From NCBI RefSeq assembly GCF_004912275.1, contig NZ_STGY01000083.1:1-64000 (forward strand): a DNA stretch of 64,000 bases. The letters run 5' to 3'. Each line of letters opens with the position of its first letter. The first letter of the stretch is position 1. Made by a program: the position numbers and the translations under genes. Of this stretch, positions 1-64,000 are shown in pieces. This stretch comes from Glycomyces buryatensis. GTDB lineage: Bacteria; Actinomycetota; Actinomycetes; Mycobacteriales; Micromonosporaceae. The notes below the pieces were generated by a model. It searched no databases and had not been told where the DNA came from. It saw only the letters and a list, made by a program, of their open reading frames with translations.

Positions 1-2
1 AC

Positions 3-34
3 CGAAAGGCCCCACCGAAAGGCGGGGCCTTTCG
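3..34. terminator. Terminator-like hairpin at the left edge
   Basis: CGAAAGGCCCC (3-13) pairs perfectly with GGGGCCTTTCG (24-34). No gene end is visible to its left inside the window, so it probably ends a gene lying outside. Confidence 0.6.
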
Positions 35-56
35 CATACCCTCGCAACAGCACTTT

Positions 57-81
57 AAGCCCCGCCTCCCGGCGGGGCTTT
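57..81. terminator. Second terminator-like hairpin
   Basis: AAGCCCCGCC (57-66) pairs with GGCGGGGCTT (71-80) around a 4-base loop, followed by T and C. It lies 23 bases after the first hairpin. Confidence 0.55.
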
Positions 82-115
82 CGTCATGCCGCGAGCTTCC
101 TGCCGGCATGGAACA

Positions 116-142
116 GGGCCGCAACCGAAACGGTTGCGGCCC
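116..142. terminator. Third hairpin, 12-bp perfect stem
   Basis: GGGCCGCAACCG (116-127) pairs with CGGTTGCGGCCC (131-142) across an AAA loop. It lies 29 bases beyond the stop codon of the minus-strand small ORF at 171-320, so it can serve as that gene's terminator. Confidence 0.55.
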
Positions 143-170
143 CTACGCTTACGGAAACACCCACCTCACT

Positions 171-320
171 TCAGGAGGATGACGACAGGAGTTCTCTGAG
201 CTTGTAGACGCCGGCTCCTACGCCGAAGATGGCCCCTGCTACCAGGAATGTCATCAGCGACAGGGTTACTAGTAGGATCGCGATTCCAACTGCTCCAAGG
301 ACACTGAAGAAAGTGCTCAC
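171..320 (-). CDS. Small hydrophobic membrane protein, function unknown
   Basis: A GTG at 320 is preceded by a strong Shine-Dalgarno sequence (GGAGGAGG, complement of 325-332). It gives a 49-residue protein that is almost entirely hydrophobic (about residues 4-39, room for one or two membrane segments), ending in a basic KLR patch and a serine tail. The same frame is open upstream: a GTG at 422 would add a Cys-containing stretch, and the longest form would overlap the next gene by over 100 bases. The 320 start is preferred for its ribosome site. Base composition here is visibly AT-richer than the neighbours, which could mean recent transfer. I do not recognise a family. Confidence 0.4.
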   Translation of the reverse strand: MSTFFSVLGAVGIAILLVTLSLMTFLVAGAIFGVGAGVYKLRELLSSSS

Positions 321-426
321 TAGGCCTCCTCCGTTGCAGGCTCGTGTGGGTAAGTTTCCCTCCTTGCATTGTTGCACATCGATGGATAGCTCGTTATGCG
401 CGTCACAAGTTAGGTAGGTCACATTC

Positions 427-948
427 GTGTATGATTCTCCGGTTTCTCGGCTGCCGGCTGCGCCATTGCCGGCTTCGGCCCAGGCGCGGTTGGTGGCGGT
501 CGGGCGAGGCCCGATCAACCTGCACCGGTCGCTCGCGCACGCGCCCGCGATGCTTGCGCCCATGCTCGACCTGATCCACGCCGTCAGGTATGAATCCGCA
601 GTGGCACGGGTATACCGGGAGATATTGATCTGCCGGATCGCGCAGATAGAAGGGTCGGATTACGAACTGGCCCATCATCTTCCGATGGCGCGCGATGCGG
701 GAGTCGATGCGAGACAACTGGAACAGCTCGACCATTGGGCCGAGGCCGACTGCTTCAGCGCCGCCGAGCGGGCGGTGCTCTCCTATGCCGAGCACCTGGG
801 TACAGGGGTGCCCTGGGACGCGGCCGGGCTCGATGATCACTTCTCACCGGCTGAACAGACCGAGTTGACGGTGGCGGGTGCGACCTACGTGGCCGTAGCG
901 AGAATTCTTCGATCGCTGGAGGTGCGCATCGACGATCATCTTCGCTGA
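427..948 (+). CDS. Carboxymuconolactone decarboxylase (AhpD-like) family protein
   Basis: 173 residues from a GTG start. The core YREILICRIAQ..YELAHHLPMARDAG (about residues 63-93) matches the CMD fold, in which a Tyr-Glu-x-x-x-His segment forms the active-site helix. The CxxC pair of AhpD peroxidoreductases is absent, so peroxidase activity is not supported. The closest relatives are CMD proteins of unknown substrate. No Shine-Dalgarno is obvious; a TAGGTC lies 6 bases before the start, a weak version of the leaderless pattern common in this window. The gene stands alone before the sugar transporter and its substrate cannot be told. Confidence 0.8.
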   Translation: MYDSPVSRLPAAPLPASAQARLVAVGRGPINLHRSLAHAPAMLAPMLDLIHAVRYESAVARVYREILICRIAQIEGSDYELAHHLPMARDAGVDARQLEQLDHWAEADCFSAAERAVLSYAEHLGTGVPWDAAGLDDHFSPAEQTELTVAGATYVAVARILRSLEVRIDDHLR

Positions 949-1019
949 TGACGGCCCCGTTAGCCGGGTCGAGGGATGTGTCAAATCGCCTGCCGGAATG
1001 GAGTTCTCGGCTTAGGATT

Positions 1020-1038
1020 TCGACACATTCGGTGTCGA
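1020..1038. promoter_or_regulatory. Candidate operator upstream of the sugar transporter
   Basis: Perfect inverted repeat TCGACAC (1020-1026) - 5 bases - GTGTCGA (1032-1038), 25 bases before the transporter start. Size and position fit a dimeric repressor site. No regulator gene is adjacent, so the binding protein is unknown. Confidence 0.45.
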
Positions 1039-1063
1039 TTCCGAGCCGACAACGGGGGAACTG

Positions 1064-2512
1064 ATGACATCAGGCAGCGAAGGTCTGCTCACCGGAAATA
1101 TCGAACCGAAGCGGGGCGCCGTACTGTCGGTGGCGGTCGCTGCGGCGCTCGGTGGGTTCCTCTTCGGATACGACACCGCCGTCATCAACGGAACCTTGGA
1201 CGCGCTCGACAAGCAATTTGGGATCTCCGCCATCGAGGGCGGCGTCGTGGTGTCCTCGGCACTGCTGGGTTGCGCCGTCGGCGCCTGGTTCGCCGGAGCG
1301 CTCGCGAACCACATCGGCCGCACCAAGGTCATGATGCTGGCCGCGACCATCTTCTTCATCACCTCGCTCGGAAGTGCACTGTCGACCGGTCCGATCGACC
1401 TGACCATGTGGCGCGTGCTCGGTGGTCTCGCCATCGGCGCAGCGAGCGTCATCGCTCCGGCCTACATCGCTGAGATGGCACCGGCTGATCGCCGCGGCCG
1501 GCTGGGTTCGTTGCAGCAGTTCGCGATCGTCACCGGTATCTTCGCGGCACTGCTGGTCAACTACACCATCCAGGCCGTCTCCGGCGGTGCCAGCGCGCAA
1601 GCGCCCTGGGGCGGTTCGGCCTGGCGGTGGATGTTCGCGACCGCGGCCATCCCGGCGTTCATCTACTTCATCGTCGCCCTGCAGATCCCGGAGTCGCCGC
1701 GCTACCTCGTGGCGAAGCAGCAGATCGAGAAGGCCACGGCGGTCCTCAAGAAGTACGTGGGCGGCGACGTCGACTTCCGCGTTCACGAGATCCAGGACTC
1801 GCTTCGCAGCGACAAGCCGATGCGGATCGCGGATGTCCGCGGTCCGCGTTTCGGGCTGCTGCCGATCGTATGGGTCGGCATCTTCCTGTCGGTGTTCCAA
1901 CAGTTCGTCGGCATCAACGTCATCTTCTACTACTCCACTACCCTGTGGCAGTCGGTCGGATTCAGCGAAGGCGACGCGTTCCTCACCAGCGTCATCAACT
2001 CGGTCGTCAATATCGCCGGTACGATCGTCGCGATCCTGCTCATCGACCGGGTCGGACGCAAGAAGCTGCTGCTGTCGGGCTCGACGGTGATGTTCTTGAT
2101 GCTCGGCACCATGGCAGTCATCTTCGCGACCGCGCCGGTCAACGCCGACAATGAGCCCATCCTGAGCGACAGCATGGGTGTCGTGGCGCTCCTCGCCGCC
2201 AACCTGTACGTGCTCGGCTTCGCCTTCACCTGGGGTCCGGCCGTATGGGTGCTGCTGGGGGAGATGTTCCCCAACCGCATTCGGGCCTCTGCGCTCGGCG
2301 TGGCCGCGGCGGCGCAGTGGATCGGGAACTGGCTCATCACCGTCACCTTCCCGCAGCTGTCGGAAATCGGCCTCGGCTTGGCGTACGGCCTGTACGCGGC
2401 CTTCGCCTTCATCTCGTTCTTCTTCGTCTACCGGGCCGTGCCGGAGACCAAGAACATCGAGCTGGAGGACATGGACGAACTGCAGGGCTACGAGTCGGCC
2501 CGGGTCAAGTAG
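1064..2512 (+). CDS. Sugar/H+ symporter, MFS sugar-porter family
   Basis: 482 residues with 12 predicted membrane segments and the family signatures in order: GGFLFGYDTAVINGTL in TM1, GRTKVM in the TM2-3 loop, PAYIAEMAPADRRGR after TM4, PESPRYL before the central loop, QQFVGINVIFYYS in TM7, DRVGRKKLL in the TM8-9 loop, and PETKN at the C-terminus. These are hallmarks of GLUT/XylE/AraE-type monosaccharide transporters. The exact sugar cannot be read from sequence. The start ATG has a GGGGGAA ribosome site 4-10 bases upstream. An inverted repeat at 1020-1038 suggests substrate-responsive repression. No catabolic genes are adjacent. Confidence 0.93.
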   Translation: MTSGSEGLLTGNIEPKRGAVLSVAVAAALGGFLFGYDTAVINGTLDALDKQFGISAIEGGVVVSSALLGCAVGAWFAGALANHIGRTKVMMLAATIFFITSLGSALSTGPIDLTMWRVLGGLAIGAASVIAPAYIAEMAPADRRGRLGSLQQFAIVTGIFAALLVNYTIQAVSGGASAQAPWGGSAWRWMFATAAIPAFIYFIVALQIPESPRYLVAKQQIEKATAVLKKYVGGDVDFRVHEIQDSLRSDKPMRIADVRGPRFGLLPIVWVGIFLSVFQQFVGINVIFYYSTTLWQSVGFSEGDAFLTSVINSVVNIAGTIVAILLIDRVGRKKLLLSGSTVMFLMLGTMAVIFATAPVNADNEPILSDSMGVVALLAANLYVLGFAFTWGPAVWVLLGEMFPNRIRASALGVAAAAQWIGNWLITVTFPQLSEIGLGLAYGLYAAFAFISFFFVYRAVPETKNIELEDMDELQGYESARVK

Positions 2513-2525
2513 CTCGACCTGAAGA

Positions 2526-2567
2526 CGGAAGAAGGGGGCGGCCCGCCCGGGCCGCCCCCTTCTTCCG
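2526..2567. terminator. Bidirectional terminator between convergent genes
   Basis: A 19-bp perfect stem (2526-2544 with 2549-2567) closes a GCCC tetraloop. It lies 14 bases after the sugar-transporter stop and 5 bases from the permease stop, so it can end transcription from both sides. Confidence 0.8.
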
Positions 2568-2571
2568 CGGT

Positions 2572-5109
2572 CTACTCGTACGCGATGGCGCCGAGGATGT
2601 TCACCTTCGATGCGCGGATCGCCGGGGCGATGGCCGCCAGCAGGCCCACCACGACCGCCGCGACGAGGTAGCCGGCGATCAGGAGGGTCGGGAGGGCGAA
2701 CACGTCGACCCCGGTGTCGGCCAGCGCCCGCTGCAACGCCCAGCCGATCAGCACGCCCACGCCGATGCCGAGCAGCGCACCGAACAGGGCGATGGTGACG
2801 CTCTCCACCGTGACCATGCGGACCGTCTGGCCCCTGGTCATACCGATCGCCCGCAGCATTCCGAGTTCCCGGGTCCGTTCGAGGACCGACAGGATCAGCG
2901 TGTTGATCACGCCGATCACCGCGACGATCATCGCCAGGCCCAGCAGCAGCTGGATCGCGATAAGAACGAAGTCGTAGATCACCGTCACCTGGGCGGTGAA
3001 CTCCTCCTGGTTCTGGACGGTGACCTCCGGCTCGTCGGCCAGCAGGTCGTCGACCGAGGTCGAGACCGCCTCGACGTCGGCGCCGTCGGCGACGTCGACC
3101 AGGGCCGAAGTCGGCCTCGTCGTGTAGAACTCGTCGGTGTAGGCCGTGGTGACGTACCAGCCGTCGGAGTTCTCATTGTCGGCCACGATGGCGGCCACCG
3201 TGAACTCGTGCGGCTCCTCGCCGCGGGTGAACGTCGCCGTGACCGTGTCGCCGATCCCGACGCCGACCTCCTTGGCCGCCGAGGCGTTCATGGCGATCTC
3301 GTCATCGGACATATCGTCGAGCGATCCCTGCTCGACGGTGCCCCCGTACAGGCCGACGCCGCTCGGAATGTCGGAGGTGGCGTAGACGAACTGCTCGGTG
3401 CCGTTGATGTCGGCCGGGTCGTAGTACAACTCGACCGCCGCATCGACGTCTTCGACTTCGCGGATGTCCTCCATCAACGCCGGGTCGAACGACGGCGCGA
3501 TTGCTGCGGTGATCGGGCCGGACACGATCAGTTCGGCCTCGATCGAGCCCTCGAAGTAATCCTCGATGCTGGCCTTGACGCTGCTCATAAGGGTGCCCGT
3601 GGCGGTCACCAAAGTCACGCCGATCATGAGCGCGGCGGCGGTGACGGCGGTGCGCCTGGGGTTGCGGGAGGCATTGCGCCGCCCCAGTTTCCCGGCGAAG
3701 TTCCATGACCACAGCAGTCCCAGCACGGCCACCAGCGGCCGTGAGAGCCAGGCTGTCAGGAGCGTCATGCCGACGAACACCAGCCCGGCTCCGACGGCGG
3801 TGACTTCGACGCTCTTGTCGATGGTCTCGGTGAGGCCCAAGACCATCAGTCCCGCGCCGATGAAGGCGAGGATGCCGCCGGTGATGCTCATCGCGGTGAT
3901 CGGCTTGTCGGCCTTGACCGCCTCGCGCATCGCCTCGACCGGCGGGACCCGAGAGGCCCGTACGGCCGGGATCAGCGCCGACAGGACCGTCACCCCGATG
4001 CCGACCGCCAGCGCGGCGACCACGGCCGTGATGGGGATCGACAGTGAGACGGAGGCGGTGTCCAGCAGGTAGGTGGAGGCCGCACTGGTGAGCGCCCAGC
4101 CTCCGCCGACGCCGAGGGCGGCGCCGATGACGGCGGCGAAGGCGCCCAGGATGAGCGCTTCGAGAAGTACCGAGCCGGTGATCTGACCGCGTCCGGCGCC
4201 GATGGCGCGCATCATCGCGATCTCCTTGAGCCGCCCCGCGATGACGATCGTGAAGGTGTTGGCGATGAGGAAGACCGAGACGAACACGGCGACCAGCGCG
4301 AAGCCGAGCAGGAAGTACGAGATGTACGCCGCCGTCTCGGCGGTCTCGGCGTTGGCTTCTTCGTTGTACTCCTTCCAGGTGATCGCCTGGGACTCCTCAC
4401 CGATGACTCCCTCGACTGCGGCGAGCAGTTGGGTGTCGCTGACGCCGTCCTCGGCGTGGACGGCGACGGTGGTGTACTCGTCCTGGCCGTCGAAGACGAG
4501 GTGTTGGGCCTCGGCAGTGGTGAAAGCGAGTTCCGTGCCGCCGTCGAGCGTGTCGCGTTCACCCGGATAGCCGTAGACGCCGACGATCTCGTAGGCGGTC
4601 TTGTCGCTGGTGAGCGAGTAGGCGGTGACGTCGTCTCCGAGGCCGAGGCCGGCGTCGGACACGAACTTGGCCGAGACGGCCACCTCGTTGTCGGCGGTGG
4701 GCTCGCGGCCTTCGCGCAGCTCGCGGTCGATCGACTCGTCTTCCCAGTTGACGGCGTTGGTCGGGGCGAGGCCGCCGACGACCTTTCCGTTCGAGCCGAG
4801 AGCGTTGATCATCCAAGTGACGGTGGTGGTCGTGTCGGCCACGCCGTCGACGGCCCCGACCGCCGCGAGCGTGTCGGCGGGGACGCCCTCGCGGACCATT
4901 CGGTCGCCCTGGGTCTCCGGTTCGACGGGTTGGACGAGGACCTCCACGCCGGCGTATCGGTCGGCGTTGAGATCGTTGGCGGTCGCTTGGATAGAGGAGG
5001 TCAGGACCAGGGCGGCGGCGATGAAGGCCGAACCGAGGATGATGGCAAGACTGGTGAGGGCGAGGCGGGCCTTGCGGCTGGCCATGCCCTTCAGGGAGGC
5101 GCGCAGCAT
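2572..5109 (-). CDS. ABC transporter permease, MacB/FtsX type with two FtsX domains (module 2)
   Basis: 845 residues beginning MLRASLKGMASRKAR. An N-terminal membrane anchor is followed by a periplasmic-core-like extracellular domain, an FtsX domain (GRLKEIAMMRAIGAGRGQ), central membrane segments, a second extracellular domain and a second FtsX domain (ERTRELGMLRAIGMTRG), ending ASKVNILGAIAYE; about ten membrane segments. This duplicated-FtsX layout is common in Gram-positive lipid or peptide exporters; the cargo is unknown. The frame stays open far upstream, but the ATG at 5109 is chosen because it sits 2 bases after the ATPase stop and matches the start of its paralogue at 8726. Confidence 0.88.
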   Translation of the reverse strand: MLRASLKGMASRKARLALTSLAIILGSAFIAAALVLTSSIQATANDLNADRYAGVEVLVQPVEPETQGDRMVREGVPADTLAAVGAVDGVADTTTTVTWMINALGSNGKVVGGLAPTNAVNWEDESIDRELREGREPTADNEVAVSAKFVSDAGLGLGDDVTAYSLTSDKTAYEIVGVYGYPGERDTLDGGTELAFTTAEAQHLVFDGQDEYTTVAVHAEDGVSDTQLLAAVEGVIGEESQAITWKEYNEEANAETAETAAYISYFLLGFALVAVFVSVFLIANTFTIVIAGRLKEIAMMRAIGAGRGQITGSVLLEALILGAFAAVIGAALGVGGGWALTSAASTYLLDTASVSLSIPITAVVAALAVGIGVTVLSALIPAVRASRVPPVEAMREAVKADKPITAMSITGGILAFIGAGLMVLGLTETIDKSVEVTAVGAGLVFVGMTLLTAWLSRPLVAVLGLLWSWNFAGKLGRRNASRNPRRTAVTAAALMIGVTLVTATGTLMSSVKASIEDYFEGSIEAELIVSGPITAAIAPSFDPALMEDIREVEDVDAAVELYYDPADINGTEQFVYATSDIPSGVGLYGGTVEQGSLDDMSDDEIAMNASAAKEVGVGIGDTVTATFTRGEEPHEFTVAAIVADNENSDGWYVTTAYTDEFYTTRPTSALVDVADGADVEAVSTSVDDLLADEPEVTVQNQEEFTAQVTVIYDFVLIAIQLLLGLAMIVAVIGVINTLILSVLERTRELGMLRAIGMTRGQTVRMVTVESVTIALFGALLGIGVGVLIGWALQRALADTGVDVFALPTLLIAGYLVAAVVVGLLAAIAPAIRASKVNILGAIAYE

Positions 5110-5111
5110 CG

Positions 5112-5939
5112 CTATGCGGCCCCACTGTGGTTGAGGCCGGTGAACTGGCCGCTCGCGTTGTCGGCGTTCATGTCCAGCGCGAGTTTCTCGAAACCGCGCA
5201 TCTTGTCGATGACGGCGTCGGCGGTGGGGTCGGTCAGCTCGTCCACGATCCGGCCATCGGCCAGGAAGACGACGCGGTCGGCGTGGGCGGCGGCGTTCGG
5301 GTCGTGCGTGACCATGACGATCGTCTGGCCGAAGTCGTCGACGCTGGTGCGCAGGAACTTCAGCACCTCGGTACCCGAGCGGGTGTCGAGGTTGCCGGTC
5401 GGCTCGTCGGCGAAGACGACCTCCGGCCGCGTTGCGAGCGCGCGGGCGCAGGCGACGCGCTGCTGCTGGCCGCCGGAGAGCTCGGTCGGCTTGTGGTCGA
5501 GCCGGTCGGCCAGATCCAGTGTGTCGATGATGCGGGAGACCCACGCCGGGTCGGCCTTGGAGCCCGCGATGGAGGCCGGGAGCGTGATGTTCTCCAGGGC
5601 CGTGAGGGTCGGGAGCAGGTTGAACTGCTGGAAGATGAAGCCGATCTTGTCGCGGCGCAGCCTCGTGAGGGCCTTGTCGCCCAGTCCGGTCAGGGAGGTA
5701 TCGCCGATCGAGACGGTGCCGCGGTCGGTGGTGTCGAGCCCGGCCAGGCAGTGCATGAGGGTTGACTTGCCGGAGCCGGAGGGGCCCATGATCGCGGTGA
5801 ACTCACCGGAGGCGAACTCAACGGAGACGTCGCGGAGCGCGAGGACCTGGGCTTCACCGGAACCATAGGCGCGCCACAGGCCGGAGGCGGTGACGGCGGA
5901 GCGGGTCCGGATCGGGGCGGGGGGATTGGCTAGAGGCAC
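5112..5939 (-). CDS. ABC transporter ATP-binding protein, MacB/LolD type (module 2)
   Basis: 275 residues from a GTG start. Walker A GPSGSGKST (about 52-60), Q-loop FIFQQFNLLPTLTA, signature [15 protein letters not shown], Walker B VVFADEPTGNLD and switch region VTHDPNAAAHADR are all present, so it should hydrolyse ATP. It is the partner of the permease that follows 2 bases downstream. It is highly similar to the ATPase at 8730-9506 but has about 17 extra residues. A TTGTCGGTA lies about 35 bases upstream (complement of 5974-5982), close to the first half of the RecA-NDp motif, though its -10 hexamer is poor. Confidence 0.92.
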   Translation of the reverse strand: MPLANPPAPIRTRSAVTASGLWRAYGSGEAQVLALRDVSVEFASGEFTAIMGPSGSGKSTLMHCLAGLDTTDRGTVSIGDTSLTGLGDKALTRLRRDKIGFIFQQFNLLPTLTALENITLPASIAGSKADPAWVSRIIDTLDLADRLDHKPTELSGGQQQRVACARALATRPEVVFADEPTGNLDTRSGTEVLKFLRTSVDDFGQTIVMVTHDPNAAAHADRVVFLADGRIVDELTDPTADAVIDKMRGFEKLALDMNADNASGQFTGLNHSGAA

Positions 5940-6055
5940 GGTTCGGCCTTTCAGGTCGAGAGTTCCTTGGTGGTACCGACAAGGCTATGGATTTCGGCCG
6001 GATTCCACTTCGGTCCGCGGGCCGGACTTCGGCTCCTTCGCAAGGGGGAGAGAGC

Positions 6056-6089
6056 CGCCCGCCCTCGGCCGAAAGACCTAGGGCGGGCG
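6056..6089. terminator. Hairpin between the two ABC modules
   Basis: CGCCCGCCCT (6056-6065) pairs perfectly with AGGGCGGGCG (6080-6089). Together with the hairpin at 6120-6148 it separates the upstream module from the promoter of the downstream one. Confidence 0.5.
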
Positions 6090-6119
6090 TGACTCGCGGC
6101 GAGGCGAGGGCAAGACGGT

Positions 6120-6148
6120 GGGGGCGGTGCCTTGCTCGCACCGCCCCC
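6120..6148. terminator. Terminator after the first ABC module
   Basis: GGGGGCGGTGC (6120-6130) pairs with GCACCGCCCCC (6138-6148). It lies 31 bases past the stop of the permease at 6180. Confidence 0.65.
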
Positions 6149-6179
6149 GATTCTTCCTGGTTTCCCTTACTGGATAAAG

Positions 6180-8726
6180 CTATTCGTACGCGATCGCCCC
6201 GAGCACGTTGAGCTTCGCGGCGCGGGCCGCCGGAGCGATCGCTGCGAGCAGACCCACGATGACCGCGGCCACGAGGTACGTCACGATGAGGCCCCACGGC
6301 AGCGCGAACTGGTCCAGGCCCTCCCCTTCGAGTGCCTGCTGGACCGTCCAGCCGAGCCCGATGCCGACCGCGATGCCGAGCACCGCGCCGAACAGGCAGA
6401 TGATGACGCTCTCGACGGTGATCATGCGCCTGGCCTGGCCCCGCGTCATGCCGACCGCGCGCAGCAGTCCCAGTTCACGGGTGCGTTCCAGGACCGATAG
6501 GACCAGGGTGTTCACCACGCCGATGACGGCGATGATCATCGCCAGCGCCAGCAGGATCTGTACTGCGCCGAGGATGGTGTCGAGCGAGCCGGTCTGCTGG
6601 TCGACGAACTCGGCGTTGTTGGTGACGTTCACTTCCGGCTCGTCGGTCAGGACCTGGGCGACGTCGTCTTCGACGGCACCCACGTCGGCACCGGGTTCGA
6701 CCACGATGTACGCCTGGAGCGGTTTGGGGATGGCGAAGTGCTCGATGTAGTCCGGAGAGACCCACCAGCCATTGGTGATCAGGTAGTCCTCGAGGACGGC
6801 GCCGATGGTGAACGTGGCGGTCTCGCCGTCGAAGAAGCCGACCTCGACGGTGTCGCCCAGCTCGAGGCCCCGGTCCTCGGCCGTGGTCTCGTCGACGACG
6901 ATCGAGTTCGCGTCCAGGTCAGACAGTGAACCCTCGGTGACTGCGGTGCCGAAGACGCCCATGCTCTCCTCCAGGTTCTCGCTGGAGGAGAGCATGGCGT
7001 CCTGGTCGTCGACGCTGGTGCCCCTGTAGTCCTGGTAGTGGTCGGCGACCCGCTGCACATTGGGCACCTCTCGCAGCTCGGTGAGGGTGTCACGCGAGAA
7101 CGAGGGGGTGTTGGCCCCGGCCTGGAGTCCGGAGACGACCAGGTCCGATTCGAGGCTGGTGTCCAACACATCGCTGGTGGTGGCCTTGATGCTCGAGACG
7201 AGTGTGGCGATCCCGGTGATGAGCGCGACGGCGATCATCAGGGCGGCGGCGGTGATTGCCGTGCGCCTGGGGTTGCGGGCGGCGTTGAGCCGGCCGAGCT
7301 TCCCGGCGAACGTGAAGGACAGGACCGCGCCGAGCACCGACACGAGCGGAAGCGACAGGATCGGCGTGAGCAGGGTGATGCCCACGAACGTGATGCCGAC
7401 GCCGACGAGCATGCCGGTGAGGGTGTTGTCGCCGAGGTTGTCGGTCAGGCCCAACGCGAGGAGGGCCCCGCCGACGACGGTGACGATCGCGCCGACGATG
7501 GTGATGGTGCGCAATGGCTTCGGCGGGTTGACCGCTTCGCGCATGGCGGCCACTGGCGGCACACCCGAGGCCTTGACGGCCGGGACGAGCGCCGACAGGA
7601 GCGTGACGCCGATGCCGACGACCAGGGCCCACAGCGTGGTCGCCGGGACCAGGAGCGTCACCGGCAGGCCGTCCATCATGTACGCGCTGACCGCCTGCGA
7701 GAGACCCCAGCCGAGCAGCACGCCCAGCCCCAGGCCGACGATCGAGGCGACGGTGCCGATGAGGAGCGCCTCGGTGAGGACCGAGCGGACGACCTGTCCG
7801 CGTCCGGCACCTATGGCGCGTAGCAGCGCCAGCTCCCTTTGCCGTTGGGCGACGATGATGGTGAAGGTGTTGACGATCAGGAAGACCGAGACGAAGACGG
7901 CCACGAGTCCGAAGCCGAGGAAGATGTAGCCCATGAAGTCGGCGACGACGGCGAAGCCTTCGGCGGCTTCGTCGCTGGCCTCTTGACCTGTCTGGACCCG
8001 GTAGTCGCCGGTGCCGATGGCCGATTCGACGTCGTCGGTGGTGGCGGTGCCGTAGACGTACACCGAGGAGTAGAGGTCCTCACCGCCGGTGAGGAGCCGT
8101 TGGGCCTCAGCCGTGGTGAAACCCATCTGGGTCTCGCCGGCCGTGGAGTCGCGCCCGCCGGCCAGTCCGAAGACGCCGACGATCGTGTATTCGGCGCGGT
8201 CGGCGGTGTAGGAGTAGGCGGTGACGGTGTCGCCGAGGTCGAGACCGGAGTCGGCCAGGAACTTGGTGGAGACGGCGACCTCATCGTCAGCAGCGGGCCC
8301 GCTGCCCTCCCGCATCTCGATGAAGTCGTCCTCGTCGCTGCCTTCGGTCCAGTTGAACGCGATGGTCGGGGCGAAGGTGCCGACGAGTTTCCCGGTCGAG
8401 CCGATGGCGTTGATCTCGCCTTCGACCGCGCCATCGGCACGGTCGACGCCGTCGGTGCCTTGGATCTGAGACAGGACGTCGCCGGGGATGGACGGGATAG
8501 CGACTCCGGGCGGACCGGAGGCCCCGCCGTTCTCACCGTCGCCGGAGGCAACGACGATGTCGACGTCGGAATAGGCATCGGAGATGACGCCGGAGACGGA
8601 CTTGTCCATCGTGGCGGTCAGGATCATCGCGGCGGCGACGAACATGGTGCCGAGCAGTACGGCGATGCTGGTGAGGGCGAGGCGGGCCTTGCGGCTGGCC
8701 ATGCCCTTGAGCGTGGCGCGCAGCAT
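6180..8726 (-). CDS. ABC transporter permease, MacB/FtsX type with two FtsX domains (module 1)
   Basis: 848 residues, a paralogue of the permease at 2572-5109 with the same architecture. An N-terminal anchor after MLRATLKGMASRKAR leads to an extracellular domain, an FtsX domain (QRQRELALLRAIGAGRGQ), central membrane segments, a second extracellular domain and a second FtsX domain (ERTRELGLLRAVGMTRG), ending AAKLNVLGAIAYE. The first extracellular domain diverges most from its paralogue, including a glycine-rich insert near residues 60-75, which could reflect different cargo. It starts 3 bases after the ATPase stop, so the two are co-translated. Substrate unknown; lipid, peptide or antibiotic export is possible. 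Confidence 0.88.
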   Translation of the reverse strand: MLRATLKGMASRKARLALTSIAVLLGTMFVAAAMILTATMDKSVSGVISDAYSDVDIVVASGDGENGGASGPPGVAIPSIPGDVLSQIQGTDGVDRADGAVEGEINAIGSTGKLVGTFAPTIAFNWTEGSDEDDFIEMREGSGPAADDEVAVSTKFLADSGLDLGDTVTAYSYTADRAEYTIVGVFGLAGGRDSTAGETQMGFTTAEAQRLLTGGEDLYSSVYVYGTATTDDVESAIGTGDYRVQTGQEASDEAAEGFAVVADFMGYIFLGFGLVAVFVSVFLIVNTFTIIVAQRQRELALLRAIGAGRGQVVRSVLTEALLIGTVASIVGLGLGVLLGWGLSQAVSAYMMDGLPVTLLVPATTLWALVVGIGVTLLSALVPAVKASGVPPVAAMREAVNPPKPLRTITIVGAIVTVVGGALLALGLTDNLGDNTLTGMLVGVGITFVGITLLTPILSLPLVSVLGAVLSFTFAGKLGRLNAARNPRRTAITAAALMIAVALITGIATLVSSIKATTSDVLDTSLESDLVVSGLQAGANTPSFSRDTLTELREVPNVQRVADHYQDYRGTSVDDQDAMLSSSENLEESMGVFGTAVTEGSLSDLDANSIVVDETTAEDRGLELGDTVEVGFFDGETATFTIGAVLEDYLITNGWWVSPDYIEHFAIPKPLQAYIVVEPGADVGAVEDDVAQVLTDEPEVNVTNNAEFVDQQTGSLDTILGAVQILLALAMIIAVIGVVNTLVLSVLERTRELGLLRAVGMTRGQARRMITVESVIICLFGAVLGIAVGIGLGWTVQQALEGEGLDQFALPWGLIVTYLVAAVIVGLLAAIAPAARAAKLNVLGAIAYE

Positions 8727-8729
8727 GGA

Positions 8730-9506
<777 letters not shown>

Positions 9507-9577
9507 GACGCTCTCGCTTTCGGTGATGGTGTCGGTGTTCCGAAGGATTGAGTTAATGACATCGATGCATCAGATTG

Positions 9578-9597
9578 TGACATCATATCTGATGTCA
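9578..9597. promoter_or_regulatory. Palindromic operator upstream of ABC module 1
   Basis: Perfect inverted repeat TGACATCA (9578-9585) - TATC - TGATGTCA (9590-9597), with a further TGACATC half site at 9557-9563. It lies in an unusually AT-rich stretch 70 bases before the ATPase start. Candidate binding site for the NarL-type regulator encoded next door or for an unlinked repressor. Confidence 0.55.
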
Positions 9598-9617
9598 TTT
9601 AGCATCGCGGTCCATGT

Positions 9618-9638
9618 GTTCGCGGGTGGTTCGCGAAC
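9618..9638. promoter_or_regulatory. Second inverted repeat upstream of ABC module 1
   Basis: GTTCGCG (9618-9624) - 7 bases - CGCGAAC (9632-9638), a perfect inverted repeat 20 bases beyond the TGATGTCA palindrome. It may be part of the same control region. Confidence 0.35.
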
Positions 9639-9709
9639 TCATGGGTCGACTCTATGGGTTCGGGGCGGCTCGGGCATCCGCTTTGAGAACGGTCTTCGGC
9701 TCCGACCAA

Positions 9710-9742
9710 GGGCGTAGGAAGCGGTACCGGAGTACTACGCCC
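9710..9742. terminator. Terminator of the two-component operon
   Basis: GGGCGTAG (9710-9717) pairs with CTACGCCC (9735-9742), with an inner CGGTACCG palindrome. It lies 12 bases past the response-regulator stop. Confidence 0.55.
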
Positions 9743-9754
9743 AGCGGACGGTTT

Positions 9755-10426
9755 TCATTGGCCGGGGCGGACCAGACCGCTCTCGTAGGCGAGGACGACG
9801 GCCTGGACGCGGTCGCGCACGCCGAGCTTGGTCAACAGGTGCCCCACGTGGGTCTTGACAGTGGTCTCACCTACGTGGAGGGTGTCGGCGATCTCGGCAT
9901 TGGTCAGGCCCTTCGCCAGCAGCATCAGTACCTCCCGCTCCCGGGAGGTCAGTGACTCGAGCAGGGCCGGGGCGCGGTCGTTGTCGGCGCCCCGGTTCGC
10001 GGCGAAGCGGCCCAGCAGGGTCGAGAGAATGTGCGGTGCGACCACGGCGCCGCCGGCGTGGACGGTGCGGATCGCCTCGACCAGATCGGCGGCGGGGGCG
10101 TCCTTGGTGAGGAACCCGGCCGCGCCCGCGCGCAGTGCCCCGACGACGTATTCGTCAAGGTCGAATGTGGTCAATACCAGCACTCGGGTACGAAGTGACG
10201 CCTCGACGATGTCAGCGGTGGCCGCGACGCCGTCGCGGCGGGGCATGCGGATGTCCATGAGTACGACGTCCGGCACGAGCCGCCGGGTCAGTTCGAAGGC
10301 CTCGACCCCGTCGCCGGCCTCGCCGATGATGTCGATGTCGCTCTCGGCGCCGAGCACCATCTTGAATCCGGCTCGCAGCAGCTGCTGGTCGTCGGCCAGG
10401 AGCACGCGGATCGGTCGCTCGGTCAT
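9755..10426 (-). CDS. Two-component response regulator, NarL/LuxR family
   Basis: 223 residues. The receiver domain (1-120) has the acidic pocket (ADDQ at 11-14), the phosphoacceptor Asp58 in VVLMDIRMP, and the conserved Thr and Lys (VLVLTTFD, GAAGFLTKDAP). The C-terminal LuxR HTH (about 150-215) reads LTSREREVLMLLAKGLTNAEIA and VKTHVGHLL. Its start overlaps the stop of the upstream kinase gene (ATGA), so the two are translationally coupled. The ABC module directly downstream on the same strand is the likely target, by analogy with actinobacterial kinase/regulator/ABC loci. Confidence 0.93.
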   Translation of the reverse strand: MTERPIRVLLADDQQLLRAGFKMVLGAESDIDIIGEAGDGVEAFELTRRLVPDVVLMDIRMPRRDGVAATADIVEASLRTRVLVLTTFDLDEYVVGALRAGAAGFLTKDAPAADLVEAIRTVHAGGAVVAPHILSTLLGRFAANRGADNDRAPALLESLTSREREVLMLLAKGLTNAEIADTLHVGETTVKTHVGHLLTKLGVRDRVQAVVLAYESGLVRPGQ

Positions 10427-11688
10427 CGCTTGACTCCTTGGAGGTGGGCGTTCTTGGGGAAGTGCGCTTCGACGAGGTAGCCCCCGCCGGGTCCGGGACC
10501 GGCCACGAGGGTGCCGCCGTACAGCGTCGCCCTCTCGCGCATGCCGATCAGTCCGTGTCCGCCGGAGAAGCCGTTCACGACCGGCGCACCCCGTCCCGAG
10601 TCTCCAATGGAGACCCGGAATTCGTCCTCACCGTAGTCGACCACGACTCCGGACCTCGCCTTCGGCCCGGCGTGCTTGATGGTGTTGGTCAGCGCCTCTT
10701 GGACGATTCGGTAGACCGCCAGGCTCACTCCGGTCGGCAGCGGGTATTCCTTGCCGCGGACGCTGTATCTCACCGGCAGGCCCGCTTCTTTGGTCTGCGC
10801 GACCAGGGCCCGGATCGAATCGACGGTCGGCTGGGGTTCGAGCTCGGCGCCCGAGGTCTCCTCTCCCCCCTTGCGCAGCACGGCGAGCAGGTCGCGCATT
10901 TCGCGCAGGGCGGTGCGGGCGGTCTGATTGACCGTCGTCAGGGCGTCCTCAGCCGCGTCGGGATCGGTGCGCAGGACGCGCTTCGCCCCTTCGGACATGA
11001 CGCCGATGACCGAGATGTGGTGGGCCACAACGTCATGCAGCTCGCGGGCGATGCGCCGCTGCTCCTCGGCGACGGCCTGGGCGGCCAGTGCCTCCTGCGT
11101 CTGCTCGGCCACGCGTGCCCGGTCGGTCAGTTCCTCGACCTTCATCCTCCGGTTTCGCATCACGAGGCCGACCCAGAACGCGGTGACGGCCATCGCGGTG
11201 TTGAGGAACGTCAGCAGCGATGCGGAACCGGCCTGGCCGTCCTGCACCGGCCAGTAGTAGAACAGGACCGAGGCGGTGACGGGGATCCACAGCACCGCGG
11301 AGGCCGTCACGGCGCGCAGCAGGGGACGATGTGCGGCCGCCGAATAGGTCAGCACCAGCCATCCGACGCCGTTGTCGCCGATGATCCACGGATTGTCGAT
11401 CGCCATCGCCAGCACCAGCAGCCCGACGGCGAGGAGCATCGAGCCCCACAGCCATTTGCGGCGCAGGGCGATCGGCGACAGGCCGAGCCCCAGCATGGCG
11501 ACCTGCGGCCAGCCGAATTCGACGCCGTTGTCTGCGGCGGCGCTGATCACCAGGAGCGTGGAGGCGTACGTGGCCCACAGCGCGGCGGCGAACAGAGTAT
11601 CGGCCGAGAGCGGGTGCCCATGGAACCAGCCGTGGAGACGGCGAAACGAGGAGGCGGCTTGCACGCTCCAACCGTAATGGCTCTTCAC
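10423..11688 (-). CDS. Two-component sensor histidine kinase, HisKA_3 (NarX/DesK-like)
   Basis: 421 residues. Several N-terminal membrane segments (about residues 28-175) are followed by a short coiled coil and the HisKA_3 box RRIARELHDVVAHHIS, with His218 as phosphoacceptor. The HATPase domain has the N-box EALTNTIKHAG and G-boxes GDSGRGAP and GGHGLIGMRERA. It has little extracellular loop sequence, which suggests sensing within the membrane. The GTG start has no Shine-Dalgarno, but GATGAT lies 6 bases before it, so leaderless initiation is possible. Partner of the overlapping response regulator. Confidence 0.92.
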   Translation of the reverse strand: MKSHYGWSVQAASSFRRLHGWFHGHPLSADTLFAAALWATYASTLLVISAAADNGVEFGWPQVAMLGLGLSPIALRRKWLWGSMLLAVGLLVLAMAIDNPWIIGDNGVGWLVLTYSAAAHRPLLRAVTASAVLWIPVTASVLFYYWPVQDGQAGSASLLTFLNTAMAVTAFWVGLVMRNRRMKVEELTDRARVAEQTQEALAAQAVAEEQRRIARELHDVVAHHISVIGVMSEGAKRVLRTDPDAAEDALTTVNQTARTALREMRDLLAVLRKGGEETSGAELEPQPTVDSIRALVAQTKEAGLPVRYSVRGKEYPLPTGVSLAVYRIVQEALTNTIKHAGPKARSGVVVDYGEDEFRVSIGDSGRGAPVVNGFSGGHGLIGMRERATLYGGTLVAGPGPGGGYLVEAHFPKNAHLQGVKR

Positions 11689-11740
11689 TTTCGAATCATC
11701 GAACGCGAGAACGACTCACGCCTCCGCCTCAGGGAGGAGA

Positions 11741-12574
11741 TCAGTCTGTCGGAGGCATCTCGAGTCCGGGCAGGACCGTCGGCAACGGGTAGCTCGGCGG
11801 CTCGCCCCCGAACTCGGGGCACAGCTTCTGGTGGGCGCACCAGCCGCACAGCTTCGACTTCTGCGGCCGGAACTCGCCGGTCGCGATCGCCTCGCGCATC
11901 GTCGCCCACAGCGTCCGCAGCGTCTTCTCGAAGGACTCAAGTTCGACGGCATTGGGGGAGTAGTCCAGCACCTGGGCATTGCCGAGGTACATCAGGCGCA
12001 GCAGCGTCGGGACCGTGCCCCGCGTCCGCCACCACACCAGCGCGTAGAACTTCATCTGGAACAGCGCCTTGTCGGCGAACCGGTCCGGCGGGCGCTTGCC
12101 GGTCTTGTAGTCGACCAGGCGCACCAGCCCGTCGACATTGACGTCGGCGCGGTCGATGAAGCCCTTGAGCTGCGTGCCGTCGTCCAGCGTGGTCGTCACC
12201 AGGCACTCGGTGCGGTGCGGCTGGAGCCGGGTCGGGTCCTCCATGTTGAAGTACGTCTCGACCAGGCCGCGCACGTTCCGCAGCCAATCCGACTCGTCGC
12301 TCAAGCCGTCGAACAGCTCCGCATAATCCCCAGAGGTCTGGAGCTTCGCCCACTCGGGCTCGATCAGCGCCAGCGCCTCCGCCGGGGTGCGCTTGCCCGC
12401 CTCGACCTCGTAGAGCCGCTCCAGCACCGCGTGGACCAGCGTCCCCTGCACCTGCGCCTTCGTCGGCGGCTCTGGCAGGCGGTCGACCGCTCTGAACCGG
12501 TAGAGCAGCGGACACTGCTTGAAATCGGCAGCGCGCGACGGCGACAGCTGCGTGGGACGGGTGGCCTGCGGCAT
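11741..12574 (-). CDS. RecB-family nuclease with Fe-S cluster motif
   Basis: 277 residues in the PD-(D/E)XK superfamily. The core GFIDRADVNVDG..VRLVDYKTGK (about 138-160) supplies the catalytic Asp and the Asp-x-Lys pair. An N-terminal Cys (FKQCPLLYRF, residue 21) and a C-terminal CGWCAHQKLC cluster (about 242-251) match the four-cysteine iron-sulfur staple of AddB and Cas4-like nucleases. Such stand-alone actinobacterial proteins are annotated as RecB exonucleases; a role in DNA repair is likely but unproven. It is leaderless by pattern, and its promoter has GTGTCGTAC eight bases before the -10, a weak RecA-NDp-like match. Confidence 0.85.
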   Translation of the reverse strand: MPQATRPTQLSPSRAADFKQCPLLYRFRAVDRLPEPPTKAQVQGTLVHAVLERLYEVEAGKRTPAEALALIEPEWAKLQTSGDYAELFDGLSDESDWLRNVRGLVETYFNMEDPTRLQPHRTECLVTTTLDDGTQLKGFIDRADVNVDGLVRLVDYKTGKRPPDRFADKALFQMKFYALVWWRTRGTVPTLLRLMYLGNAQVLDYSPNAVELESFEKTLRTLWATMREAIATGEFRPQKSKLCGWCAHQKLCPEFGGEPPSYPLPTVLPGLEMPPTD

Positions 12575-12580
12575 CCTCCG

Positions 12581-12586
12581 AGTCTA
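12581..12586 (-). promoter_or_regulatory. -10 hexamer TAGACT for the RecB-like gene
   Basis: TAGACT lies 6 bases before the ATG at 12574 and overlaps the stop codon of the upstream methyltransferase. No Shine-Dalgarno is present, so the transcript is probably leaderless. Confidence 0.6.
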
Positions 12587-13375
12587 TGCCGGGGGTACGA
12601 CACTCCCCGCCCCGTCCTGGCGCGCGGCGCGGAAGGCATGCGTGTCATAGGGCATCGCGAACGTCTCGCGCCCGGCCAGCTGAGGATGGGTGTCGACGAG
12701 CTCGCCTACGGCGTTGAGGATCTCGCGCCGGCGTTCCTCACCGGCGGTGAGGAAGTACGAGCGGGACTGGACGAGTCGCAGCAGCCGTGCCCGGTCCAGG
12801 ATCTTCTCGTGCCGGAACACGCGGCGCTCGGGGTCGGCGAAGAACGGCGCGAAGTAGCCCGGCTCGGTGGGGCCGGTGGCGGCGAGCTCGCCCTGCGAGG
12901 ATCCGATGATCTCCGAGAGTGCGGCGATCCAGTCGACGCTCTCGTCGCGGATGTTCCAGATGGGCGCGAGGATCCCGCCGGGGCGCAGCACGCGCGCGAA
13001 CTCGGGCAGGGCCCGGTCGAAGTCGAACCAGTGGAAGGACTGGCCGCCGCAGATCGCGTCGGCCGAGTCGTCGGGCAGCGGGAGGGCTTCGGCCGAGCCC
13101 TGGTGCGAGGCGGCCAGGCCGGGGGAGAGGGAGACGAGCTTGGCGAGCATCTGCTCGTCGTGGTCGACGGCGGTGACGCGGTGGCCCAGCGCGATCAGGC
13201 CGCGCGTGAGCAGTCCGGTCCCGGCGCCGAGGTCGACGACGTCCTTCGGCTCGCCGAGCATCCATTCGAGCGCCGCGGCGGGGTAGTCGGGCCGGATGTC
13301 GTTGTAGAGGTCGGCCGCCTGTCCGAAGGAGCGGGCGTGCTCACCCGGATTCGAGGTGTCGGAAGCTTCGATCAT
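12584..13375 (-). CDS. Class I SAM-dependent methyltransferase
   Basis: 263 residues. Motif I VVDLGAGTGLLTRGL (about 48-62), motif II HRVTAVDHDEQML, motif III ADAICGGQSFHWFD and ALPEFARVLRPGG are typical of the UbiE/Tam-like Methyltransf_11 group. The N-terminal HARSFGQAADLYNDIRPDYP is shared by many actinobacterial members whose substrates are unknown. The ATG at 13375 is preferred over an in-frame GTG 15 bases upstream because TACTGT sits exactly 6 bases before it, the leaderless pattern of this window. No neighbour suggests a substrate. Confidence 0.87.
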   Translation of the reverse strand: MIEASDTSNPGEHARSFGQAADLYNDIRPDYPAAALEWMLGEPKDVVDLGAGTGLLTRGLIALGHRVTAVDHDEQMLAKLVSLSPGLAASHQGSAEALPLPDDSADAICGGQSFHWFDFDRALPEFARVLRPGGILAPIWNIRDESVDWIAALSEIIGSSQGELAATGPTEPGYFAPFFADPERRVFRHEKILDRARLLRLVQSRSYFLTAGEERRREILNAVGELVDTHPQLAGRETFAMPYDTHAFRAARQDGAGSVVPPA

Positions 13376-13381
13376 TCCTAA

Positions 13382-13387
13382 ACAGTA
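13382..13387 (-). promoter_or_regulatory. -10 hexamer TACTGT for the methyltransferase
   Basis: TACTGT lies 6 bases before the ATG at 13375, with no ribosome site between. Leaderless pattern. Confidence 0.5.
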
Positions 13388-13485
13388 CACGCGTTATGTT
13401 TGAGGTCGAGGGAGGCGCGGCGGTGATGCGACTCCGAATCCGTCCCGACCATTCGCGCCGCCAGACCCGCCGCGTTCGGGGCGCG

Positions 13486-13491
13486 TAGCAT
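13486..13491 (+). promoter_or_regulatory. -10 hexamer TAGCAT for the site-2 protease gene
   Basis: TAGCAT followed by 8 bases and the ATG at 13500. No Shine-Dalgarno; probably leaderless. Confidence 0.55.
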
Positions 13492-13499
13492 TGCCGCCG

Positions 13500-15561
<2,062 letters not shown>

Positions 15562-15573
15562 CCCCGGACCGTC

Positions 15574-15864
15574 CTAATCGGTTTCGGCCCCCGGTCCGGC
15601 GACGGGGGTCTTGTCGGCCTGGTCCCGGACGTAGATGCACTCGCCCGGGCAGTCGTGGGCTGCATTCACAATGTCCAGTCGCAGGCGCTCCGGCACCGCC
15701 GTTTGCGAACCCTCCGTGGTCAAAAGGTCACCCTTGAGGTTCTTGACATAAGCCAGTCCATCGATGTCGAACTCGAAGACTTCGGGGGCGTACTGGACGC
15801 ACAAACCATCGCCTGTACAGGCGTCCTGGTCGATCGACACTTCCAGTTCACGTTCCTCAGCCAT
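15574..15864 (-). CDS. Ferredoxin, single-cluster bacterial type
   Basis: 96 residues, strongly acidic. The pattern Cys-Thr-Gly-Asp-Gly-Leu-Cys near the N-terminus and DCPGECIYV near the C-terminus gives a C-x5-C...C-P arrangement, expected to bind a 3Fe-4S cluster (or 4Fe-4S with a non-Cys ligand). Related ferredoxins often serve P450s. It is convergent with trmI and divergent from mpa. The ATG at 15864 is chosen because TAATGT lies 7 bases upstream; TTG and GTG codons further up are less likely. Its persistence beside mpa in actinomycetes is recalled, and its role there is unknown. Confidence 0.88.
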   Translation of the reverse strand: MAEERELEVSIDQDACTGDGLCVQYAPEVFEFDIDGLAYVKNLKGDLLTTEGSQTAVPERLRLDIVNAAHDCPGECIYVRDQADKTPVAGPGAETD

Positions 15865-15871
15865 GTCCCCC

Positions 15872-15877
15872 ACATTA
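15872..15877 (-). promoter_or_regulatory. -10 hexamer TAATGT for the ferredoxin
   Basis: TAATGT sits 7 bases before the ATG at 15864; the spacer GGGGGAC could also act as a weak ribosome site. Confidence 0.45.
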
Positions 15878-15979
15878 ATTGCCGACAAGAAGCTGGCGCA
15901 ATGTCGGTGTCGAGTCTTACTATTGGCGTCCCCAGCCAGCTACGGTTGGAGTAGGACCCTCACTCGGGAGGTGTGACCC

Positions 15980-17761
15980 GTGGCACGAAGCAACGATGAC
16001 CGTCGACAGGGACTGGGCCAGGGCTCAGAGCACGACGACGAACTGTCAGGACAGGTCGAAGAGCTCCAAGAAGAACTGGCCGCGGCTCGCCGCCGACTCA
16101 CCGAAACGCCCCGACACGTCCACATTCTGGAAGAGCGGCTCGCTGCCGCCCAATCCCAGATCGATCGTCTGTCGGAACAGAACGAACGGCTCGTGGCGAC
16201 CTTGAAGGAGGCGCGTGAGCAGATAGTTTCGCTGAAAGAGGAAATCGACCGGCTTGCGCAACCGCCGTCCGGATACGGCGTGTTCCTGGGAGCCCGTGAG
16301 GACGGCACCGTCGACGTCTTCACGTCAGGGAGGAAGTTCCGCGTCTCGCTCGCGCCGTCGATTGACGCCGACGAGCTCGAACGCGGTCAGGAAGTCCTGC
16401 TCAACGACGCTATGAACGTGGTCGAGGTGCTCGACTACGAGCGCATCGGCGAAGTGGTGACACTCAAGGAGCTCATCGAACCCGATGACGGCGGCCCGCC
16501 CGACCGGGCGCTGGTCACCAGCCACGCCGACGAGGAGCGCGTGGTGCTCCTGTCGGACGCGCTGATGAACGCGCCCCTGCGAGCGGGCGACTCGGTCATG
16601 ATCGAGCCGCGCGCCGGGTACGCCTACGAGCGGATTCAGAAGAGCGAGGTCGAGGAGCTCGTCCTCGAAGAGGTCCCCGACGTCGACTACTACGACATCG
16701 GTGGCCTCGACGGGCAGATCGAGATGATCCGCGACGCCGTCGAGCTGCCGTTCCTGCACGCGGACCTGTTCCGCGAGCACCAGCTGCGCGCCCCCAAGGG
16801 CGTGCTGCTGTACGGCCCGCCCGGCTGCGGCAAGACCTTGATCGCCAAGGCCGTCGCCAACTCGCTTGCCAAGAAGGTCGCCGAGGTGACCGGACAGCCG
16901 GCGGGGAAGAGCTACTTCCTCAATATCAAGGGCCCCGAGCTGCTGAACAAGTACGTCGGCGAGACCGAGCGGCACATTCGCCTGGTCTTCCAGCGGGCGC
17001 GCGAGAAGGCATCAGAGGGCATGCCGGTCATCGTGTTCTTCGACGAGATGGACTCCATCTTCCGCACCCGCGGATCCGGGGTCTCCTCCGACGTGGAGAA
17101 CACGATCGTCCCCCAGCTGCTGTCGGAGATCGACGGCGTCGAGGGACTGGAGAACGTCATCGTCATCGGCGCCTCGAACCGCGAGGACATGATCGACCCG
17201 GCGATCCTGCGGCCCGGCCGTCTGGACGTTAAGATCAAGATTGAGCGTCCCGACGCCGAGTCGGCGAAGGACATCTTCTCGAAGTACATCACCACCGAAC
17301 TGCCGCTGCACAACGATGACCTCGCTGAGCACGACAAGGACCGCGACGCCACCACGGCATCGATGATCCAGGCGGTGGTCGAGCGGATGTACTCCGAGGT
17401 CGAGGAGAACCGGTTCCTGGAGGTCACCTACGCCGACGGCGACAAGGAAGTCCTCTACTTCAAGGACTTCAACTCCGGCGCCATGATCGAGAACATCGTG
17501 GCGCGGGCGAAGAAGATGGCCATCAAGGACTTCCTGACCCACCAGTCAAAGGGTCTGCGTCTCGGCCACCTCATCGACGCCACCGTCGATGAGTTCCGCG
17601 AGAACGAGGACCTGCCGAACACCACCAACCCCGACGACTGGGCGCGCATCTCCGGTAAGAAGGGTGAGCGGATCGTCTACATCCGCACGCTCGTCTCCGG
17701 CAAGGGCTCCGACTCCGGCCGCAGCATCGACACAGTGTCGAACACCGGCCAGTACCTGTAA
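15980..17761 (+). CDS. mpa: Proteasome-activating AAA ATPase Mpa/ARC
   Basis: 593 residues. An N-terminal coiled coil (about 20-93), which captures Pup in the family, is followed by two OB folds (about 95-225) and one AAA domain with Walker A GPPGCGKT (279-286), Walker [11 protein letters not shown] (350-359), the SRH region, and the arginine finger in LRPGRLD. The last residues QYL form the C-terminal motif that docks into the 20S alpha ring and opens the gate. The hexamer unfolds pupylated proteins in the cytosol. The GTG start has a strong GGAGGTG site. It is separated from dop by 339 bases with a terminator-like hairpin. Confidence 0.97.
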
Positions 17762-17966
17762 CGCGACGGGCGGAAGGCACCGGACGCGGCGGTCAAGACG
17801 ACGCCGCAGGTGCCGGAATCCAAGGCCGCGAGCGGGTACCGCTTGGAGTCGGTTCCGAAAGACGGGAGGTACTGCTATCGACAGGACCAACGATCGACAA
17901 GAACTGAAACCAACCGAGTGAGGAACGATCGGCCGGCGGGCAACCGTCGGTCGATCGCGTTCAACT

Positions 17967-18003
17967 GCGCCCCAAGCCGAAGCGCCCACCCGCCTGGGGC
18001 GCT
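17967..18003. terminator. Terminator-like hairpin after mpa
   Basis: AGCGCCC (17981-17987) pairs with GGGCGCT (17997-18003). A competing pairing uses GCGCCCC (17967-17973) with GGGGCGC (17996-18002). Confidence 0.4.
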
Positions 18004-18087
18004 GCCGCGCGAGGCTCCACTCGGGGATCCGGCCCGATAAATCGAAACGGAAGCGCCGCACAGGAGCGGATGCGGGCCGAGGCGGAC

Positions 18088-18093
18088 TAGGCT
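18088..18093 (+). promoter_or_regulatory. -10 hexamer TAGGCT for dop
   Basis: TAGGCT followed by CGGTGGT and the ATG at 18101, with no Shine-Dalgarno. Leaderless pattern. Confidence 0.6.
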
Positions 18094-18100
18094 CGGTGGT

Positions 18101-19606
18101 ATGACCGTTCGCCGCATTATGGGCACCGAGATCGAATACGGGATCAGCGTGCCCGGCCAGCCGGGGGCCAACCCGATGGTGACCTCCTCCCAGATCGTCA
18201 ACGCCTACGCCGCCCGTCCCGAACTGTCGAAGGGCGGTCGGGCCAGGTGGGACTACGAGGAGGAGACGCCCCTGCGCGACGCGCGCGGCTTCACCTACAC
18301 CGGGGCCCTCTACGACCCGGCGGAGAACCTCGCCGACGAGGACACCGGCCTGGCCAACGTCATCCTCACCAACGGAGCGCGGCTGTACGTCGACCACGCC
18401 CACCCCGAGTACTCCACGCCCGAGGTCACCAACCCCCGCGAGATCGTGCTGTTCGACAAGGCCGGCGAGATGACGATGGCGGAGGCCGCCCACCGGGCCG
18501 CCCACACGCCCGGCATCGGCCCGATCAACCTGTATAAGAACAACACCGACAACAAGGGCGCTTCCTATGGGGCGCACGAGAACTACCTGATGAGCCGGCA
18601 GACCCCCTTTGCCGAGATCGTCTCCCACTTCACCCCGTTCCTGGTCACCCGCCAGGTCTACTGCGGGGCCGGGCGCATCGGCATCGGCCAGGACGCGTCC
18701 GAGAAGGGCTTCCAGATCTCCCAGCGGGCCGACTTCTTCGAAGTCGAAGTGGGCCTTGAGACCACGTTGAAGCGTCCGATCATAAACACCCGCGACGAGC
18801 CCCACTCCGACGCCGAGCGCTACCGGCGCCTCCACGTCATCATCGGCGACGCGAACCTCGCCGAGTACGCGACGTTCCTCAAGGTCGGCACCGCCGCGAT
18901 CGTGCTGGACATGATCGAGCACGGCGCCTTCGACGGCTCGTTGGCCATCAGTGAACCGGTCGCCGAGCTGCGCGCGGTCAGCCATGACCCGTCGTTGCGG
19001 CACAAGATCGAGCTGCGCAACGGCAAGCGGGTGACGGCCGTCGAATTGCAACAGTCGATTCTGGAACAGGCCGAGACCTACTGCGGAGCCGACTGCGACC
19101 CCGACACCCGCGAGATCCTCGACCTGTGGGCGAAGGTGCTCGACGCGCTGGCCCGCGACCCGTTCGAGCTGGCCGACATGCTCGACTGGCCCGCGAAGCT
19201 CGCGCTGCTCAACCGCTACCGCGAGCGCGAGGACCTCGACTGGGGTTCGTCCAAGCTCCAGGCGATCGACCTGCAGTACCACGATGTGCGGCCCGAGAAG
19301 GGCCTGTACCACCGCCTGGTGTCGCGCGGGAAGATGCAGCGGCTGCTGACCGACACTCAGATCATCGACGCGATGACCGAGCCGCCCACCGATACCCGGG
19401 CGTTCTTCCGCGGCCGCTGCCTGGCCCGCTATCCGTCCGAAGTCGTCGCCGCCTCATGGGATTCGGTGATCTTCGACGTGGGCGCCGATTCGCTGGTGCG
19501 AGTGCCCATGATGGAGCCCGAAAAAGGCACGAAGGCTCATGTGGGAGACCTGTTCGACCGCTGCGCGGCCGCGAAGGACCTTCTGGACATCATTACCGCC
19601 GAGTAA
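18101..19606 (+). CDS. dop: Deamidase/depupylase of Pup, Dop
   Basis: 501 residues in the carboxylate-amine ligase-like fold shared with PafA. The N-terminal IMGTEIEYGIS holds the catalytic Glu10, and GARLYVDHAHPEYSTPE (about 92-108) holds the Asp98 expected to act in Pup deamidation. A roughly 40-residue segment before that Asp (about 42-85), absent from the PafA at 22088, matches the Dop loop. Dop converts the C-terminal Gln of Pup to Glu and removes Pup from substrates. Pup here ends in Gln, so Dop is required. It has its own leaderless promoter and lies upstream of pup. Confidence 0.97.
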   Translation: MTVRRIMGTEIEYGISVPGQPGANPMVTSSQIVNAYAARPELSKGGRARWDYEEETPLRDARGFTYTGALYDPAENLADEDTGLANVILTNGARLYVDHAHPEYSTPEVTNPREIVLFDKAGEMTMAEAAHRAAHTPGIGPINLYKNNTDNKGASYGAHENYLMSRQTPFAEIVSHFTPFLVTRQVYCGAGRIGIGQDASEKGFQISQRADFFEVEVGLETTLKRPIINTRDEPHSDAERYRRLHVIIGDANLAEYATFLKVGTAAIVLDMIEHGAFDGSLAISEPVAELRAVSHDPSLRHKIELRNGKRVTAVELQQSILEQAETYCGADCDPDTREILDLWAKVLDALARDPFELADMLDWPAKLALLNRYREREDLDWGSSKLQAIDLQYHDVRPEKGLYHRLVSRGKMQRLLTDTQIIDAMTEPPTDTRAFFRGRCLARYPSEVVAASWDSVIFDVGADSLVRVPMMEPEKGTKAHVGDLFDRCAAAKDLLDIITAE

Positions 19607-19796
19607 AATATTCGATCCAGACACCTGTTCGCCGCGGGCGTAATCCGGTCGCTGCGCTGGGTGCTGGACCGGTGGCGCGCGGTGGCGACCCCGTGCAGGG
19701 GAATATTACGTGTTGGTACAGCGTCGTATCTGGCGTGCTGTCGTACCTTCGCGGTACGGTTTAGGCACCATCGGTCGAAGGTAGAAGGGAGTTGCG

Positions 19797-20012
19797 ATGG
19801 CAGCAAAGGACTCCGGCGGGCAGTCGCAGTCGCAGCGGTCACGGCAGGACGCGGATGCCGAGACCACCGAGGCCGCTGTCGACCCCGAGATTGCCGAGCG
19901 CCACGAAGAGATCACCGAGGAAGTAGACGACCTGCTCGACGAGATCGACGAGGTCCTGGAGACGAACTCCGAGGAATTCGTTCGCTCGTTTGTGCAAAAG
20001 GGCGGCCAGTAG
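19797..20012 (+). CDS. pup: Prokaryotic ubiquitin-like protein Pup
   Basis: 71 residues, very acidic and rich in Gln/Ser at the N-terminus. A helical region (about 28-58, with [17 protein letters not shown]) forms the part that pairs with the Mpa coiled coil, and the chain ends VQKGGQ. The terminal Gln must be deamidated to Glu by Dop before ligation by PafA. The ATG has GAAGGGAG about 6 bases upstream, a much stronger ribosome site than the leaderless neighbours, which suits an abundant tag. A perfect hairpin follows at 20041-20065, before prcB. Confidence 0.97.
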
Positions 20013-20040
20013 ACGGCACCCTGCCAATGGAAATAGGGTT

Positions 20041-20065
20041 ACCTGGTGCGCATCGCGCACCAGGT
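20041..20065 (+). terminator. Hairpin between pup and prcB
   Basis: ACCTGGTGCGC (20041-20051) and GCGCACCAGGT (20055-20065) form an 11-bp perfect stem with an ATC loop, 28 bases after pup and 84 before prcB. No long T run follows, so it may act as a partial terminator or mRNA stabiliser that lets Pup exceed the proteasome subunits. Confidence 0.55.
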
Positions 20066-20149
20066 GCTCTATACCATCGACGGCCCTGCGGCCCTTGCCG
20101 GTCGCGAATGCGAGCCGCGCTATTGAATAGAGAAATAGGGAGGTCAGTC

Positions 20150-20986
20150 GTGACAGGTGAAGGATTCCCAGGCAAGCTACCGAACGCGTTTATGACGACC
20201 GGAACCTCCTCGTTCTCGGAGTTCCTGTCCAGCGCCGCCCCCGAGCTCCTGCCGGGCCGACGCCCCCTGCCGCCGGGGGATTACGCCGAGATCAGTTCCC
20301 ATGCCACCACCATCGTGGCCATACGCAGCGCCGAAGGCGTCGTCATGGCAGGCGACCGCCGGGCCACCATGGGCAACTACATCTCCAGCCGCGATATCGA
20401 GAAGGTCTTCGCCGCCGACCAGTACTCGCTGGTGGGCATCGCCGGAACCGCCGGCCTCGGCATCGAGCTGATCAAGCTCTACCAGGTCGAACTCGAACAC
20501 TACGAGAAGATCGAGGGCGCGCAGCTCACCTTGAACGGCAAGGCGAACCGCCTCGCCACCATGCTGCGCGGCAACCTCGGCATCGCCCTGCAGGGCCTGG
20601 CCGTGGTGCCTCTCTTCGCCGGCTTCGACACCGACGCCGACTCGGTGGAGGAAGCGGGCAAGATCTTCAGCTTCGACGTCGTCGGAGGCATCTACGCCGA
20701 GCGGGACTTCGACTCGATCGGCTCGGGCTCCATCTTCGCCAAGAGCTCGCTCAAGAAGCGGTACCGGCGCGGCATGGGCAGCGACGACTGCGTCAAGATC
20801 GCCGTCGAGGCCCTCTACGACGCCGCCGACGACGACTCGGCCACCGGCGGACCCGATCCCACCCGCGACCTCTACCCGGTGGTCATGACCGCCACCGCGG
20901 ACGGCTCCCGCCGCATCGACGAGTCCGAAGTCGCGGAAGTGGCGCGCAGCGTCATCGCGGCCCGCACCGAAAACCCTTACGGTTAG
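20150..20986 (+). CDS. prcB: 20S proteasome beta subunit PrcB
   Basis: 278 residues. A 52-residue propeptide ends at His51-Ala52, and the mature chain begins Thr53-Thr-Ile-Val-Ala, with Thr53 as the N-terminal nucleophile. [12 protein letters not shown] follows, with the conserved Asp, and Lys lies further on. Autocleavage exposes Thr53 during assembly. The frame is open for over 160 codons upstream, but the GTG at 20150 has a GGGAGG site 6 bases before it and gives the usual length. It is co-transcribed with prcA, 20 bases downstream. The barrel sits in the cytosol and degrades substrates fed by Mpa. Confidence 0.96.
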
Positions 20987-21006
20987 CCAGAGAGGAGCAC
21001 GGACTC

Positions 21007-21774
21007 ATGGGAATGCAGTTCTACACCAGTCCCGAACAGATCATGCGGGACCGGGCCGAATACGCCCGCAAGAACATCTCCAGGGGCCGCAACGTCGTGG
21101 TGCTCTCCTGCGCCGACGGAGTCCTGTTCGTCGCCGAGAACATCTCCTCGGCCCTGCACAAGCTCTCTGAGCTCTATGACCGCATCGGCTTCGCCGCGGT
21201 CGGGCGCTACAACGAGCTGGAGAACCTGCGCACCGCCGGTGTCCGGATGGCCGACCTGCGCGGCTACTCCTACGACCGGCGCGATGTCACCGCCGGGAGC
21301 CTGGCCAAGGCCTTCGCCCAGACCCTCGGCGCGATCTTCTCCGAGCAGACCAAGCCGTTCGAGGTCGAGATCTGCGTCGCCGGAGTCGGGCCCAACCCCG
21401 AAGCCGACGAGCTCTACCGGCTCACCTTCGACGGCTCGATCCTCGACGAACCCGGATACCTGGCGATGGGCGGCCAGGCCGAAGACCTGGTCGAGGTCCT
21501 CAAGGCCGACCACGACTACAACCTCCCGCTGGCCGATGCGTTCGCCCTGGCGCTCAGCGCCCTGTCGCACGGCGGCTCCAACGGTGAGCGGCGCGAGCTG
21601 AGCAGGGACGTCCTCGAAGTGGCGCTCCTCGAGCGCGCCCGCCCCGGACGGTCCTTCCGCCGTATAGAAGGACTCGCGCTGGAGGCCCTGCTCCCGGCCG
21701 TGGAAGCCGAACCCGAAGCCGAAACCGACGAGGCGGACGAGTCCGACGACTCCTCCGAGACCACCGAATCCTGA
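21007..21774 (+). CDS. prcA: 20S proteasome alpha subunit PrcA
   Basis: 255 residues. The N-terminal [20 protein letters not shown] is the gating region and H0 helix of alpha subunits. There is no catalytic Thr. [18 protein letters not shown] and [14 protein letters not shown] match the family. The C-terminal 25 residues are a Glu/Asp/Ser-rich tail, probably flexible. The alpha ring forms the gated entrance that the QYL of Mpa engages. The ATG at 21007 has GAGAGGAG about 9 bases upstream; a second ATG at 21013 is possible. Confidence 0.96.
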
Positions 21775-21840
21775 CGACCTAGCCACCACGGGGCCGCGCC
21801 GGGCGGCGCGACTTCGTGGAACCGACGCAACATGGGGGCG

Positions 21841-21885
21841 TCCGGTGGCCGACGGACCGCACCTCGCGGACCGACGGCCACCGGA
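21841..21885. terminator. Terminator hairpin after prcA
   Basis: TCCGGTGGCCG (21841-21851) pairs with CGGCCACCGGA (21875-21885), an 11-bp perfect stem extended inward by CGG/CCG after one mismatch. Confidence 0.6.
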
Positions 21886-22075
21886 ACTCCGGCAAGGACC
21901 GCATTGAAACGGGGGAGCGGGGTACCCGGCATTTTCGGACTCCGCCTCTTCGCGAAACCGTCCCACTCAAATGGACAGTTGCCGGCCCGGCCGGAGGCCC
22001 GCTAGATATCCATAGTGCCCGTCGCGGTCCGGAACCGTTTGATCGCGAGGGGTGTTCTCCTCAAACGAATCGGGG

Positions 22076-22081
22076 TAGGGT
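22076..22081 (+). promoter_or_regulatory. -10 hexamer TAGGGT for pafA
   Basis: TAGGGT, 6 bases, then the ATG at 22088. No ribosome site. The ligase is thus transcribed separately from prcBA. Confidence 0.6.
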
Positions 22082-22087
22082 TTCGAC

Positions 22088-23446
22088 ATGGACAGGCGCA
22101 TTTTCGGACTTGAGACCGAATACGGGGTCACCTGCACGTTCCGGGGACAGCGGCGCCTGTCTCCCGACGAGGTGGCCCGCTACCTCTTCAGGCGCGTCGT
22201 CAGCTGGGGACGCTCCTCCAACGTCTTCCTGCGCAACGGCGCCCGCCTCTACCTGGACGTGGGAAGCCACCCTGAGTACGCCACTCCCGAGTGCGACTCG
22301 GTCGAGGATCTCGTCAAGCACGACCGCGCCGGAGAGCGTATCCTCGAAGGACTCATGATCGACGCCGAGAAGCGCCTTCATGACGAGGGCATTGCCGGCG
22401 ACATCTACCTGTTCAAGAACAACACCGACTCGGCCGGGAACTCATACGGCTGCCACGAGAACTATTGCGTGAGCCGCCACGGCGAATTCGGCCGCCTCGC
22501 CGAAGTCCTCATTCCGTTCCTGGTCACCCGCCAGCTCATCTGCGGCGCCGGCAAGGTCCTCCAGACCCCCCGCGGCGCCCGCTACTGCCTCTCGCAGCGC
22601 GCCGAGCACATCTGGGAGGGCGTCTCCTCGGCCACCACCCGGTCCCGCCCCATCATCAACACCCGCGACGAGCCCCACGCCGACGCCGAGCGCTACCGCC
22701 GACTCCACGTCATCGTCGGCGACTCCAACATCAACGAGATCACCACGATGCTCAAGATCGGCTCGGCCGACCTGGTGCTGCGGATGATCGAGACCGGCGT
22801 GACCATGCGCGACCTGACCCTGGAGAACCCGATCCGGGCCATCCGCGAGATCAGCCACGACACCACCGGCAAGCGCCTGGTCCGCCTCGCCTCCGGTCGC
22901 GAGGCCTCCGCCCTGGACATCCAGCGCGAATACCTCGAAAAGGCCAGGGACTTCGTCGACCAGCGCGGCGCCGACGCCACCACCAAGCGCGTCCTCGAAC
23001 TGTGGGAGCGGGTCCTCCAGGCCGTCGAGACCGGCGACCTCGACTCCGTGTCCCGCGAGATCGACTGGGTCGCCAAGCTCAAGCTCATCGAGCGCTACCG
23101 CGAGAAGCGGGGCCTGGCGCTGTCCAGCCCGCGCGTCGCCCAGCTCGACCTGGCCTACCACGACATCCGCCGCGGCCGAGGCCTGCACCACCTGATGGAG
23201 GCCCGCGGCGAGGCCGAGCGCCTCACCCACGACGTCGAGGTCTTCGAGGCCAAAGAGGTCCCGCCGCAGACCACCCGCGCCCGCCTGCGGGGCGAGTTCA
23301 TCCGCAAGGCCCAGGAGAAGCGCCGCGACTTCACCGTCGACTGGGTCCACCTCAAGCTCAATGACCAGGCCCAGCGGACGGTCCTCTGCAAGGACCCGTT
23401 CCGCTCCCGCGACGAGCGCGTCGACAAGCTCATCGCCAGCATGTGA
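22088..23446 (+). CDS. pafA: Pup-protein ligase PafA
   Basis: 452 residues, homologous to Dop but lacking its extra loop. [12 protein letters not shown] carries catalytic Glu9, and [18 protein letters not shown] carries Asp57 with the His/Glu metal ligands. PafA phosphorylates the C-terminal Glu of deamidated Pup and joins it to substrate lysines. The C-terminal domain (about 380-452, including [15 protein letters not shown]) is complete. It has its own leaderless promoter. Its stop overlaps the ribosome site of a small membrane-protein gene. Confidence 0.97.
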
Positions 23447-23453
23447 GGAACCC

Positions 23454-23672
23454 GTGAGCGAGCAAGACCACGCCGGACGGGGCGGGCAGGATCGGCAGGA
23501 AAGCCGGTTCGCCCGCTTCGACCCGGTTGCCGCCTACGAACGGCGCACCACCCGCATCCGCGAGGAGATCGCCCGCAATCGGCGAGGCGAGTACAGGGTC
23601 CCGACCTGGGCCCTCGCGCTCGCGCTGGCGGGCGTCGTCGGCGTATGGATCCTCGTGCTGTTCGTGCTGTAG
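23454..23672 (+). CDS. Small single-pass membrane protein coupled to pafA
   Basis: 72 residues from a GTG whose GAGGA ribosome site overlaps the pafA stop codon, so it is probably co-translated with pafA. The N-terminal half is polar and charged (about 1-45, ending in an Arg-rich RREEIARNRRGEYR-like stretch). The C-terminal half is one hydrophobic segment (WALALALAGVVGVWILVLFVL). The topology would place the charged part in the cytosol. I do not recognise a family. Its tight coupling to the Pup ligase makes a membrane link to pupylation worth testing, but that is speculation. Confidence 0.7.
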   Translation: MSEQDHAGRGGQDRQESRFARFDPVAAYERRTTRIREEIARNRRGEYRVPTWALALALAGVVGVWILVLFVL

Positions 23673-23685
23673 CGAATCGAACGAC

Positions 23686-23715
23686 GCCCCGCCCGCGCAT
23701 TCGCGTAGGCGGGGC
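23686..23715. terminator. Terminator after the pafA operon
   Basis: GCCCCGCC (23686-23693) pairs with GGCGGGGC (23708-23715), with an inner CGCG/CGCG pairing. It starts 13 bases after the small membrane-protein stop. Confidence 0.6.
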
Positions 23716-23762
23716 GGTTCGCGTTCGGGCGCACGCCGGAAGCAGGATGCGCGGCAGGGAAA

Positions 23763-24013
23763 GGGCCCCGGTTTTCGACACTAGCGCGTCGATCCTGAAG
23801 GCACGCTGAAGCGTCGGCGTTCGGAACGTCCCCCAGTTCCGACCCTAGCGCCGGGGAGCTGAAGGTATGCTGAAGCGGCCGTGTTCAGAAGGGCCCCCGG
23901 TTCCGACGCTAACGCGGTGATGCTGAAGGCACGCTGAAGGCACGCTGAAGCGGTCGCGTTCGGAATGTCCCCCGTTTCGAGGCTAACGCGGGGAGCTGAA
24001 GGGCGGCTGAAGA
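23763..24013. repeat. Four degenerate tandem repeats of about 62-76 bp
   Basis: Units begin near 23763, 23829, 23892 and 23968. Each runs: a C-rich start (GGCCCC or TCCCCC), GGTTCCGAC-like, CTA(G/A)CGC-like, then one to three copies of CTGAAGG, then GCGTTCGGAA-like. The third unit carries GCTGAAGGCAC repeated in tandem. The array fills the gap between the convergent pafA operon and DUF3866 gene and encodes no credible protein. Confidence 0.8.
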
Positions 24014-24029
24014 CTGATTGGTCGCGTGC

Positions 24030-25127
24030 TCAGGTTTGCGGCGACTCTGCCAGGAGGATTGCCGCATGGCGGCCCGCCACGGCTTCGGCCACGAAGTAGA
24101 CGCGGTCGCGGTCCAGGCCCCGACCCATGGTCGACAGGCGGACCGGGAGCTCCTCCATCGCCGCGATCAGGCCCGCCGAGTCGACGGCGATTAGTCGGTG
24201 CCGATCGGGCAGTTCGGCCAGTTGGGACTTGATCTTGTCCTCGAGATCCGCGGGCAGCTCGTCCGGGACGGGAATGTCGGCTCCGGCCAGCGCGACCTTC
24301 CCGTAGGCCGTCATCGAATGGTGCGAGATGCCGCGGTGGCGTTCGCGTACGTCGCCCTCGGAGATCCGCAGCGAGGCCACGGGGCGTCCGCCGAGCACGG
24401 CGGCGGCGTTGACCGCCTCACCGGCGGCGGTGCCGGAGAAGCCCCACACGGTTCCGGTGCCGAGATTGCCCGGACCCTGGGCGACGATCGCGATGTCCGC
24501 GCCGCCGACGACCTTTGCCGCAATGAGTGCATTGTGGATATTGGTCGCCTCCAGGTCCCCACCGAAGCACTGCCCGGCGGTGACCGTGCAGCACAGCCGA
24601 TCCGAGAGCTGGTCCATCTGGCGGGAGAACCACGCCGGGAGCGAGCCGCCGTCGGTCATGACATACGCGACCTTGGCCTCGGGCCAGGTGGCGTGGATGC
24701 CGGCCAGGATCGGCGCGAGGGCCGAGTGCAGGTCGGCCACGACGACCGGCATGCCCTCCAGACTCTCGCAGGTTTCGACCGCGGCGCGGTGGGGCGAGTC
24801 GTCCTCGTCCACGGCCAAGCGCATCGCCTGCATCGGCGTGTAGCGGGCCTTGACGATGTGCCCCGGCTCGTCGACGTCGGCCGGAAGCCGGTCGGGAACG
24901 GCGATGACCAGCGCGTAGCCGCCGGTACCGAGTCCCTTCGCGATGGCGTTGCAGTTGAGCAGCACCCGCTCGCCCGGTTCCGGGACGCCGACCAGGGCGT
25001 CATAGGCGAGCCCCTTGCAGGAAAAGGCGTCCTCGCCCTCGCGGGCCTCGACGTCGACTTCCAATTCGGTGCAGCCACTCCAGGAGCCGCGAACGGCGCG
25101 AACGGTACCGTATCGCCATCTGATCAC
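24030..25127 (-). CDS. DUF3866 family protein
   Basis: 365 residues, soluble, no signal peptide. The N-terminal segment (MIRWRYGTV..CTELEVDVE) and glycine-rich stretches such as LNCNAIAKGLGTGGYALVIA, AIVAQGPGNLGTGTVWGFSG and RGISHHSMTAYGKVAL are features I associate with DUF3866, a family of unknown function found near pup/proteasome genes in actinobacteria. No catalytic motif is recognised; the conserved Asp/His/Gly clusters could bind a ligand. It is divergent from pafB, with the two -10 hexamers 52 bases apart, so they may be co-regulated. It is convergent with the pafA operon. Confidence 0.82.
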   Translation of the reverse strand: MIRWRYGTVRAVRGSWSGCTELEVDVEAREGEDAFSCKGLAYDALVGVPEPGERVLLNCNAIAKGLGTGGYALVIAVPDRLPADVDEPGHIVKARYTPMQAMRLAVDEDDSPHRAAVETCESLEGMPVVVADLHSALAPILAGIHATWPEAKVAYVMTDGGSLPAWFSRQMDQLSDRLCCTVTAGQCFGGDLEATNIHNALIAAKVVGGADIAIVAQGPGNLGTGTVWGFSGTAAGEAVNAAAVLGGRPVASLRISEGDVRERHRGISHHSMTAYGKVALAGADIPVPDELPADLEDKIKSQLAELPDRHRLIAVDSAGLIAAMEELPVRLSTMGRGLDRDRVYFVAEAVAGRHAAILLAESPQT

Positions 25128-25133
25128 GAACGG

Positions 25134-25139
25134 ACACTA
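25134..25139 (-). promoter_or_regulatory. -10 hexamer TAGTGT for the DUF3866 gene
   Basis: TAGTGT, 6 bases, then the GTG at 25127 on the minus strand. Leaderless pattern; the divergent pafB hexamer is close by. Confidence 0.55.
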
Positions 25140-25191
25140 TCAAAGGACCGTAGGACGGCGGCCGCGATGGCAGGTGCCGGGGCCGAAGGCA

Positions 25192-25197
25192 TAGGCT
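25192..25197 (+). promoter_or_regulatory. -10 hexamer TAGGCT for pafBC
   Basis: TAGGCT, GGGCGC, then the GTG at 25204. Leaderless pattern. No RecA-NDp match lies upstream, so autoregulation through that motif is not supported. Confidence 0.6.
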
Positions 25198-25203
25198 GGG
25201 CGC

Positions 25204-26220
25204 GTGTCCAACGATCGCACTGAACGCCTGGTGAACCTGGTCTTGTGCCTGCTGTCGTCGCGACGCTTCCAGACGGCGACCAAGATCGCCCGGACCGTCC
25301 CCGGCTACGAGCACGACCTCAACGACAAGCGCGCGCATGAGGCCTTCCAGCGCAAGTTCGAGCGCGACAAGGCCGAGCTGCGCCGCATCGGCGTGCCCCT
25401 CCAATCGGGCACCGACGCCTACTTCGACTCAGAGCCCGGCTACCGCATCGCCCGGTCCGACTTCGAGCTCCCGCAGATCGAGTTCACCGACGCCGAGGCC
25501 GCCGCGGTGGCCGCCGCCGCGCGGTTGTGGCAGCAGCCCGAGCTCCAGTCCGGCTCCGAGCAGGCGCTGCGCAAGCTGCGCGCCGCCGGCATCGACGTCG
25601 AGTCCCATGCGGCCACCGGCCCGGTCAAGACCATGCCCGGGACCGAGGCGGCGCTGTCGCCGCTGCTGGAGGCCGTCTCGCTGCGCCGCGCGGTCACCTT
25701 CGACTACCTGGGCGCGCACGACGAGACGGCGCAGAAACGCCGCCTCCAGCCGTGGGGCTGTGCGGCCTGGCGCGGCCGCTGGTACGTGGCCGGATACGAC
25801 CTCGACCGGGCCGCTCAGCGCGTCTTCCGGCTCTCCCGCATCACCGCGAAGGTCCGCCTGACCGGACCCGAGGACGCCTACGAGATCCCCGCCGACGTCG
25901 ACGTGCTCGCCTTCGCCTCCGAGTCCGAGGCGCACCAGCTGCCCTCGCGCGCCAAGGTCGTGGTGCGGCCCCGCCGGGCCTGGGGCATCCGCCGCCGCGC
26001 CGACCAGATCGGCCCGCGTACCGCCGAGGGCGACGAGGCCTGCTTCTCGTACACCGACACCGCCTACACCGCGTCCTGGCTGGCCTCCTTCGGCGACGAC
26101 GTCCTGGTGCTGGAGCCGCCCGAGCTGGTCAAGGAGACCGTCGCGTGCCTGCAGAACCTCGCCGACGAAGAGCCGGCCGTCGCCGCACCGCAAACGGGAG
26201 TCAACGCCGATGAGCTCTAA
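25204..26220 (+). CDS. pafB: DNA-damage transcription regulator PafB (HTH-WYL)
   Basis: 338 residues. An N-terminal winged HTH (about 1-75, RTERLVNLVLCLLSSRRFQT with KRAHEAFQRKFERDK) leads into a WYL domain (about 135-215, with SLRRAVTFDYLG and WGCAAWRGRWYVAGYD) and a WCX extension. With PafC it forms the heterodimer that activates the LexA-independent DNA-damage response in mycobacteria. Despite the name, it is not needed for pupylation. It overlaps pafC by 11 bases. Confidence 0.96.
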   Translation: MSNDRTERLVNLVLCLLSSRRFQTATKIARTVPGYEHDLNDKRAHEAFQRKFERDKAELRRIGVPLQSGTDAYFDSEPGYRIARSDFELPQIEFTDAEAAAVAAAARLWQQPELQSGSEQALRKLRAAGIDVESHAATGPVKTMPGTEAALSPLLEAVSLRRAVTFDYLGAHDETAQKRRLQPWGCAAWRGRWYVAGYDLDRAAQRVFRLSRITAKVRLTGPEDAYEIPADVDVLAFASESEAHQLPSRAKVVVRPRRAWGIRRRADQIGPRTAEGDEACFSYTDTAYTASWLASFGDDVLVLEPPELVKETVACLQNLADEEPAVAAPQTGVNADEL

Positions 26221-27151
26221 CACCCGCCTGGCCCGCCTGCTCAATCTCGTGCCCTACCTGGTGGCCCGCCCCGAGGGCGTGCCGATCGCCGAGCTGGCGG
26301 CCGACTTCGACGTCAGCGTCGCCCAGCTCCGCACCGACCTGACGGCGCTGTGGATGTGCGGCCTGCCGGGCTACGGCCCCGGCGACCTCATCGACCTGTC
26401 CTTCGACGGCGACCACGTCCGCATCCTGTTCGCCGCCGGCATGGACCGGCCCGTGCGCCTTGCCGGCCACGAGGCGCTCGCCCTGTCGGTCGCCCTCCGG
26501 GTCCTGGGGGACACCCCGGGCGTGGGGGACCGGGCCGCGATCGCCTCCGCGCTCGACAAGCTCGCCGCCGCCGCAGGCGTCGAGGCCGCCGGGGTGGACG
26601 TGCGGGGCACCGTCGTGGAGGACGGCGTCGAACGCTACGCCGACCTGGTCGAATCGGGCCGCGCCGCCCGCATCACCTACTACTCGGCCCACCGCGACAC
26701 CACCTCCGAACGGGTCATCGACCCCATTGAGGTCGTCGCCGCCGACGGCCACGCCTACCTGCGAGCCTGGTGCCGCACCGCCGGCGAGGTCCGTCAGTTC
26801 CGCATCGACCGGATCGACGCCTGCTCCGAGCTGGACGAGCCCTCCGAGCCGCTGCGGCTGAGCAACGGCTCCGCACCCACCGCGTTCCTGGAGGCCGAGC
26901 TGCCGCTCATCGAGCTGCGCGTCGGGCCCGGCGGCAAGTGGATCACCGACTCCTACCCGTGCGAGGAGGTCACCGGCGAGGCCCACGGCTACCGCCGCGT
27001 CAAGCTGCGCGCCCGCGACCTGGACTGGGCGCGGCGCTTCGTGCTCAGCCTCGGCGGCGAGGCGGAGGTCATCGCTCCCGAACAACTGCGCGAATCGGTC
27101 CGGCAGTCCGCGCGGGCCGCACTCGCCCGGTATGCGACCGCTTCCGCCTGA
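26210..27151 (+). CDS. pafC: DNA-damage transcription regulator PafC (HTH-WYL)
   Basis: 313 residues with the same plan as PafB: an HTH (NTRLARLLNLVPYLVARPEG, then AELAADFDVSVAQLRTDL), a WYL domain (about 140-205, ARITYYSAHRD and AYLRAWCRTAGEVRQFRIDR) and a C-terminal WCX region. Its ATG lies inside pafB (GATGAGCTCTAA), giving an 11-base overlap and tight coupling. PafB and PafC act together with RNA polymerase at RecA-NDp promoters. A 17-bp inverted repeat follows. Confidence 0.96.
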   Translation: MSSNTRLARLLNLVPYLVARPEGVPIAELAADFDVSVAQLRTDLTALWMCGLPGYGPGDLIDLSFDGDHVRILFAAGMDRPVRLAGHEALALSVALRVLGDTPGVGDRAAIASALDKLAAAAGVEAAGVDVRGTVVEDGVERYADLVESGRAARITYYSAHRDTTSERVIDPIEVVAADGHAYLRAWCRTAGEVRQFRIDRIDACSELDEPSEPLRLSNGSAPTAFLEAELPLIELRVGPGGKWITDSYPCEEVTGEAHGYRRVKLRARDLDWARRFVLSLGGEAEVIAPEQLRESVRQSARAALARYATASA

Positions 27152-27175
27152 CACCGACGCCCCGTCCCGTGGCTC

Positions 27176-27237
27176 GATGAGTGGTCGCCGATTGTGCAGG
27201 AGCATTGCCCGACCTCCCCGATCGGCGACCACTCATC
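27176..27237. repeat. 17-bp perfect inverted repeat overlapping a promoter
   Basis: GATGAGTGGTCGCCGAT (27176-27192) and ATCGGCGACCACTCATC (27221-27237) are exact reverse complements, separated by 28 bases. The right arm ends against the -10 hexamer TAGACT (27238-27243). It could be the pafC terminator, an operator, or both. Confidence 0.7.
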
Positions 27238-27243
27238 TAGACT
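27238..27243 (+). promoter_or_regulatory. -10 hexamer TAGACT for the small coiled-coil protein
   Basis: TAGACT, GTCGCC, then the ATG at 27250. The -35 region lies inside the right arm of the inverted repeat. Confidence 0.55.
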
Positions 27244-27249
27244 GTCGCC

Positions 27250-27459
27250 ATGATCTGGGCGATATCGGGCGTGCTCGCACTTGCCGGACTGGTGTTCCTG
27301 GCCGTGGCCGCACTGCGGCTGCGCGCGGGCCTGAGCCAGCTGCGAAACGGCCTCGACCGTGTGAACGACCGGATGGAACAGGCGCAGGAACTGCAAGAAC
27401 GCCTGAACCAGACCGCTGCCGCCGCTCAGAAAGTCACCGGGAGCTTCCCCGGTAAGTGA
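27250..27459 (+). CDS. Small membrane-anchored coiled-coil protein
   Basis: 69 residues. An N-terminal hydrophobic helix (about 2-24, IWAISGVLALAGLVFLAVAAL) is followed by a heptad-like region (about 27-60, LRNGLDRVNDRMEQAQELQE) and a short tail. This plan resembles DUF948-type or other bitopic anchors, but I cannot assign a family. It lies between pafC and tatA, with its own leaderless promoter. A role tied to the Tat genes downstream is possible from position only. Confidence 0.75.
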   Translation: MIWAISGVLALAGLVFLAVAALRLRAGLSQLRNGLDRVNDRMEQAQELQERLNQTAAAAQKVTGSFPGK

Positions 27460-27638
27460 CGGAGGACCGTCGCCGGCGCCACATTCTGATAAAGATCGGC
27501 GTTCCCGAAGCCTCCAGTGTTGACGGAAGTGCCGGCAGTCGGTAATGCTTGTCCGGCTTAACCGCGTGTTGGACCACCGGCCTCACAGCTGCCCGGGCGA
27601 GGCCTCAAGGCTCCCTGGCAGACGTCGGGCGAGGGGCA

Positions 27639-27644
27639 TACGAT
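27639..27644 (+). promoter_or_regulatory. Candidate -10 (TACGAT) for tatAC
   Basis: TACGAT lies 39 bases before tatA, with TGGCAG 17 bases further upstream as a weak -35. The mRNA would then have a leader containing the GGAGGGA ribosome site. Confidence 0.35.
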
Positions 27645-27682
27645 GGTTAACGTCACCGACATATATCCGGAGGGACCGAACA

Positions 27683-27970
27683 ATGGGTGCATTGAAGCCC
27701 TGGCACATCATCATTCTCGTCGTTGTCATCCTGTTGCTGTTCGGCTCGAGGAAGCTTCCGGACATGGCCCGGGGTCTGGGTCGCTCTATGCGCATCCTGA
27801 AGTCTGAGACTGAGCAGATGAAGAAGGAAGGCTCGAACCCCGAGGCCGACGGCGACGACCGCGCTGAGCCCAAGCACTCGCGCGAGCCGCTGGACCCGCC
27901 GAAGCCGGTATCCACTGACGACATTATCGATGGCGAATCCGTTGACGCGGACCGCAAGAAGACCCGGTAG
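27683..27970 (+). CDS. tatA: Sec-independent translocase subunit TatA
   Basis: 95 residues. The N-terminal membrane helix (about 6-22, WHIIILVVVILLLFGSRKLP) is followed by the FGSRKLPDMARGLGRSMRI amphipathic helix and a long acidic tail. The start ATG follows GGAGGGA by 8 bases; the frame is open further upstream but without a ribosome site. TatA oligomers form the pore for folded proteins with twin-arginine signals. tatC follows 24 bases downstream; tatB is not in the window, as is usual for this locus. Confidence 0.95.
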   Translation: MGALKPWHIIILVVVILLLFGSRKLPDMARGLGRSMRILKSETEQMKKEGSNPEADGDDRAEPKHSREPLDPPKPVSTDDIIDGESVDADRKKTR

Positions 27971-27994
27971 GCGGTCTTAGAGCAGCATACTCAG

Positions 27995-28954
27995 ATGGCT
28001 ACCGAACCTCGGCGCGAGAGGAAACGCAGGAGTAAATTCCAGCGCGCCGCCGATGGCTCCATGACGCTCATGGAGCACATCCAAGACCTGCGCAGCCGGT
28101 TGCTCGTCGCGGTGCTCGTCATCCTGGTGGGCACTGCTGTCGCCTTCTATTTTGCTGAGACGGTCATCAATTTCCTGGCCGATCCGTACTGCTCCTCGCT
28201 CGCATCGGCCGACGAGAGCGGCGACGGAGCGAAGTGCGAGGCCGTGCTCAACTCGCCGATCTCCCACATCACGCTGTCGCTGAAGATCTCCCTGTACATG
28301 GCGTTGGTCGCCACGGCTCCGGTCTGGCTCTACCAGCTGTGGGCATTCATCGCGCCCGGCCTGCATCGCAGCGAGCGGCGCTACGCCTACCTGTTCATCG
28401 GGATCGCCGCGCCGCTGTTCCTGGCCGGCGCGGTCCTGGCCTACTTCGTGGTCTCCCACGGCATGGAGTTCATCATGCTGCTGGCGAGCCAGGACTTCGT
28501 CATCCTGTTGAACCTTGAGGACTACCTCAACTTCTTCCTCTCGGTGATGATGGTCTTCGGAATCGGCTTCGAGTTCCCGCTGATCATGTTGATGCTCAAC
28601 GTTATCGGACTCGTCAACGCCAAGCAGATGCTCGGCTGGTGGCGGATCGTGGTGCTGATCAGCTTCATCTTCACCGCGGTCTTCACGCCCACCCCCGACC
28701 CGTTCGGGATGACGGCGCTGGCGATCTGCATGCTGATCCTCTACCTGGGGGCGTGCGGTATCGCCTATCTCAACGACAAGCGACGTGGCGTCACCTACGA
28801 CGAGAACCTCGACGACGACGAGGCCGGCGATATCGGCGATGCCGCGGATGTCGGCGCGGCGAGCGCGGTTGAGACCGACCTGGTCGACGACGAGGACCCG
28901 GTGCGGCGCAACCGCCTCGGACGGCGAGTCGACGGATTCGACGACATCACCTGA
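27995..28954 (+). CDS. tatC: Sec-independent translocase subunit TatC
   Basis: 319 residues with six membrane segments. The family start MTLMEHIQDLRSRLL (residues 23-37) contains the conserved Glu and Arg of the signal-peptide receptor site, and FGIGFEFPLIMLML carries the conserved Phe-Glu of the TM4 region. The C-terminal 60 residues are an acidic extension (DDDEAGDIGDAADVG) not present in short TatC proteins. Same operon as tatA. A CAGCAT 6 bases before the ATG could give an internal leaderless start. Confidence 0.95.
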   Translation: MATEPRRERKRRSKFQRAADGSMTLMEHIQDLRSRLLVAVLVILVGTAVAFYFAETVINFLADPYCSSLASADESGDGAKCEAVLNSPISHITLSLKISLYMALVATAPVWLYQLWAFIAPGLHRSERRYAYLFIGIAAPLFLAGAVLAYFVVSHGMEFIMLLASQDFVILLNLEDYLNFFLSVMMVFGIGFEFPLIMLMLNVIGLVNAKQMLGWWRIVVLISFIFTAVFTPTPDPFGMTALAICMLILYLGACGIAYLNDKRRGVTYDENLDDDEAGDIGDAADVGAASAVETDLVDDEDPVRRNRLGRRVDGFDDIT

Positions 28955-28997
28955 TGGCGCGAAGTCCGATGAGGACTGAATAGGGTGAATTACTTGC

Positions 28998-29026
28998 TGC
29001 GGGCCGGGTCTAGCACCCGGTCCGCA
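28998..29026. terminator. Terminator between tatC and the HAD gene
   Basis: TGCGGGCCGGGT (28998-29009) pairs with ACCCGGTCCGCA (29015-29026) with one G-T pair. It overlaps the 3' end of the convergent HAD gene and can serve both directions. Confidence 0.6.
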
Positions 29027-29747
29027 CGAGTTTGAGGACCGCGTCCAGGCCCACGGCCCGGCCGGCCTCGGCGTGCGGCAGCAGGTAGCAGCGCGCCCCG
29101 ATCCGGGACGCCCCGGCGTCGGCGATCGAGTCGCCCACCATGAGGACCCGGCCCGGCTCCACGTCGAGCGCGTGGCAGGCGGCGTAGAAGATCTTCTCGT
29201 CGGGCTTGCAGTAGCCGACCTCGTAGGACAGCACCCACGCGTCGATGAACCGGTCGATGCCCAGATACCGCAGTACCGGACGGGCGTCGAAGCCGATATT
29301 GCTGACCAGCGCGATCGGGTACCCTTGCGCCTTGAGCGACACCAGCGTCGCGAGGGTGTCCGCGTAGGACACCCACCCCTGCGGGGACGCCAGCCGGTCG
29401 TACAGCGCCTCGGCGAGGCCTTCGAAGACGCCGTGGGCCTGCGCGGCGAGCGCCGTGAACGCCTCCCGGTGGGCCTCTTCGTCCAGGTCCCGGTCGGCCC
29501 AGGCGTCGGCGAAGTTCGGGCGCACGCGCGGTTCCATGCCCGACCCGAGCCAGCCCTGCGCGCCGATGGCATCGGCCAGCGCGGTCACGGCGAGGGGGGA
29601 GAGTCGCTTACCGCAGGCCTCGGCCGCGAGCGAGACGGACCGGGTGAGCGGTTCGAGCTGCGCCAAGGTGCCGTGGAAATCGAACAGGACCGCGTCGACC
29701 CCGCCGCGGCCCTCCTCGTATTCGCCTGGTGAGGAATCCTGGTGCAC
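29010..29747 (-). CDS. HAD superfamily hydrolase with altered motif I
   Basis: 245 residues. Motif I reads VDAVLFDFHGTL: the nucleophile Asp is kept but the usual second Asp (D-x-D) is His. Motif II (ALVSNIGFD), the Lys of motif III (VGYCKPDEKIFYAA) and motif IV (VLMVGDSIADAGA) are intact, with a helical cap between. In phosphatases the second Asp is the general acid/base, so activity may differ from ordinary phosphoglycolate phosphatase-like members. The GTG start is preceded by TATCTT at 6 bases. It is divergent from helY; substrate unknown. Confidence 0.85.
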   Translation of the reverse strand: MHQDSSPGEYEEGRGGVDAVLFDFHGTLAQLEPLTRSVSLAAEACGKRLSPLAVTALADAIGAQGWLGSGMEPRVRPNFADAWADRDLDEEAHREAFTALAAQAHGVFEGLAEALYDRLASPQGWVSYADTLATLVSLKAQGYPIALVSNIGFDARPVLRYLGIDRFIDAWVLSYEVGYCKPDEKIFYAACHALDVEPGRVLMVGDSIADAGASRIGARCYLLPHAEAGRAVGLDAVLKLVRTGC

Positions 29748-29753
29748 AAACGG

Positions 29754-29759
29754 AAGATA
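29754..29759 (-). promoter_or_regulatory. -10 hexamer TATCTT for the HAD gene
   Basis: TATCTT, 6 bases, then the GTG at 29747. Leaderless pattern. Confidence 0.5.
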
Positions 29760-29815
29760 CCCGGCCGTGTAGGCGTCGTCACAACCGGGTGACGGCCCCG
29801 AGCGCGCCAGTGTGG

Positions 29816-29838
29816 TTGTCGGGCCCTGGCACTAGTCT
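29816..29838 (+). promoter_or_regulatory. helY promoter resembling the PafBC-dependent RecA-NDp motif
   Basis: TTGTCGGGC (29816-29824), exactly 8 bases, then TAGTCT (29833-29838), then 7 bases to the ATG at 29846. The published mycobacterial motif is TTGTCRGTG-N8-TAnnnT; the match fails only at the last two bases of the first half. Confidence 0.55.
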
Positions 29839-29845
29839 TGGGGAC

Positions 29846-32572
29846 ATGGTGCATTCCTCCGGCGACGTGCAGGCCGACGAACGATCCCCGGCCGAGCGCC
29901 ACACCGCCGCACAGGCCCGGCGCAAATGGCCCGAACTCACGTCGTTCGCCGAGGACTACCCCTTCGCCCTCGACGACTTCCAGATCCGGGCCTGCCGTGT
30001 CCTCGAGGACGGCCACGGGGTGCTCGTGTGCGCCCCGACCGGCGCCGGCAAGACCGTGGTGGGGGAGTTCGCCGTCCACCTGGCGCTCGCCGAGGACGCC
30101 AAGTGCTTCTACACCACCCCCATCAAGGCCCTGTCGAACCAGAAGTTCAACGACCTGGTCGATGCGCACGGGGCCGAGAACGTCGGTCTCCTGACCGGCG
30201 ACACGGTCATCAACGGCGAGGCCCCGATCGTGGTCATGACCACCGAGGTCCTGCGCAACATGATCTACGCCGGCTCGCCCACCCTGGGCGGGCTGCGCTA
30301 CGTCGTCATGGACGAGGTCCACTACCTCGCCGACCGCTTCCGCGGCGCGGTGTGGGAGGAGATCATCATCGAGCTGCCCGAGCGGGTGCGCGTGGTGAGC
30401 CTCTCGGCCACCGTCTCCAACGCCGAGGAGTTCGGCGACTGGCTCAAGAGCGTGCGCGGCTCGACCGAGGTGGTCGTCTCCGAGACCCGCCCGGTGCCGC
30501 TGTGGCAGCACATGATGGTCGGCGGGGTCCTGCTCGACCTGTTCGAGCCCGACGGCGACTACGTCAACAAGGAACTGCTCAAGAAAGACGCCCGGGCGCG
30601 GGAGCGATCCGAACGCTCCGGCGGCGGGCGCCGGCGCGGCAGGCCCTACGTCGACCGCGGCAGAGTGGTGTCCCGACTGGACTCGGCGGCGCTGCTGCCG
30701 GCCATCTACTTCATCTTCTCGCGCGCCGGATGCGATGCGGCCGTGGACGAATGCGTGCGCGCCGGGCTGCGGCTGACCGACGGCGCCGATCGCGACGCCA
30801 TCATCGACCACGCGACCGCCGCCTGCGCCCACATCGACCCCCGCGACCTCGAGGCGGTCGGCTTCGACCGGTGGCTCGACGGCCTCGCCGCCGGTTTCGC
30901 CGCCCACCACGCCGGCCTGCTGCCGGTGTTCAAGGAGGTCGTGGAGAAGCTGTTCGAACGCGGCCTGCTCAAGGTCGTCTTCGCCACCGAGACGCTCGCG
31001 CTGGGCATCAACATGCCCGCGCGCTCGGTCGTGCTCGAACGCCTCATCAAGTACGACGGCACCGACCACGTCATGCTCACCCCCGGCCAGTACACGCAGC
31101 TGACCGGCCGAGCCGGGCGCCGCGGCATCGACGTCGAAGGCCACGCGGTCACCGTGTGGGCTGACGACATCCGTCCCAAGGAGGTCGCCGGACTCGCTTC
31201 CAAGCGCACCTACCCGCTGAACTCCTCGTTCGCGCCCTCCTACAACATGTCCGTCAACCTCATCAACGCCGCGGGCGTCGCCCGCGCCGAGGAGGTCCTG
31301 GCCTCCTCGTTCGCGCAGTTCCAGTCCGACACCGAGGCCGTCCACCTGGCCGAGCAGGCCCGGGCGCTCTCGCGCAAGGCCGCCGAATCGGCCGGGGCCG
31401 CCAAGTGCGACAAGGGCGACTTCCTGGCCTACTTCGAAGTGACGCAACGGCTCTCACAGGCCGAACGCGGCGCCCAGAAACGCCGCAAGGGCTCCCTGCG
31501 CGACGCCGCCCGCACCTCACTGGAAAAACTGCGCGGCGGTGACGTCGTGTGGATCTCGCGCGGCAAGCGCTCCGGGTGGGCCGTGTTCCTGCGGGCCAGC
31601 GGGCGCGGGCGCCACGACCTGCGCTGGGCCGTCGTCACCGACGACGGCTGGACCGGCAGCCTCGACTCCACCGCCTTCGACGGCGGCGTCGAGGTCGTCA
31701 CGCGGGTGCGATTGCCCAAGCACTTCAATCGCAAGGACGTGAAGCACCGCAATGACCTCGCCGCCCAGCTGCGCGAGGCCACCCGCGACCGGTCCCGTCC
31801 CACGCGCCGCGGCGGCGCCGCCGAGACCCCCGAGATCGCGCGCCTGCGCGAGGAAGTCCGCGACAACCCGTGCCGGGACTGCCCCGACGCCGGGCAGCAT
31901 ACTGTTCACGCCTCGCGGTGGCTGCGCCTCAAACGCGAAGTCGAACACCTCAAGAGCCGTGCCGGACAACGGGAGCACTCGCTGGCGCGCCAGTTCACCG
32001 CCGTCCGCGAGGTCCTCTCCGAGTTCGGCTACCTCGAAGGCGAGACCGTCACCGACTCGGGGCGACTGCTGCGCAACATCTTCTGCGAGACCGACCTCCT
32101 CGTCGCCCAATGCCTGCGAGACGGCATCTGGGAAGGCCTGGAGGCGCCCGCGCTGGCGGCGATCGCCTCGACGGTCATCTACGAGTCCCGCTTCGAAGAG
32201 GACGAGTACTTCGTGGCGATCCCCGGCCCCATCACCGACGCGGTCGCCGCCACCGGGCGGCGCTGGGAGGCGATCCGGCGGGCCGAGAACTCCCGTGGCC
32301 TGTCGCTGATCTCCAAGCCGCAGCTCGGGCTCGCCTGGCCGATGTATCGCTGGAGCCGCGGCGAGGAATTGTCGAAGGCTCTCGCGGCCGCGGACGGCCC
32401 GTGGCCGATGCCCGGCGGCGACTTCGTGCGCTGGGCCCGCCGCACCGCCGACCTGCTGCACCAGATGGGCACGGCCGCGCGCGTGATCGGCACCAAGGGA
32501 TCGAACAAGCTCGCCGACGAGGCCTTCGACGCGGTCGACGCGATCCGCCGCGGTGTCGTCGCCGACGTCTGA
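29846..32572 (+). CDS. helY: Ski2-like DEAD/DEAH-box helicase HelY
   Basis: 908 residues. Motif I CAPTGAGKTVVGEF (about 52-65), Ia YTTPIKALSNQKF, II VVMDEVHYLAD (DEVH), III SLSATVSN, then in RecA domain 2 ATETLALGINMPARSV and motif VI QLTGRAGRRGIDV. The C-terminal half contains a helical-bundle DSHCT-type region with the conserved CRDCPDAGQH cysteines. Orthologue of the helicase downstream of tatC in mycobacteria. It starts at an ATG with a leaderless promoter. The RecA-NDp-like sequence suggests induction by DNA damage through the PafBC encoded 3 kb away. Confidence 0.93.
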   Translation: MVHSSGDVQADERSPAERHTAAQARRKWPELTSFAEDYPFALDDFQIRACRVLEDGHGVLVCAPTGAGKTVVGEFAVHLALAEDAKCFYTTPIKALSNQKFNDLVDAHGAENVGLLTGDTVINGEAPIVVMTTEVLRNMIYAGSPTLGGLRYVVMDEVHYLADRFRGAVWEEIIIELPERVRVVSLSATVSNAEEFGDWLKSVRGSTEVVVSETRPVPLWQHMMVGGVLLDLFEPDGDYVNKELLKKDARARERSERSGGGRRRGRPYVDRGRVVSRLDSAALLPAIYFIFSRAGCDAAVDECVRAGLRLTDGADRDAIIDHATAACAHIDPRDLEAVGFDRWLDGLAAGFAAHHAGLLPVFKEVVEKLFERGLLKVVFATETLALGINMPARSVVLERLIKYDGTDHVMLTPGQYTQLTGRAGRRGIDVEGHAVTVWADDIRPKEVAGLASKRTYPLNSSFAPSYNMSVNLINAAGVARAEEVLASSFAQFQSDTEAVHLAEQARALSRKAAESAGAAKCDKGDFLAYFEVTQRLSQAERGAQKRRKGSLRDAARTSLEKLRGGDVVWISRGKRSGWAVFLRASGRGRHDLRWAVVTDDGWTGSLDSTAFDGGVEVVTRVRLPKHFNRKDVKHRNDLAAQLREATRDRSRPTRRGGAAETPEIARLREEVRDNPCRDCPDAGQHTVHASRWLRLKREVEHLKSRAGQREHSLARQFTAVREVLSEFGYLEGETVTDSGRLLRNIFCETDLLVAQCLRDGIWEGLEAPALAAIASTVIYESRFEEDEYFVAIPGPITDAVAATGRRWEAIRRAENSRGLSLISKPQLGLAWPMYRWSRGEELSKALAAADGPWPMPGGDFVRWARRTADLLHQMGTAARVIGTKGSNKLADEAFDAVDAIRRGVVADV

Positions 32573-32585
32573 GCCAGGGAGTTCG

Positions 32586-32696
32586 TTGCACCGCAGTCGC
32601 GTTTACGCCGTCATCCTCGACACCCCTCAGGACGAGGCGGCCGCCGCATTCGGCGCGGGGGCCGAGATCGTCGCGGCCGGTAGCGAGAACCTGGGA
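32586..32696 (+). pseudogene. Remnant of a glyoxalase/VOC-like gene (5' fragment)
   Basis: From a TTG with GGGAG upstream, the frame reads LHRSRVYAVILDTPQDEAAA and continues for about 15 residues. This resembles the N-terminus of actinobacterial VOC (glyoxalase/bleomycin-resistance) proteins, which begin with a similar His-Arg-Ser-Arg sequence. The rest of the domain is missing: the frame runs straight into the antisense of the convergent exonuclease gene. Length would normally exceed 110 residues. The assignment rests on a short match recalled from memory. Confidence 0.35.
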
Positions 32697-33590
32697 TTAG
32701 ACGATCGCCTCGCCGAAGCGCTTCAGCGCCGAGCCGATGCCCCACTCGGCCGTGATCGCCGCGACCTTCGCCGGTTCGGTCGGCGCCGTCGGCAGTTCGG
32801 CGTCGATCGGCGGAAGGTCGACGTCGTCGGCGACCGTGGAGACCTTGAGCGCCCGGTCCAGGTAATCGGCCGCGTCCTCGATCGCCTTGCGCTGGCGTTC
32901 GGGGACGTCGGTGTCGTCCTCGGCCGCCGCAGCGCGGATACCCGAGATGCCGCCGTAGGTGTTCACCAGGCTCACCGCCGTCTTCGCGCCGATGCCCTTG
33001 ACGCCGGGCAGCCCGTCGGAAGGGTCGCCGCGGAGGATCGCGAAGTCCACGTAGTGGCCGGGGTCGACGCCGAACTTGGTCGCGACCGCCGCCGCATCGA
33101 ACACCTCGGCTTTGGATATCCCGCGTGCGAGGTATACGACCTTTCGGTCCAGCTCGTCGTCGACGAGCTGGAACAGGTCCCGGTCGCCGGTCACGACCAG
33201 CACCGGCTCGGCGGTGCGCGCGGCTAGAGTGGCGATCACGTCGTCGGCCTCGTATTCGGGGTGCGACGCCGTCGCCACCCCGAGCGCCGGCAGCAGCGCC
33301 TCAATGGCCGCGACCTGCGCGTCCAGACCTTCCGGGGTGTCCTCCGCGCCATCCTCGGTGGCCCGTTCGGCCTTATAGGTCGGCAGCAGATCCAGGCGCC
33401 ACTGGGGGCGCCAGTTGCCCTCCAGGCAGCAGACCATCCCGGTGGGGGAGAAGCGGCGCGAGAGCGTCGCCAGACCGTCGAAGAATCCCCGGATCGCCCC
33501 CGACCGGGCGCCGCTGGGGGATTTGATCGATGAGGGCAGGCCGTAGTGCGCCCGGTACCAGAGCGAGGCCGCGTCGATGAGCATGAGCAT
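32697..33590 (-). CDS. 5'-3' exonuclease, FEN/Pol I N-domain type
   Basis: 297 residues from MLMLIDAASLWYRAHYG. Conserved acidic motifs include the first Asp (LIDAA), EYEADDVIATLA, VTGDRDLFQLVDD and LRGDPSDGLPGVKGIGAKTA (helix-hairpin-helix), matching the stand-alone 5'-3' exonuclease of actinobacteria, homologous to the N-terminal domain of DNA polymerase I. It acts on flaps or RNA-DNA junctions in replication and repair. The frame is open upstream but the family start is at 33590. The promoter has AAGTCGGGC-N8-GACAGT, a weak RecA-NDp-like match. Confidence 0.92.
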   Translation of the reverse strand: MLMLIDAASLWYRAHYGLPSSIKSPSGARSGAIRGFFDGLATLSRRFSPTGMVCCLEGNWRPQWRLDLLPTYKAERATEDGAEDTPEGLDAQVAAIEALLPALGVATASHPEYEADDVIATLAARTAEPVLVVTGDRDLFQLVDDELDRKVVYLARGISKAEVFDAAAVATKFGVDPGHYVDFAILRGDPSDGLPGVKGIGAKTAVSLVNTYGGISGIRAAAAEDDTDVPERQRKAIEDAADYLDRALKVSTVADDVDLPPIDAELPTAPTEPAKVAAITAEWGIGSALKRFGEAIV

Positions 33591-33597
33591 GCCCACC

Positions 33598-33603
33598 ACT
33601 GTC
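33598..33603 (-). promoter_or_regulatory. Candidate -10 (GACAGT) for the exonuclease
   Basis: GACAGT lies 7 bases before the ATG at 33590, and AAGTCGGGC lies exactly 8 bases before it (upstream half on the complement of 33612-33620). Weaker than the TAnnnT hexamers elsewhere. Confidence 0.35.
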
Positions 33604-33752
33604 TCATGGGGGCCCGACTTCCGACGTGAACGGCGATTCCGCCCGTCCCACAGTGCGAAACCTGACACATTATGAGCCAGGTGCCATGACGGCGGCCAGG
33701 CCCGCCCTGAAAAGATCGGCACGCGAACGCAACGACATAAAGGAGCAATACG

Positions 33753-34535
33753 GTGAACACCACTGCCCGCCGTGCCGCCGCCGCCCTTGCCCTGATCGGG
33801 ACCGGGCTGGCAGCCACGGCATGTTCGTCCGGCGCAGACGAGGACACCCTCACCGTCTGCACGAACGTTCCCTTCGAGCCCTTCGAATTCCAAGAGGACG
33901 GCGAGTACGTCGGCTTCGACATCGACCTGATGAATCTCCTCGGCGAGCAACTGGACAAAACCGTCAAGATCGTCGAGATCGACTTCTCCTCGATCGAATC
34001 TGGCTCCGCGCTCAACGCCGGCACCTGCGACATCGCCGCCGCCGGCCTCTCTATAACCGAAGAACGTGAAGCGGCCATGGGCATGTCCGAGGCCTACTAC
34101 CGCGCCGACCAGGCCCTCGTCGCCGCCGACGGCGGCGACGTCGCCTCCCTCGACAACCTGTCCGGAGTCCAGGTCGCCGTCCAGTCCGGCACCACCGGCG
34201 AGTCCTACGCCGAATCCGTGTCCGAGCAGTACGGCTTCGAGGTCCGCGCCTTCGACAACATGGGCGACATCCAGTCGGCCCTCACCACCGGCAGCGTCGC
34301 CGCCTCCATCGCCGACCTGGCCACCTGGAAGACCATGATCGCTAAGACCGAGGGCCTGGCGGTCATCCAGACCATCGAGACCGAGGAGCACTACGGCTTC
34401 GCCGTCCAGAAGGACGACACCGAACTGCTCGACGAGGTCAACACCATGCTCAGCACGGCCTTCGAGGACGGCACCTACGCCGAGATCTACGAGAAGTGGA
34501 TCGGCGAGCCCTACACCGAGGAACCCGCCGAATAG
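33753..34535 (+). CDS. Polar amino-acid ABC transporter, substrate-binding lipoprotein
   Basis: 260 residues from a GTG with AGGAG upstream. A lipoprotein signal ends LAATACSSG, with the lipidated Cys at about 24. The mature part is SBP_bac_3: [26 protein letters not shown] (ligand contacts), [14 protein letters not shown] and YGFAVQKDD. Family members bind glutamine, glutamate, arginine or cystine; the ligand cannot be fixed. First gene of a three-gene importer operon. Confidence 0.94.
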
Positions 34536-35341
34536 TGAAATCGCCGAAAACCTCCACCCTGACGGTGCGGCAGCGGCGGCGCTGGGCCCGGACGATCCAG
34601 TTCGCCGTCGCGCTCGCCGTCCTCGCCCTCTTGGCCGCGCTGGCAGACTGGGGCCGGATCGCCGACTCCTTCTTCCAGGTCGACATCGCGGCAGCGATGT
34701 TCCCGGCCGCGTGGACCGCGTTCGGCAACACCGTCCTCTACACGATCTTCGCGTTCATCTTCGGCATGGTCGTCGCCGTCCCGGTCGCGCTCATGCGCGT
34801 CTCGTCGTTCTTCCTGTACCGGTGGGTGGCCACGGCCTACGTCGAGACCTTCCGGGGCCTGCCGGCCCTGCTGGTGCTGTTCGGGGTCGGCTTCGGCGTC
34901 CCCCTGGCCTTCCCCGGCATCCAGTACCCCGGCGGCGTGTACGGCCAGGTCGCCCTCGGCCTGGGCCTGACCTCCTCGGCCTACATCGCCGAGAGCATCC
35001 GCGCCGGCATCCAGGCCGTCCCCAAGGGACAGGTCGAGGCGGCCCGCACGCTCGGCATGAGCCACACCCGCACCATGATCTCGATCGTGCTGCCCCAGGC
35101 GCTGCGCATCGTCATCCCGCCGCTCACCAACGAGCTGGTCATGCTCACCAAGGACTCCTCCCTGGTGTCCGTCCTCGGCGTCACGGCCGGCACCTTGGAA
35201 CTGACCAAGTTCGCCCGCGACGAGATGTCGGACACCGCCAACGCCACCCCGCTCATCGTCGGCGGCCTGCTCTACCTGCTCCTGACCGTCCCGCTGTCGG
35301 CCCTGGCCCGCCGCCTCGAAACCAAGGAGGACCGCAAATGA
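34535..35341 (+). CDS. Polar amino-acid ABC transporter, permease
   Basis: 268 residues from a GTG that overlaps the stop of the binding-protein gene by one base (TAGTG). The HisM/GlnP-type core has [12 protein letters not shown] in the periplasmic-side motif and the EAA loop [20 protein letters not shown] facing the ATPase. About five membrane segments follow a basic N-terminus. Only one permease is present, so the complex is probably a homodimer. Confidence 0.94.
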
Positions 35342-36105
35342 GCACCGGCGAATCGCCCGAGACGACTGCCCTGGTCACCATTCGCGACCTGCACAAGTCC
35401 TTCGGCGACAACGAGGTCCTGCGCGGCATCGACCTCGACATCAACGAGGGCGAAGTGGTGTGCATCATCGGCGCCTCCGGCTCGGGCAAGTCCACGTTGC
35501 TGCGGTGCGTCAACCTCCTGGAAGTGCCCACCTCGGGCACCATCGAGGCCGCCGGCCACGACATGACCCACCCCGACGCCGACCTGGACGCCGCCCGGGC
35601 CGACATCGGCATGGTCTTCCAGCAGTTCAACCTCTTCAGCCACCTGTCCATCCTCGACAACGTCACCATCGCGCAGCGCCGGGTGTACAAGACGAGCAAG
35701 CCCGAGGCCGAGGCCGAAGCCCGCCGCCGCCTCGCCGAAGTCGGCATCGAAGGCAAGGAGCGGTCCAAGCCCTCCCAGCTCTCCGGCGGCCAGCAGCAGC
35801 GCGTCGCCATCGCCCGCGCCCTGGCCGTGAACCCCAAACTCATGTTGTTCGACGAGCCCACCAGCGCCCTCGACCCCGAGCTGGTCGGCGAGGTCCTGTC
35901 GGTCATGAAGGGCTTGGCCGCCGAGGGCATGACCATGCTCGTGGTCACCCACGAGATGGGCTTCGCCCGCGAGGTCGCGGACCGGGTGGTGTTCATCGAC
36001 GGCGGCGTCATCGTCGAGGAGGGCACCCCGGCCGAAGTGCTCACCAACCCCAAGACCGAACGGGCACAGAGCTTCCTCCACCGCGTCCTCCACCCGGTCG
36101 ACTGA
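35338..36105 (+). CDS. Polar amino-acid ABC transporter, ATP-binding protein
   Basis: 255 residues. Walker [11 protein letters not shown]-loop [14 protein letters not shown], signature [15 protein letters not shown], Walker [15 protein letters not shown] and H-loop [14 protein letters not shown] are intact; this is the GlnQ/HisP family. The start overlaps the permease stop (ATGA). Last gene of the importer operon, 12 bases before the amidohydrolase. Confidence 0.95.
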
Positions 36106-36117
36106 GAGAATGGAGGT

Positions 36118-37656
36118 ATGAGCCTCCAAAAGACGCTGTGGCGCGGCGGTCGCGTACTGAGCCCCACCAGTCCACACGCGACCGCCCTGCTGACCGAAGG
36201 CGACCGGATCACCTGGGTCGGCGAGGGCGATGACGCGCCGGCCGCCGACCGCACCGTCGACCTGGCCGGGGCCCTCACCACCCCGGCGTTCGTCGACTCG
36301 CACGTCCACCTCGGCGGCACCGGCGCCTCCCTGACCGGCCTGCACCTGGCCGGCCTCGGCTCGGCCGCCGAATTGCTCGACCGGGTCGCCGCGCACGCCC
36401 TCGACCTGCCCAGCGGAGCGATCGTCCTCGCCCACGGCTGGGACGAGACCACCTGGGGCGACCCGTCCCTGCCCCTGTCGGCCGAGGTCGAGAAGGCCGC
36501 CGCCGGGCGCCTGGTGTACCTCTCGCGGACCTGCGGGCACACCGGCATTGCCGGGCCAAGACTCCTGGCCGAACGGCCCGACCTGGCCGCTCTGGACGGC
36601 TTCGACGCGTCCGGGCTTCTCACCCGAGGCGCCCACCGCTCGGCCCGCGCCGGCGTGGCCGCCGCCGTCCCGATCTCCCAGCGCCTGGACGCCGTCCGCG
36701 CCGCCCTGGAGCACGCCGCGAGCCTGGGCATCGCCGCGGTCGCCGAGCACACCATCCCCGTCGCCGACGATCCCGCCACCGAGGACGAATTCACCGGCCT
36801 GATCGCGCTCGGTGCCAGGCCCGACCTGCCGGCGGTATACGGCTGGTGGGGCGAGCTCGGCGCGGCCGAAAGGGCCCGCGACCTCGGCGCTCACGGCTGC
36901 GGCGGCGACCTGTCCATCGACGGCTCCCTCGGGGCGCACACCGCCTTCCTCTCCGAGCCCTACCGCGACCGGCCCGCCGAGACCGGCGCCCGGTACTTCA
37001 CCGCCGAGCAGGTCCGCGAGCACCTCTCCGCCTGCCACCGCACCGGGCTCCCGGCGGCGTTCCACGCCATCGGCGACGCGGCCATCCAGGTCGTCCTGGA
37101 CGGCCTCGACCTGGTCGAGCCGCTGCTCGGCCTCGACGCTATCCGTCACGCCCGCCACCGCATCGAGCACGCCGAACTTCTCAACCCCGCCCTGACGGCC
37201 CGCATGGTCCACCACGGCGTCCACGCCTCGGTCCAGCCCTCCTTCGACGCCGCCTGGGGCGGCAGCGGCGGCATGTACGCGGCCCGGCTCGGCATCGACC
37301 GCGCACTGGCGGCGAATCCGCTCTCGCGCATGGCCGGCGTCGGCGTCCCGCTCGCGTTCGGTTCCGACTCCCCGGTCACCCCGCTCGACCCGTGGGGCGG
37401 CGTGGCCGCCGCCGTCGGCCATCACAACCCGTCGTTGTCGCTGACCCCCACGGCCGCCTTCAGCGCCGCGACCAGAGGCGGATGGCGCGCGCTCGGCGTG
37501 GACGACTCCGGAGCCCTCGCCCCGGGCATGCGAGCCGATTTCACAGTGTGGGAGCTCACCGACGGCCGTATCCCCGAGCTGAGTGATCTGCACACGCCCG
37601 CTCCCATGTGCTCCATGACCATCGCCGGAGGACACCTCGTGTACCAGCGCAGTTGA
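36118..37656 (+). CDS. YtcJ-like metal-dependent amidohydrolase
   Basis: 512 residues, Amidohydro_3 family. The metal motif FVDSHVHL (about 60-67), FHAIGDAAIQ (His near 318), RHRIEHAELL and the final Asp in LAFGSDSPVTPLDP make up the usual TIM-barrel metal site. YtcJ-like enzymes have varied or unknown amide/ester substrates. It may belong to the amino-acid importer operon (12-base gap), which hints at hydrolysis of an imported amide; alternatively GAGAAT 6 bases before the ATG gives it its own start. Confidence 0.88.
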   Translation: MSLQKTLWRGGRVLSPTSPHATALLTEGDRITWVGEGDDAPAADRTVDLAGALTTPAFVDSHVHLGGTGASLTGLHLAGLGSAAELLDRVAAHALDLPSGAIVLAHGWDETTWGDPSLPLSAEVEKAAAGRLVYLSRTCGHTGIAGPRLLAERPDLAALDGFDASGLLTRGAHRSARAGVAAAVPISQRLDAVRAALEHAASLGIAAVAEHTIPVADDPATEDEFTGLIALGARPDLPAVYGWWGELGAAERARDLGAHGCGGDLSIDGSLGAHTAFLSEPYRDRPAETGARYFTAEQVREHLSACHRTGLPAAFHAIGDAAIQVVLDGLDLVEPLLGLDAIRHARHRIEHAELLNPALTARMVHHGVHASVQPSFDAAWGGSGGMYAARLGIDRALAANPLSRMAGVGVPLAFGSDSPVTPLDPWGGVAAAVGHHNPSLSLTPTAAFSAATRGGWRALGVDDSGALAPGMRADFTVWELTDGRIPELSDLHTPAPMCSMTIAGGHLVYQRS

Positions 37657-37720
37657 CCTGCGCCGGAGCCGAAAGGGCCCCATACGCGAGAAAAATTGCC
37701 GGACCAAAAATGCGACCCGG

Positions 37721-37751
37721 TTGACGAAGGCGGCGCTGTTTGGCTTACGGT
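37721..37751 (+). promoter_or_regulatory. Candidate sigma-A promoter for the intergenic RNA
   Basis: TTGACG (37721-37726), 19 bases, TACGGT (37746-37751). No ORF follows for 400 bases, only hairpins and a terminator. Confidence 0.45.
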
Positions 37752-38093
37752 GGTCTGGTCCTCGGCGGACGACCACGACCGGAAGTCCGCCGAACGTCGG
37801 GGGCGACTCGACTTGCTTTGCTCCCACGCAGACTGGACAAGGTGGCAGCGCGGCCGCACTGCTACCGGCGGCCAGGTCCAGATCGCGGGGGTCGGCGGAG
37901 GAAGGCGAGCCGGTCGCCGGTGGTGGACCCGCAGCAGACGTAGGTGATCCCTAGACAACAACTCGCAGTTGATCAGCCAGATGGTTGCGAGTTGGTCCGA
38001 AGATCGCCAGCTGACGCCGCAGGGGACACCGGCCGTACAGGGACTGGGAGAAACCCGTGCGAGGGGCGTAGCCAGACACAGCTACGCCCCTTT
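37752..38093 (+). ncRNA. Candidate structured non-coding RNA, about 340 nt
   Basis: The 493-base gap between the amidohydrolase and lnt has no plausible ORF but has a promoter-like pair, several stems and an intrinsic terminator. Stems: TCGGCGGAC/GTCCGCCGA (37762-37770 with 37785-37793); CTGGAC/GTCCAG (37833-37838 with 37876-37881) enclosing GGTGGCAG/CTGCTACC (37841-37848 with 37859-37866); GCGGG..TC/GGACCCGC (37885-37893 with 37925-37932) enclosing GGCGA/TCGCC; CAACTCGCA/TGCGAGTTG (37959-37967 with 37986-37994). I could not match it to RNase P RNA, tmRNA, SRP RNA or a known riboswitch. It may instead be a cis-acting leader of lnt. Confidence 0.45.
38063..38093 (+). terminator. Intrinsic terminator upstream of lnt
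   Basis: GGGGCGTAGC (38063-38072) pairs with GCTACGCCCC (38081-38090), followed by TTT. It must end a plus-strand transcript that starts after the amidohydrolase, or attenuate lnt. Confidence 0.75.
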
Positions 38094-38149
38094 GCCGTGC
38101 GGGCAGTACGCTTAGACCTCACTTGAAACATGAGCGAGGAGCGCCTCCT

Positions 38150-39838
38150 TTGATCACCGTCACCGACGACGCGACCGATACCGCGGACGAGGCCCGTCCC
38201 ACCAGGTCACGCCGTCGCCTCAGCCTGATGGTCGACTCGCCGCTCGGGCTCCGCCTGAGCCTGCCCGCCGCGCTCGGAGTCGCCGCCGCCTCCGGTGGTC
38301 TGGCCGTGTTCGCCTTCCCGCCCTACGGCTGGTGGCCGCTCGCGGTGCTCTCCGTCGCCGGATTCGGCGTCGCCGTCCACCGCCGCCGCGCCCGAGGCGG
38401 CTTCGGCATCGGCTTCGTCTACGGCATGGCGTTCTTCCTCCCGCTCATCTCCTGGACCTCCACCCAGGTCGGCCAGTGGCCGTGGGTCATCCTCTCGGCG
38501 CTCGAAGCGCTCGGCCCGGCCGTCCTCGGCTGCGGGCTCGCGATCTGCTCGCGCCTGATCGACCGCCACCGGTGGATCTGGGCGCCGCTCACCGGCGTCG
38601 CCTGGGTCGCCCAGGAGGCGCTGCGCGACCGCCAGCCCTTCGGCGGCTTCCCGTGGGGCCGCTTGGCCTTCAGCCAGGCCGAGGCGCCCACCGCCGCGGC
38701 CGCCTGGCTCGGCGGCGCGCCCCTCGTCAGCTTCCTCGTCGCCCTCGCCGGCGGCTGTCTGCTCGCGGCCGCCTGGCGCCGCCCGAACTGGCGCAAGAGC
38801 GCCGCATTCGTCGCCGCCGCCGCGATCACCGTCATCGCCCCCAGCGCCCTCCCGATCGGCTCGACCGCCCCGAGCGGCGAGGAGATCAACGTCGCCCTCG
38901 TCCAAGGCAACGTCCCCCGCCTCGGTCTCGACTTCAACGAGCAGCGACGCGCCGTCCTCGACAACCACGTCGAGGCCACCCTCGAACTCGCCGACGCCGT
39001 CAACGAGGGCACCGTCGAGCGGCCCGACATCGTCGTGTGGCCCGAGAACGCCTCCGACGTCGATCCCGTCCACAACCAGGACGCTTACGACCTCATCAGC
39101 TCCGCAGCGGCCGCGATCGGCGTTCCGATCGTCCTGGGCGGCATCGTCGAGAGCGAAGACGGCGGCGATCCCGCCAATATGACCATCGTCTGGGACCCCG
39201 AAGCAGGCCCGGTGTTCATGTACTCCAAGCGCCACCCCGTGCCCTTCGCCGAATACGTCCCCTACCAGGACTTCTTCTCGACCATCGCCGGATGGATCGA
39301 CCCGCGCATGTCCGAGGGCCTCGACATGGTCGCCGGATTCGAGCAGGGCGACAACCCCGGCATCGTCGAAGTCGACGACATCACCCTTTCGGGGCTCATC
39401 TGCTTCGAGATCGCCTTCGACGCCGAAGTGGCCAACTCGGTTCGCGATGGCGCCCAACTGATCAGCGTCGGCACCAACAACGCCACCTTCGACGTCGCCG
39501 AGGCCACCCAGCAGCTCGCCCAGGTCCAGCTCCGCTCCATCGAGCACGGCCGCGACGGCCTGATGGTCTCCACCGTCGGCGTCTCCGCCTTCACCGACCA
39601 CACGGGAACCGCTTCACAGGCGACCGAGTTCAACACGGCCGCCGTGATCCAATCGGACCTGACGTTGTCGGAACAGTCCACTCCGGCCACCCAGGTCGGT
39701 ATTCTGCCCGAAGTGGTCCTCACCACCGCAGCGTTGGCCGCCTTGATCGCAGGTATCGTCATCAATGTCCGACACCGCCGCAGCGGCAGCCGACCGGCAG
39801 ACGAAGCCACTCCCGCTCCGGCGGAGTCGCAAACCTAG
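38150..39838 (+). CDS. lnt: Apolipoprotein N-acyltransferase Lnt
   Basis: 562 residues. Several membrane segments (about 18-235) precede a CN-hydrolase domain with the catalytic triad Glu (VVWPENASDVDP), Lys (MYSKRHPVPFAEYVPY) and Cys (LSGLICFEIAFD). A last membrane helix and a Pro/Ala tail follow. It N-acylates lipoproteins in the membrane. The TTG at 38150 has GAGGAG 8 bases upstream; the same bases can pair with the following CCTCC, which could hide the ribosome site. Followed 11 bases later by ppm1, as in actinomycetes where the two are neighbours or fused. Confidence 0.93.
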   Translation: MITVTDDATDTADEARPTRSRRRLSLMVDSPLGLRLSLPAALGVAAASGGLAVFAFPPYGWWPLAVLSVAGFGVAVHRRRARGGFGIGFVYGMAFFLPLISWTSTQVGQWPWVILSALEALGPAVLGCGLAICSRLIDRHRWIWAPLTGVAWVAQEALRDRQPFGGFPWGRLAFSQAEAPTAAAAWLGGAPLVSFLVALAGGCLLAAAWRRPNWRKSAAFVAAAAITVIAPSALPIGSTAPSGEEINVALVQGNVPRLGLDFNEQRRAVLDNHVEATLELADAVNEGTVERPDIVVWPENASDVDPVHNQDAYDLISSAAAAIGVPIVLGGIVESEDGGDPANMTIVWDPEAGPVFMYSKRHPVPFAEYVPYQDFFSTIAGWIDPRMSEGLDMVAGFEQGDNPGIVEVDDITLSGLICFEIAFDAEVANSVRDGAQLISVGTNNATFDVAEATQQLAQVQLRSIEHGRDGLMVSTVGVSAFTDHTGTASQATEFNTAAVIQSDLTLSEQSTPATQVGILPEVVLTTAALAALIAGIVINVRHRRSGSRPADEATPAPAESQT

Positions 39839-39849
39839 GAAGCACCGCC

Positions 39850-40638
39850 ATGAGCTCCACACCGGACCGGACTCCCACCGGCAGCGACACCGGCCCGGCG
39901 CTCGTCGCCATCCCCACCTACAACGAGCGCGACAATCTCGGGCCCACCGTCGAGGCGGCCCTGGCCAGCCGCCCGGACATCGACATCCTCGTCGTGGACG
40001 ACAACTCGCCCGACGGCACCGGCGACCTCGCCGACGAGATCGCCTCCCGCGAAGACCGCGTCCACGTCCTCCACCGGGCCGAGAAGCAGGGACTGGGCGC
40101 GGCCTACCTCGCCGCCTTCGCCTGGGCCGCCGAGCGCGGCTACCGCACCGTCATCGAGATGGACGCCGACGGCTCCCACGACCCGGCCGACCTGCCCCGC
40201 CTCCTCGCCGGACTGGAAGAGGCCGACCTGGCGATCGGCTCGCGCTACGTCCCCGGCGGCTCGGTCTCCAACTGGCCCTTCCACCGGCTCCTCCTCTCGC
40301 GCGGCGCCGGCGCCTACACCCGCCTCATGCTGGGCCTCGACGTCCAAGACGTCACCGCCGGCTACCGCGCCTACCGCCTCGACGCGCTCTCCAAGCTCGA
40401 ACTCGACACGGTCACGTCCGTCGGCTACTGCTTCCAGATCGACCTGACCTGGCGCGCCGTCAAGGCCGGCCTGACCATCCGCGAAATCCCCATCACCTTC
40501 ACCGAGCGGCGCTCCGGCGCGTCCAAAATGAACCTGTCGATCTCGCTCGAAGCACTGCGCAACCTCACCCGCTGGGGCATGGCCCACCGCACACGGCGGC
40601 TGCGACAAGCCTTGCGGCGTGGCAGAATCGAAGCGTGA
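39850..40638 (+). CDS. ppm1: Polyprenol-phosphate mannosyltransferase Ppm1 (GT2)
   Basis: 262 residues. A GT2 domain with AIPTYNERDNLGPTV, the VVDDNSPDGTGD motif and the metal-binding DADGSHDP. ERRSGASKMNLSIS is typical of dolichol/polyprenol-phosphate mannose synthases. There is no membrane domain, so it probably works with the membrane-bound Lnt-like partner, as described for mycobacterial Ppm1. It supplies polyprenyl-phosphomannose for lipomannan or protein mannosylation. Its stop overlaps the fxsA start. Confidence 0.93.
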   Translation: MSSTPDRTPTGSDTGPALVAIPTYNERDNLGPTVEAALASRPDIDILVVDDNSPDGTGDLADEIASREDRVHVLHRAEKQGLGAAYLAAFAWAAERGYRTVIEMDADGSHDPADLPRLLAGLEEADLAIGSRYVPGGSVSNWPFHRLLLSRGAGAYTRLMLGLDVQDVTAGYRAYRLDALSKLELDTVTSVGYCFQIDLTWRAVKAGLTIREIPITFTERRSGASKMNLSISLEALRNLTRWGMAHRTRRLRQALRRGRIEA

Positions 40639-41210
40639 CCTACAGCCGAGAGCCGCAATCCCCGCCGCCGCGGCAGCGGGCCCCGTACCCGGTCCGGCTC
40701 GCGCTGGCCGCCTGGGTGATTCTGGAGGCTGCCGCGTTCTTCGGGCTGGTCTACCTGATCGGCGTCCTCTACACGCTGATGATCTTCATCGGCACCAGCT
40801 TCATCGGCATCGCGCTGGTGCAGTACGTGGGCGGCAAGTCCTTCCAAGAGGCCCGCGACTACCTCAACTCGGGCGGCGACCCGTCCAAGGAGCCCGCCAA
40901 GCACGGCTACGCGCTGGGCGGCGCGGTGTGCCTCATCGTTCCCGGCTTCGTGACCGACCTGATCGGCCTGCTGCTGCTCTCCCCGCCGACGAGGCTGCTG
41001 TTCCGCGGCCTGGGACGCTGGATCGCCGCCAAGACCCCGCAGGTGAACTTCGGCGCCAACTGGGGCGCACGCAGCGGCAGCGTCATCGACGGCGAGGTCA
41101 TCGACGACACCGAGCCGCGAGGCGACGGGGGAGCTGACCCCGGGCGCGGCCGCCCCTCAGGGGACGACAAGCACCCGGGAGACGACAAGAGGCCCCGGCC
41201 AATCGAATGA
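40635..41210 (+). CDS. fxsA: FxsA family membrane protein
   Basis: 191 residues from a GTG overlapping the ppm1 stop (GTGA). Membrane segments near the N-terminus (VILEAAAFFGLVYLIG and TLMIFIGTSFIGIALV) precede the conserved GGAVCLIVPGFVTDLIGLLLL, followed by PPTRLLFRG and a hydrophilic Gly/Asp-rich tail. E. coli FxsA relieves phage T7 exclusion by F plasmid when overproduced; its normal role is unknown. Last gene of lnt-ppm1-fxsA. Confidence 0.9.
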   Translation: MTYSREPQSPPPRQRAPYPVRLALAAWVILEAAAFFGLVYLIGVLYTLMIFIGTSFIGIALVQYVGGKSFQEARDYLNSGGDPSKEPAKHGYALGGAVCLIVPGFVTDLIGLLLLSPPTRLLFRGLGRWIAAKTPQVNFGANWGARSGSVIDGEVIDDTEPRGDGGADPGRGRPSGDDKHPGDDKRPRPIE

Positions 41211-41218
41211 CCGGGGCC
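41191..41218. terminator. Terminator between fxsA and rbpA
   Basis: GGCCCCGG (41191-41198) pairs with CCGGGGCC (41211-41218), spanning the fxsA stop. It lies 15 bases from the rbpA stop and can serve both. Confidence 0.65.
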
Positions 41219-41233
41219 CGATAAGACGTTGCG

Positions 41234-41575
41234 TCAGCGCTCGCCGCGGCGGGCGCGCATCTCCTGAAGACGCTCGTCGAGGATGTCCTCAAGCTCCTCC
41301 ATCGAGCGACGCTCCAGCAGCATGTCCCAGTGGGTACGCGGCGGCTTGACCTTCTTGGTCTCGGGCTCCTCGCCATCGACCAGCTTCGCCGTCGAACCGT
41401 CCAGGCGGCACTCCCACGTCAGCGGGATCTCCGCTTCGACGGCGAAGGGCACCTCGAAGCGGTGTCCCTGCGGGCACACATAATCGCGGGTCTGACGCGG
41501 GGCCAGCTCCGTGTTGCGGTCCGATTCGTAGCTGACGGCGCCGAGACGAGAACCTCTCAGCATTCTGTCACCCAT
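41234..41575 (-). CDS. rbpA: RNA polymerase-binding protein RbpA
   Basis: 113 residues. MLRGSRLGAVSYESDRN, LAPRQ, FEVPFAVEAEIPLTWEC and KPPRTHWDMLLERRS match the mycobacterial RbpA layout: N-terminal tail, core domain, basic linker and sigma-interaction domain. It binds RNA polymerase with principal sigma factors and stabilises the open complex at actinobacterial promoters. Only two Cys remain in the core (VCPQGH and WEC), so a full zinc site is unlikely. Convergent with fxsA, in the same order as the mycobacterial Rv2050-Rv2051c region. Confidence 0.95.
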   Translation of the reverse strand: MGDRMLRGSRLGAVSYESDRNTELAPRQTRDYVCPQGHRFEVPFAVEAEIPLTWECRLDGSTAKLVDGEEPETKKVKPPRTHWDMLLERRSMEELEDILDERLQEMRARRGER

Positions 41576-41876
41576 GTGTTCCCCTGCACTTTCTTGAGCA
41601 CTTGCTCGGAAAAACGCTGCTGACCCGCAAATCTATGGCTTGCGAGCTTCGTCGTGGCGGTCGGCGACCCCAGCGATCACGCCGAATCACGGGGTATCGC
41701 ACTCATGCAACGCCGCGGCTGGCTCGATGCTTCCCGTGCGAACGTACGGCCCGCAAGCTTCGCCGTGGAGTCGACCCCCAAGTGTGGCCCGGCCTGGCCC
41801 GGCCTGCCACCCGACGTCCCCTTGAAGTGTGACACAACACCGTCTCAATTCGGCCGCTGTGAGCGCGCACAGTGGG
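41576..41876. other. Intergenic region between rbpA and the MFS gene
   Basis: 301 bases with no credible gene. It holds the rbpA promoter region with GAGCA-CT-TGCTC (41596-41607), an imperfect direct repeat (41642-41671 and 41753-41777, both GC-AGCTTCG-CGTGG-GTCG-ACCCC-like), and a short tandem GGCCCGGCCT pair near 41785-41805. Purpose unknown. Confidence 0.5.
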
Positions 41877-43229
41877 TCAAATCCGCTGCGGCGGCGTGTT
41901 TCCCACCTCTTCGATCGCCCGCCGCATCGGCACCAGCGCAAACAGCGCCAGCCCCACCGCGAAGAACGCCACCAACCCGATCACGCCCCACCGCATATTC
42001 CCGGTCAACTGCACGACCAGGCCGAACATGAGCGGCCCGATCCACGACGTGCCGCGATCGGCGATCTGATACACCCCGAAATACGCCGCCTCGCGGCCGG
42101 CGGGAATCAGCTGGCTGAACAGCGACCGCGAGAGCGCCTGCGTGCCGCCCATGACGCAGCCCAGCAGCACTCCCAGACCCAGGAACGCCAACACGTTGCC
42201 CTCCGGCAGGAAGTACGCGGCGATGACGACCCCGCACCAGCCGACCAGCCCGCCCATCACCGTCCGGTACGCCCCGATGCGGTCGGCGATCCGCCGCATC
42301 CCCAGCGCCCCGCCGAAGTTCACGAACTGCACCAGCAGGATCGCCAGCACCAGCGCGCTGGCCTCCAGGCCGAGCTCCTGGTCCCCGTAGGTGCCCACCA
42401 TTGCCAGGACCGTCGAGATCCCGTCCGAGTACAGCAGGAACGCCGCCAGGAACAGCAGCGTCTTCGGGTAGCGCCGCATCTCGGCCAGGGTCGTGCCCAG
42501 CGAGCGCACCAGCGACACCGTCGTGTCGATCACCGGAGGCCGGTCCTCCAGCCGCACCAGCGTGAACCAGGTGAACCCGGCCCACCACAGGCCCGTCGCC
42601 GCCAGCCCGTACTGCACCGCCGTCAGCTCCGAGATCCCGAGCGGCCCGGCGGCATTGATCGACACCAGGTTGATCGCCAGGAAGATCGCGCCCGACAGGT
42701 ACCCGTAGGCCCAACCGGTCGAGGAGATCTTGTCCCGCTCGTCGGGCCCGGCCAACTGCGGCAGGAACGAGTCGTAGACGACCTGTGAGCACCCGTAGCA
42801 GACGTTCGCCCCCAGAATCAGCCCCGCCGAGAGCAGATAGTTCCCCGAACCGGCGCCGATGAACACGAACGCGAAGATCAGCGCCGAGCCGGCGAACGCG
42901 AAGCCGCCGAGCATCCGTCGCTTGTGGAAACTGCGATCGGCGACCGCGCCGATCAGCGGCAACGCCACAACGGTGATGAGCACCGAAGCCGAAGTCGTAT
43001 ACGCCCACAGCGAACCGATGGGCACCGCCGAGCCGAGCACGCCCACGCGCACCGAGTCGCAATCGGACTCGCACCCGACGGCCGAGGACGCCAACTGCGT
43101 CAGGAAGACGGTGCCCAAAACCGTCATAACGGAGGTAATAAACGGCTGACCAGCCCAGTCGTAGGCATACCAGCCGATCCGTTCGCGCCGGGTCGAGCGC
43201 GGGACTGTTTCATTGAGCACGCGCATCAT
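41877..43229 (-). CDS. MFS transporter, UMF1/Atg22-like family
   Basis: 450 residues with about 12 membrane segments. The N-terminal RIGWYAYDWAGQPFITSV and NVCYGCSQVVYDSFLP are marks of the UMF1 (vacuole effluxer Atg22-like) branch, where the YD-A-N/Q start motif is typical. Fungal Atg22 exports amino acids from vacuoles; the bacterial substrates are unknown. The ATG at 43229 is the likely start; a TTG 18 bases upstream is possible, and neither has a strong ribosome site. Divergent from the Hsp70-like gene. Confidence 0.87.
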   Translation of the reverse strand: MMRVLNETVPRSTRRERIGWYAYDWAGQPFITSVMTVLGTVFLTQLASSAVGCESDCDSVRVGVLGSAVPIGSLWAYTTSASVLITVVALPLIGAVADRSFHKRRMLGGFAFAGSALIFAFVFIGAGSGNYLLSAGLILGANVCYGCSQVVYDSFLPQLAGPDERDKISSTGWAYGYLSGAIFLAINLVSINAAGPLGISELTAVQYGLAATGLWWAGFTWFTLVRLEDRPPVIDTTVSLVRSLGTTLAEMRRYPKTLLFLAAFLLYSDGISTVLAMVGTYGDQELGLEASALVLAILLVQFVNFGGALGMRRIADRIGAYRTVMGGLVGWCGVVIAAYFLPEGNVLAFLGLGVLLGCVMGGTQALSRSLFSQLIPAGREAAYFGVYQIADRGTSWIGPLMFGLVVQLTGNMRWGVIGLVAFFAVGLALFALVPMRRAIEEVGNTPPQRI

Positions 43230-43338
43230 CTTGCCAGCGGTGTGCAAACGGCCGCCGACGCGAGCGTGAACGGCCGACAGGGTCGCATCGGCGGAGAGCG
43301 CGACCAGTATGGTGTGGAAGCAGACAAGGAGTTCTCAC

Positions 43339-44697
43339 ATGCACGTGCTTGGAATCGATTTCGGAACCTCGAACACCGTCGCCGTGCTGCGCTCGGCCGA
43401 TGGACGCGTACGCCCACTGCTGTTCGACGGCGCACCGATCCTGCCCTCGGCGGTGTACTACAACTCCGACGGGCGAATGCTCGTCGGCCGCGACGCCGAG
43501 CGCAACGCCCGCATGGATCCTGCCCGCTTCGAGCCCAATCCGAAGCGCCGCATCGACGACGGCTCGGTCTTCCTGGGCACGTCCGAGATCCCGGTGCCCC
43601 AGGTGATCGCCTACGTCCTCCAGCAAGTCGCCCTGGAGGCCCAGCGCCAGGCCGGGCAGATGCCCTCCCAGGTGCGGCTCACCCACCCCGCCCGGTGGGG
43701 CGAGCGACGCCGCTCGATCCTCATTGACGCGGCCCGCCTGGCCGGTCTGCCCGCGCCTCAGTTGATCCCCGAGCCCGTCGCCGCGGCATCCTATTTCACC
43801 TCCGTGCTCGGCACGGCCGTCCCGCCCGGGCGATCGCTGGCGATCTACGACCTCGGCGGCGGCACCTTTGACGCGACCGTGGTGCGCCGCACCCAGACCG
43901 GCTTCGAGGTCCTGGCGGAGGAGGGCGTCGGCGACGTCGGCGGCCTCGACTTCGACCACGGCATCGTCGAGCACCTCGGCAAGACCTACGGCGCCTCCCA
44001 CCCCGACGACTGGAAGCGCCTGCTGAGCCCCGCCGACGACCGGGACCGCCGCTACCGGCGCATGCTCTACGAGGACGTCCGCGGCGCCAAGGAGACGCTC
44101 TCGCGCACCGCGAGCGCCGACATCCACCTGCCCGCCCTCGAGGTCGACGCCCACCTCACGCGCGCCGAGTTCGAGGAGATCGCCCGCCCGCCGCTGGAGC
44201 GCACCGTCGACTGCCTCTCGCGGGCCATCGCCGCCGCGCGTTTGAACCCGAATGACCTGGTGGGCATCTTCCTCGTCGGCGGTTCCTCGCGAATCCCGAT
44301 GATCTCGCAGCTCATCCACTCCAAGGTGGGTGTGCCGCCGCAGACGTTCGAGCAGCCGGAGACCGTGGTCGTGGAGGGCGCGGTGCGCGCCTCGACCGGT
44401 CCTTCCCCCGACCAGCAGCAGTCGGCGCCGCCACTCGGCCAGACGTCCGGCGGCCCGGTCTCGCCCTCGGCCCACATGTCCGGGCCCCGGGCGCCGGTGC
44501 AGGCGCCGCAGATGCTGCCCCCGCAGACGCAGATGGCGCAGCAGCAGATGCAGCCGCAGGCGCCGATGGTCCAGCAGCAACAGCAACAGCAGCCGGGGAA
44601 CCGCTCGACGATGCAGGAGCCGGCGGTGCTGGTGACCGGCGCGGCCGTGGTGATCCTGTTCGTCATCTTCTTCGTATTGCTGGCAGCGATCCTGTGA
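43339..44697 (+). CDS. Hsp70-like protein with Gln-rich linker and C-terminal membrane anchor
   Basis: 452 residues. The ATPase signatures GIDFGTSNTVAVL (phosphate 1), YDLGGGTFDATV (phosphate 2) and FLVGGSSRIPMIS (adenosine) are intact over residues 1-335. There is no substrate-binding domain. Instead a Pro/Gln-rich linker (about 355-425, with QQQQQQQP) leads to one membrane helix at the extreme C-terminus (VVILFVIFFVLLAAIL). This gives a membrane-tethered actin/Hsp70-type ATPase, with the ATPase in the cytosol. The start ATG has GGAG 8 bases upstream. Partner and role unknown. Confidence 0.88.
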   Translation: MHVLGIDFGTSNTVAVLRSADGRVRPLLFDGAPILPSAVYYNSDGRMLVGRDAERNARMDPARFEPNPKRRIDDGSVFLGTSEIPVPQVIAYVLQQVALEAQRQAGQMPSQVRLTHPARWGERRRSILIDAARLAGLPAPQLIPEPVAAASYFTSVLGTAVPPGRSLAIYDLGGGTFDATVVRRTQTGFEVLAEEGVGDVGGLDFDHGIVEHLGKTYGASHPDDWKRLLSPADDRDRRYRRMLYEDVRGAKETLSRTASADIHLPALEVDAHLTRAEFEEIARPPLERTVDCLSRAIAAARLNPNDLVGIFLVGGSSRIPMISQLIHSKVGVPPQTFEQPETVVVEGAVRASTGPSPDQQQSAPPLGQTSGGPVSPSAHMSGPRAPVQAPQMLPPQTQMAQQQMQPQAPMVQQQQQQQPGNRSTMQEPAVLVTGAAVVILFVIFFVLLAAIL

Positions 44698-44703
44698 TCG
44701 CGA

Positions 44704-44730
44704 GGCGCAGGCGGCCGGGCCGCCTGCGCC
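44704..44730. terminator. Terminator after the Hsp70-like gene
   Basis: GGCGCAGGCGGCC (44704-44716) and GGCCGCCTGCGCC (44718-44730) are perfect reverse complements. It separates the gene from the convergent padR. Confidence 0.7.
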
Positions 44731-44762
44731 CGATCCCTTCCACGTTGGGGAAACCGCGCGGC

Positions 44763-45320
44763 TTAGGGGCTGCGCTGTGCCACGTAGCCGGAGCGGCGGT
44801 TGAGGTCGGCGATCTGGTGGTCGAGCCAGTCGATCTCGTTGAGGTTCACCGACCGGTGGATCTGCATGAGGCCCTTGCGGAAGGGCGATTCGAGCTGGTC
44901 GGACGGGATGGGCCGCCCGTCGCCGTCGAAGAACAGCTGCGTCGGCTTGTCGAGGAATTCGCGCCGGCGCGCGAGTACGAGCGCCTGCTCCCTGGGGTTC
45001 TCCAAGTGATGGAGGAACGCCAGGAGCACGTACCACTTGTTGTCGTCGGTGATGAAGCCCGGCTCCGGATTGCGCAGCCAGCGGCGCAGCTGGTCGGTGC
45101 CGTCCTGGGTGATCTCCAGCATGTGGCGCGGTGCGGCGACCGACCCGGGTGCGGTGCGGCGCGTGAGGCAGCCGGCGTCTTCGAGTTTCTTGATGGTGGG
45201 GTAGAGCGTGCCGTCGGCGATGGGCCGGACGTGCCCGGCCAGTGCTGCGACGCGGTTCTTCAGATCGTAGCCGTGGAGCGGGAAGTCCCGCAGGAATCCG
45301 AGTATGGCCATCTTCAGCAT
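44763..45320 (-). CDS. PadR family transcriptional regulator
   Basis: 185 residues. The winged HTH (about 1-80) reads MAILGFLRDFPLHGYDLKNR, then DGTLYPTIKKLEDAGCL. The C-terminal dimerisation helices (about 95-180) mark a subfamily-2 (Vir-like) member. PadR proteins usually repress genes for toxin or phenolic response. The ATG at 45320 is the family start; the frame is open upstream into a repeated control element (45341-45412), whose second copy lies before the next gene. Autoregulation and control of that neighbour are likely. Confidence 0.9.
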   Translation of the reverse strand: MLKMAILGFLRDFPLHGYDLKNRVAALAGHVRPIADGTLYPTIKKLEDAGCLTRRTAPGSVAAPRHMLEITQDGTDQLRRWLRNPEPGFITDDNKWYVLLAFLHHLENPREQALVLARRREFLDKPTQLFFDGDGRPIPSDQLESPFRKGLMQIHRSVNLNEIDWLDHQIADLNRRSGYVAQRSP

Positions 45321-45340
45321 GCGTCCATTCTGGCATAACA

Positions 45341-45412
45341 AACAAGATATATCGATCCAGAGGTAAAGAACCTCTTTGCGGCCCAAGGAAATCTGATTCG
45401 GAGATAAGGAGC
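45341..45412. promoter_or_regulatory. Duplicated control element, copy R1 (padR side)
   Basis: Holds AAGATATATCGA, TCCA, AGGTA, GAACCTCT, CCAAG and AAGGAGC in the same order as copy R2 at 45830-45903. AGAGGT/ACCTCT (45360-45365 with 45371-45376) forms an inverted repeat. It lies 20 bases before padR. Confidence 0.6.
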
Positions 45413-45428
45413 GCACCGGATCCGGTGG

Positions 45429-45734
45429 TCATGCGGGTATGTCGGGGAAGAACTTCCAGGCGTGGATGTCAGCGCACTCGTTGCCGAGGCCGACATCGGT
45501 TGCGACCGTTCCCAGCTCTTCCACCTGGGTTTCCTGCAGGTCCACTGTGAGGACGAAGAGCATGTCGGCTTCCGGGCCGCCTTGCCAGTTGGTGATGTTG
45601 TCGAGGGTCTCGATCAGCTCATCGAGGGGGGTGAGCCATTCGTCGGGTGTACCGTCCCCGTCGACCGTCTCCAGCTCCTCTGCCTGCCGACGGACCTCCT
45701 CCAAGGCGGCGAGCCGGTCCGGAAGGATCGCCAT
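45429..45734 (-). CDS. Hypothetical acidic protein beside padR
   Basis: 101 residues from the first ATG (45734), rich in Glu/Asp, helical at the N-terminus and ending CADIHAWKFFPDIPA. The frame remains open upstream through plausible protein sequence (FPWRPYDEGAEDAM), but there is no ATG, GTG or TTG until it enters control element R2. The original start may therefore have been lost, or a non-standard start is used. No family recognised. Probably controlled by the adjacent PadR through R2. Confidence 0.5.
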   Translation of the reverse strand: MAILPDRLAALEEVRRQAEELETVDGDGTPDEWLTPLDELIETLDNITNWQGGPEADMLFVLTVDLQETQVEELGTVATDVGLGNECADIHAWKFFPDIPA

Positions 45735-45829
45735 GGCGTCTTCGGCGCCCTCGTCATAGGGCCTCCAGGGGAAAGCGACGTCGACCCGGTTGTAGCACCG
45801 GGCGGCGGGGAGGAGTTCCGAAAATGCAA

Positions 45830-45903
45830 TAAGAGATATATCGAATCCAAGGTAGTGAACCTCTCTCCTGGGCAAGCTTGCCCAGAAGCGGAAAGAAGGA
45901 GCA
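45830..45903. promoter_or_regulatory. Duplicated control element, copy R2
   Basis: Aligns with R1 over about 70 bases with small gaps: AGATATATCGA, TCCA, AGGTA, GAACCTCT and AAGGAGC. It also contains the perfect 18-base palindrome CTGGGCAAGCTTGCCCAG (45868-45885), which R1 lacks. Confidence 0.6.
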
Positions 45904-45938
45904 CGGGCTTCGCCCGCGCACTCACCAACAAACACCTG

Positions 45939-45976
45939 CGCCCCGAAATCCCTGGCGGACAAGGGTTTTCGGGGCG
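45939..45976. terminator. Terminator of the gene at 45993
   Basis: CGCCCCGAAA (45939-45948) pairs with TTTCGGGGCG (45967-45976), extended by CCCT/AGGG inside. It begins 17 bases past the minus-strand stop. Confidence 0.65.
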
Positions 45977-45992
45977 TCTGTCGAACGGTGGG

Positions 45993-46556
45993 TCAGATGA
46001 CGCCGAAGAATTTGAGGGCGAGGTAGGCGGCGGCGCCGAGGAAGGCGATGACGGCCAGGAGGACCAGCCAGCCGGCGGCGGCTTCGAAGATGCCGGGGTG
46101 GCCCGAGTCGCCGGTGGCCTCGGCGACCACGCCCCAGGCTTCGTCGCCGACGATGCGCATGGGGGCGATGGCCTTTGCGGGCGGGTACCAGGCGCGGGAC
46201 TGGATCGCGGAGGCGGTGCGGTTGGCGGGTTGGAGGCGGCCACGGCGGTTGTACAGGAATATGGCCACTTCGGACTCGTCGGCGAGGGTGGCCACGGATG
46301 CCGGGGTGGGCATGGCGGTGTAGAGGCAGCGGCGCCGGTCGGGGGAGCCGGTGCCGATGATCATGGTGACGTCCGCGGTGGTGGCGGTTTCGCTGGGGGC
46401 CTTGACGGCGGCCACGGTCCGAGGCGATTCGACGGCGGCGGCCCACTGGGGGCTGTCCAGCGGCTCGGCCTCGATGCGGTCCAGGTGCTTCAGGTGCGCT
46501 CGGAGGAGGCTGAGGAGCGCATAGGACTGCGGGGGAACATCGGGCACCAAGTTCAT
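45993..46556 (-). CDS. Hypothetical C-terminally anchored membrane protein
   Basis: 187 residues. A soluble N-terminal domain (about 1-150), with LRAHLKHLDRIEAEPLDS and a central beta-rich part containing EVAIFLYNRRGRLQ, is followed by one hydrophobic helix (about 160-183, WLVLLAVIAFLGAAAYLALK). The ATG at 46556 is chosen over an upstream in-frame start because GACACT lies 6 bases before it. No family recognised. It runs in the same direction as the murA-like gene, but that gene's stop codon lies 33 bases upstream, outside its promoter. Confidence 0.65.
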   Translation of the reverse strand: MNLVPDVPPQSYALLSLLRAHLKHLDRIEAEPLDSPQWAAAVESPRTVAAVKAPSETATTADVTMIIGTGSPDRRRCLYTAMPTPASVATLADESEVAIFLYNRRGRLQPANRTASAIQSRAWYPPAKAIAPMRIVGDEAWGVVAEATGDSGHPGIFEAAAGWLVLLAVIAFLGAAAYLALKFFGVI

Positions 46557-46562
46557 GGAGGC

Positions 46563-46568
46563 AGTGTC
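46563..46568 (-). promoter_or_regulatory. Candidate -10 (GACACT) for the gene at 45993-46556
   Basis: GACACT, 6 bases, then the ATG at 46556. Same geometry as the TAnnnT hexamers but with G at the first position. Confidence 0.35.
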
Positions 46569-46588
46569 ACATATGAACGTCGGACGCG

Positions 46589-47977
46589 TCACTCGCGCGG
46601 CAGAGCTGTTCCGCGCGAGACAGGTTCATCGGAGTAGAAGACCTCGATTTCGGCGCCGAGTTGGATGAGGCGCTCGGCCAGCTGCTCGTAGCCGCGGTGG
46701 ATGACGTTGACGTGTCGCAGTACCGAGGTTCCCTTGGCGCGCAGCATGGCCAGCAGCAGGACTACGGCAGGGCGCAGCGCGGGCGGGCAGACGACCTCGG
46801 CGCCCGACCAGCGGACCGGTCCGTCCACATAGATCCGGTGGGGATCGAGGAGGCGGACCCGGGCGCCGAGCCGGTTCAACTCGGTGAGATAGATCGCGCG
46901 GTTCTCGTAGACCCAGTCGTGAATGAGGGTCGACCCCTCGGCGCAGGAGGCGATGAGTGCGAAGAACGGCAGGTTGTCGATATTGAGGCCCGGGAAGGGC
47001 ATCGGGTGGATCTTGTCGATCGGGGCGTGCAGTCGCGAGGGGTAGACCGTCAGGTCGACCAGGCGGGTGCGGCCGTTCGCTGCCAGGTATTCCTCGTCAG
47101 TCGAGTAGCGCAGGCCCATCTCCTCGGCGCAGGCGAGTTCGATCTCGACGAATTCGATCGGGACCCGGCACACGGTGATCTCCGATTCGGTGACGATCGC
47201 CGCCGAGATGAGGCTCCAGGCCTCGATCGGGTCTTCGGAGGGCGCGTAGTCGACGGCGACGTCGATGTCCCGCTTGCCGTGGACGGTGATCGTGGTCGTC
47301 CCGACCCCGTCGATGCGCACCCCGCACTGCTCCAGGTAGAAGCACAGGTCCTGGACCATGTAGTTGCAGGAGGCATTGCGGATCGTGGTCGGCTCGGGGT
47401 GCCGGGCGGCGGCCATGATCGCGTTCTCGGTGACGGTGTCCCCGCGTTCGGTCAGCACGATCGAGGTGGTGTCGCCGGGCTCCTTGACCGAGGCGTGGTA
47501 GCACCCGTGCGAGGTCTCGACCGACAGCCCGAAGCGTCGCAGCGCCACCATGTGCGGCTCGACGGTCCGGTCACCGAGGTCGCAGCCGCCGGCGAAGGGC
47601 AGTTCGAACTCGGGGTAGTCGTGCAGGAGCGGGCCGAGGAACATGATGATCGATCGGGTGCGGCGGGCCGCGTCGGCGTCGATGCGCGACAGGTCCAGGC
47701 GGTCGGGCGGCGTCAGCTCCAGGTCGCCGTCCTCGCCGAGCCAGCGGTACTGCACGCCCATGCTCGCCAGGACCCGCAGGATCCGGTTGACCTCCTCGAT
47801 GCGGGCCACCCGCCGCAGCGTGGTGGTGCCCTTGTTCAGCAGGCTCGCGCACAGCAGCGCGACGCCGGCGTTCTTGGAGGTCTTGACGTCGATGGACCCC
47901 GAGAGCTTGGTGCCGCCGCGCACCCGCAGGTGGACCGGCGCCGTCGCGGGCGGGGGACCTTGCACGCTTTCGAACAT
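46589..47977 (-). CDS. UDP-GlcNAc 1-carboxyvinyltransferase-like protein (MurA family)
   Basis: 462 residues, EPSP synthase/MurA fold with two inside-out alpha/beta barrels. KTSKNAGVALLCASLL carries the Lys-Asn pair of the active site, and AGGCDLGDRTVEPH corresponds to the MurA loop with the PEP-reactive Cys and the following Arg. MPFPGLNIDNLPFF matches the region with the catalytic Asp. The loop sequence departs from the usual GGCAIGARP, so this may be a second, specialised MurA rather than the main cell-wall enzyme. Fosfomycin would target the Cys. Leaderless promoter TAGTCT. Confidence 0.8.
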   Translation of the reverse strand: MFESVQGPPPATAPVHLRVRGGTKLSGSIDVKTSKNAGVALLCASLLNKGTTTLRRVARIEEVNRILRVLASMGVQYRWLGEDGDLELTPPDRLDLSRIDADAARRTRSIIMFLGPLLHDYPEFELPFAGGCDLGDRTVEPHMVALRRFGLSVETSHGCYHASVKEPGDTTSIVLTERGDTVTENAIMAAARHPEPTTIRNASCNYMVQDLCFYLEQCGVRIDGVGTTTITVHGKRDIDVAVDYAPSEDPIEAWSLISAAIVTESEITVCRVPIEFVEIELACAEEMGLRYSTDEEYLAANGRTRLVDLTVYPSRLHAPIDKIHPMPFPGLNIDNLPFFALIASCAEGSTLIHDWVYENRAIYLTELNRLGARVRLLDPHRIYVDGPVRWSGAEVVCPPALRPAVVLLLAMLRAKGTSVLRHVNVIHRGYEQLAERLIQLGAEIEVFYSDEPVSRGTALPRE

Positions 47978-47983
47978 GGCGCC

Positions 47984-47989
47984 AGACTA
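47984..47989 (-). promoter_or_regulatory. -10 hexamer TAGTCT for the murA-like gene
   Basis: TAGTCT, GGCGCC, then the ATG at 47977. Leaderless pattern. Confidence 0.55.
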
Positions 47990-48068
47990 ACGGAGCTCCC
48001 CGCCCGGCAGGGCCGTTCGAGCCCGACGATTCCGGCCCACCGAGGAATGTCTTGGGGCCATTGCGGGC

Positions 48069-49022
48069 TCAGCCCCGATCCGGGACCTCTTCGACCTCCT
48101 CGGCCGGAGCGATGCCCTCGGCCTCGCGCACGAACTCGTCGAGCAGCTCCATGACCGCCGCGACCGCCGGGCGCCGCTGGCCCCCGCGCAGCGTGACCGC
48201 CCGGAAATGCCGGAACGGCGTGAACGGACCGCTGACGGGCACCCGTACCAAATCCAGGTGCGGCGGCAAGTCGACCAGGCGGGGGATGAGCGCCACACCC
48301 ATCTGGTGCGCCACCATGATCGCGATGACCGTCCATTCGCGAGCCTCACCGACGACGGTAGGCCGGAACCCCGCGTTCGAGCAGGCCGTCAGCACGTGGC
48401 GGCGGTGTATCGACCCGGGCACGCCCAGGACCCACGGTTCGCGCTCGAGCTCCCGCAGGTCCACCTCCTTGTGCGAGCCGTACGAATTGGCACTCGGCAC
48501 GACCAGGTCGAACGGGTCGTTGAACACCGTCTGCGAATCGAAGCGAATGTCCTCCGGCGGCGGATTGTCCGGGGTGGCCTCCACCAGCGCCAGGTCGGCC
48601 TCGCCCGCGAAGAGCAGGTCGAAGCTCTCCGAGGCCTCGGTCTCCCGCAGGCGCAGTTCCAGGGCCGGGAAGCGGTCGCGGGCCCGGTCGACCAGCGGCG
48701 CCAGCAGCGTCGCGATCGCGGTCGGGAAGCCGCACAACCGCAACAGCCCCGAGGGTTCGCCCTCAGTCGCCTGGAGTTCGGCCTCGGCCAGGCGCCACAT
48801 GGCCTCGATCGCGTCGATGTGAGCAAGCAGTACCTGGGCGGCCGAGGACAGCCGGACCCGGCGGCCCACCGGCTCCAGCAATGGCACACCGAGCTCTTTG
48901 GACAGTAGACGGATCTGCTGTGAGGCGGCGGAAGTCGACATATGCAGGGACTTCGCCGCCCCCGAGACGGTCCCGTGGTGGGCGATAGCCCGCAGCACAT
49001 GCAGACGACGCAAGTCGATCAC
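48069..49022 (-). CDS. LysR family transcriptional regulator
   Basis: 317 residues. The N-terminal HTH (about 3-62: LRRLHVLRAIAHHGTVSGAA, STSAASQQIRLLSKEL) is followed by the periplasmic-binding-like effector domain (about 90-290, with LVEATPD and VAHQMGVALIPRLV). The GTG start has GGGGGTG upstream. LysR proteins usually regulate a divergent neighbour; here the next plus-strand gene is a 64-residue zinc-ribbon protein 164 bases away. The effector is unknown. The C-terminal 20 residues are acidic. Confidence 0.92.
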   Translation of the reverse strand: MIDLRRLHVLRAIAHHGTVSGAAKSLHMSTSAASQQIRLLSKELGVPLLEPVGRRVRLSSAAQVLLAHIDAIEAMWRLAEAELQATEGEPSGLLRLCGFPTAIATLLAPLVDRARDRFPALELRLRETEASESFDLLFAGEADLALVEATPDNPPPEDIRFDSQTVFNDPFDLVVPSANSYGSHKEVDLRELEREPWVLGVPGSIHRRHVLTACSNAGFRPTVVGEAREWTVIAIMVAHQMGVALIPRLVDLPPHLDLVRVPVSGPFTPFRHFRAVTLRGGQRRPAVAAVMELLDEFVREAEGIAPAEEVEEVPDRG

Positions 49023-49185
49023 GGACGCACCCCCGATGATTAAGCCTTCACTTCACGATGAGTTTCGCAAACTCGCGCGGCGCCGGTGTTGTCCCCCGCT
49101 GGAATGAGGTCCTACGCTCGATATAGCGCGGGCGAACCGTGCACAATCCTTATTTTTTCCCGGAACCCTGTGAGGAGGAACGGCC

Positions 49186-49380
49186 ATGCAACGCTGCCCA
49201 TTTTGTGGTTGGCCCGATGACGATCCCGTGACTACCGTATCGGTGCATCCCACGCCGTCGGGCGTGACCATGTGGACCCGGTGCGTCTGCGGGTCGCTCC
49301 AGACCAGGGTGCTGCGCGGTTCACGCGCGGTGATCTGCGCCCGGAGCCGTCCGGCCGACCAGGCCGCCCCCACGGTCTAG
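49186..49380 (+). CDS. Small zinc-ribbon-like protein
   Basis: 64 residues with a strong AGGAGG site 7 bases before the ATG. Cys pairs CPFC (residues 4-7) and CVC (33-35), spaced by a beta-rich segment (TTVSVHPTPSGVTMWTRC), suggest a single zinc ribbon; a Cys at 51 may also take part. The C-terminus is basic then Ala/Pro-rich. I do not recognise the family, though similar short CPFC proteins occur in actinomycetes. It is divergent from the LysR gene and could be its target. Confidence 0.65.
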   Translation: MQRCPFCGWPDDDPVTTVSVHPTPSGVTMWTRCVCGSLQTRVLRGSRAVICARSRPADQAAPTV

Positions 49381-49477
49381 GCCGCTTCACACCTCTCTCC
49401 CCACGTGAGTGCTCGTCGAGCACTTCGCGCGAACAACCCTGCCTCCTGAAAATACCTGCGTTCCCAAAGAAAAGGTC

Positions 49478-49963
49478 ATGGAGTTCTCCGACTTCCGTCT
49501 CGCGCTGCAGCTCATCGGAGCTGTCCTCTCCATCGTCCAGTACCTGCTGGTCCAGACCAACCGGCTCAAGGCCACCGAGCCGGTGGCGCTGCTGATGCTC
49601 GTCGGTGCCAGCGGCACGCTGCTGGGTTCGGCCGTCATGGGCCTCGACTGGGGCCTGATCCTGCTCCAGACCGCCTGGCTCGTGATCATCTTCGGCACGC
49701 TCTTCGTGCACTGGCGGGCCGCGCTGGCCGCCGCGGCCTCGGCGGAGGCCGAGCCGGCCGCCGCCGTGTTCGAGCCGCTCGTCGCCCAGTCCGCCTTGGC
49801 CGAATTCGCCGAGCCGGAGTTCGCTGAGCCGGTCTACCGCGATTCCGTCTACGCCGAAGCGGCTCACAGTGAGCCCGTCTACGTCGAGCCGGCCTCCTCA
49901 CCGCCGGTGTACGTCGAACCGCACATCACCGGCGAGCTCGAACTGGTCGGTGCCGCCAGCTAA
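49478..49963 (+). CDS. CBU_0592-like membrane protein with EPVY-repeat tail
   Basis: 161 residues. Three hydrophobic segments (about 6-24, 32-52, 55-75) with LQLIGAVLSIVQYLLVQTNR resemble the CBU_0592 family of small membrane proteins. The C-terminal half is acidic and repetitive: AEFAEPEF, AEPVYRDS, SEPVYVEP, PPVYVEPH, that is, a degenerate EPVY repeat. No clear ribosome site except AAAAGG close to the ATG. Function unknown. The downstream response-regulator promoter starts at its stop codon. Confidence 0.65.
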   Translation: MEFSDFRLALQLIGAVLSIVQYLLVQTNRLKATEPVALLMLVGASGTLLGSAVMGLDWGLILLQTAWLVIIFGTLFVHWRAALAAAASAEAEPAAAVFEPLVAQSALAEFAEPEFAEPVYRDSVYAEAAHSEPVYVEPASSPPVYVEPHITGELELVGAAS

Positions 49964-49966
49964 CCT
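49961..49966 (+). promoter_or_regulatory. -10 hexamer TAACCT for the orphan response regulator
   Basis: TAACCT (its TAA is the upstream gene's stop), TCTGTT, then the GTG at 49973. Leaderless pattern. Confidence 0.5.
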
Positions 49967-49972
49967 TCTGTT

Positions 49973-50620
49973 GTGACAATCCGAGTGTTGATCGCGGACG
50001 ATCAGGAGATGGTGCGGGCGGGGTTTCGCGCCATCATCGACGCCCAGCCCGATATGGAAGTCGTGGCGGACGCCGCCGACGGGGTCGCGGCGGTCGCCGC
50101 GGCTCGCAAGCTCCGCCCCGACGTGTGCCTGTTCGACATTCGCATGCCGCGTCTCGACGGCCTCGAGGCCACCCGGACGCTGCTGGCCGGTGCGAACGGC
50201 ACCGGCCCCAGGATCGTGGTGGTGACGACCTTCGATACCGACGAGTACGTCTACGGTGCGCTGCGGTCGGGTGCGACCGGATTTCTGCTCAAAGACTCCG
50301 GCCCGACCCTGCTGGTCGAGGCGGTGCGTGCGGCCGCGAGCGGCGAGTCACTGGTTTCGCCGTCGGTGACGGTGCGGCTGCTGGAGCGGTTGACCGAGCC
50401 GGTGGCGGCGGGGCCGGGCGCGAAGGACATCCTGACCGAGCGCGAACTCGACGTCGTCGAACTCGTCGCGCGCGGCAAGACCAATGCCGAGATCGCCGAG
50501 ACTCTCTTCGTGTCCGTCTCCACGGTCAAGACGCACCTGGAGGCCATCCGCGCCAAGCTCCAGCGCCGCAACCGCGTGGAGATTGCGGCGTGGGCCTGGG
50601 AGCACGGTGTCGTAGGCTGA
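49973..50620 (+). CDS. Orphan response regulator, NarL/LuxR family
   Basis: 215 residues. Receiver domain with IADDQEMVRAG, phosphoacceptor Asp55 in VCLFDIRMPRLDG, VVVVTTFDTD and GATGFLLKDSGP; LuxR HTH with LTERELDVVELVARGKTNAE and VSTVKTHLEAIRAKL. No histidine kinase is adjacent; the kinase at 10423 already has its own partner. It may pair with an unlinked kinase or respond without phosphorylation. Confidence 0.92.
   Translation: MTIRVLIADDQEMVRAGFRAIIDAQPDMEVVADAADGVAAVAAARKLRPDVCLFDIRMPRLDGLEATRTLLAGANGTGPRIVVVTTFDTDEYVYGALRSGATGFLLKDSGPTLLVEAVRAAASGESLVSPSVTVRLLERLTEPVAAGPGAKDILTERELDVVELVARGKTNAEIAETLFVSVSTVKTHLEAIRAKLQRRNRVEIAAWAWEHGVVG
50613..50618 (+). promoter_or_regulatory. -10 hexamer TAGGCT for the YigZ-like gene
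   Basis: TAGGCT overlaps the response-regulator stop; 8 bases separate it from the GTG at 50627. Leaderless pattern. Confidence 0.5.
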
Positions 50621-50626
50621 CGCATC

Positions 50627-51247
50627 GTGCACACCATCGCGGCCGCCGAGCTCACGTCCGAGACGATTGTCAACAAGTCCCGGTTCGTGTGCACTCTCTA
50701 CCGGGTGGCGACCGATGGCGAGGCCCGTGAGCGGATCGCCGGGCACCGCAAGGCGCACTGGGATGCCAGCCACAACTGCACCGCCTACGTCCTCGATGAC
50801 GGGGCGATCGCGCGGTCGGCCGACAACGGCGAGCCGGCCGGGACCGCCGGAGCTCCGATGCTGGAGGTATTGCGCGGTCGCGACATGACCGACGTTCTCG
50901 CGGTCGTGACACGGTATTTCGGCGGGGTCAAGCTCGGTGCCGGCGGGCTGCTGCGCGCTTACGGCGGCGCGGTCTCGCACGCGTTGGACTCGGCGCGGCT
51001 GGTCGCGCTGGCGACCTGGCCGCGGCTGCGGGTCGCGGTCGACTACGGTCTGGCCGGGAGCCTGGAGGGTCTGCTGCGTTCGCGCGAGGACGTGCGGCTG
51101 CTGGAAGTGGACTTCGGTCCGCGGGTCGCCTTCGACCTGGCGTGCGCGGATGCGGTGGCGTTCGAGGCGTGGCTGGCCGGTCAGACGGCCGGGGCCGCGG
51201 TGGTCGAGGACGCCGGGGAGCTGCGCGTCGAGCTCCCGTCAGTTTGA
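50627..51247 (+). CDS. YigZ/IMPACT family protein
   Basis: 206 residues. The N-terminal UPF0029 (Impact) domain (about 15-120) has KSRFVCTLYRVATD, HWDASHNCTAYVLDD, SADNGEPAGTAGAPML and TRYFGGVKLGAGGLLRAY, all hallmarks of the family; a DUF1949-like domain follows (about 135-200). Eukaryotic IMPACT modulates Gcn2; the bacterial role is unclear, with possible nucleic-acid or ribosome association. Confidence 0.93.
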   Translation: MHTIAAAELTSETIVNKSRFVCTLYRVATDGEARERIAGHRKAHWDASHNCTAYVLDDGAIARSADNGEPAGTAGAPMLEVLRGRDMTDVLAVVTRYFGGVKLGAGGLLRAYGGAVSHALDSARLVALATWPRLRVAVDYGLAGSLEGLLRSREDVRLLEVDFGPRVAFDLACADAVAFEAWLAGQTAGAAVVEDAGELRVELPSV

Positions 51248-51276
51248 GTTATCAGGATGTACAGAAAGGTAAGTCG

Positions 51277-52242
51277 ATGTCGAACCACGAAAATGTGAAC
51301 GGTCACCGTAATCCCTTCATCGAGGAGCGGGCCGATCCGCAGATTCTGCGGCACGAGGACGGGCGCTACTACTTCACCGGGACCGTCCCGGCCTACGACC
51401 GGATCATTCTGCGCGGCGCCGACACTCTTGACGGCCTGCGCGAGGCCGAGGAGCGCACGATCTGGACCGTCCACGAAGCGGGCCCGATGGGTTCGCACAT
51501 CTGGGCCCCGGAGATCCACTTCGTCGACGGCGCCTGGTACGTCTACTTCGCCGCCGGGGATGCCGGGTCCGAGACCGCCGACGTGTGGCGCATCCGGATG
51601 TACGTCCTGGAGAACCGGGGCGCCAACCCGCTCGAAGGCGAATGGACCGAGAAGGGCCAGATCACCACCCCGATCGACTCGTTCTCCCTGGACGCCACCA
51701 CCTTCGCCGTGAATGGCAAGCGGTACTTGTGCTGGGCCCAGCACAACCCCGAACTGGCCGACTCCAACACCAGCCTCTTCCTGGCCGAGCTCGAGAACCC
51801 CTGGACCATCACCGGGACCCCCGTCGAGCTCACCCGCCCCGAACTCGACTGGGAGACCATCGGCTTCGCCGTCAACGAGGGCCCCTACGCGATCGAACGC
51901 GACGGCAAGGTCTTCGTCACCTACTCGGCCTCGGCCACCGGCGCCGAATACTGCGTCGGCCTCCTCAGCGCCGACGCCGGTGCCGACCTGCTGGACGCCG
52001 CCTCCTGGACCAAGAGCCCGGTCCCGGTGTTCACCACCAGCGAGGCCAATGGGATCTACGGGCCCGGCCACAATGCCTTCACCGTCGACGAGGACGGCGC
52101 CGATATCCTCGTCTTCCACGCCCGCTCCTACGAGAAGATCGAGGGCGACCCGCTCGACAACCCCGACCGGCACTGCCGCATCCAGCCGTTCGGCTTCGAG
52201 GGCGGCGTCCCGGTCTTCGGCGAACCGCTCCCCGAGGCGTAA
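51277..52242 (+). CDS. Glycoside hydrolase family 43 protein
   Basis: 321 residues forming a five-bladed propeller. The catalytic base Asp20 lies in ERADPQILRHEDGRYYFTG, the pKa-tuning Asp in FSLDATTF and the proton-donor Glu in GFAVNEGPYAIE. There is no signal peptide, so it is intracellular and likely acts on short arabino- or xylo-oligosaccharides (alpha-L-arabinofuranosidase or beta-xylosidase). The ATG has AAAGG 7 bases upstream. No sugar-transport genes adjoin it; the MFS sugar porter is 50 kb away. Confidence 0.9.
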   Translation: MSNHENVNGHRNPFIEERADPQILRHEDGRYYFTGTVPAYDRIILRGADTLDGLREAEERTIWTVHEAGPMGSHIWAPEIHFVDGAWYVYFAAGDAGSETADVWRIRMYVLENRGANPLEGEWTEKGQITTPIDSFSLDATTFAVNGKRYLCWAQHNPELADSNTSLFLAELENPWTITGTPVELTRPELDWETIGFAVNEGPYAIERDGKVFVTYSASATGAEYCVGLLSADAGADLLDAASWTKSPVPVFTTSEANGIYGPGHNAFTVDEDGADILVFHARSYEKIEGDPLDNPDRHCRIQPFGFEGGVPVFGEPLPEA

Positions 52243-52253
52243 AGAGGCCGACC

Positions 52254-52538
52254 TTGAGTTCCGAGTCCAACCGGATCGTCGCGTTCAGCACCCAACTGCG
52301 CGAGGTCCATCATCGCCTGAGGGCCGCGATGGACCTCGCACGCAGCTCGATCGACGGCGATATCGAGGTGCCCGAGGGGCAGGACCTGCTCGTGTTCTAC
52401 CGCGGATTCTGCGCCGCGATCAGCGGCCATCACAGCAGCGAGGACAAAGGCTTGTTCCCGCACGCGGAGACCCCGAAGGCAGTCGCGCCCATGGCAAGCC
52501 ACCGCGCCCGCGGCAATATCGCCATCACCATGTCTTAA
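52254..52538 (+). pseudogene. Truncated hemerythrin-like (HHE) domain gene
   Basis: From a TTG with GAGG upstream, 94 residues: REVHHRLRAAMDLARSS and FYRGFCAAISGHHSSEDKGL carry the first His and the His-His-x-x-Glu iron ligands of HHE domains. After LFPH the sequence degrades (AETPKAVAPMASHRARGN) and the last two helices with the remaining His/Asp ligands are absent; a full domain needs about 130-160 residues. It looks like a gene that lost its 3' half against the convergent arfB. It lies 11 bases after the GH43 gene. Confidence 0.55.
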
Positions 52539-52548
52539 CCGACACGGC

Positions 52549-52968
52549 CTAGTCAGAGGTGTCGCGGCGCAGCCGCTTGACCTGCGAACGCCGGCGCTTG
52601 CCCTCCAGGCGTCGGCGCTGCGACCCCTTGGTCGGCTTCGTGGCCCGCCGCTTCGGCGGGGGCGCCGCGATCGCCTTGCGCAGCAACTCACCCAGACGCT
52701 CGGAGGCGGCCTGCCGATTGCGCAGCTGCGACCGAAACTCCGAAGCCGCGATCACGATCGACCCGTCAACGAGACGATCGGCCAGGCGCGTCAGCGCCCG
52801 TTCCCGCAGCGCTTCCGGAAGCGACCTGGTCCCGGCCAGGTCGAATACGAGCTCCACCCGCGAATCGGTGGTGTTGACGCCCTGCCCGCCGGGCCCGGAC
52901 GAACGCGAGAACCGCCAATGCAGCTCGGCGTCGGGAATGGTGATGTCGGTGGCGACATACACGGGCAT
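52549..52968 (-). CDS. arfB: Alternative ribosome-rescue factor ArfB (YaeJ-like)
   Basis: 139 residues. The catalytic FSRSSGPGGQGVNTTDSRVE contains the GGQ loop that hydrolyses peptidyl-tRNA. The C-terminal tail is very basic (KGSQRRRLEGKRRRSQVKR), the part that enters the empty mRNA channel of stalled ribosomes. Length and lack of a codon-recognition domain separate it from RF1/RF2. The start ATG follows GGAGA by 5 bases. Confidence 0.94.
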   Translation of the reverse strand: MPVYVATDITIPDAELHWRFSRSSGPGGQGVNTTDSRVELVFDLAGTRSLPEALRERALTRLADRLVDGSIVIAASEFRSQLRNRQAASERLGELLRKAIAAPPPKRRATKPTKGSQRRRLEGKRRRSQVKRLRRDTSD

Positions 52969-52980
52969 GGCGGTCTCCTC

Positions 52981-54024
52981 TCAGGTGTCGAGCGCGGTCC
53001 GCGCCCAGGCGGTGATCATCTCGAAGATCGGTCGGCGGCGGGCCAGGACGGCGTCGTCGCCTGAATCGGTGTCGTAGCTGACGCTGCCGGTGGACTGGCC
53101 GGAGGCGAGGCGACTCAGCATCATCGGGGCGAGCCAAGCGTACTTGGCCGCTCCGGAAGCGGCGATGGCCTTCCGCGTGGCGGCCTCATCCCGGTACCCG
53201 CCCGCGGCGAGCCCTGCGAGGTAGGCGTCGGTGAGGGCGGATTCGACCTCGGGGAGGAGCCCGACGGGTTGAAGCCCGTCGAGGAAGGTGTCGGCGATGA
53301 GATTGGCGATGTCCTCGCCGATGGCGCCGGAACCGAAAAAGGACCAGTCGAGCAGGACCGGCTCGTCGCCCCGAGTGGCGAGGTTCATGGGCCACACGTC
53401 GAGATGGCAGAGCGTCTGCGGAAGCGACTCGACGAGGTCGAACAGGTCGGTGCGCCGCTCCCAGACCGAGCGAAGCCCCGAACGCAGCTCGTCCGGCCAG
53501 TGTTCGGCGGCTTTCGGTGCGTCCCAGTCGATATCGCGGTAGTCGTGGCGGCCGGCGTACTGGCGCAGCCACTGCCGCGAATGCCAAGGTTGGGACGCGG
53601 TTCCGACATGGCGGGCCTGGGCGAGACCAAGCTGTTCGGCGAAGTCCGCGAGCCGGTCAACGGACCAATCCTGCCCGGGAGTGCCGTCCGCGTCCTCGAG
53701 CCACAGCTCCAGGGCGCCGTCCGCGCGGGGACCGGCGGCGAGCAGGCGCGGCGCGCTGATTGTGGTGCCCTCGCCGTATGCGGTGGTCGCGCCGGTCGAG
53801 TAGGCGAGATATTCGCGCTTCCAGTAGTTCCAGTGACGGGGGTCGTCGGAGGCGGCCCATTGACCGTCGGATTCGCTTGGGGGCGTGGCGACCTTGAGGA
53901 TCGCGGTGCCGCCGGAGCCGGAGACGCGCCAGATGCCTCCGGTGGCCTCGTTGGCGGCGTTGTGGGTCAGGGCCTGCCATGCGGTGGGAGTGCCGATGGG
54001 GGAGTGGCGCGGGTCGGTGAGCAC
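52981..54024 (-). CDS. Aminoglycoside phosphotransferase-like (APH) family protein
   Basis: 347 residues, kinase fold. The catalytic loop reads LCHLDVWPMNLATRG (His-x-Asp...Asn, about 204-218), followed by PVLLDWSFFGSGAIGEDIANL with the Asp that binds metal. The N-terminal lobe includes WRVSGSGGTAILKVATP with the ATP-binding Lys. Such proteins phosphorylate small molecules; actual antibiotic resistance cannot be claimed. GACAAT lies 6 bases before the GTG start. The next gene on the same strand is arfB, 12 bases on. Confidence 0.85.
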   Translation of the reverse strand: MLTDPRHSPIGTPTAWQALTHNAANEATGGIWRVSGSGGTAILKVATPPSESDGQWAASDDPRHWNYWKREYLAYSTGATTAYGEGTTISAPRLLAAGPRADGALELWLEDADGTPGQDWSVDRLADFAEQLGLAQARHVGTASQPWHSRQWLRQYAGRHDYRDIDWDAPKAAEHWPDELRSGLRSVWERRTDLFDLVESLPQTLCHLDVWPMNLATRGDEPVLLDWSFFGSGAIGEDIANLIADTFLDGLQPVGLLPEVESALTDAYLAGLAAGGYRDEAATRKAIAASGAAKYAWLAPMMLSRLASGQSTGSVSYDTDSGDDAVLARRRPIFEMITAWARTALDT

Positions 54025-54030
54025 CGGGCG

Positions 54031-54036
54031 ATTGTC
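54031..54036 (-). promoter_or_regulatory. Candidate -10 (GACAAT) for the APH-like gene
   Basis: GACAAT, CGCCCG, then the GTG at 54024. One mismatch from TAnnnT. Confidence 0.35.
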
Positions 54037-55110
54037 TCAGGTGTCGAGGAGCGCGGCCATCCAGTTGCGCCCGGTGCCCTCGTTGAAGCCGTGGTCGTAT
54101 TTCGGGTCGTCACTGGTGCAGCGCTCCAACGTGGCATCGCAGGAACGGACGTCCACGACGAGGACGGTCCGCAGCGGTTGCGGCTCGCTGTAGCTGGCGT
54201 TGTAGCGGAACACCGTGCTCAGCGGGATGGGCCGGTGGTCTTGGAAGGGGTCGAAGGCGCTGGCGTCGAGCATCATTTCTCTGTTCGCGGGGTGGCAGGC
54301 GGCGCTGTAGAGGCGGTGTTCTTCGGGATAGGCCGATTCGCGATCGCGGGTGTATTCGATGTGCCCTTGGTGTTCGGCGGGATCGGTGTAGCGATCTGAG
54401 AGATGGATGTCATCGAGCTGAGCGACGAGCCCCGGGTTCGGGCATTGCCCGTCGTGCAGGGCGGCGCCCTGGATCGAGCCCGGGTGCGGCCCCCAGAGAC
54501 CGGACTCAAAGGAGTTGCCGGTGTCCAGACCGAAACCGAAGTAGTCGACCTGGGTCGCAGAGTTGAAGGCGGCGGGATCGAGGTTCGCGGTCTGGGTGAT
54601 GTACAACGAGTCAGGCGCCCACTGGTCGTCGTCATCGGACTCTTTGCCGAGGAATTCCGCCATATCGATCGGCCGGTGCTGGTCGGATCGGATGCACCAG
54701 TCCGCGGTGGTGGTCTCGCCGTCCCCGGTGACACGGGCGTTGAGGCAGTTGGGTCCGCCCTCGGTGGTCGAGTCGGCGGCGACGCCGAGACGGAATCCGG
54801 TCCCGAAGGCGTCTTCGTAGACCTCCAAGCGGATGTGGGTGATCGTCAGCGGTGCGGCCCAGTCGAATTCGAGCGTGTGATCGGAATTGGGGACGGTGAA
54901 CGCAGCGGTGCGGGCTTCATTATCGAGGTCGTCTTCGTGCCACTCGTAGGTCCGGCTGGAGTCGGGATAGGTGGCGCCCCGGTAGGCGTCGTAAATGTGC
55001 CGCCAGTCGGTGTTCCAGGCGATGAGGACGCCGACGGCAATGAGGATGACGGCCCAGCGGGCGCGCAGGGACACAGGTAGCGAACCTGCCGAGGGGAGCA
55101 GAGGGGTCAC
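54037..55110 (-). CDS. Membrane-anchored extracytoplasmic protein, unknown function
   Basis: 357 residues. One N-terminal hydrophobic helix (about 19-34, WAVILIAVGVLIAW) is followed by an acidic extracytoplasmic domain. Cysteines come in NCLNA, DWCIRS, QCPN, AACHP, SCDATLERC contexts, enough for disulfides outside the cell. No catalytic motif recognised. The GTG start has TACCCT 6 bases upstream. It ends 12 bases before the APH-like gene's start. Confidence 0.65.
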   Translation of the reverse strand: MTPLLPSAGSLPVSLRARWAVILIAVGVLIAWNTDWRHIYDAYRGATYPDSSRTYEWHEDDLDNEARTAAFTVPNSDHTLEFDWAAPLTITHIRLEVYEDAFGTGFRLGVAADSTTEGGPNCLNARVTGDGETTTADWCIRSDQHRPIDMAEFLGKESDDDDQWAPDSLYITQTANLDPAAFNSATQVDYFGFGLDTGNSFESGLWGPHPGSIQGAALHDGQCPNPGLVAQLDDIHLSDRYTDPAEHQGHIEYTRDRESAYPEEHRLYSAACHPANREMMLDASAFDPFQDHRPIPLSTVFRYNASYSEPQPLRTVLVVDVRSCDATLERCTSDDPKYDHGFNEGTGRNWMAALLDT

Positions 55111-55116
55111 CGCGCG

Positions 55117-55122
55117 AGGGTA
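55117..55122 (-). promoter_or_regulatory. -10 hexamer TACCCT for the gene at 54037-55110
   Basis: TACCCT, CGCGCG, then the GTG at 55110. Leaderless pattern. Confidence 0.5.
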
Positions 55123-55153
55123 CCAACCCTCGGGTACTCGTTGTGTCCCTTGC

Positions 55154-57646
55154 CTAGTCGGTGAAGTCCTCTATCGACATGACCACGGAGCCGGTCTCGT
55201 CCGAGGCGTCCAGGTCGACGGTGAAGGTCATCGCCCAGTCGCGGTCCTCGGCCGGGTCGTCGATGACCTGGCGGACGTTCCAGGTGCGCCCAGTCTTCTC
55301 GATGTCGAGGAACGCGTCCGAGCGGGACTTCGTGGTGGTCCCGATGTCGTCGTGGGCCTCGAAGTAGCGCTCCAGGGAGGCGTCCCACTTCGATGCGGGC
55401 CAGCCGGTCTCGAGCGCCGTCAAAGCATCCACGCGGTCGTTCGCGGCCAGTTCGACGTGCCGGAAGACGGTGTTGCGCACGGCGATCTTGAAGGCGCGTT
55501 CATTGTCGGTGAAGGCCCGGTTGGGGCGGCCGACGTCGATGTCGTCGTCCTCGGCGGGGTTGGTCAGCTGCTCCCACTCGTTGATGAGCGAGGAGTCGGT
55601 CTGGCGAATGGTCTCGCCCAGCCAGGTGGTGAGGTCGTCAAGTTCCTCGCCGCCGATGTCCTCGGGGAGGGTCTGGATCAGGGCCTTGTAGGCACTGGAG
55701 AGGTACCGCAGCAGCAGGCCTTCGGCGCGCGGGAGGCTGTAGAGGGCGATGTACTCGCCGAAGCTCATGTGGCCCTCCCAGATCTCGCGCAGGATCGACT
55801 TGGGCTCGAGCGAGTAGTCCGCGGCCCACGGGTGCGAGATCCGATAGGCGTCGAAGGCCTCCTCGAGCAGCTCGGCGAGCGGCTTGGGGTAGTCGATCTC
55901 CTCGTCGTCGAGCTGGTTCATGCGGTCGTAGTAGTCCAGGCCCTCGGCCTTCATCGCATTGATCGCCTCGCCCTTGGCCTTGCTGCGCTGGGCGGCCAGG
56001 ATCTGGCCCGGCCCCTCCAGGGTGGCCTCGACAATGGAGACGACCTCCATCGCGTACTCCTCGCCGTCGGTGTCCAGCAGCTCCAACGCCGCCAGCGCGA
56101 ATGGGGCGAGTGGTTGGTTGAGGGCGAAGTGGTCGGGGAGGTCGACGGTGAGGCGGACGTGGCCGTCGGCGAGTTCGATGATGCCGGCGTCGCGGAGGGT
56201 GCGTGCGATGGTGAGGGCGGTGCGGGCCATTTTGAGTTGGGTGGTGCGGTCGGCGTGTGAGTCTTCGATGAGGGTTCGGATGTGGTTGAAGGTGTTGCCG
56301 GGGCGGGCGAGGAGGTTGATGAGCATGGCGTGGCTCATGTGCATGCGGCTGGTGAGTGCTTCGGGTTCGGCGGTGGAGAGGCCGGTGAAGGTTTCTTCGG
56401 ACCAGCCGACGAAGCCTTCGGGGGCCTTCTTCTTGGCCATTTTCTTGCGTTTTTTGGGGTCGAGTCCGAATTTCGCTTCGGCTTTGGTGTTTTCGATGAC
56501 GTGTTCGGGGGCTTGGCAGACGACGTAGCCCTGGGTGTCGAATCCGGCTCGTCCGGCGCGGCCGGCGATTTGGTGGAATTCGCGGGCGCGGAGGCGGCGG
56601 GTGCGGCGTCCGTCGTATTTGGCGAGTCCGGTGAAGACGACGGTGCGGATGGGGACGTTGATGCCGACGCCGAGGGTGTCGGTGCCGCAGATGATTTTGA
56701 GGAGGCCTTGTTGGGCGAGGCGTTCGACGAGCCTGCGGTATTTGGGGAGCATGCCGGCGTGGTGGACGCCGATGCCGGCTCGGACGAGGCGGGAGAGGGT
56801 TTGGCCGAATTTGGTGGTGAAGCGGAATCCGCCGAGGGCGGTGCCGATGGCGGTTTTGGCGTCTTTGTCGATGAGTTTGAGGCTGGCGAGGGCTTGGGCG
56901 GTTTCGAGGGCGGCGGCTTGGGTGAAGTGGACGATGTAGGCAGGTGCGCGGTCGTGGTTGACGAGGTTTTCGACGGTTTCGTGGAGGGGGGTGGCGCGCC
57001 ATTCGTAGTCGAGGGGTACGGGGCGGGTGGCGCCTGCGATGAGGGTGGTGTCGCGTCGGGTGCGGCGGGTGAGGTCTTTTTCGAAGAAGGTGGTGTCGCC
57101 GAGGGTGGCTGACATGAGGGTGAATTGGGCGCGGTTCAGTTCGAGGAGGGGGACTTGCCAGGCCCAGCCGCGGTCGGGTTCTGAGTAGAAGTGGAATTCG
57201 TCTGCTACGACGGAGTCGCAGTCGAGGTCGGCGCCTTCGCGGAGGGCGAGGTTGGCGAGGATTTCGGCGGTGCAGCAGATGAGGGGGGCGTCGGGGTTGA
57301 CGGCGGCGTCGCCGGTGAGCATGCCGACGTTGTCGGTGCCGAATTGTTCGCACAGTTCGAAGAACTTCTCGGACACGAGGGCTTTGATGGGGGCGGTGTA
57401 GAAGGAGGTGCGCTGGTTTGCGAGGGCGTTGAAGTGGGCTGCGGCGGCGATGAGGGATTTGCCGGAGCCGGTGGGGGTGGCGACGATGACGTTTTCGCCG
57501 GAGCAGATGGCGAGGAGGGCCTCTTCTTGGTGTTCGTATAGGACGATGCCGGAGTCCTCGGCCCAGGAGGCGAACGCGGTGTAGACGTCGTCGGGTTCGG
57601 GGGAGGAGGACTTGGGCAGGTAGTCGATGAGGCTCACAACGGTCAA
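55154..57646 (-). CDS. DEAD/DEAH-box helicase with DUF3516-like C-terminus
   Basis: 830 residues. Motif I ATPTGSGKSLIAAA (about 56-69), TAPIKALVSEKFF, motif II VVADEFHFY (DEFH), motif III LMSATLGDTTF, TDTLGVGINVPIRTVVF and motif VI QIAGRAGRAGFDT make a complete Ski2-type core. The C-terminal half, with a basic KKRKKMAKKKAPEG linker, matches the actinobacterial DUF3516 helicase group. Paralogue-level relative of HelY but a distinct family. Starts possible at TTG 57646 or GTG 57637. Codon choice changes abruptly near 56100: the N-terminal two thirds avoids G at third positions, the rest does not. Confidence 0.9.
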   Translation of the reverse strand: MTVVSLIDYLPKSSSPEPDDVYTAFASWAEDSGIVLYEHQEEALLAICSGENVIVATPTGSGKSLIAAAAHFNALANQRTSFYTAPIKALVSEKFFELCEQFGTDNVGMLTGDAAVNPDAPLICCTAEILANLALREGADLDCDSVVADEFHFYSEPDRGWAWQVPLLELNRAQFTLMSATLGDTTFFEKDLTRRTRRDTTLIAGATRPVPLDYEWRATPLHETVENLVNHDRAPAYIVHFTQAAALETAQALASLKLIDKDAKTAIGTALGGFRFTTKFGQTLSRLVRAGIGVHHAGMLPKYRRLVERLAQQGLLKIICGTDTLGVGINVPIRTVVFTGLAKYDGRRTRRLRAREFHQIAGRAGRAGFDTQGYVVCQAPEHVIENTKAEAKFGLDPKKRKKMAKKKAPEGFVGWSEETFTGLSTAEPEALTSRMHMSHAMLINLLARPGNTFNHIRTLIEDSHADRTTQLKMARTALTIARTLRDAGIIELADGHVRLTVDLPDHFALNQPLAPFALAALELLDTDGEEYAMEVVSIVEATLEGPGQILAAQRSKAKGEAINAMKAEGLDYYDRMNQLDDEEIDYPKPLAELLEEAFDAYRISHPWAADYSLEPKSILREIWEGHMSFGEYIALYSLPRAEGLLLRYLSSAYKALIQTLPEDIGGEELDDLTTWLGETIRQTDSSLINEWEQLTNPAEDDDIDVGRPNRAFTDNERAFKIAVRNTVFRHVELAANDRVDALTALETGWPASKWDASLERYFEAHDDIGTTTKSRSDAFLDIEKTGRTWNVRQVIDDPAEDRDWAMTFTVDLDASDETGSVVMSIEDFTD

Positions 57647-57680
57647 TGGTGCCTGGTCGCTGTGGGAATGTCGAGCCGGG

Positions 57681-58481
57681 TCACTTGTCGTAGGTCACGA
57701 GGACGGGTGCGTGGTCGGACCAGCGGGTGTCGTGGGAGGGTGCGCGTTCGACGCGGGCGCTGGTGGCGGCGGCGGCGAGGTTGGGGGTGGCGACGTGGAG
57801 GTCGATGCGCCATCCGGTGTCGTTGTCGAAGGCGCGGCCGCGGTAGGACCACCAGGAGTAGGGGCCTTCGGTGTCGGGGTGGAGGTGGCGGACGACGTCG
57901 ACGAAGCCGCGGACGGTGTAGAGCTCGGTGAGCCAGGCGCGTTCTTCGGGGAGGAATCCGGCGGATTTTTTGTTGCCGCGCCAGTTTTTGAGGTCGATTT
58001 CGTTGTGGGCGATGTTCCAGTCGCCGCAGACGAGGAGTTCTCTTCCGGCGTCGGTGCATCGTTTGGCGGCGGCGGCGAGGTAGTCGGCGAAGGCGGCCAT
58101 GAACCGTTCCTTCTCTTCTTGGCGGGGTGTGGCGGTTTCGCCTGAGGGGAGGTAGAGGCTGGCGACGGTCAGGCCGGGGAGGTCGACTTCGGCGTAGCGG
58201 CCGGCGGTGTCGAATTCGTCGGAGCCGAATCCGATGCGGGTGGCTTCGGGGGGTTCGCGGGTGAGGACGGCGACGCCGGCGCGGCCTTTGGCGGTGAGGG
58301 AGGGGGCGAGGTGCCAGTGCCAGTTGCCGGCGGAGCGGACTTCGGCGGGGATTTGGGTGTCGTCGGCGCGGACCTCTTGGAGGAGGATGACGTCGGCTTC
58401 GGTGGTTTCGAGCCAGGGCACGATGCCTTTTTTGGCGGCGGCGCGGATCCCGTTGACGTTGGCGGTGGCGATGGTGCGCAT
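57681..58481 (-). CDS. Exodeoxyribonuclease III / AP endonuclease, paralogue 1
   Basis: 266 residues of the exonuclease-endonuclease-phosphatase fold. TANVNGIRAA (Asn), VILLQEVRADD (Glu metal ligand), VASLYLPSGE, CGDWNIAHNEIDLKNW (Asp/Asn) and the terminal WSDHAPVLVTYD (Asp-His) form the active site. It should act on abasic sites and 3' ends in base-excision repair. TAGGGT lies 6 bases before the ATG. A second ExoIII gene lies at 60935, with a membrane-protein gene between. Confidence 0.93.
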   Translation of the reverse strand: MRTIATANVNGIRAAAKKGIVPWLETTEADVILLQEVRADDTQIPAEVRSAGNWHWHLAPSLTAKGRAGVAVLTREPPEATRIGFGSDEFDTAGRYAEVDLPGLTVASLYLPSGETATPRQEEKERFMAAFADYLAAAAKRCTDAGRELLVCGDWNIAHNEIDLKNWRGNKKSAGFLPEERAWLTELYTVRGFVDVVRHLHPDTEGPYSWWSYRGRAFDNDTGWRIDLHVATPNLAAAATSARVERAPSHDTRWSDHAPVLVTYDK

Positions 58482-58487
58482 CGGCCC

Positions 58488-58493
58488 ACCCTA
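58488..58493 (-). promoter_or_regulatory. -10 hexamer TAGGGT for ExoIII paralogue 1
   Basis: TAGGGT, 6 bases, then the ATG at 58481. Leaderless pattern. Confidence 0.55.
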
Positions 58494-58586
58494 TCGCTCG
58501 GCGTGGCGGTGGCGATGGAAGTGATGGGGCGGATGTGGCGGAGATTGGCCGGTGCGGGATGGCCGGGGGGCTTTGGGGTGAGGCCA

Positions 58587-58592
58587 TAGACT
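58587..58592 (+). promoter_or_regulatory. -10 hexamer TAGACT for the gene at 58600
   Basis: TAGACT, ACGTCCC, then the ATG at 58600. Leaderless pattern. Confidence 0.55.
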
Positions 58593-58599
58593 ACGTCCC

Positions 58600-60888
58600 A
58601 TGACTGAGGCGGCGGTGCGGCGGCGGACTGGGCGATTGACGCGGGCGGTGTTCGCCGCGGGGGTGGTATTGGTGGGCGTCTTCGCCGCTGGCGCTCCTGC
58701 CGGGGCGGCCGATGAACCCGAGGATCAGGCTGGGGGGATTCTCCTCGTCGGCGTCCCGGGCCTGGCGTGGACCGACATCGATGAGTCGAATACGCCGAAC
58801 ATGTGGGATCTGGCCGGTAGTGGCGCTTCGGGGTCGATGAGTGTGCGCACCATCGGGTCGTGGACGTGCCCTGAGGCCGGGTGGGCGAGTCTGGGTGCGG
58901 GGGAGCGGGCCGGGGGCCTGGCGCCGCGTGACGCCCAGTGCGCGGCGCAGTCGCAGATTCCCGCGCCGGTCGAATCCGGGGGTGGGTGGACGGTCGAGCG
59001 CTATCCCGGTCTGGTGGAGGCGAACTCGGCGTTCAATTATGGGGCCCGCCTGGGTTCGCTCTCCGAAGCGGTCGGCATGTACGCGGAGGATCAGCGGGTC
59101 GCCGCCGAAGAGGCCGAGATCGCCGGGGAGGAGGTGCCCCCGGTGCGCGACGGCACGTGTGTGGCCGCGATCGGGAACGGCGCGGCGCTGGCCGCGGCCG
59201 ACCCTGAAGGCAATCTCACCTACTGGGGTGCGGACCTCGAGCGTCTGCCCGAGGCCATGAACACGTGCGACGTCGTCATTGTCGACCCCGGCATCATCGT
59301 CGGTGACTCGGATGGCAATGCGCCCGATACCGCCACCGACTACGACGCGATCGGTGAGGACGACACCGACGTCGGCACGGACGAGACCGCCACGCCCGCG
59401 CCCGAGGACGCCGGGGAGATCGCTCCCGAACCGGACCCCGTCCGCGCACGTGCGGCCGCGGCGGCCGATGAGGCGGTGGGTGCGGTGACCGAGGTGATGC
59501 CCGAGGATTGGCAGCTGGTCGTCGCGGGGCTCGCCGACGCCTCGGCGCCTTCCTCGCTCCATCCCGTCCTGTATTCGGGGTACGGCGTCGAAACCGGTGA
59601 AGCGACCTCGGCCACGACCGGCCGGGCCGGCTATGTGCAGCTGGTCGACCTCGGCCCGACCGCGCTGGCCGCGATCGGCGGCGACGTCCCTGCGTCGATG
59701 TCGGGGCGGCCGATCGATGTCTTGGCCGATGAGGGCCGCACCGCCGCAGAGGCGGTCCGAGCGGGCACCGATGAGACGGCCGCGTCCACGGCCGTCGCAG
59801 AAGTGGGGTGGAAGTTCTATGCCGCGCTGGCCGCGGCCGGGTCGATCGCGATCGGTGCGGCGGTGTGGCTGCTGGTCGGATCGGCGAAGTGGCGGCGCAC
59901 GTGCCGCAGTGTCTGCGTGTTCGTCGCGGCGGTGCCTTTGGCCGGTGTCGCGGCCGGGATTCCGCCCTGGTGGCGCGCCGGGAATGCCGAGCTCGTGTTC
60001 TGGGCGATCATCGTCGGTGTCGCCGGTCTCGTCTGTGCCCTGACGTGGCTGCCGGGCCTGCGTTCGGGGCCGCGGCCGGCGCTGCTGGTCGCGGGGGCCA
60101 CGGCCGGTTTGATCGCGATCGACCAGGTGTCGGGCGCAACCTGGCCGCTGCACACCCCCATGGGGTATACGGCGCAGGCCGGGGCCCGGTTCACCGGCCT
60201 GGGCAACTACACCTCCGCCGTGTTCGCCGCCGCCGTCATCCTCCTGATGTGCCTCATCCCGTGGCGGGGCCGCGCCAGATACATCGGCCCGGTCCTGCTG
60301 GCGGTGTGCGCCGTCGTCATCGTCGGCGCTCCCACCCTCGGGCGCGACATGGGCGGCATTCCCACGATCGCCGCTGCCGCCGTCCTGGCCTGCCTCAAGC
60401 TCTGGGGCCGGCGGCTGTCGATCGGTGCGATCGCCGCCGCGTGCGGGGCGGCCGCCGCGCTGTTCATCATCGCCGGCGTCCTGGACTACCTGCGGCCCGA
60501 GGCCGACCAGACCCACCTGGGCCGATTCGTCGGCACCGTCCTCGAAGGCTCGGCCGGCGAGATCCTGCTGCGCAAGGCCGCGGCCGCGCTCGGCACCATC
60601 GGATCACCCTTGACGTGGCTGTGCGTCGCCGCCGTCTGCGGGGCCATCGTCATCTGGAAGCGACGCGGCCCGATCTCCTCGGACGTCACCGCCGCGGCCG
60701 TCATCGGATTGACCACCGCCGCCGTCATCGGCTTCGCCATTAACGACTCCGGCGTCGCCGTCCCGGCCTTCACCATCACCGTCGGCTTCGGCCTCCTCGC
60801 CGTCGCCGTCGGGCCGAAGCCCGAAAACGCAGCCCGCACACACAGTGACGACCCCACAGTGGAACCTGCGACGCCGGCCGCGCCCTGA
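58600..60888 (+). CDS. Large membrane protein with alkaline-phosphatase-like extracytoplasmic domain
   Basis: 762 residues. A signal/anchor (about 12-37, ending GAPAGAADE) precedes an extracytoplasmic domain (about 40-395) with ILLVGVPGLAWTDIDESNTPNM, which resembles the first metal motif of alkaline-phosphatase-superfamily proteins, and NTCDVVIVDPG. The nucleophile and other metal sites are not clear, so it may be inactive. About ten membrane helices follow (about 405-735), then a short polar tail. I associate it with actinobacterial membrane proteins of unknown function, perhaps in envelope polysaccharide metabolism. Confidence 0.7.
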   Translation: MTEAAVRRRTGRLTRAVFAAGVVLVGVFAAGAPAGAADEPEDQAGGILLVGVPGLAWTDIDESNTPNMWDLAGSGASGSMSVRTIGSWTCPEAGWASLGAGERAGGLAPRDAQCAAQSQIPAPVESGGGWTVERYPGLVEANSAFNYGARLGSLSEAVGMYAEDQRVAAEEAEIAGEEVPPVRDGTCVAAIGNGAALAAADPEGNLTYWGADLERLPEAMNTCDVVIVDPGIIVGDSDGNAPDTATDYDAIGEDDTDVGTDETATPAPEDAGEIAPEPDPVRARAAAAADEAVGAVTEVMPEDWQLVVAGLADASAPSSLHPVLYSGYGVETGEATSATTGRAGYVQLVDLGPTALAAIGGDVPASMSGRPIDVLADEGRTAAEAVRAGTDETAASTAVAEVGWKFYAALAAAGSIAIGAAVWLLVGSAKWRRTCRSVCVFVAAVPLAGVAAGIPPWWRAGNAELVFWAIIVGVAGLVCALTWLPGLRSGPRPALLVAGATAGLIAIDQVSGATWPLHTPMGYTAQAGARFTGLGNYTSAVFAAAVILLMCLIPWRGRARYIGPVLLAVCAVVIVGAPTLGRDMGGIPTIAAAAVLACLKLWGRRLSIGAIAAACGAAAALFIIAGVLDYLRPEADQTHLGRFVGTVLEGSAGEILLRKAAAALGTIGSPLTWLCVAAVCGAIVIWKRRGPISSDVTAAAVIGLTTAAVIGFAINDSGVAVPAFTITVGFGLLAVAVGPKPENAARTHSDDPTVEPATPAAP

Positions 60889-60921
60889 GACGGGCCGGAG
60901 ACACTAACGCACCGTGGCGGG

Positions 60922-60927
60922 TATCGT
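60922..60927 (+). promoter_or_regulatory. -10 hexamer TATCGT for ExoIII paralogue 2
   Basis: TATCGT, GAGGCCC, then the ATG at 60935. Leaderless pattern. Confidence 0.5.
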
Positions 60928-60934
60928 GAGGCCC

Positions 60935-61714
60935 ATGCGCGTGGCCACCTGGAACATCAACTCGCTCAAAGCCCGCCTGGAGCGTCTCCTGCTCTGGCTG
61001 GAATCGACCGAGCCCGACGTGGTGTGCCTCCAGGAACTCAAGTGCGCCGAAGCCGACGTCCCCGCCGAAGCACTCGCCGCGGCCGGATACGAAATCGCCG
61101 CGGCCGGCGACGGCCGCTGGAACGGCGTCGCCATCCTCTCCCGCGTCGGACTGGCCGACGTCCAGCGCGGCCTGGACTCGCAGCCCGCCTATGACGGCCA
61201 GGTCGAGTCGCGTGCGATCGCGGCGACCTGCGGCGGCGTCCGTGTCTGGTCCGTCTACGTCCCCAACGGACGCGAGGTCGACCACCCGCACTTCGCCTAC
61301 AAGCTCGCGTTCTTCGACGCCCTCGCCGAGACCGTGAAGGCCGGCGCCGCGGGCAAGGTGCCGTTCGCGGTACTGGGCGACTTCAACGTCTGCCCGAGTG
61401 ACGACGACATCTGGTCGGTCGAGGAATGGGCCGGCACCACCCACATCACCAAACCCGAACGCGACGCGCTCACCGCCGTCGAATCGATCGGCCTCGCCGA
61501 CGTCTTCCCCCGCGCTCTCAAACACGAGTGGCCGTTCTCGTACTGGGACTACCGCAACCTGGACTTCCCCAAGAACCGCGGCCTGCGCATCGACCTCGCC
61601 CTCGCCAACCCCGCATTCAAGACCGCCGTGGCCGACGCCTACGTCGACCGCAACGAACGCAAAGGCAAAGGCGCCTCCGACCACGCACCCCTCGTCATCG
61701 ACCTCGACCTGTAA
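60935..61714 (+). CDS. xthA: Exodeoxyribonuclease III / AP endonuclease, paralogue 2
   Basis: 259 residues. TWNINSLKARLERL, VVCLQELKCAEAD (Glu), VYVPNGREVDHPHFAYKL, VLGDFNVCPSDDDIW and GASDHAPLVIDL give the full EEP active site. FSYWDYRNLDFPKNRGLRID is typical of the classical XthA branch, so this is the more standard of the two paralogues. The ATG at 60935 is preferred over an in-frame start 21 bases upstream because of the TATCGT spacing. Confidence 0.93.
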   Translation: MRVATWNINSLKARLERLLLWLESTEPDVVCLQELKCAEADVPAEALAAAGYEIAAAGDGRWNGVAILSRVGLADVQRGLDSQPAYDGQVESRAIAATCGGVRVWSVYVPNGREVDHPHFAYKLAFFDALAETVKAGAAGKVPFAVLGDFNVCPSDDDIWSVEEWAGTTHITKPERDALTAVESIGLADVFPRALKHEWPFSYWDYRNLDFPKNRGLRIDLALANPAFKTAVADAYVDRNERKGKGASDHAPLVIDLDL

Positions 61715-61729
61715 CAACCACGACCCGAA

Positions 61730-61780
61730 ACTGACCTACCCACCACCACCCGACCCTGAGTAAACACTGACCTACCCACC
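61730..61780. promoter_or_regulatory. 15-bp direct repeat upstream of the secreted-protein gene
   Basis: ACTGACCTACCCACC occurs at 61730-61744 and 61766-61780, 36 bases apart, 34 bases before the GTG at 61814. Spacing of about 3.4 helical turns could suit an activator binding twice. Confidence 0.45.
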
Positions 61781-61813
61781 CGACTCACACTCCTCTGGAA
61801 GGCGACCGCTCCC

Positions 61814-62794
61814 GTGCGAGCCAACATCCTCCCCATCGCGTGCATCGCCGCGCTCCTAGTCCTCCTGCCGGCGCCCGCAGCGGCCGAACCGGACGAGGAG
61901 ACCCTCGAATCCGACCTCGCCGACGCCATCAGCGCCGTCGCCGACGCCGAAGACGAAGTCGATGCCACCGAAGCACGCGGAGACGAACTGGCCGCCCAGA
62001 TCGAGGACACCGAAGCCGAACTCGCCGCCCTGCAAACCGAGCTCAACGAATACGCCATCTACCTCTACACCGAGGGCGAACTGCAGACCACGGCCGCGAC
62101 CCTCGCCGCCGACAACCCCGATGAAATGGTCGCCGCCCTCACCTTCACCGGCTACCTCGCCGACCAGCGGGCCGCCGTCGTGGCCGACGCCGGCGAACTG
62201 CTCGCCCAGCTCGAAGCCGAGCAAGACGCCCACGCCGACGAGGTCCAAGCCGCCGAGGCCGCCCTCGAAGAGGCCGAGGAAGCCGCCGACGACCTCGAGG
62301 AGAAACTGGAGGAACTCCAGGCCGAGAACGCCGCCGGGCCCGGATCCGACGGCGGCGCCCCCGCCGCCGACCCCGTCCCCCGCAACTCCGACGGATCACT
62401 CCCGTCCGAATCGTGCTCCGAGGACGATCCCACCACCAGCGGGTGCCTGACCCCTCGCACCCTTCACGTCTACAACGAGACCAAGGAAGCCGGCTTCGAC
62501 CGCTACGTGTCCTGCTACCGCGGTAGCGGCGGCGGCGAACACCCGCTCGGCAGGGCCTGCGACTTCGCCGCGGCCTCCGGCGGCTTCGAAGACGTCGACG
62601 CCGGGGGCGACGACAAGGCCTACGGCGACCAGCTCGCCGCCTGGTACGTCAACAACGCCGACGCCCTCGGCATCGAATACGTCATCTGGTACCGCGAGTT
62701 CTGGTCGCCCTCAAGCGGCTGGAAGTCCTACTCCGGCGCCAACGGCACCCCCGCCGCCGACCACACCAACCACGTCCACGTCTCCGTCCGATAG
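61814..62794 (+). CDS. Secreted coiled-coil protein with M15-like (ARB-07466-type) C-terminal domain
   Basis: 326 residues. A Sec signal (about 1-24, ending PAPAAAE) is followed by a long coiled coil (about 28-175, Ala/Glu/Asp-rich), an Asp/Ser linker, and a C-terminal domain (about 205-326) with GEHPLGRACDFA, YVIWYREFWSPSSGWKSY and DHTNHVHVSVR. The His/Asp pattern matches the peptidase-M15-like domain found behind coiled coils in RipA-type cell-wall proteins. A role in peptidoglycan remodelling is likely. The acidity (mostly Asp/Glu) is marked. The ribosome site GGAAGG lies 11 bases upstream. Confidence 0.82.
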   Translation: MRANILPIACIAALLVLLPAPAAAEPDEETLESDLADAISAVADAEDEVDATEARGDELAAQIEDTEAELAALQTELNEYAIYLYTEGELQTTAATLAADNPDEMVAALTFTGYLADQRAAVVADAGELLAQLEAEQDAHADEVQAAEAALEEAEEAADDLEEKLEELQAENAAGPGSDGGAPAADPVPRNSDGSLPSESCSEDDPTTSGCLTPRTLHVYNETKEAGFDRYVSCYRGSGGGEHPLGRACDFAAASGGFEDVDAGGDDKAYGDQLAAWYVNNADALGIEYVIWYREFWSPSSGWKSYSGANGTPAADHTNHVHVSVR

Positions 62795-62805
62795 AAAGGC
62801 ACGCC

Positions 62806-63444
62806 GTGACCAACCTCCGACAGCAGTACCTGGACGCCGCGGGCACCGCCACCGGGCTCCTCGCCGCGGACGAAGTCGCCGCCGCCTGGACCGCGGACTC
62901 CGCACTCGAAGGCTTCACCGTCGCAGGCCTGGCCGGACACCTCGCCGCCCAGATCTGGGGCGCCGCGGCCGCACTCGAGGGCGACTACACCGGCAAGGAC
63001 ACCATCACCCTGATGGAGCACTTCGGCCGCGCCAAGTGGATCAAGACCGACCTCGACAACGAGGCCAACACCAAGGTCCGCGACGGCGGCCGCCGCCTGG
63101 CCGAACCCGGCCCCGAAGCGCTCCTCGAAGGCACCCGCGAACGCCTCGCCCGCTTCGAGACCGCCCTGCCCGCCCTCACCGGGCAGGAGCAGGCCGGCAC
63201 CGACTACTGGGCGTACGCGATGAGCCTGGACGAATACCTCATCACCCGCATCATGGAACTGGTCGTCCACACCGACGACCTCGCCCACTCCGTCGGCATC
63301 GCCACCCCCAGCTTCGACTCCGAACCGTTCGACACCGCCATCCGGATGCTCGCCCGCCTCTCGGTCAAACGCCACGGCCAGGCCGCGCTCGTCAGGGCCC
63401 TCGCCCGCGCCGAAAGGGCCCCCGCCGACATCACCGGACTCTAG
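62806..63444 (+). CDS. Mycothiol-dependent maleylpyruvate isomerase-like (DinB fold) protein
   Basis: 212 residues from a GTG with AAAGG 6 bases upstream. LAGHLAAQIWGAA carries the first metal His (residue 45), and RIMELVVHTDDLAHSVG the Glu/His/Asp group of the MDMPI N-terminal domain. These proteins often use mycothiol as cofactor; the substrate here is unknown. It follows the secreted protein by 11 bases and may share its transcript. Confidence 0.85.
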   Translation: MTNLRQQYLDAAGTATGLLAADEVAAAWTADSALEGFTVAGLAGHLAAQIWGAAAALEGDYTGKDTITLMEHFGRAKWIKTDLDNEANTKVRDGGRRLAEPGPEALLEGTRERLARFETALPALTGQEQAGTDYWAYAMSLDEYLITRIMELVVHTDDLAHSVGIATPSFDSEPFDTAIRMLARLSVKRHGQAALVRALARAERAPADITGL

Positions 63445-63496
63445 CGGCTCTTCAACACTCACAAACCGCCAGAACAGATCGACATTCATATTCGGG

Positions 63497-63502
63497 TAGG
63501 GT
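63497..63502 (+). promoter_or_regulatory. -10 hexamer TAGGGT for the last gene
   Basis: TAGGGT, TCCGGTG, then the ATG at 63510. Leaderless pattern; a GTG 3 bases earlier would be too close. Confidence 0.5.
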
Positions 63503-63509
63503 TCCGGTG

Positions 63510-63953
63510 ATGGTCTTGCCAGCACCGGTCGCCCGACGCCGCGCCCTCTGGGCCGCCCTGTGCCTCCTGGCCACCTTCGCCGGACTCATCGGTGCCGTCG
63601 CCGCCCTCGCCTGGGCCCTCGAAGACGACAACACCCCCGACCTCCAGACCATCACCGAGGCCACCCACCTCACCTACCCCGACTCCACCGACGTCGTCGA
63701 AGCCGACATCGCCGCCCTCCACGCACCCGCCCCCGGCGCGAGCGCCGAAGTCACCGTCGACATCCCCGCCGACGACTTCGGCACCTTCATCGCCGACAAC
63801 GGCATGGACCCGCCGCTCGTCTCCGGTACGACCCCCGCCGGCACCGCCTCGGGCCTCCTCGCTTCCGACTGCACCGACGAAGTCTGCTACTCCGGCACCG
63901 TCATCCTCGACGAAGAGACCGTCACCGTCCGCCTGCGCATCACCCTCATCTAG
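63510..63953 (+). CDS. Small membrane-anchored extracytoplasmic protein
   Basis: 147 residues. An Arg-rich start (residues 8-11) precedes a hydrophobic helix (about 12-36, ALWAALCLLATFAGLIGAV). The exported part begins EDDNTPDLQTITEATHLTYP and contains one Cys pair (DCTDEVC) that could form a disulfide. The chain ends in beta-like sequence (VTVRLRITLI). No family recognised. The remaining 47 bases of the window show no further gene start. Confidence 0.65.
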   Translation: MVLPAPVARRRALWAALCLLATFAGLIGAVAALAWALEDDNTPDLQTITEATHLTYPDSTDVVEADIAALHAPAPGASAEVTVDIPADDFGTFIADNGMDPPLVSGTTPAGTASGLLASDCTDEVCYSGTVILDEETVTVRLRITLI

Positions 63954-64000
63954 GTCCTACTCAAAGGCTCAAGACGGGCGAACAGGTCGACCTCGCCGCG

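Follow-up and report, generated by a model that had tools for sequence, protein, structure and literature searches.

Locus and transcription signals

The window, the whole stretch of 64,000 nucleotides from Glycomyces buryatensis that was analysed, contains an intergenic block between an amidohydrolase gene and lnt in which a promoter, a predicted structured RNA and a terminator are lined up on the plus strand (Table 1). The likely start of lnt is the TTG at 38150, after GAGGAG. The next gene codes for a glycosyltransferase for which we assume the name ppm1. The nearby rbpA gene ties the region to RNA polymerase through its position alone.

Table 1. Positions of the genes, signals and RNA elements at the locus
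Feature	Position	Strand	Basis or remark
Amidohydrolase (Amidohydro_3), upstream neighbour	36118..37656	+	PF07969, E 5.6e-70
Sigma-A type promoter	37721..37751	+	-35 TTGACG 37721-37726, N19, -10 TACGGT 37746-37751
Structured RNA (candidate)	37757..38093	+	start deduced from the -10 box, terminator taken as the end; about 335 nt
9-bp hairpin	37762..37793	+	alignments; stretch not present in copies of Micromonospora type
Domain I, long imperfect hairpin	37803..37917	+	covariation (helices 3-5); contains GGCGGCCAGGTCCAG and GCGGGGGTCGGCGG
Domain I helices	37803-37808/37912-37917, 37812-37824/37897-37909, 37825-37838/37875-37889	+	mapped covariation
Domain I variable apical hairpin, GGTGGCAG/CTGCTACC	37841..37866	+	constrained fold
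Stem joining both sides of domain II	37922..38030 (within 37922-37932/38022-38030)	+	helix 7
Domain II	37943..38008	+	model R2; conserved class-wide
Domain II basal helix	37943-37949/38002-38008	+	
Intrinsic terminator	38061..38093	+	stem 38061-38072/38081-38091, then TTT (stem shares first T)
lnt (apolipoprotein N-acyltransferase), downstream	38150..39838	+	TIGR00546, E 5.4e-69
ppm1-type glycosyltransferase	39835..40638	+	PF00535, E 3.8e-34
rbpA, RNA polymerase-binding protein	41234..41575	-	PF13397, E 3.9e-45; often in the neighbourhood

The earlier note had described the block as an ORF-free candidate for a new RNA, with a TTGACG-N19-TACGGT promoter and a terminator near 38093. Both signals are present, and the observation is confirmed on firmer grounds than the note had. 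The promoter stretch 37721-37755 had a median identity of 85.7% over 21 Glycomyces loci, and in other genera it took the form TTGACA-N19-TACCGT. Class-wide, 105 of 123 distinct loci had TTGAC ahead of the RNA, compared with 16 of 115 in a shifted control; both boxes were present in 71 of the 123, with a spacer of 19 in 37 and of 16 in 34 loci. An automated promoter scan of the block, allowing spacers of 16-18, returned no promoter because the spacer of the RNA promoter is 19. The terminator belongs to the covarying consensus: as helix 11 it was paired in 97.2% of cells, with two-sided changes in five of its ten pairs (39 sequences). The stretch 37756-38093 folded with a minimum free energy of -171.9 kcal/mol (z = -4.3), a value equalled by none of 100 shuffles.

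Short ORFs do exist in the block. Substitutions counted by position modulo 3 were distributed 197/114/188 in the RNA, 1465/601/782 in the amidohydrolase gene and 1110/823/511 in lnt; the codon-type bias is weaker in the RNA than in the neighbouring genes, though not flat. A hidden protein was considered and rejected on these less codon-like substitutions and on the long antisense ORF of the block, for which no Pfam match was obtained.

Upstream of the -35 box, many loci of the window's family (L085, L104, L107, L122 and others) carry two copies of (C)GACACGCC, and L144 and L254 show CGGCGTGTC-N5-GACACGCCG; GACAC is reportedly the core for WhiA. Of 123 distinct loci, 28 (a count without chance control) had an inverted repeat, loosely written as ACCTGC-N(12-18)-GCAGGT, ahead of the RNA; in L264, L265, L280 and others it lay upstream of the -35 box. 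The repeat resembles an operator to which a dimeric regulator could bind. Since such operator-like repeats accompany the promoter in part of the copies, the level of the RNA may be regulated.

Conservation and fold

Among 21 other Glycomyces genomes, the median identity was 92.6% for the RNA, 70.3% for the intergenic DNA before it and 63.8% for that after it, and in the same loci 77.3% for the amidohydrolase gene and 80.4% for lnt. Conservation therefore peaks on the RNA, above the adjacent coding sequence. A DNA search of 61 genomes (the own genome and 60 relatives) gave a match in 35, among them all 21 other genomes of the genus at 89-93% identity; the plasmid collection searched held no match.

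Covariation was counted as cells in which both sides of a pair had changed. For the full RNA (39 sequences), 240 such cells compared with 84.4 in shuffled and at most 112 in slid alignments, and 58 of 95 pairs had two-sided changes, against 35.5 in shuffles. Domain II, in 64 sequences from the whole class, gave 205 cells, compared with 72.7 after shuffling and no more than 92 after sliding. Here 15 of 20 pairs had two-sided changes, a number reached by 31 of 500 shuffles, which makes this measure not telling. The shuffle control ignores the relatedness of the sequences, whereas the slid control takes it in. Helix 7 had two-sided changes in all ten of its pairs, with 79.9% of cells paired; closing helix 1 (84.1% paired, a two-sided change in one of five pairs) is weakly supported. 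With cells above both controls and the high identity within the genus, the candidate withstood the comparison with relatives that the earlier note had named as its check.

The individual stems proposed there fared differently. Those at 37833-37881 and 37959-37994 recur in the covarying consensus, as does the terminator, whereas the hairpin at 37762-37793 lies in a stretch that differs in sequence in the nearest genera and is missing from Micromonospora-type copies. The bulged stem at 37885-37932 is not a supported pairing; positions 37875-37917 pair with 37803-37838 instead.

In domain II, the basal helix is followed by an internal loop CCTA/CGAA (AGTA/CGAA in most relatives), a helix GAC/GTC and an apical stem with a CAGCCAG loop. 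In the centre of the domain TAGACAAC and the facing GG-CCGAAG are nearly constant, partly because the sequences were found by that motif, and the adjacent pairs are invariant or nearly so. Of 128 distinct loci, 110 had AG as the two letters preceding TAG, 14 (including the window's genus) had CC and 4 had GT. AGUA facing GAA is what we take to be the signature of a loop-E/sarcin-ricin motif.

Distribution in family and class

Two covariance models were used: R1 for domain I, built from 12 sequences with the window among the sources, and R2 for domain II, built from 64. They match the window at 37797-37922 and 37924-38029, respectively. R1 found the RNA in 95 of 150 genomes and 30 of 44 genera of the window's family, which includes Micromonospora (G108) and Actinoplanes (G166); the source genomes match by construction and are counted in these totals. 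With strict filters R1 gave no match in the other 55 of the 150. Each matching genome had one copy, except G153, which had two on separate contigs of 27 kb and 7.1 Mb. These two copies (L107 and L108) look identical over the stretch compared and reflect either a duplication or an assembly artefact. In a sample of 249 genomes of the order R1 matched 42, all but one of which (41) belong to the window's family, and in a class sample it matched 3 of 246.

The core of domain II reached much further. A loose TAGACAAC..GGTCCGAAGG motif was present in 122 of 123 loci gathered (93 distinct sequences). Class-wide the domain II motif occurred in 125 of 394 genomes and 62 of 138 genera, a genome count that includes one probable chance match with a long gap (G714); the reversed pattern appeared once among the matches listed. 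Among the matches listed in a separate scan of named genomes were Glycomyces, Micromonospora, Salinispora, Actinoplanes, Nocardioides, Kribbella, Nonomuraea, Streptosporangium, Nocardiopsis, Frankia, Actinotalea, Oerskovia and others, as well as a few non-actinobacterial ones that were taken as chance. R2, run on 40 further genomes that had mostly been missed earlier, matched 12 at E < 0.001. Among these 12 were all six genomes tried of family f33, Streptomyces-type by inference. In these Streptomyces-type copies GGCCCGAAGG replaces GGTCCGAAGG; the RNA follows the amidohydrolase gene and is itself followed by ppm1 in five and by lnt in one. Of 150 genomes of the order R2 matched 56, with a single match each, and in a phylum sample 11 of 246, all 11 inside the class. 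Judged from these matches, the candidate RNA spans the class Actinomycetes, normally with one copy per genome.

It is not shown to be universal, since it was not found in Mycobacteriaceae-type genomes, in those tried of several other families or in the 55 genomes of its own family. R2 gave only one chance-level match (E 0.6) in eight genomes of f8, Mycobacteriaceae by inference, nothing in the genomes tried of f40, f49, f51, f52, f53, f18 and f15, and nothing in some of those tried of f41, f32 and f1. The two domains also differ in reach: R1 detected domain I in none of 60 loci outside the family, which counts against one uniform whole-RNA family. Of 115 distinct loci, 87 had a CCAGG-type element 40-180 nt before the motif, compared with 10 of 115 in the control; as this element keeps its place, domain I outside the window's family is probably a relative of the one described here, though strongly altered. 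The copies read outside the family seem to have as their 3' end the domain II basal stem, followed by a pyrimidine-rich sequence.

Position relative to lnt and ppm1

Class-wide loci numbered 139, from which six were dropped as chance (L164, L186, L213, L222, L239 and L246, another kind of sequence without lnt, ppm1 or rbpA nearby) and five repeats left out (L265, L275, L276, L278 and L279, still included in 133-locus counts), leaving 128 distinct ones; L090 was excluded from set A3. A same-strand lnt lay downstream within 1.3 kb in 95 of the 128, and ppm1 followed directly, without lnt, in nine. In six, lnt was on the opposite strand, and ten had less than 0.9 kb of downstream DNA. The remaining eight were L151 with an opposite-strand amidohydrolase gene, four with the usual upstream gene of the window's family, two followed by rbpA, and L194, which lacked all of these. 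The strand relation to a regulated gene could be judged in all but 10 + 7 of the 128.

Of 40 loci around R1 matches, 35 had lnt starting within 0.7 kb on the same strand. In L103 a long N-terminal extension of lnt fills the gap to the RNA; this extension (G205, L103 2-2488, minus strand) is of low complexity and rich in PADAK repeats. In L095 a gene sits between RNA and lnt, and no lnt was found in three of the 40, where the contig or the retrieved stretch ends close by. In G080 the gene between the two is an opposing one of 414 aa, by the look of its sequence a putative MFS-type transporter.

The opposite-strand loci include Frankia (L151) and Protofrankia (L155). In Frankia-type loci (L271-L274, L277, L151 and L155) the RNA is still near the amidohydrolase gene and lnt, but turned round. 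Such inverted and separated copies, in 7 of 128 distinct loci and in G080, exclude a universal role as lnt leader. A riboregulator of lnt-ppm1-fxsA, as the earlier note had suggested, is contradicted by them in the form of a universal cis leader.

Comparison with known RNAs

Rfam 15 at curated (gathering) scores returned no family in the window or in 17 diverse loci, and none at E <= 0.5 in five diverse loci. A permissive scan of the block gave five matches at chance level (E 0.23 to 7.6); the best, at E 0.23, was the ybhL leader on the opposite strand, and 6S was absent among the five. The models of RNase P, tmRNA, SRP RNA and the known riboswitches were among those without a match. An earlier description was not found in the literature searched, although supplementary sRNA tables, e.g. 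for Streptomyces, could list one. The RNA was not shown in the accessible parts of PMC2864571, PMC6429828, PMC11109978 and PMC3765725. The main text of the last, as far as accessible, names scr1434 among scr14 terms and no SCO142, and the accessible part of PMC2422843 gave no match to SCO142x names. By the tests applied, conservation, covariation, promoter and terminator of its own and no Rfam match, the RNA family is new, as the earlier note had proposed; an intergenic structured RNA as such is of a known kind.

One of the closest known systems is Ms1 (mycobacterial Ms1, MTS2823, Streptomyces scr3559). It too is a structured RNA from an intergenic region of actinobacteria, is 200-350 nt long and has constant gene neighbours. 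However, Ms1 adjoins a HAD-IB hydrolase gene (PMC9130861, accessible part), whereas the RNA described here is flanked by the amidohydrolase gene and lnt/ppm1, and no shared sequence was seen. In 20 loci that surround HAD genes R1 gave no convincing match; its best was 54 nt on the minus strand at E 0.016. In two genomes, G029 and G075, this RNA (L104, L091) occurs together with an Ms1-like RNA that follows the HAD gene (L126, L127), recognised as such by eye from CACGCCTGGTAACC and CACCCACGCG, which they share with the mycobacterial-type L124. After the HAD gene of L129, L131 and L132, an Ms1-like RNA was not recognised by eye. Identity with Ms1 (a 6S/Ms1-like RNA was one of two possibilities in the earlier note) was rejected on the separate locus, the coexistence in two genomes and the R1 result.

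6S is a rod with a central bubble and paired ends. The present RNA shares its size class and possibly a pairing of 5' and 3' ends, but differs in its two domains, its position near lnt/ppm1 and its lack of an Rfam match. The OLE, raiA and ROOL-type large non-coding RNAs are likewise widespread structured RNAs first known by conservation; this one has no match to them in Rfam 15. CoRP of Corynebacterium glutamicum, also an actinobacterial structured RNA and one discovered by experiment, has 516 nt and is flanked by tRNA genes (PMC11077062, accessible part). Our RNA has other neighbours. The Lnt motif (RF01711, Weinberg 2010) has only its name in common, an RNA candidate called after lnt; it is listed for Chlorobi in the accessible part of PMC2864571 and belongs to the Rfam families, none of which matched this RNA in the scans above.

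Discussion

The block between the amidohydrolase gene and lnt almost certainly holds a member of a structured RNA family with an independent gene. Transcription would run from about 37757 to 38093 and yield a stable RNA of roughly 335 nt. We think it probable that this RNA works in trans and is bound by protein; it would then be the RNA part of an RNA-protein complex. This proposal draws on the clustering of the invariant letters in the internal loop, where TAGACAAC faces GGTCCGAAGG. The stems holding the loop change but keep their pairs, and an internal loop of this sort would fit a site where a protein binds, or one with another structural role, better than a seed for base-pairing.

A riboswitch-like leader or attenuator of the lnt-ppm1 operon, with the terminator as the switch, would account for the RNA standing on the same strand directly upstream of lnt in 95 of 128 loci and of ppm1 in nine more, and for the terminator placed just before lnt in the window. 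It would not account for the seven loci with lnt or the amidohydrolase gene on the opposite strand, for the opposing gene that separates RNA and lnt in G080, or for copies read outside the window's family, whose 3' end seems to be formed by domain II itself. We therefore regard such a leader as unlikely, although in part of the class the RNA may serve lnt/ppm1 in cis, because the neighbourhood is so constant. Binding to RNA polymerase, as core or holoenzyme, with tuning of transcription in stationary phase, as for 6S and Ms1, appears rather improbable. Size, possible 5'/3' pairing and the independent terminator resemble those RNAs, rbpA is in the neighbourhood, and in the accessible part of PMC9130861 neither Ms1 nor its gene neighbourhood is detected in the Glycomycetales. 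The fold, however, has two domains and is not a single rod with a central bubble, and the coexistence of both RNAs in G029 and G075 argues that this one does not simply replace Ms1. Moreover, RIP-seq in Streptomyces coelicolor named only scr3559 and scr0792 as associated with RNA polymerase (PMC11077062, accessible part), yet Streptomyces-type genomes carry our RNA; as far as that part of the source goes, this argues against a strong association with the polymerase, provided that S. coelicolor expresses the RNA.

A small RNA that targets mRNAs by base-pairing through an exposed loop, e.g. the CAGCCAG apical loop, could explain the CC-containing apical motif in 119 of 133 loci (five repeats among them; a loose pattern without control). 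The strongest conservation, however, is in the internal loop and its flanking pairs, and we consider this explanation very unlikely. That the conservation reflects DNA, be it binding sites or a replication or recombination element, hardly comes into question: the operator-like repeats upstream of the promoter would suit it, but the two-sided compensating changes exceed their controls, G-U pairs are tolerated, and promoter and terminator are properly placed.

Returning to a protein-bound RNA acting in trans, we tentatively extend it to an undescribed class-wide ribonucleoprotein built around a loop-E (sarcin-ricin) type internal loop, in Streptomyces-, Frankia-, Micromonospora-, Nocardioides- and Actinotalea/Oerskovia-type lineages. 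It might be an overlooked housekeeping or developmental RNA; we put the chances of this wider reading at somewhat below even.

RNAs so widely conserved in a bacterial class are often central, known cases being 6S, RNase P and Ms1, and antibiotic producers and nitrogen-fixing symbionts are among the genera that carry this one. Provided that the RNA is expressed, its sequence, fold, core loop, promoter, neighbours and relatives would make it a defined target in the search for a protein partner. It would then also bear on the question of which regulatory RNAs actinomycetes use instead of, or beside, 6S and Ms1.
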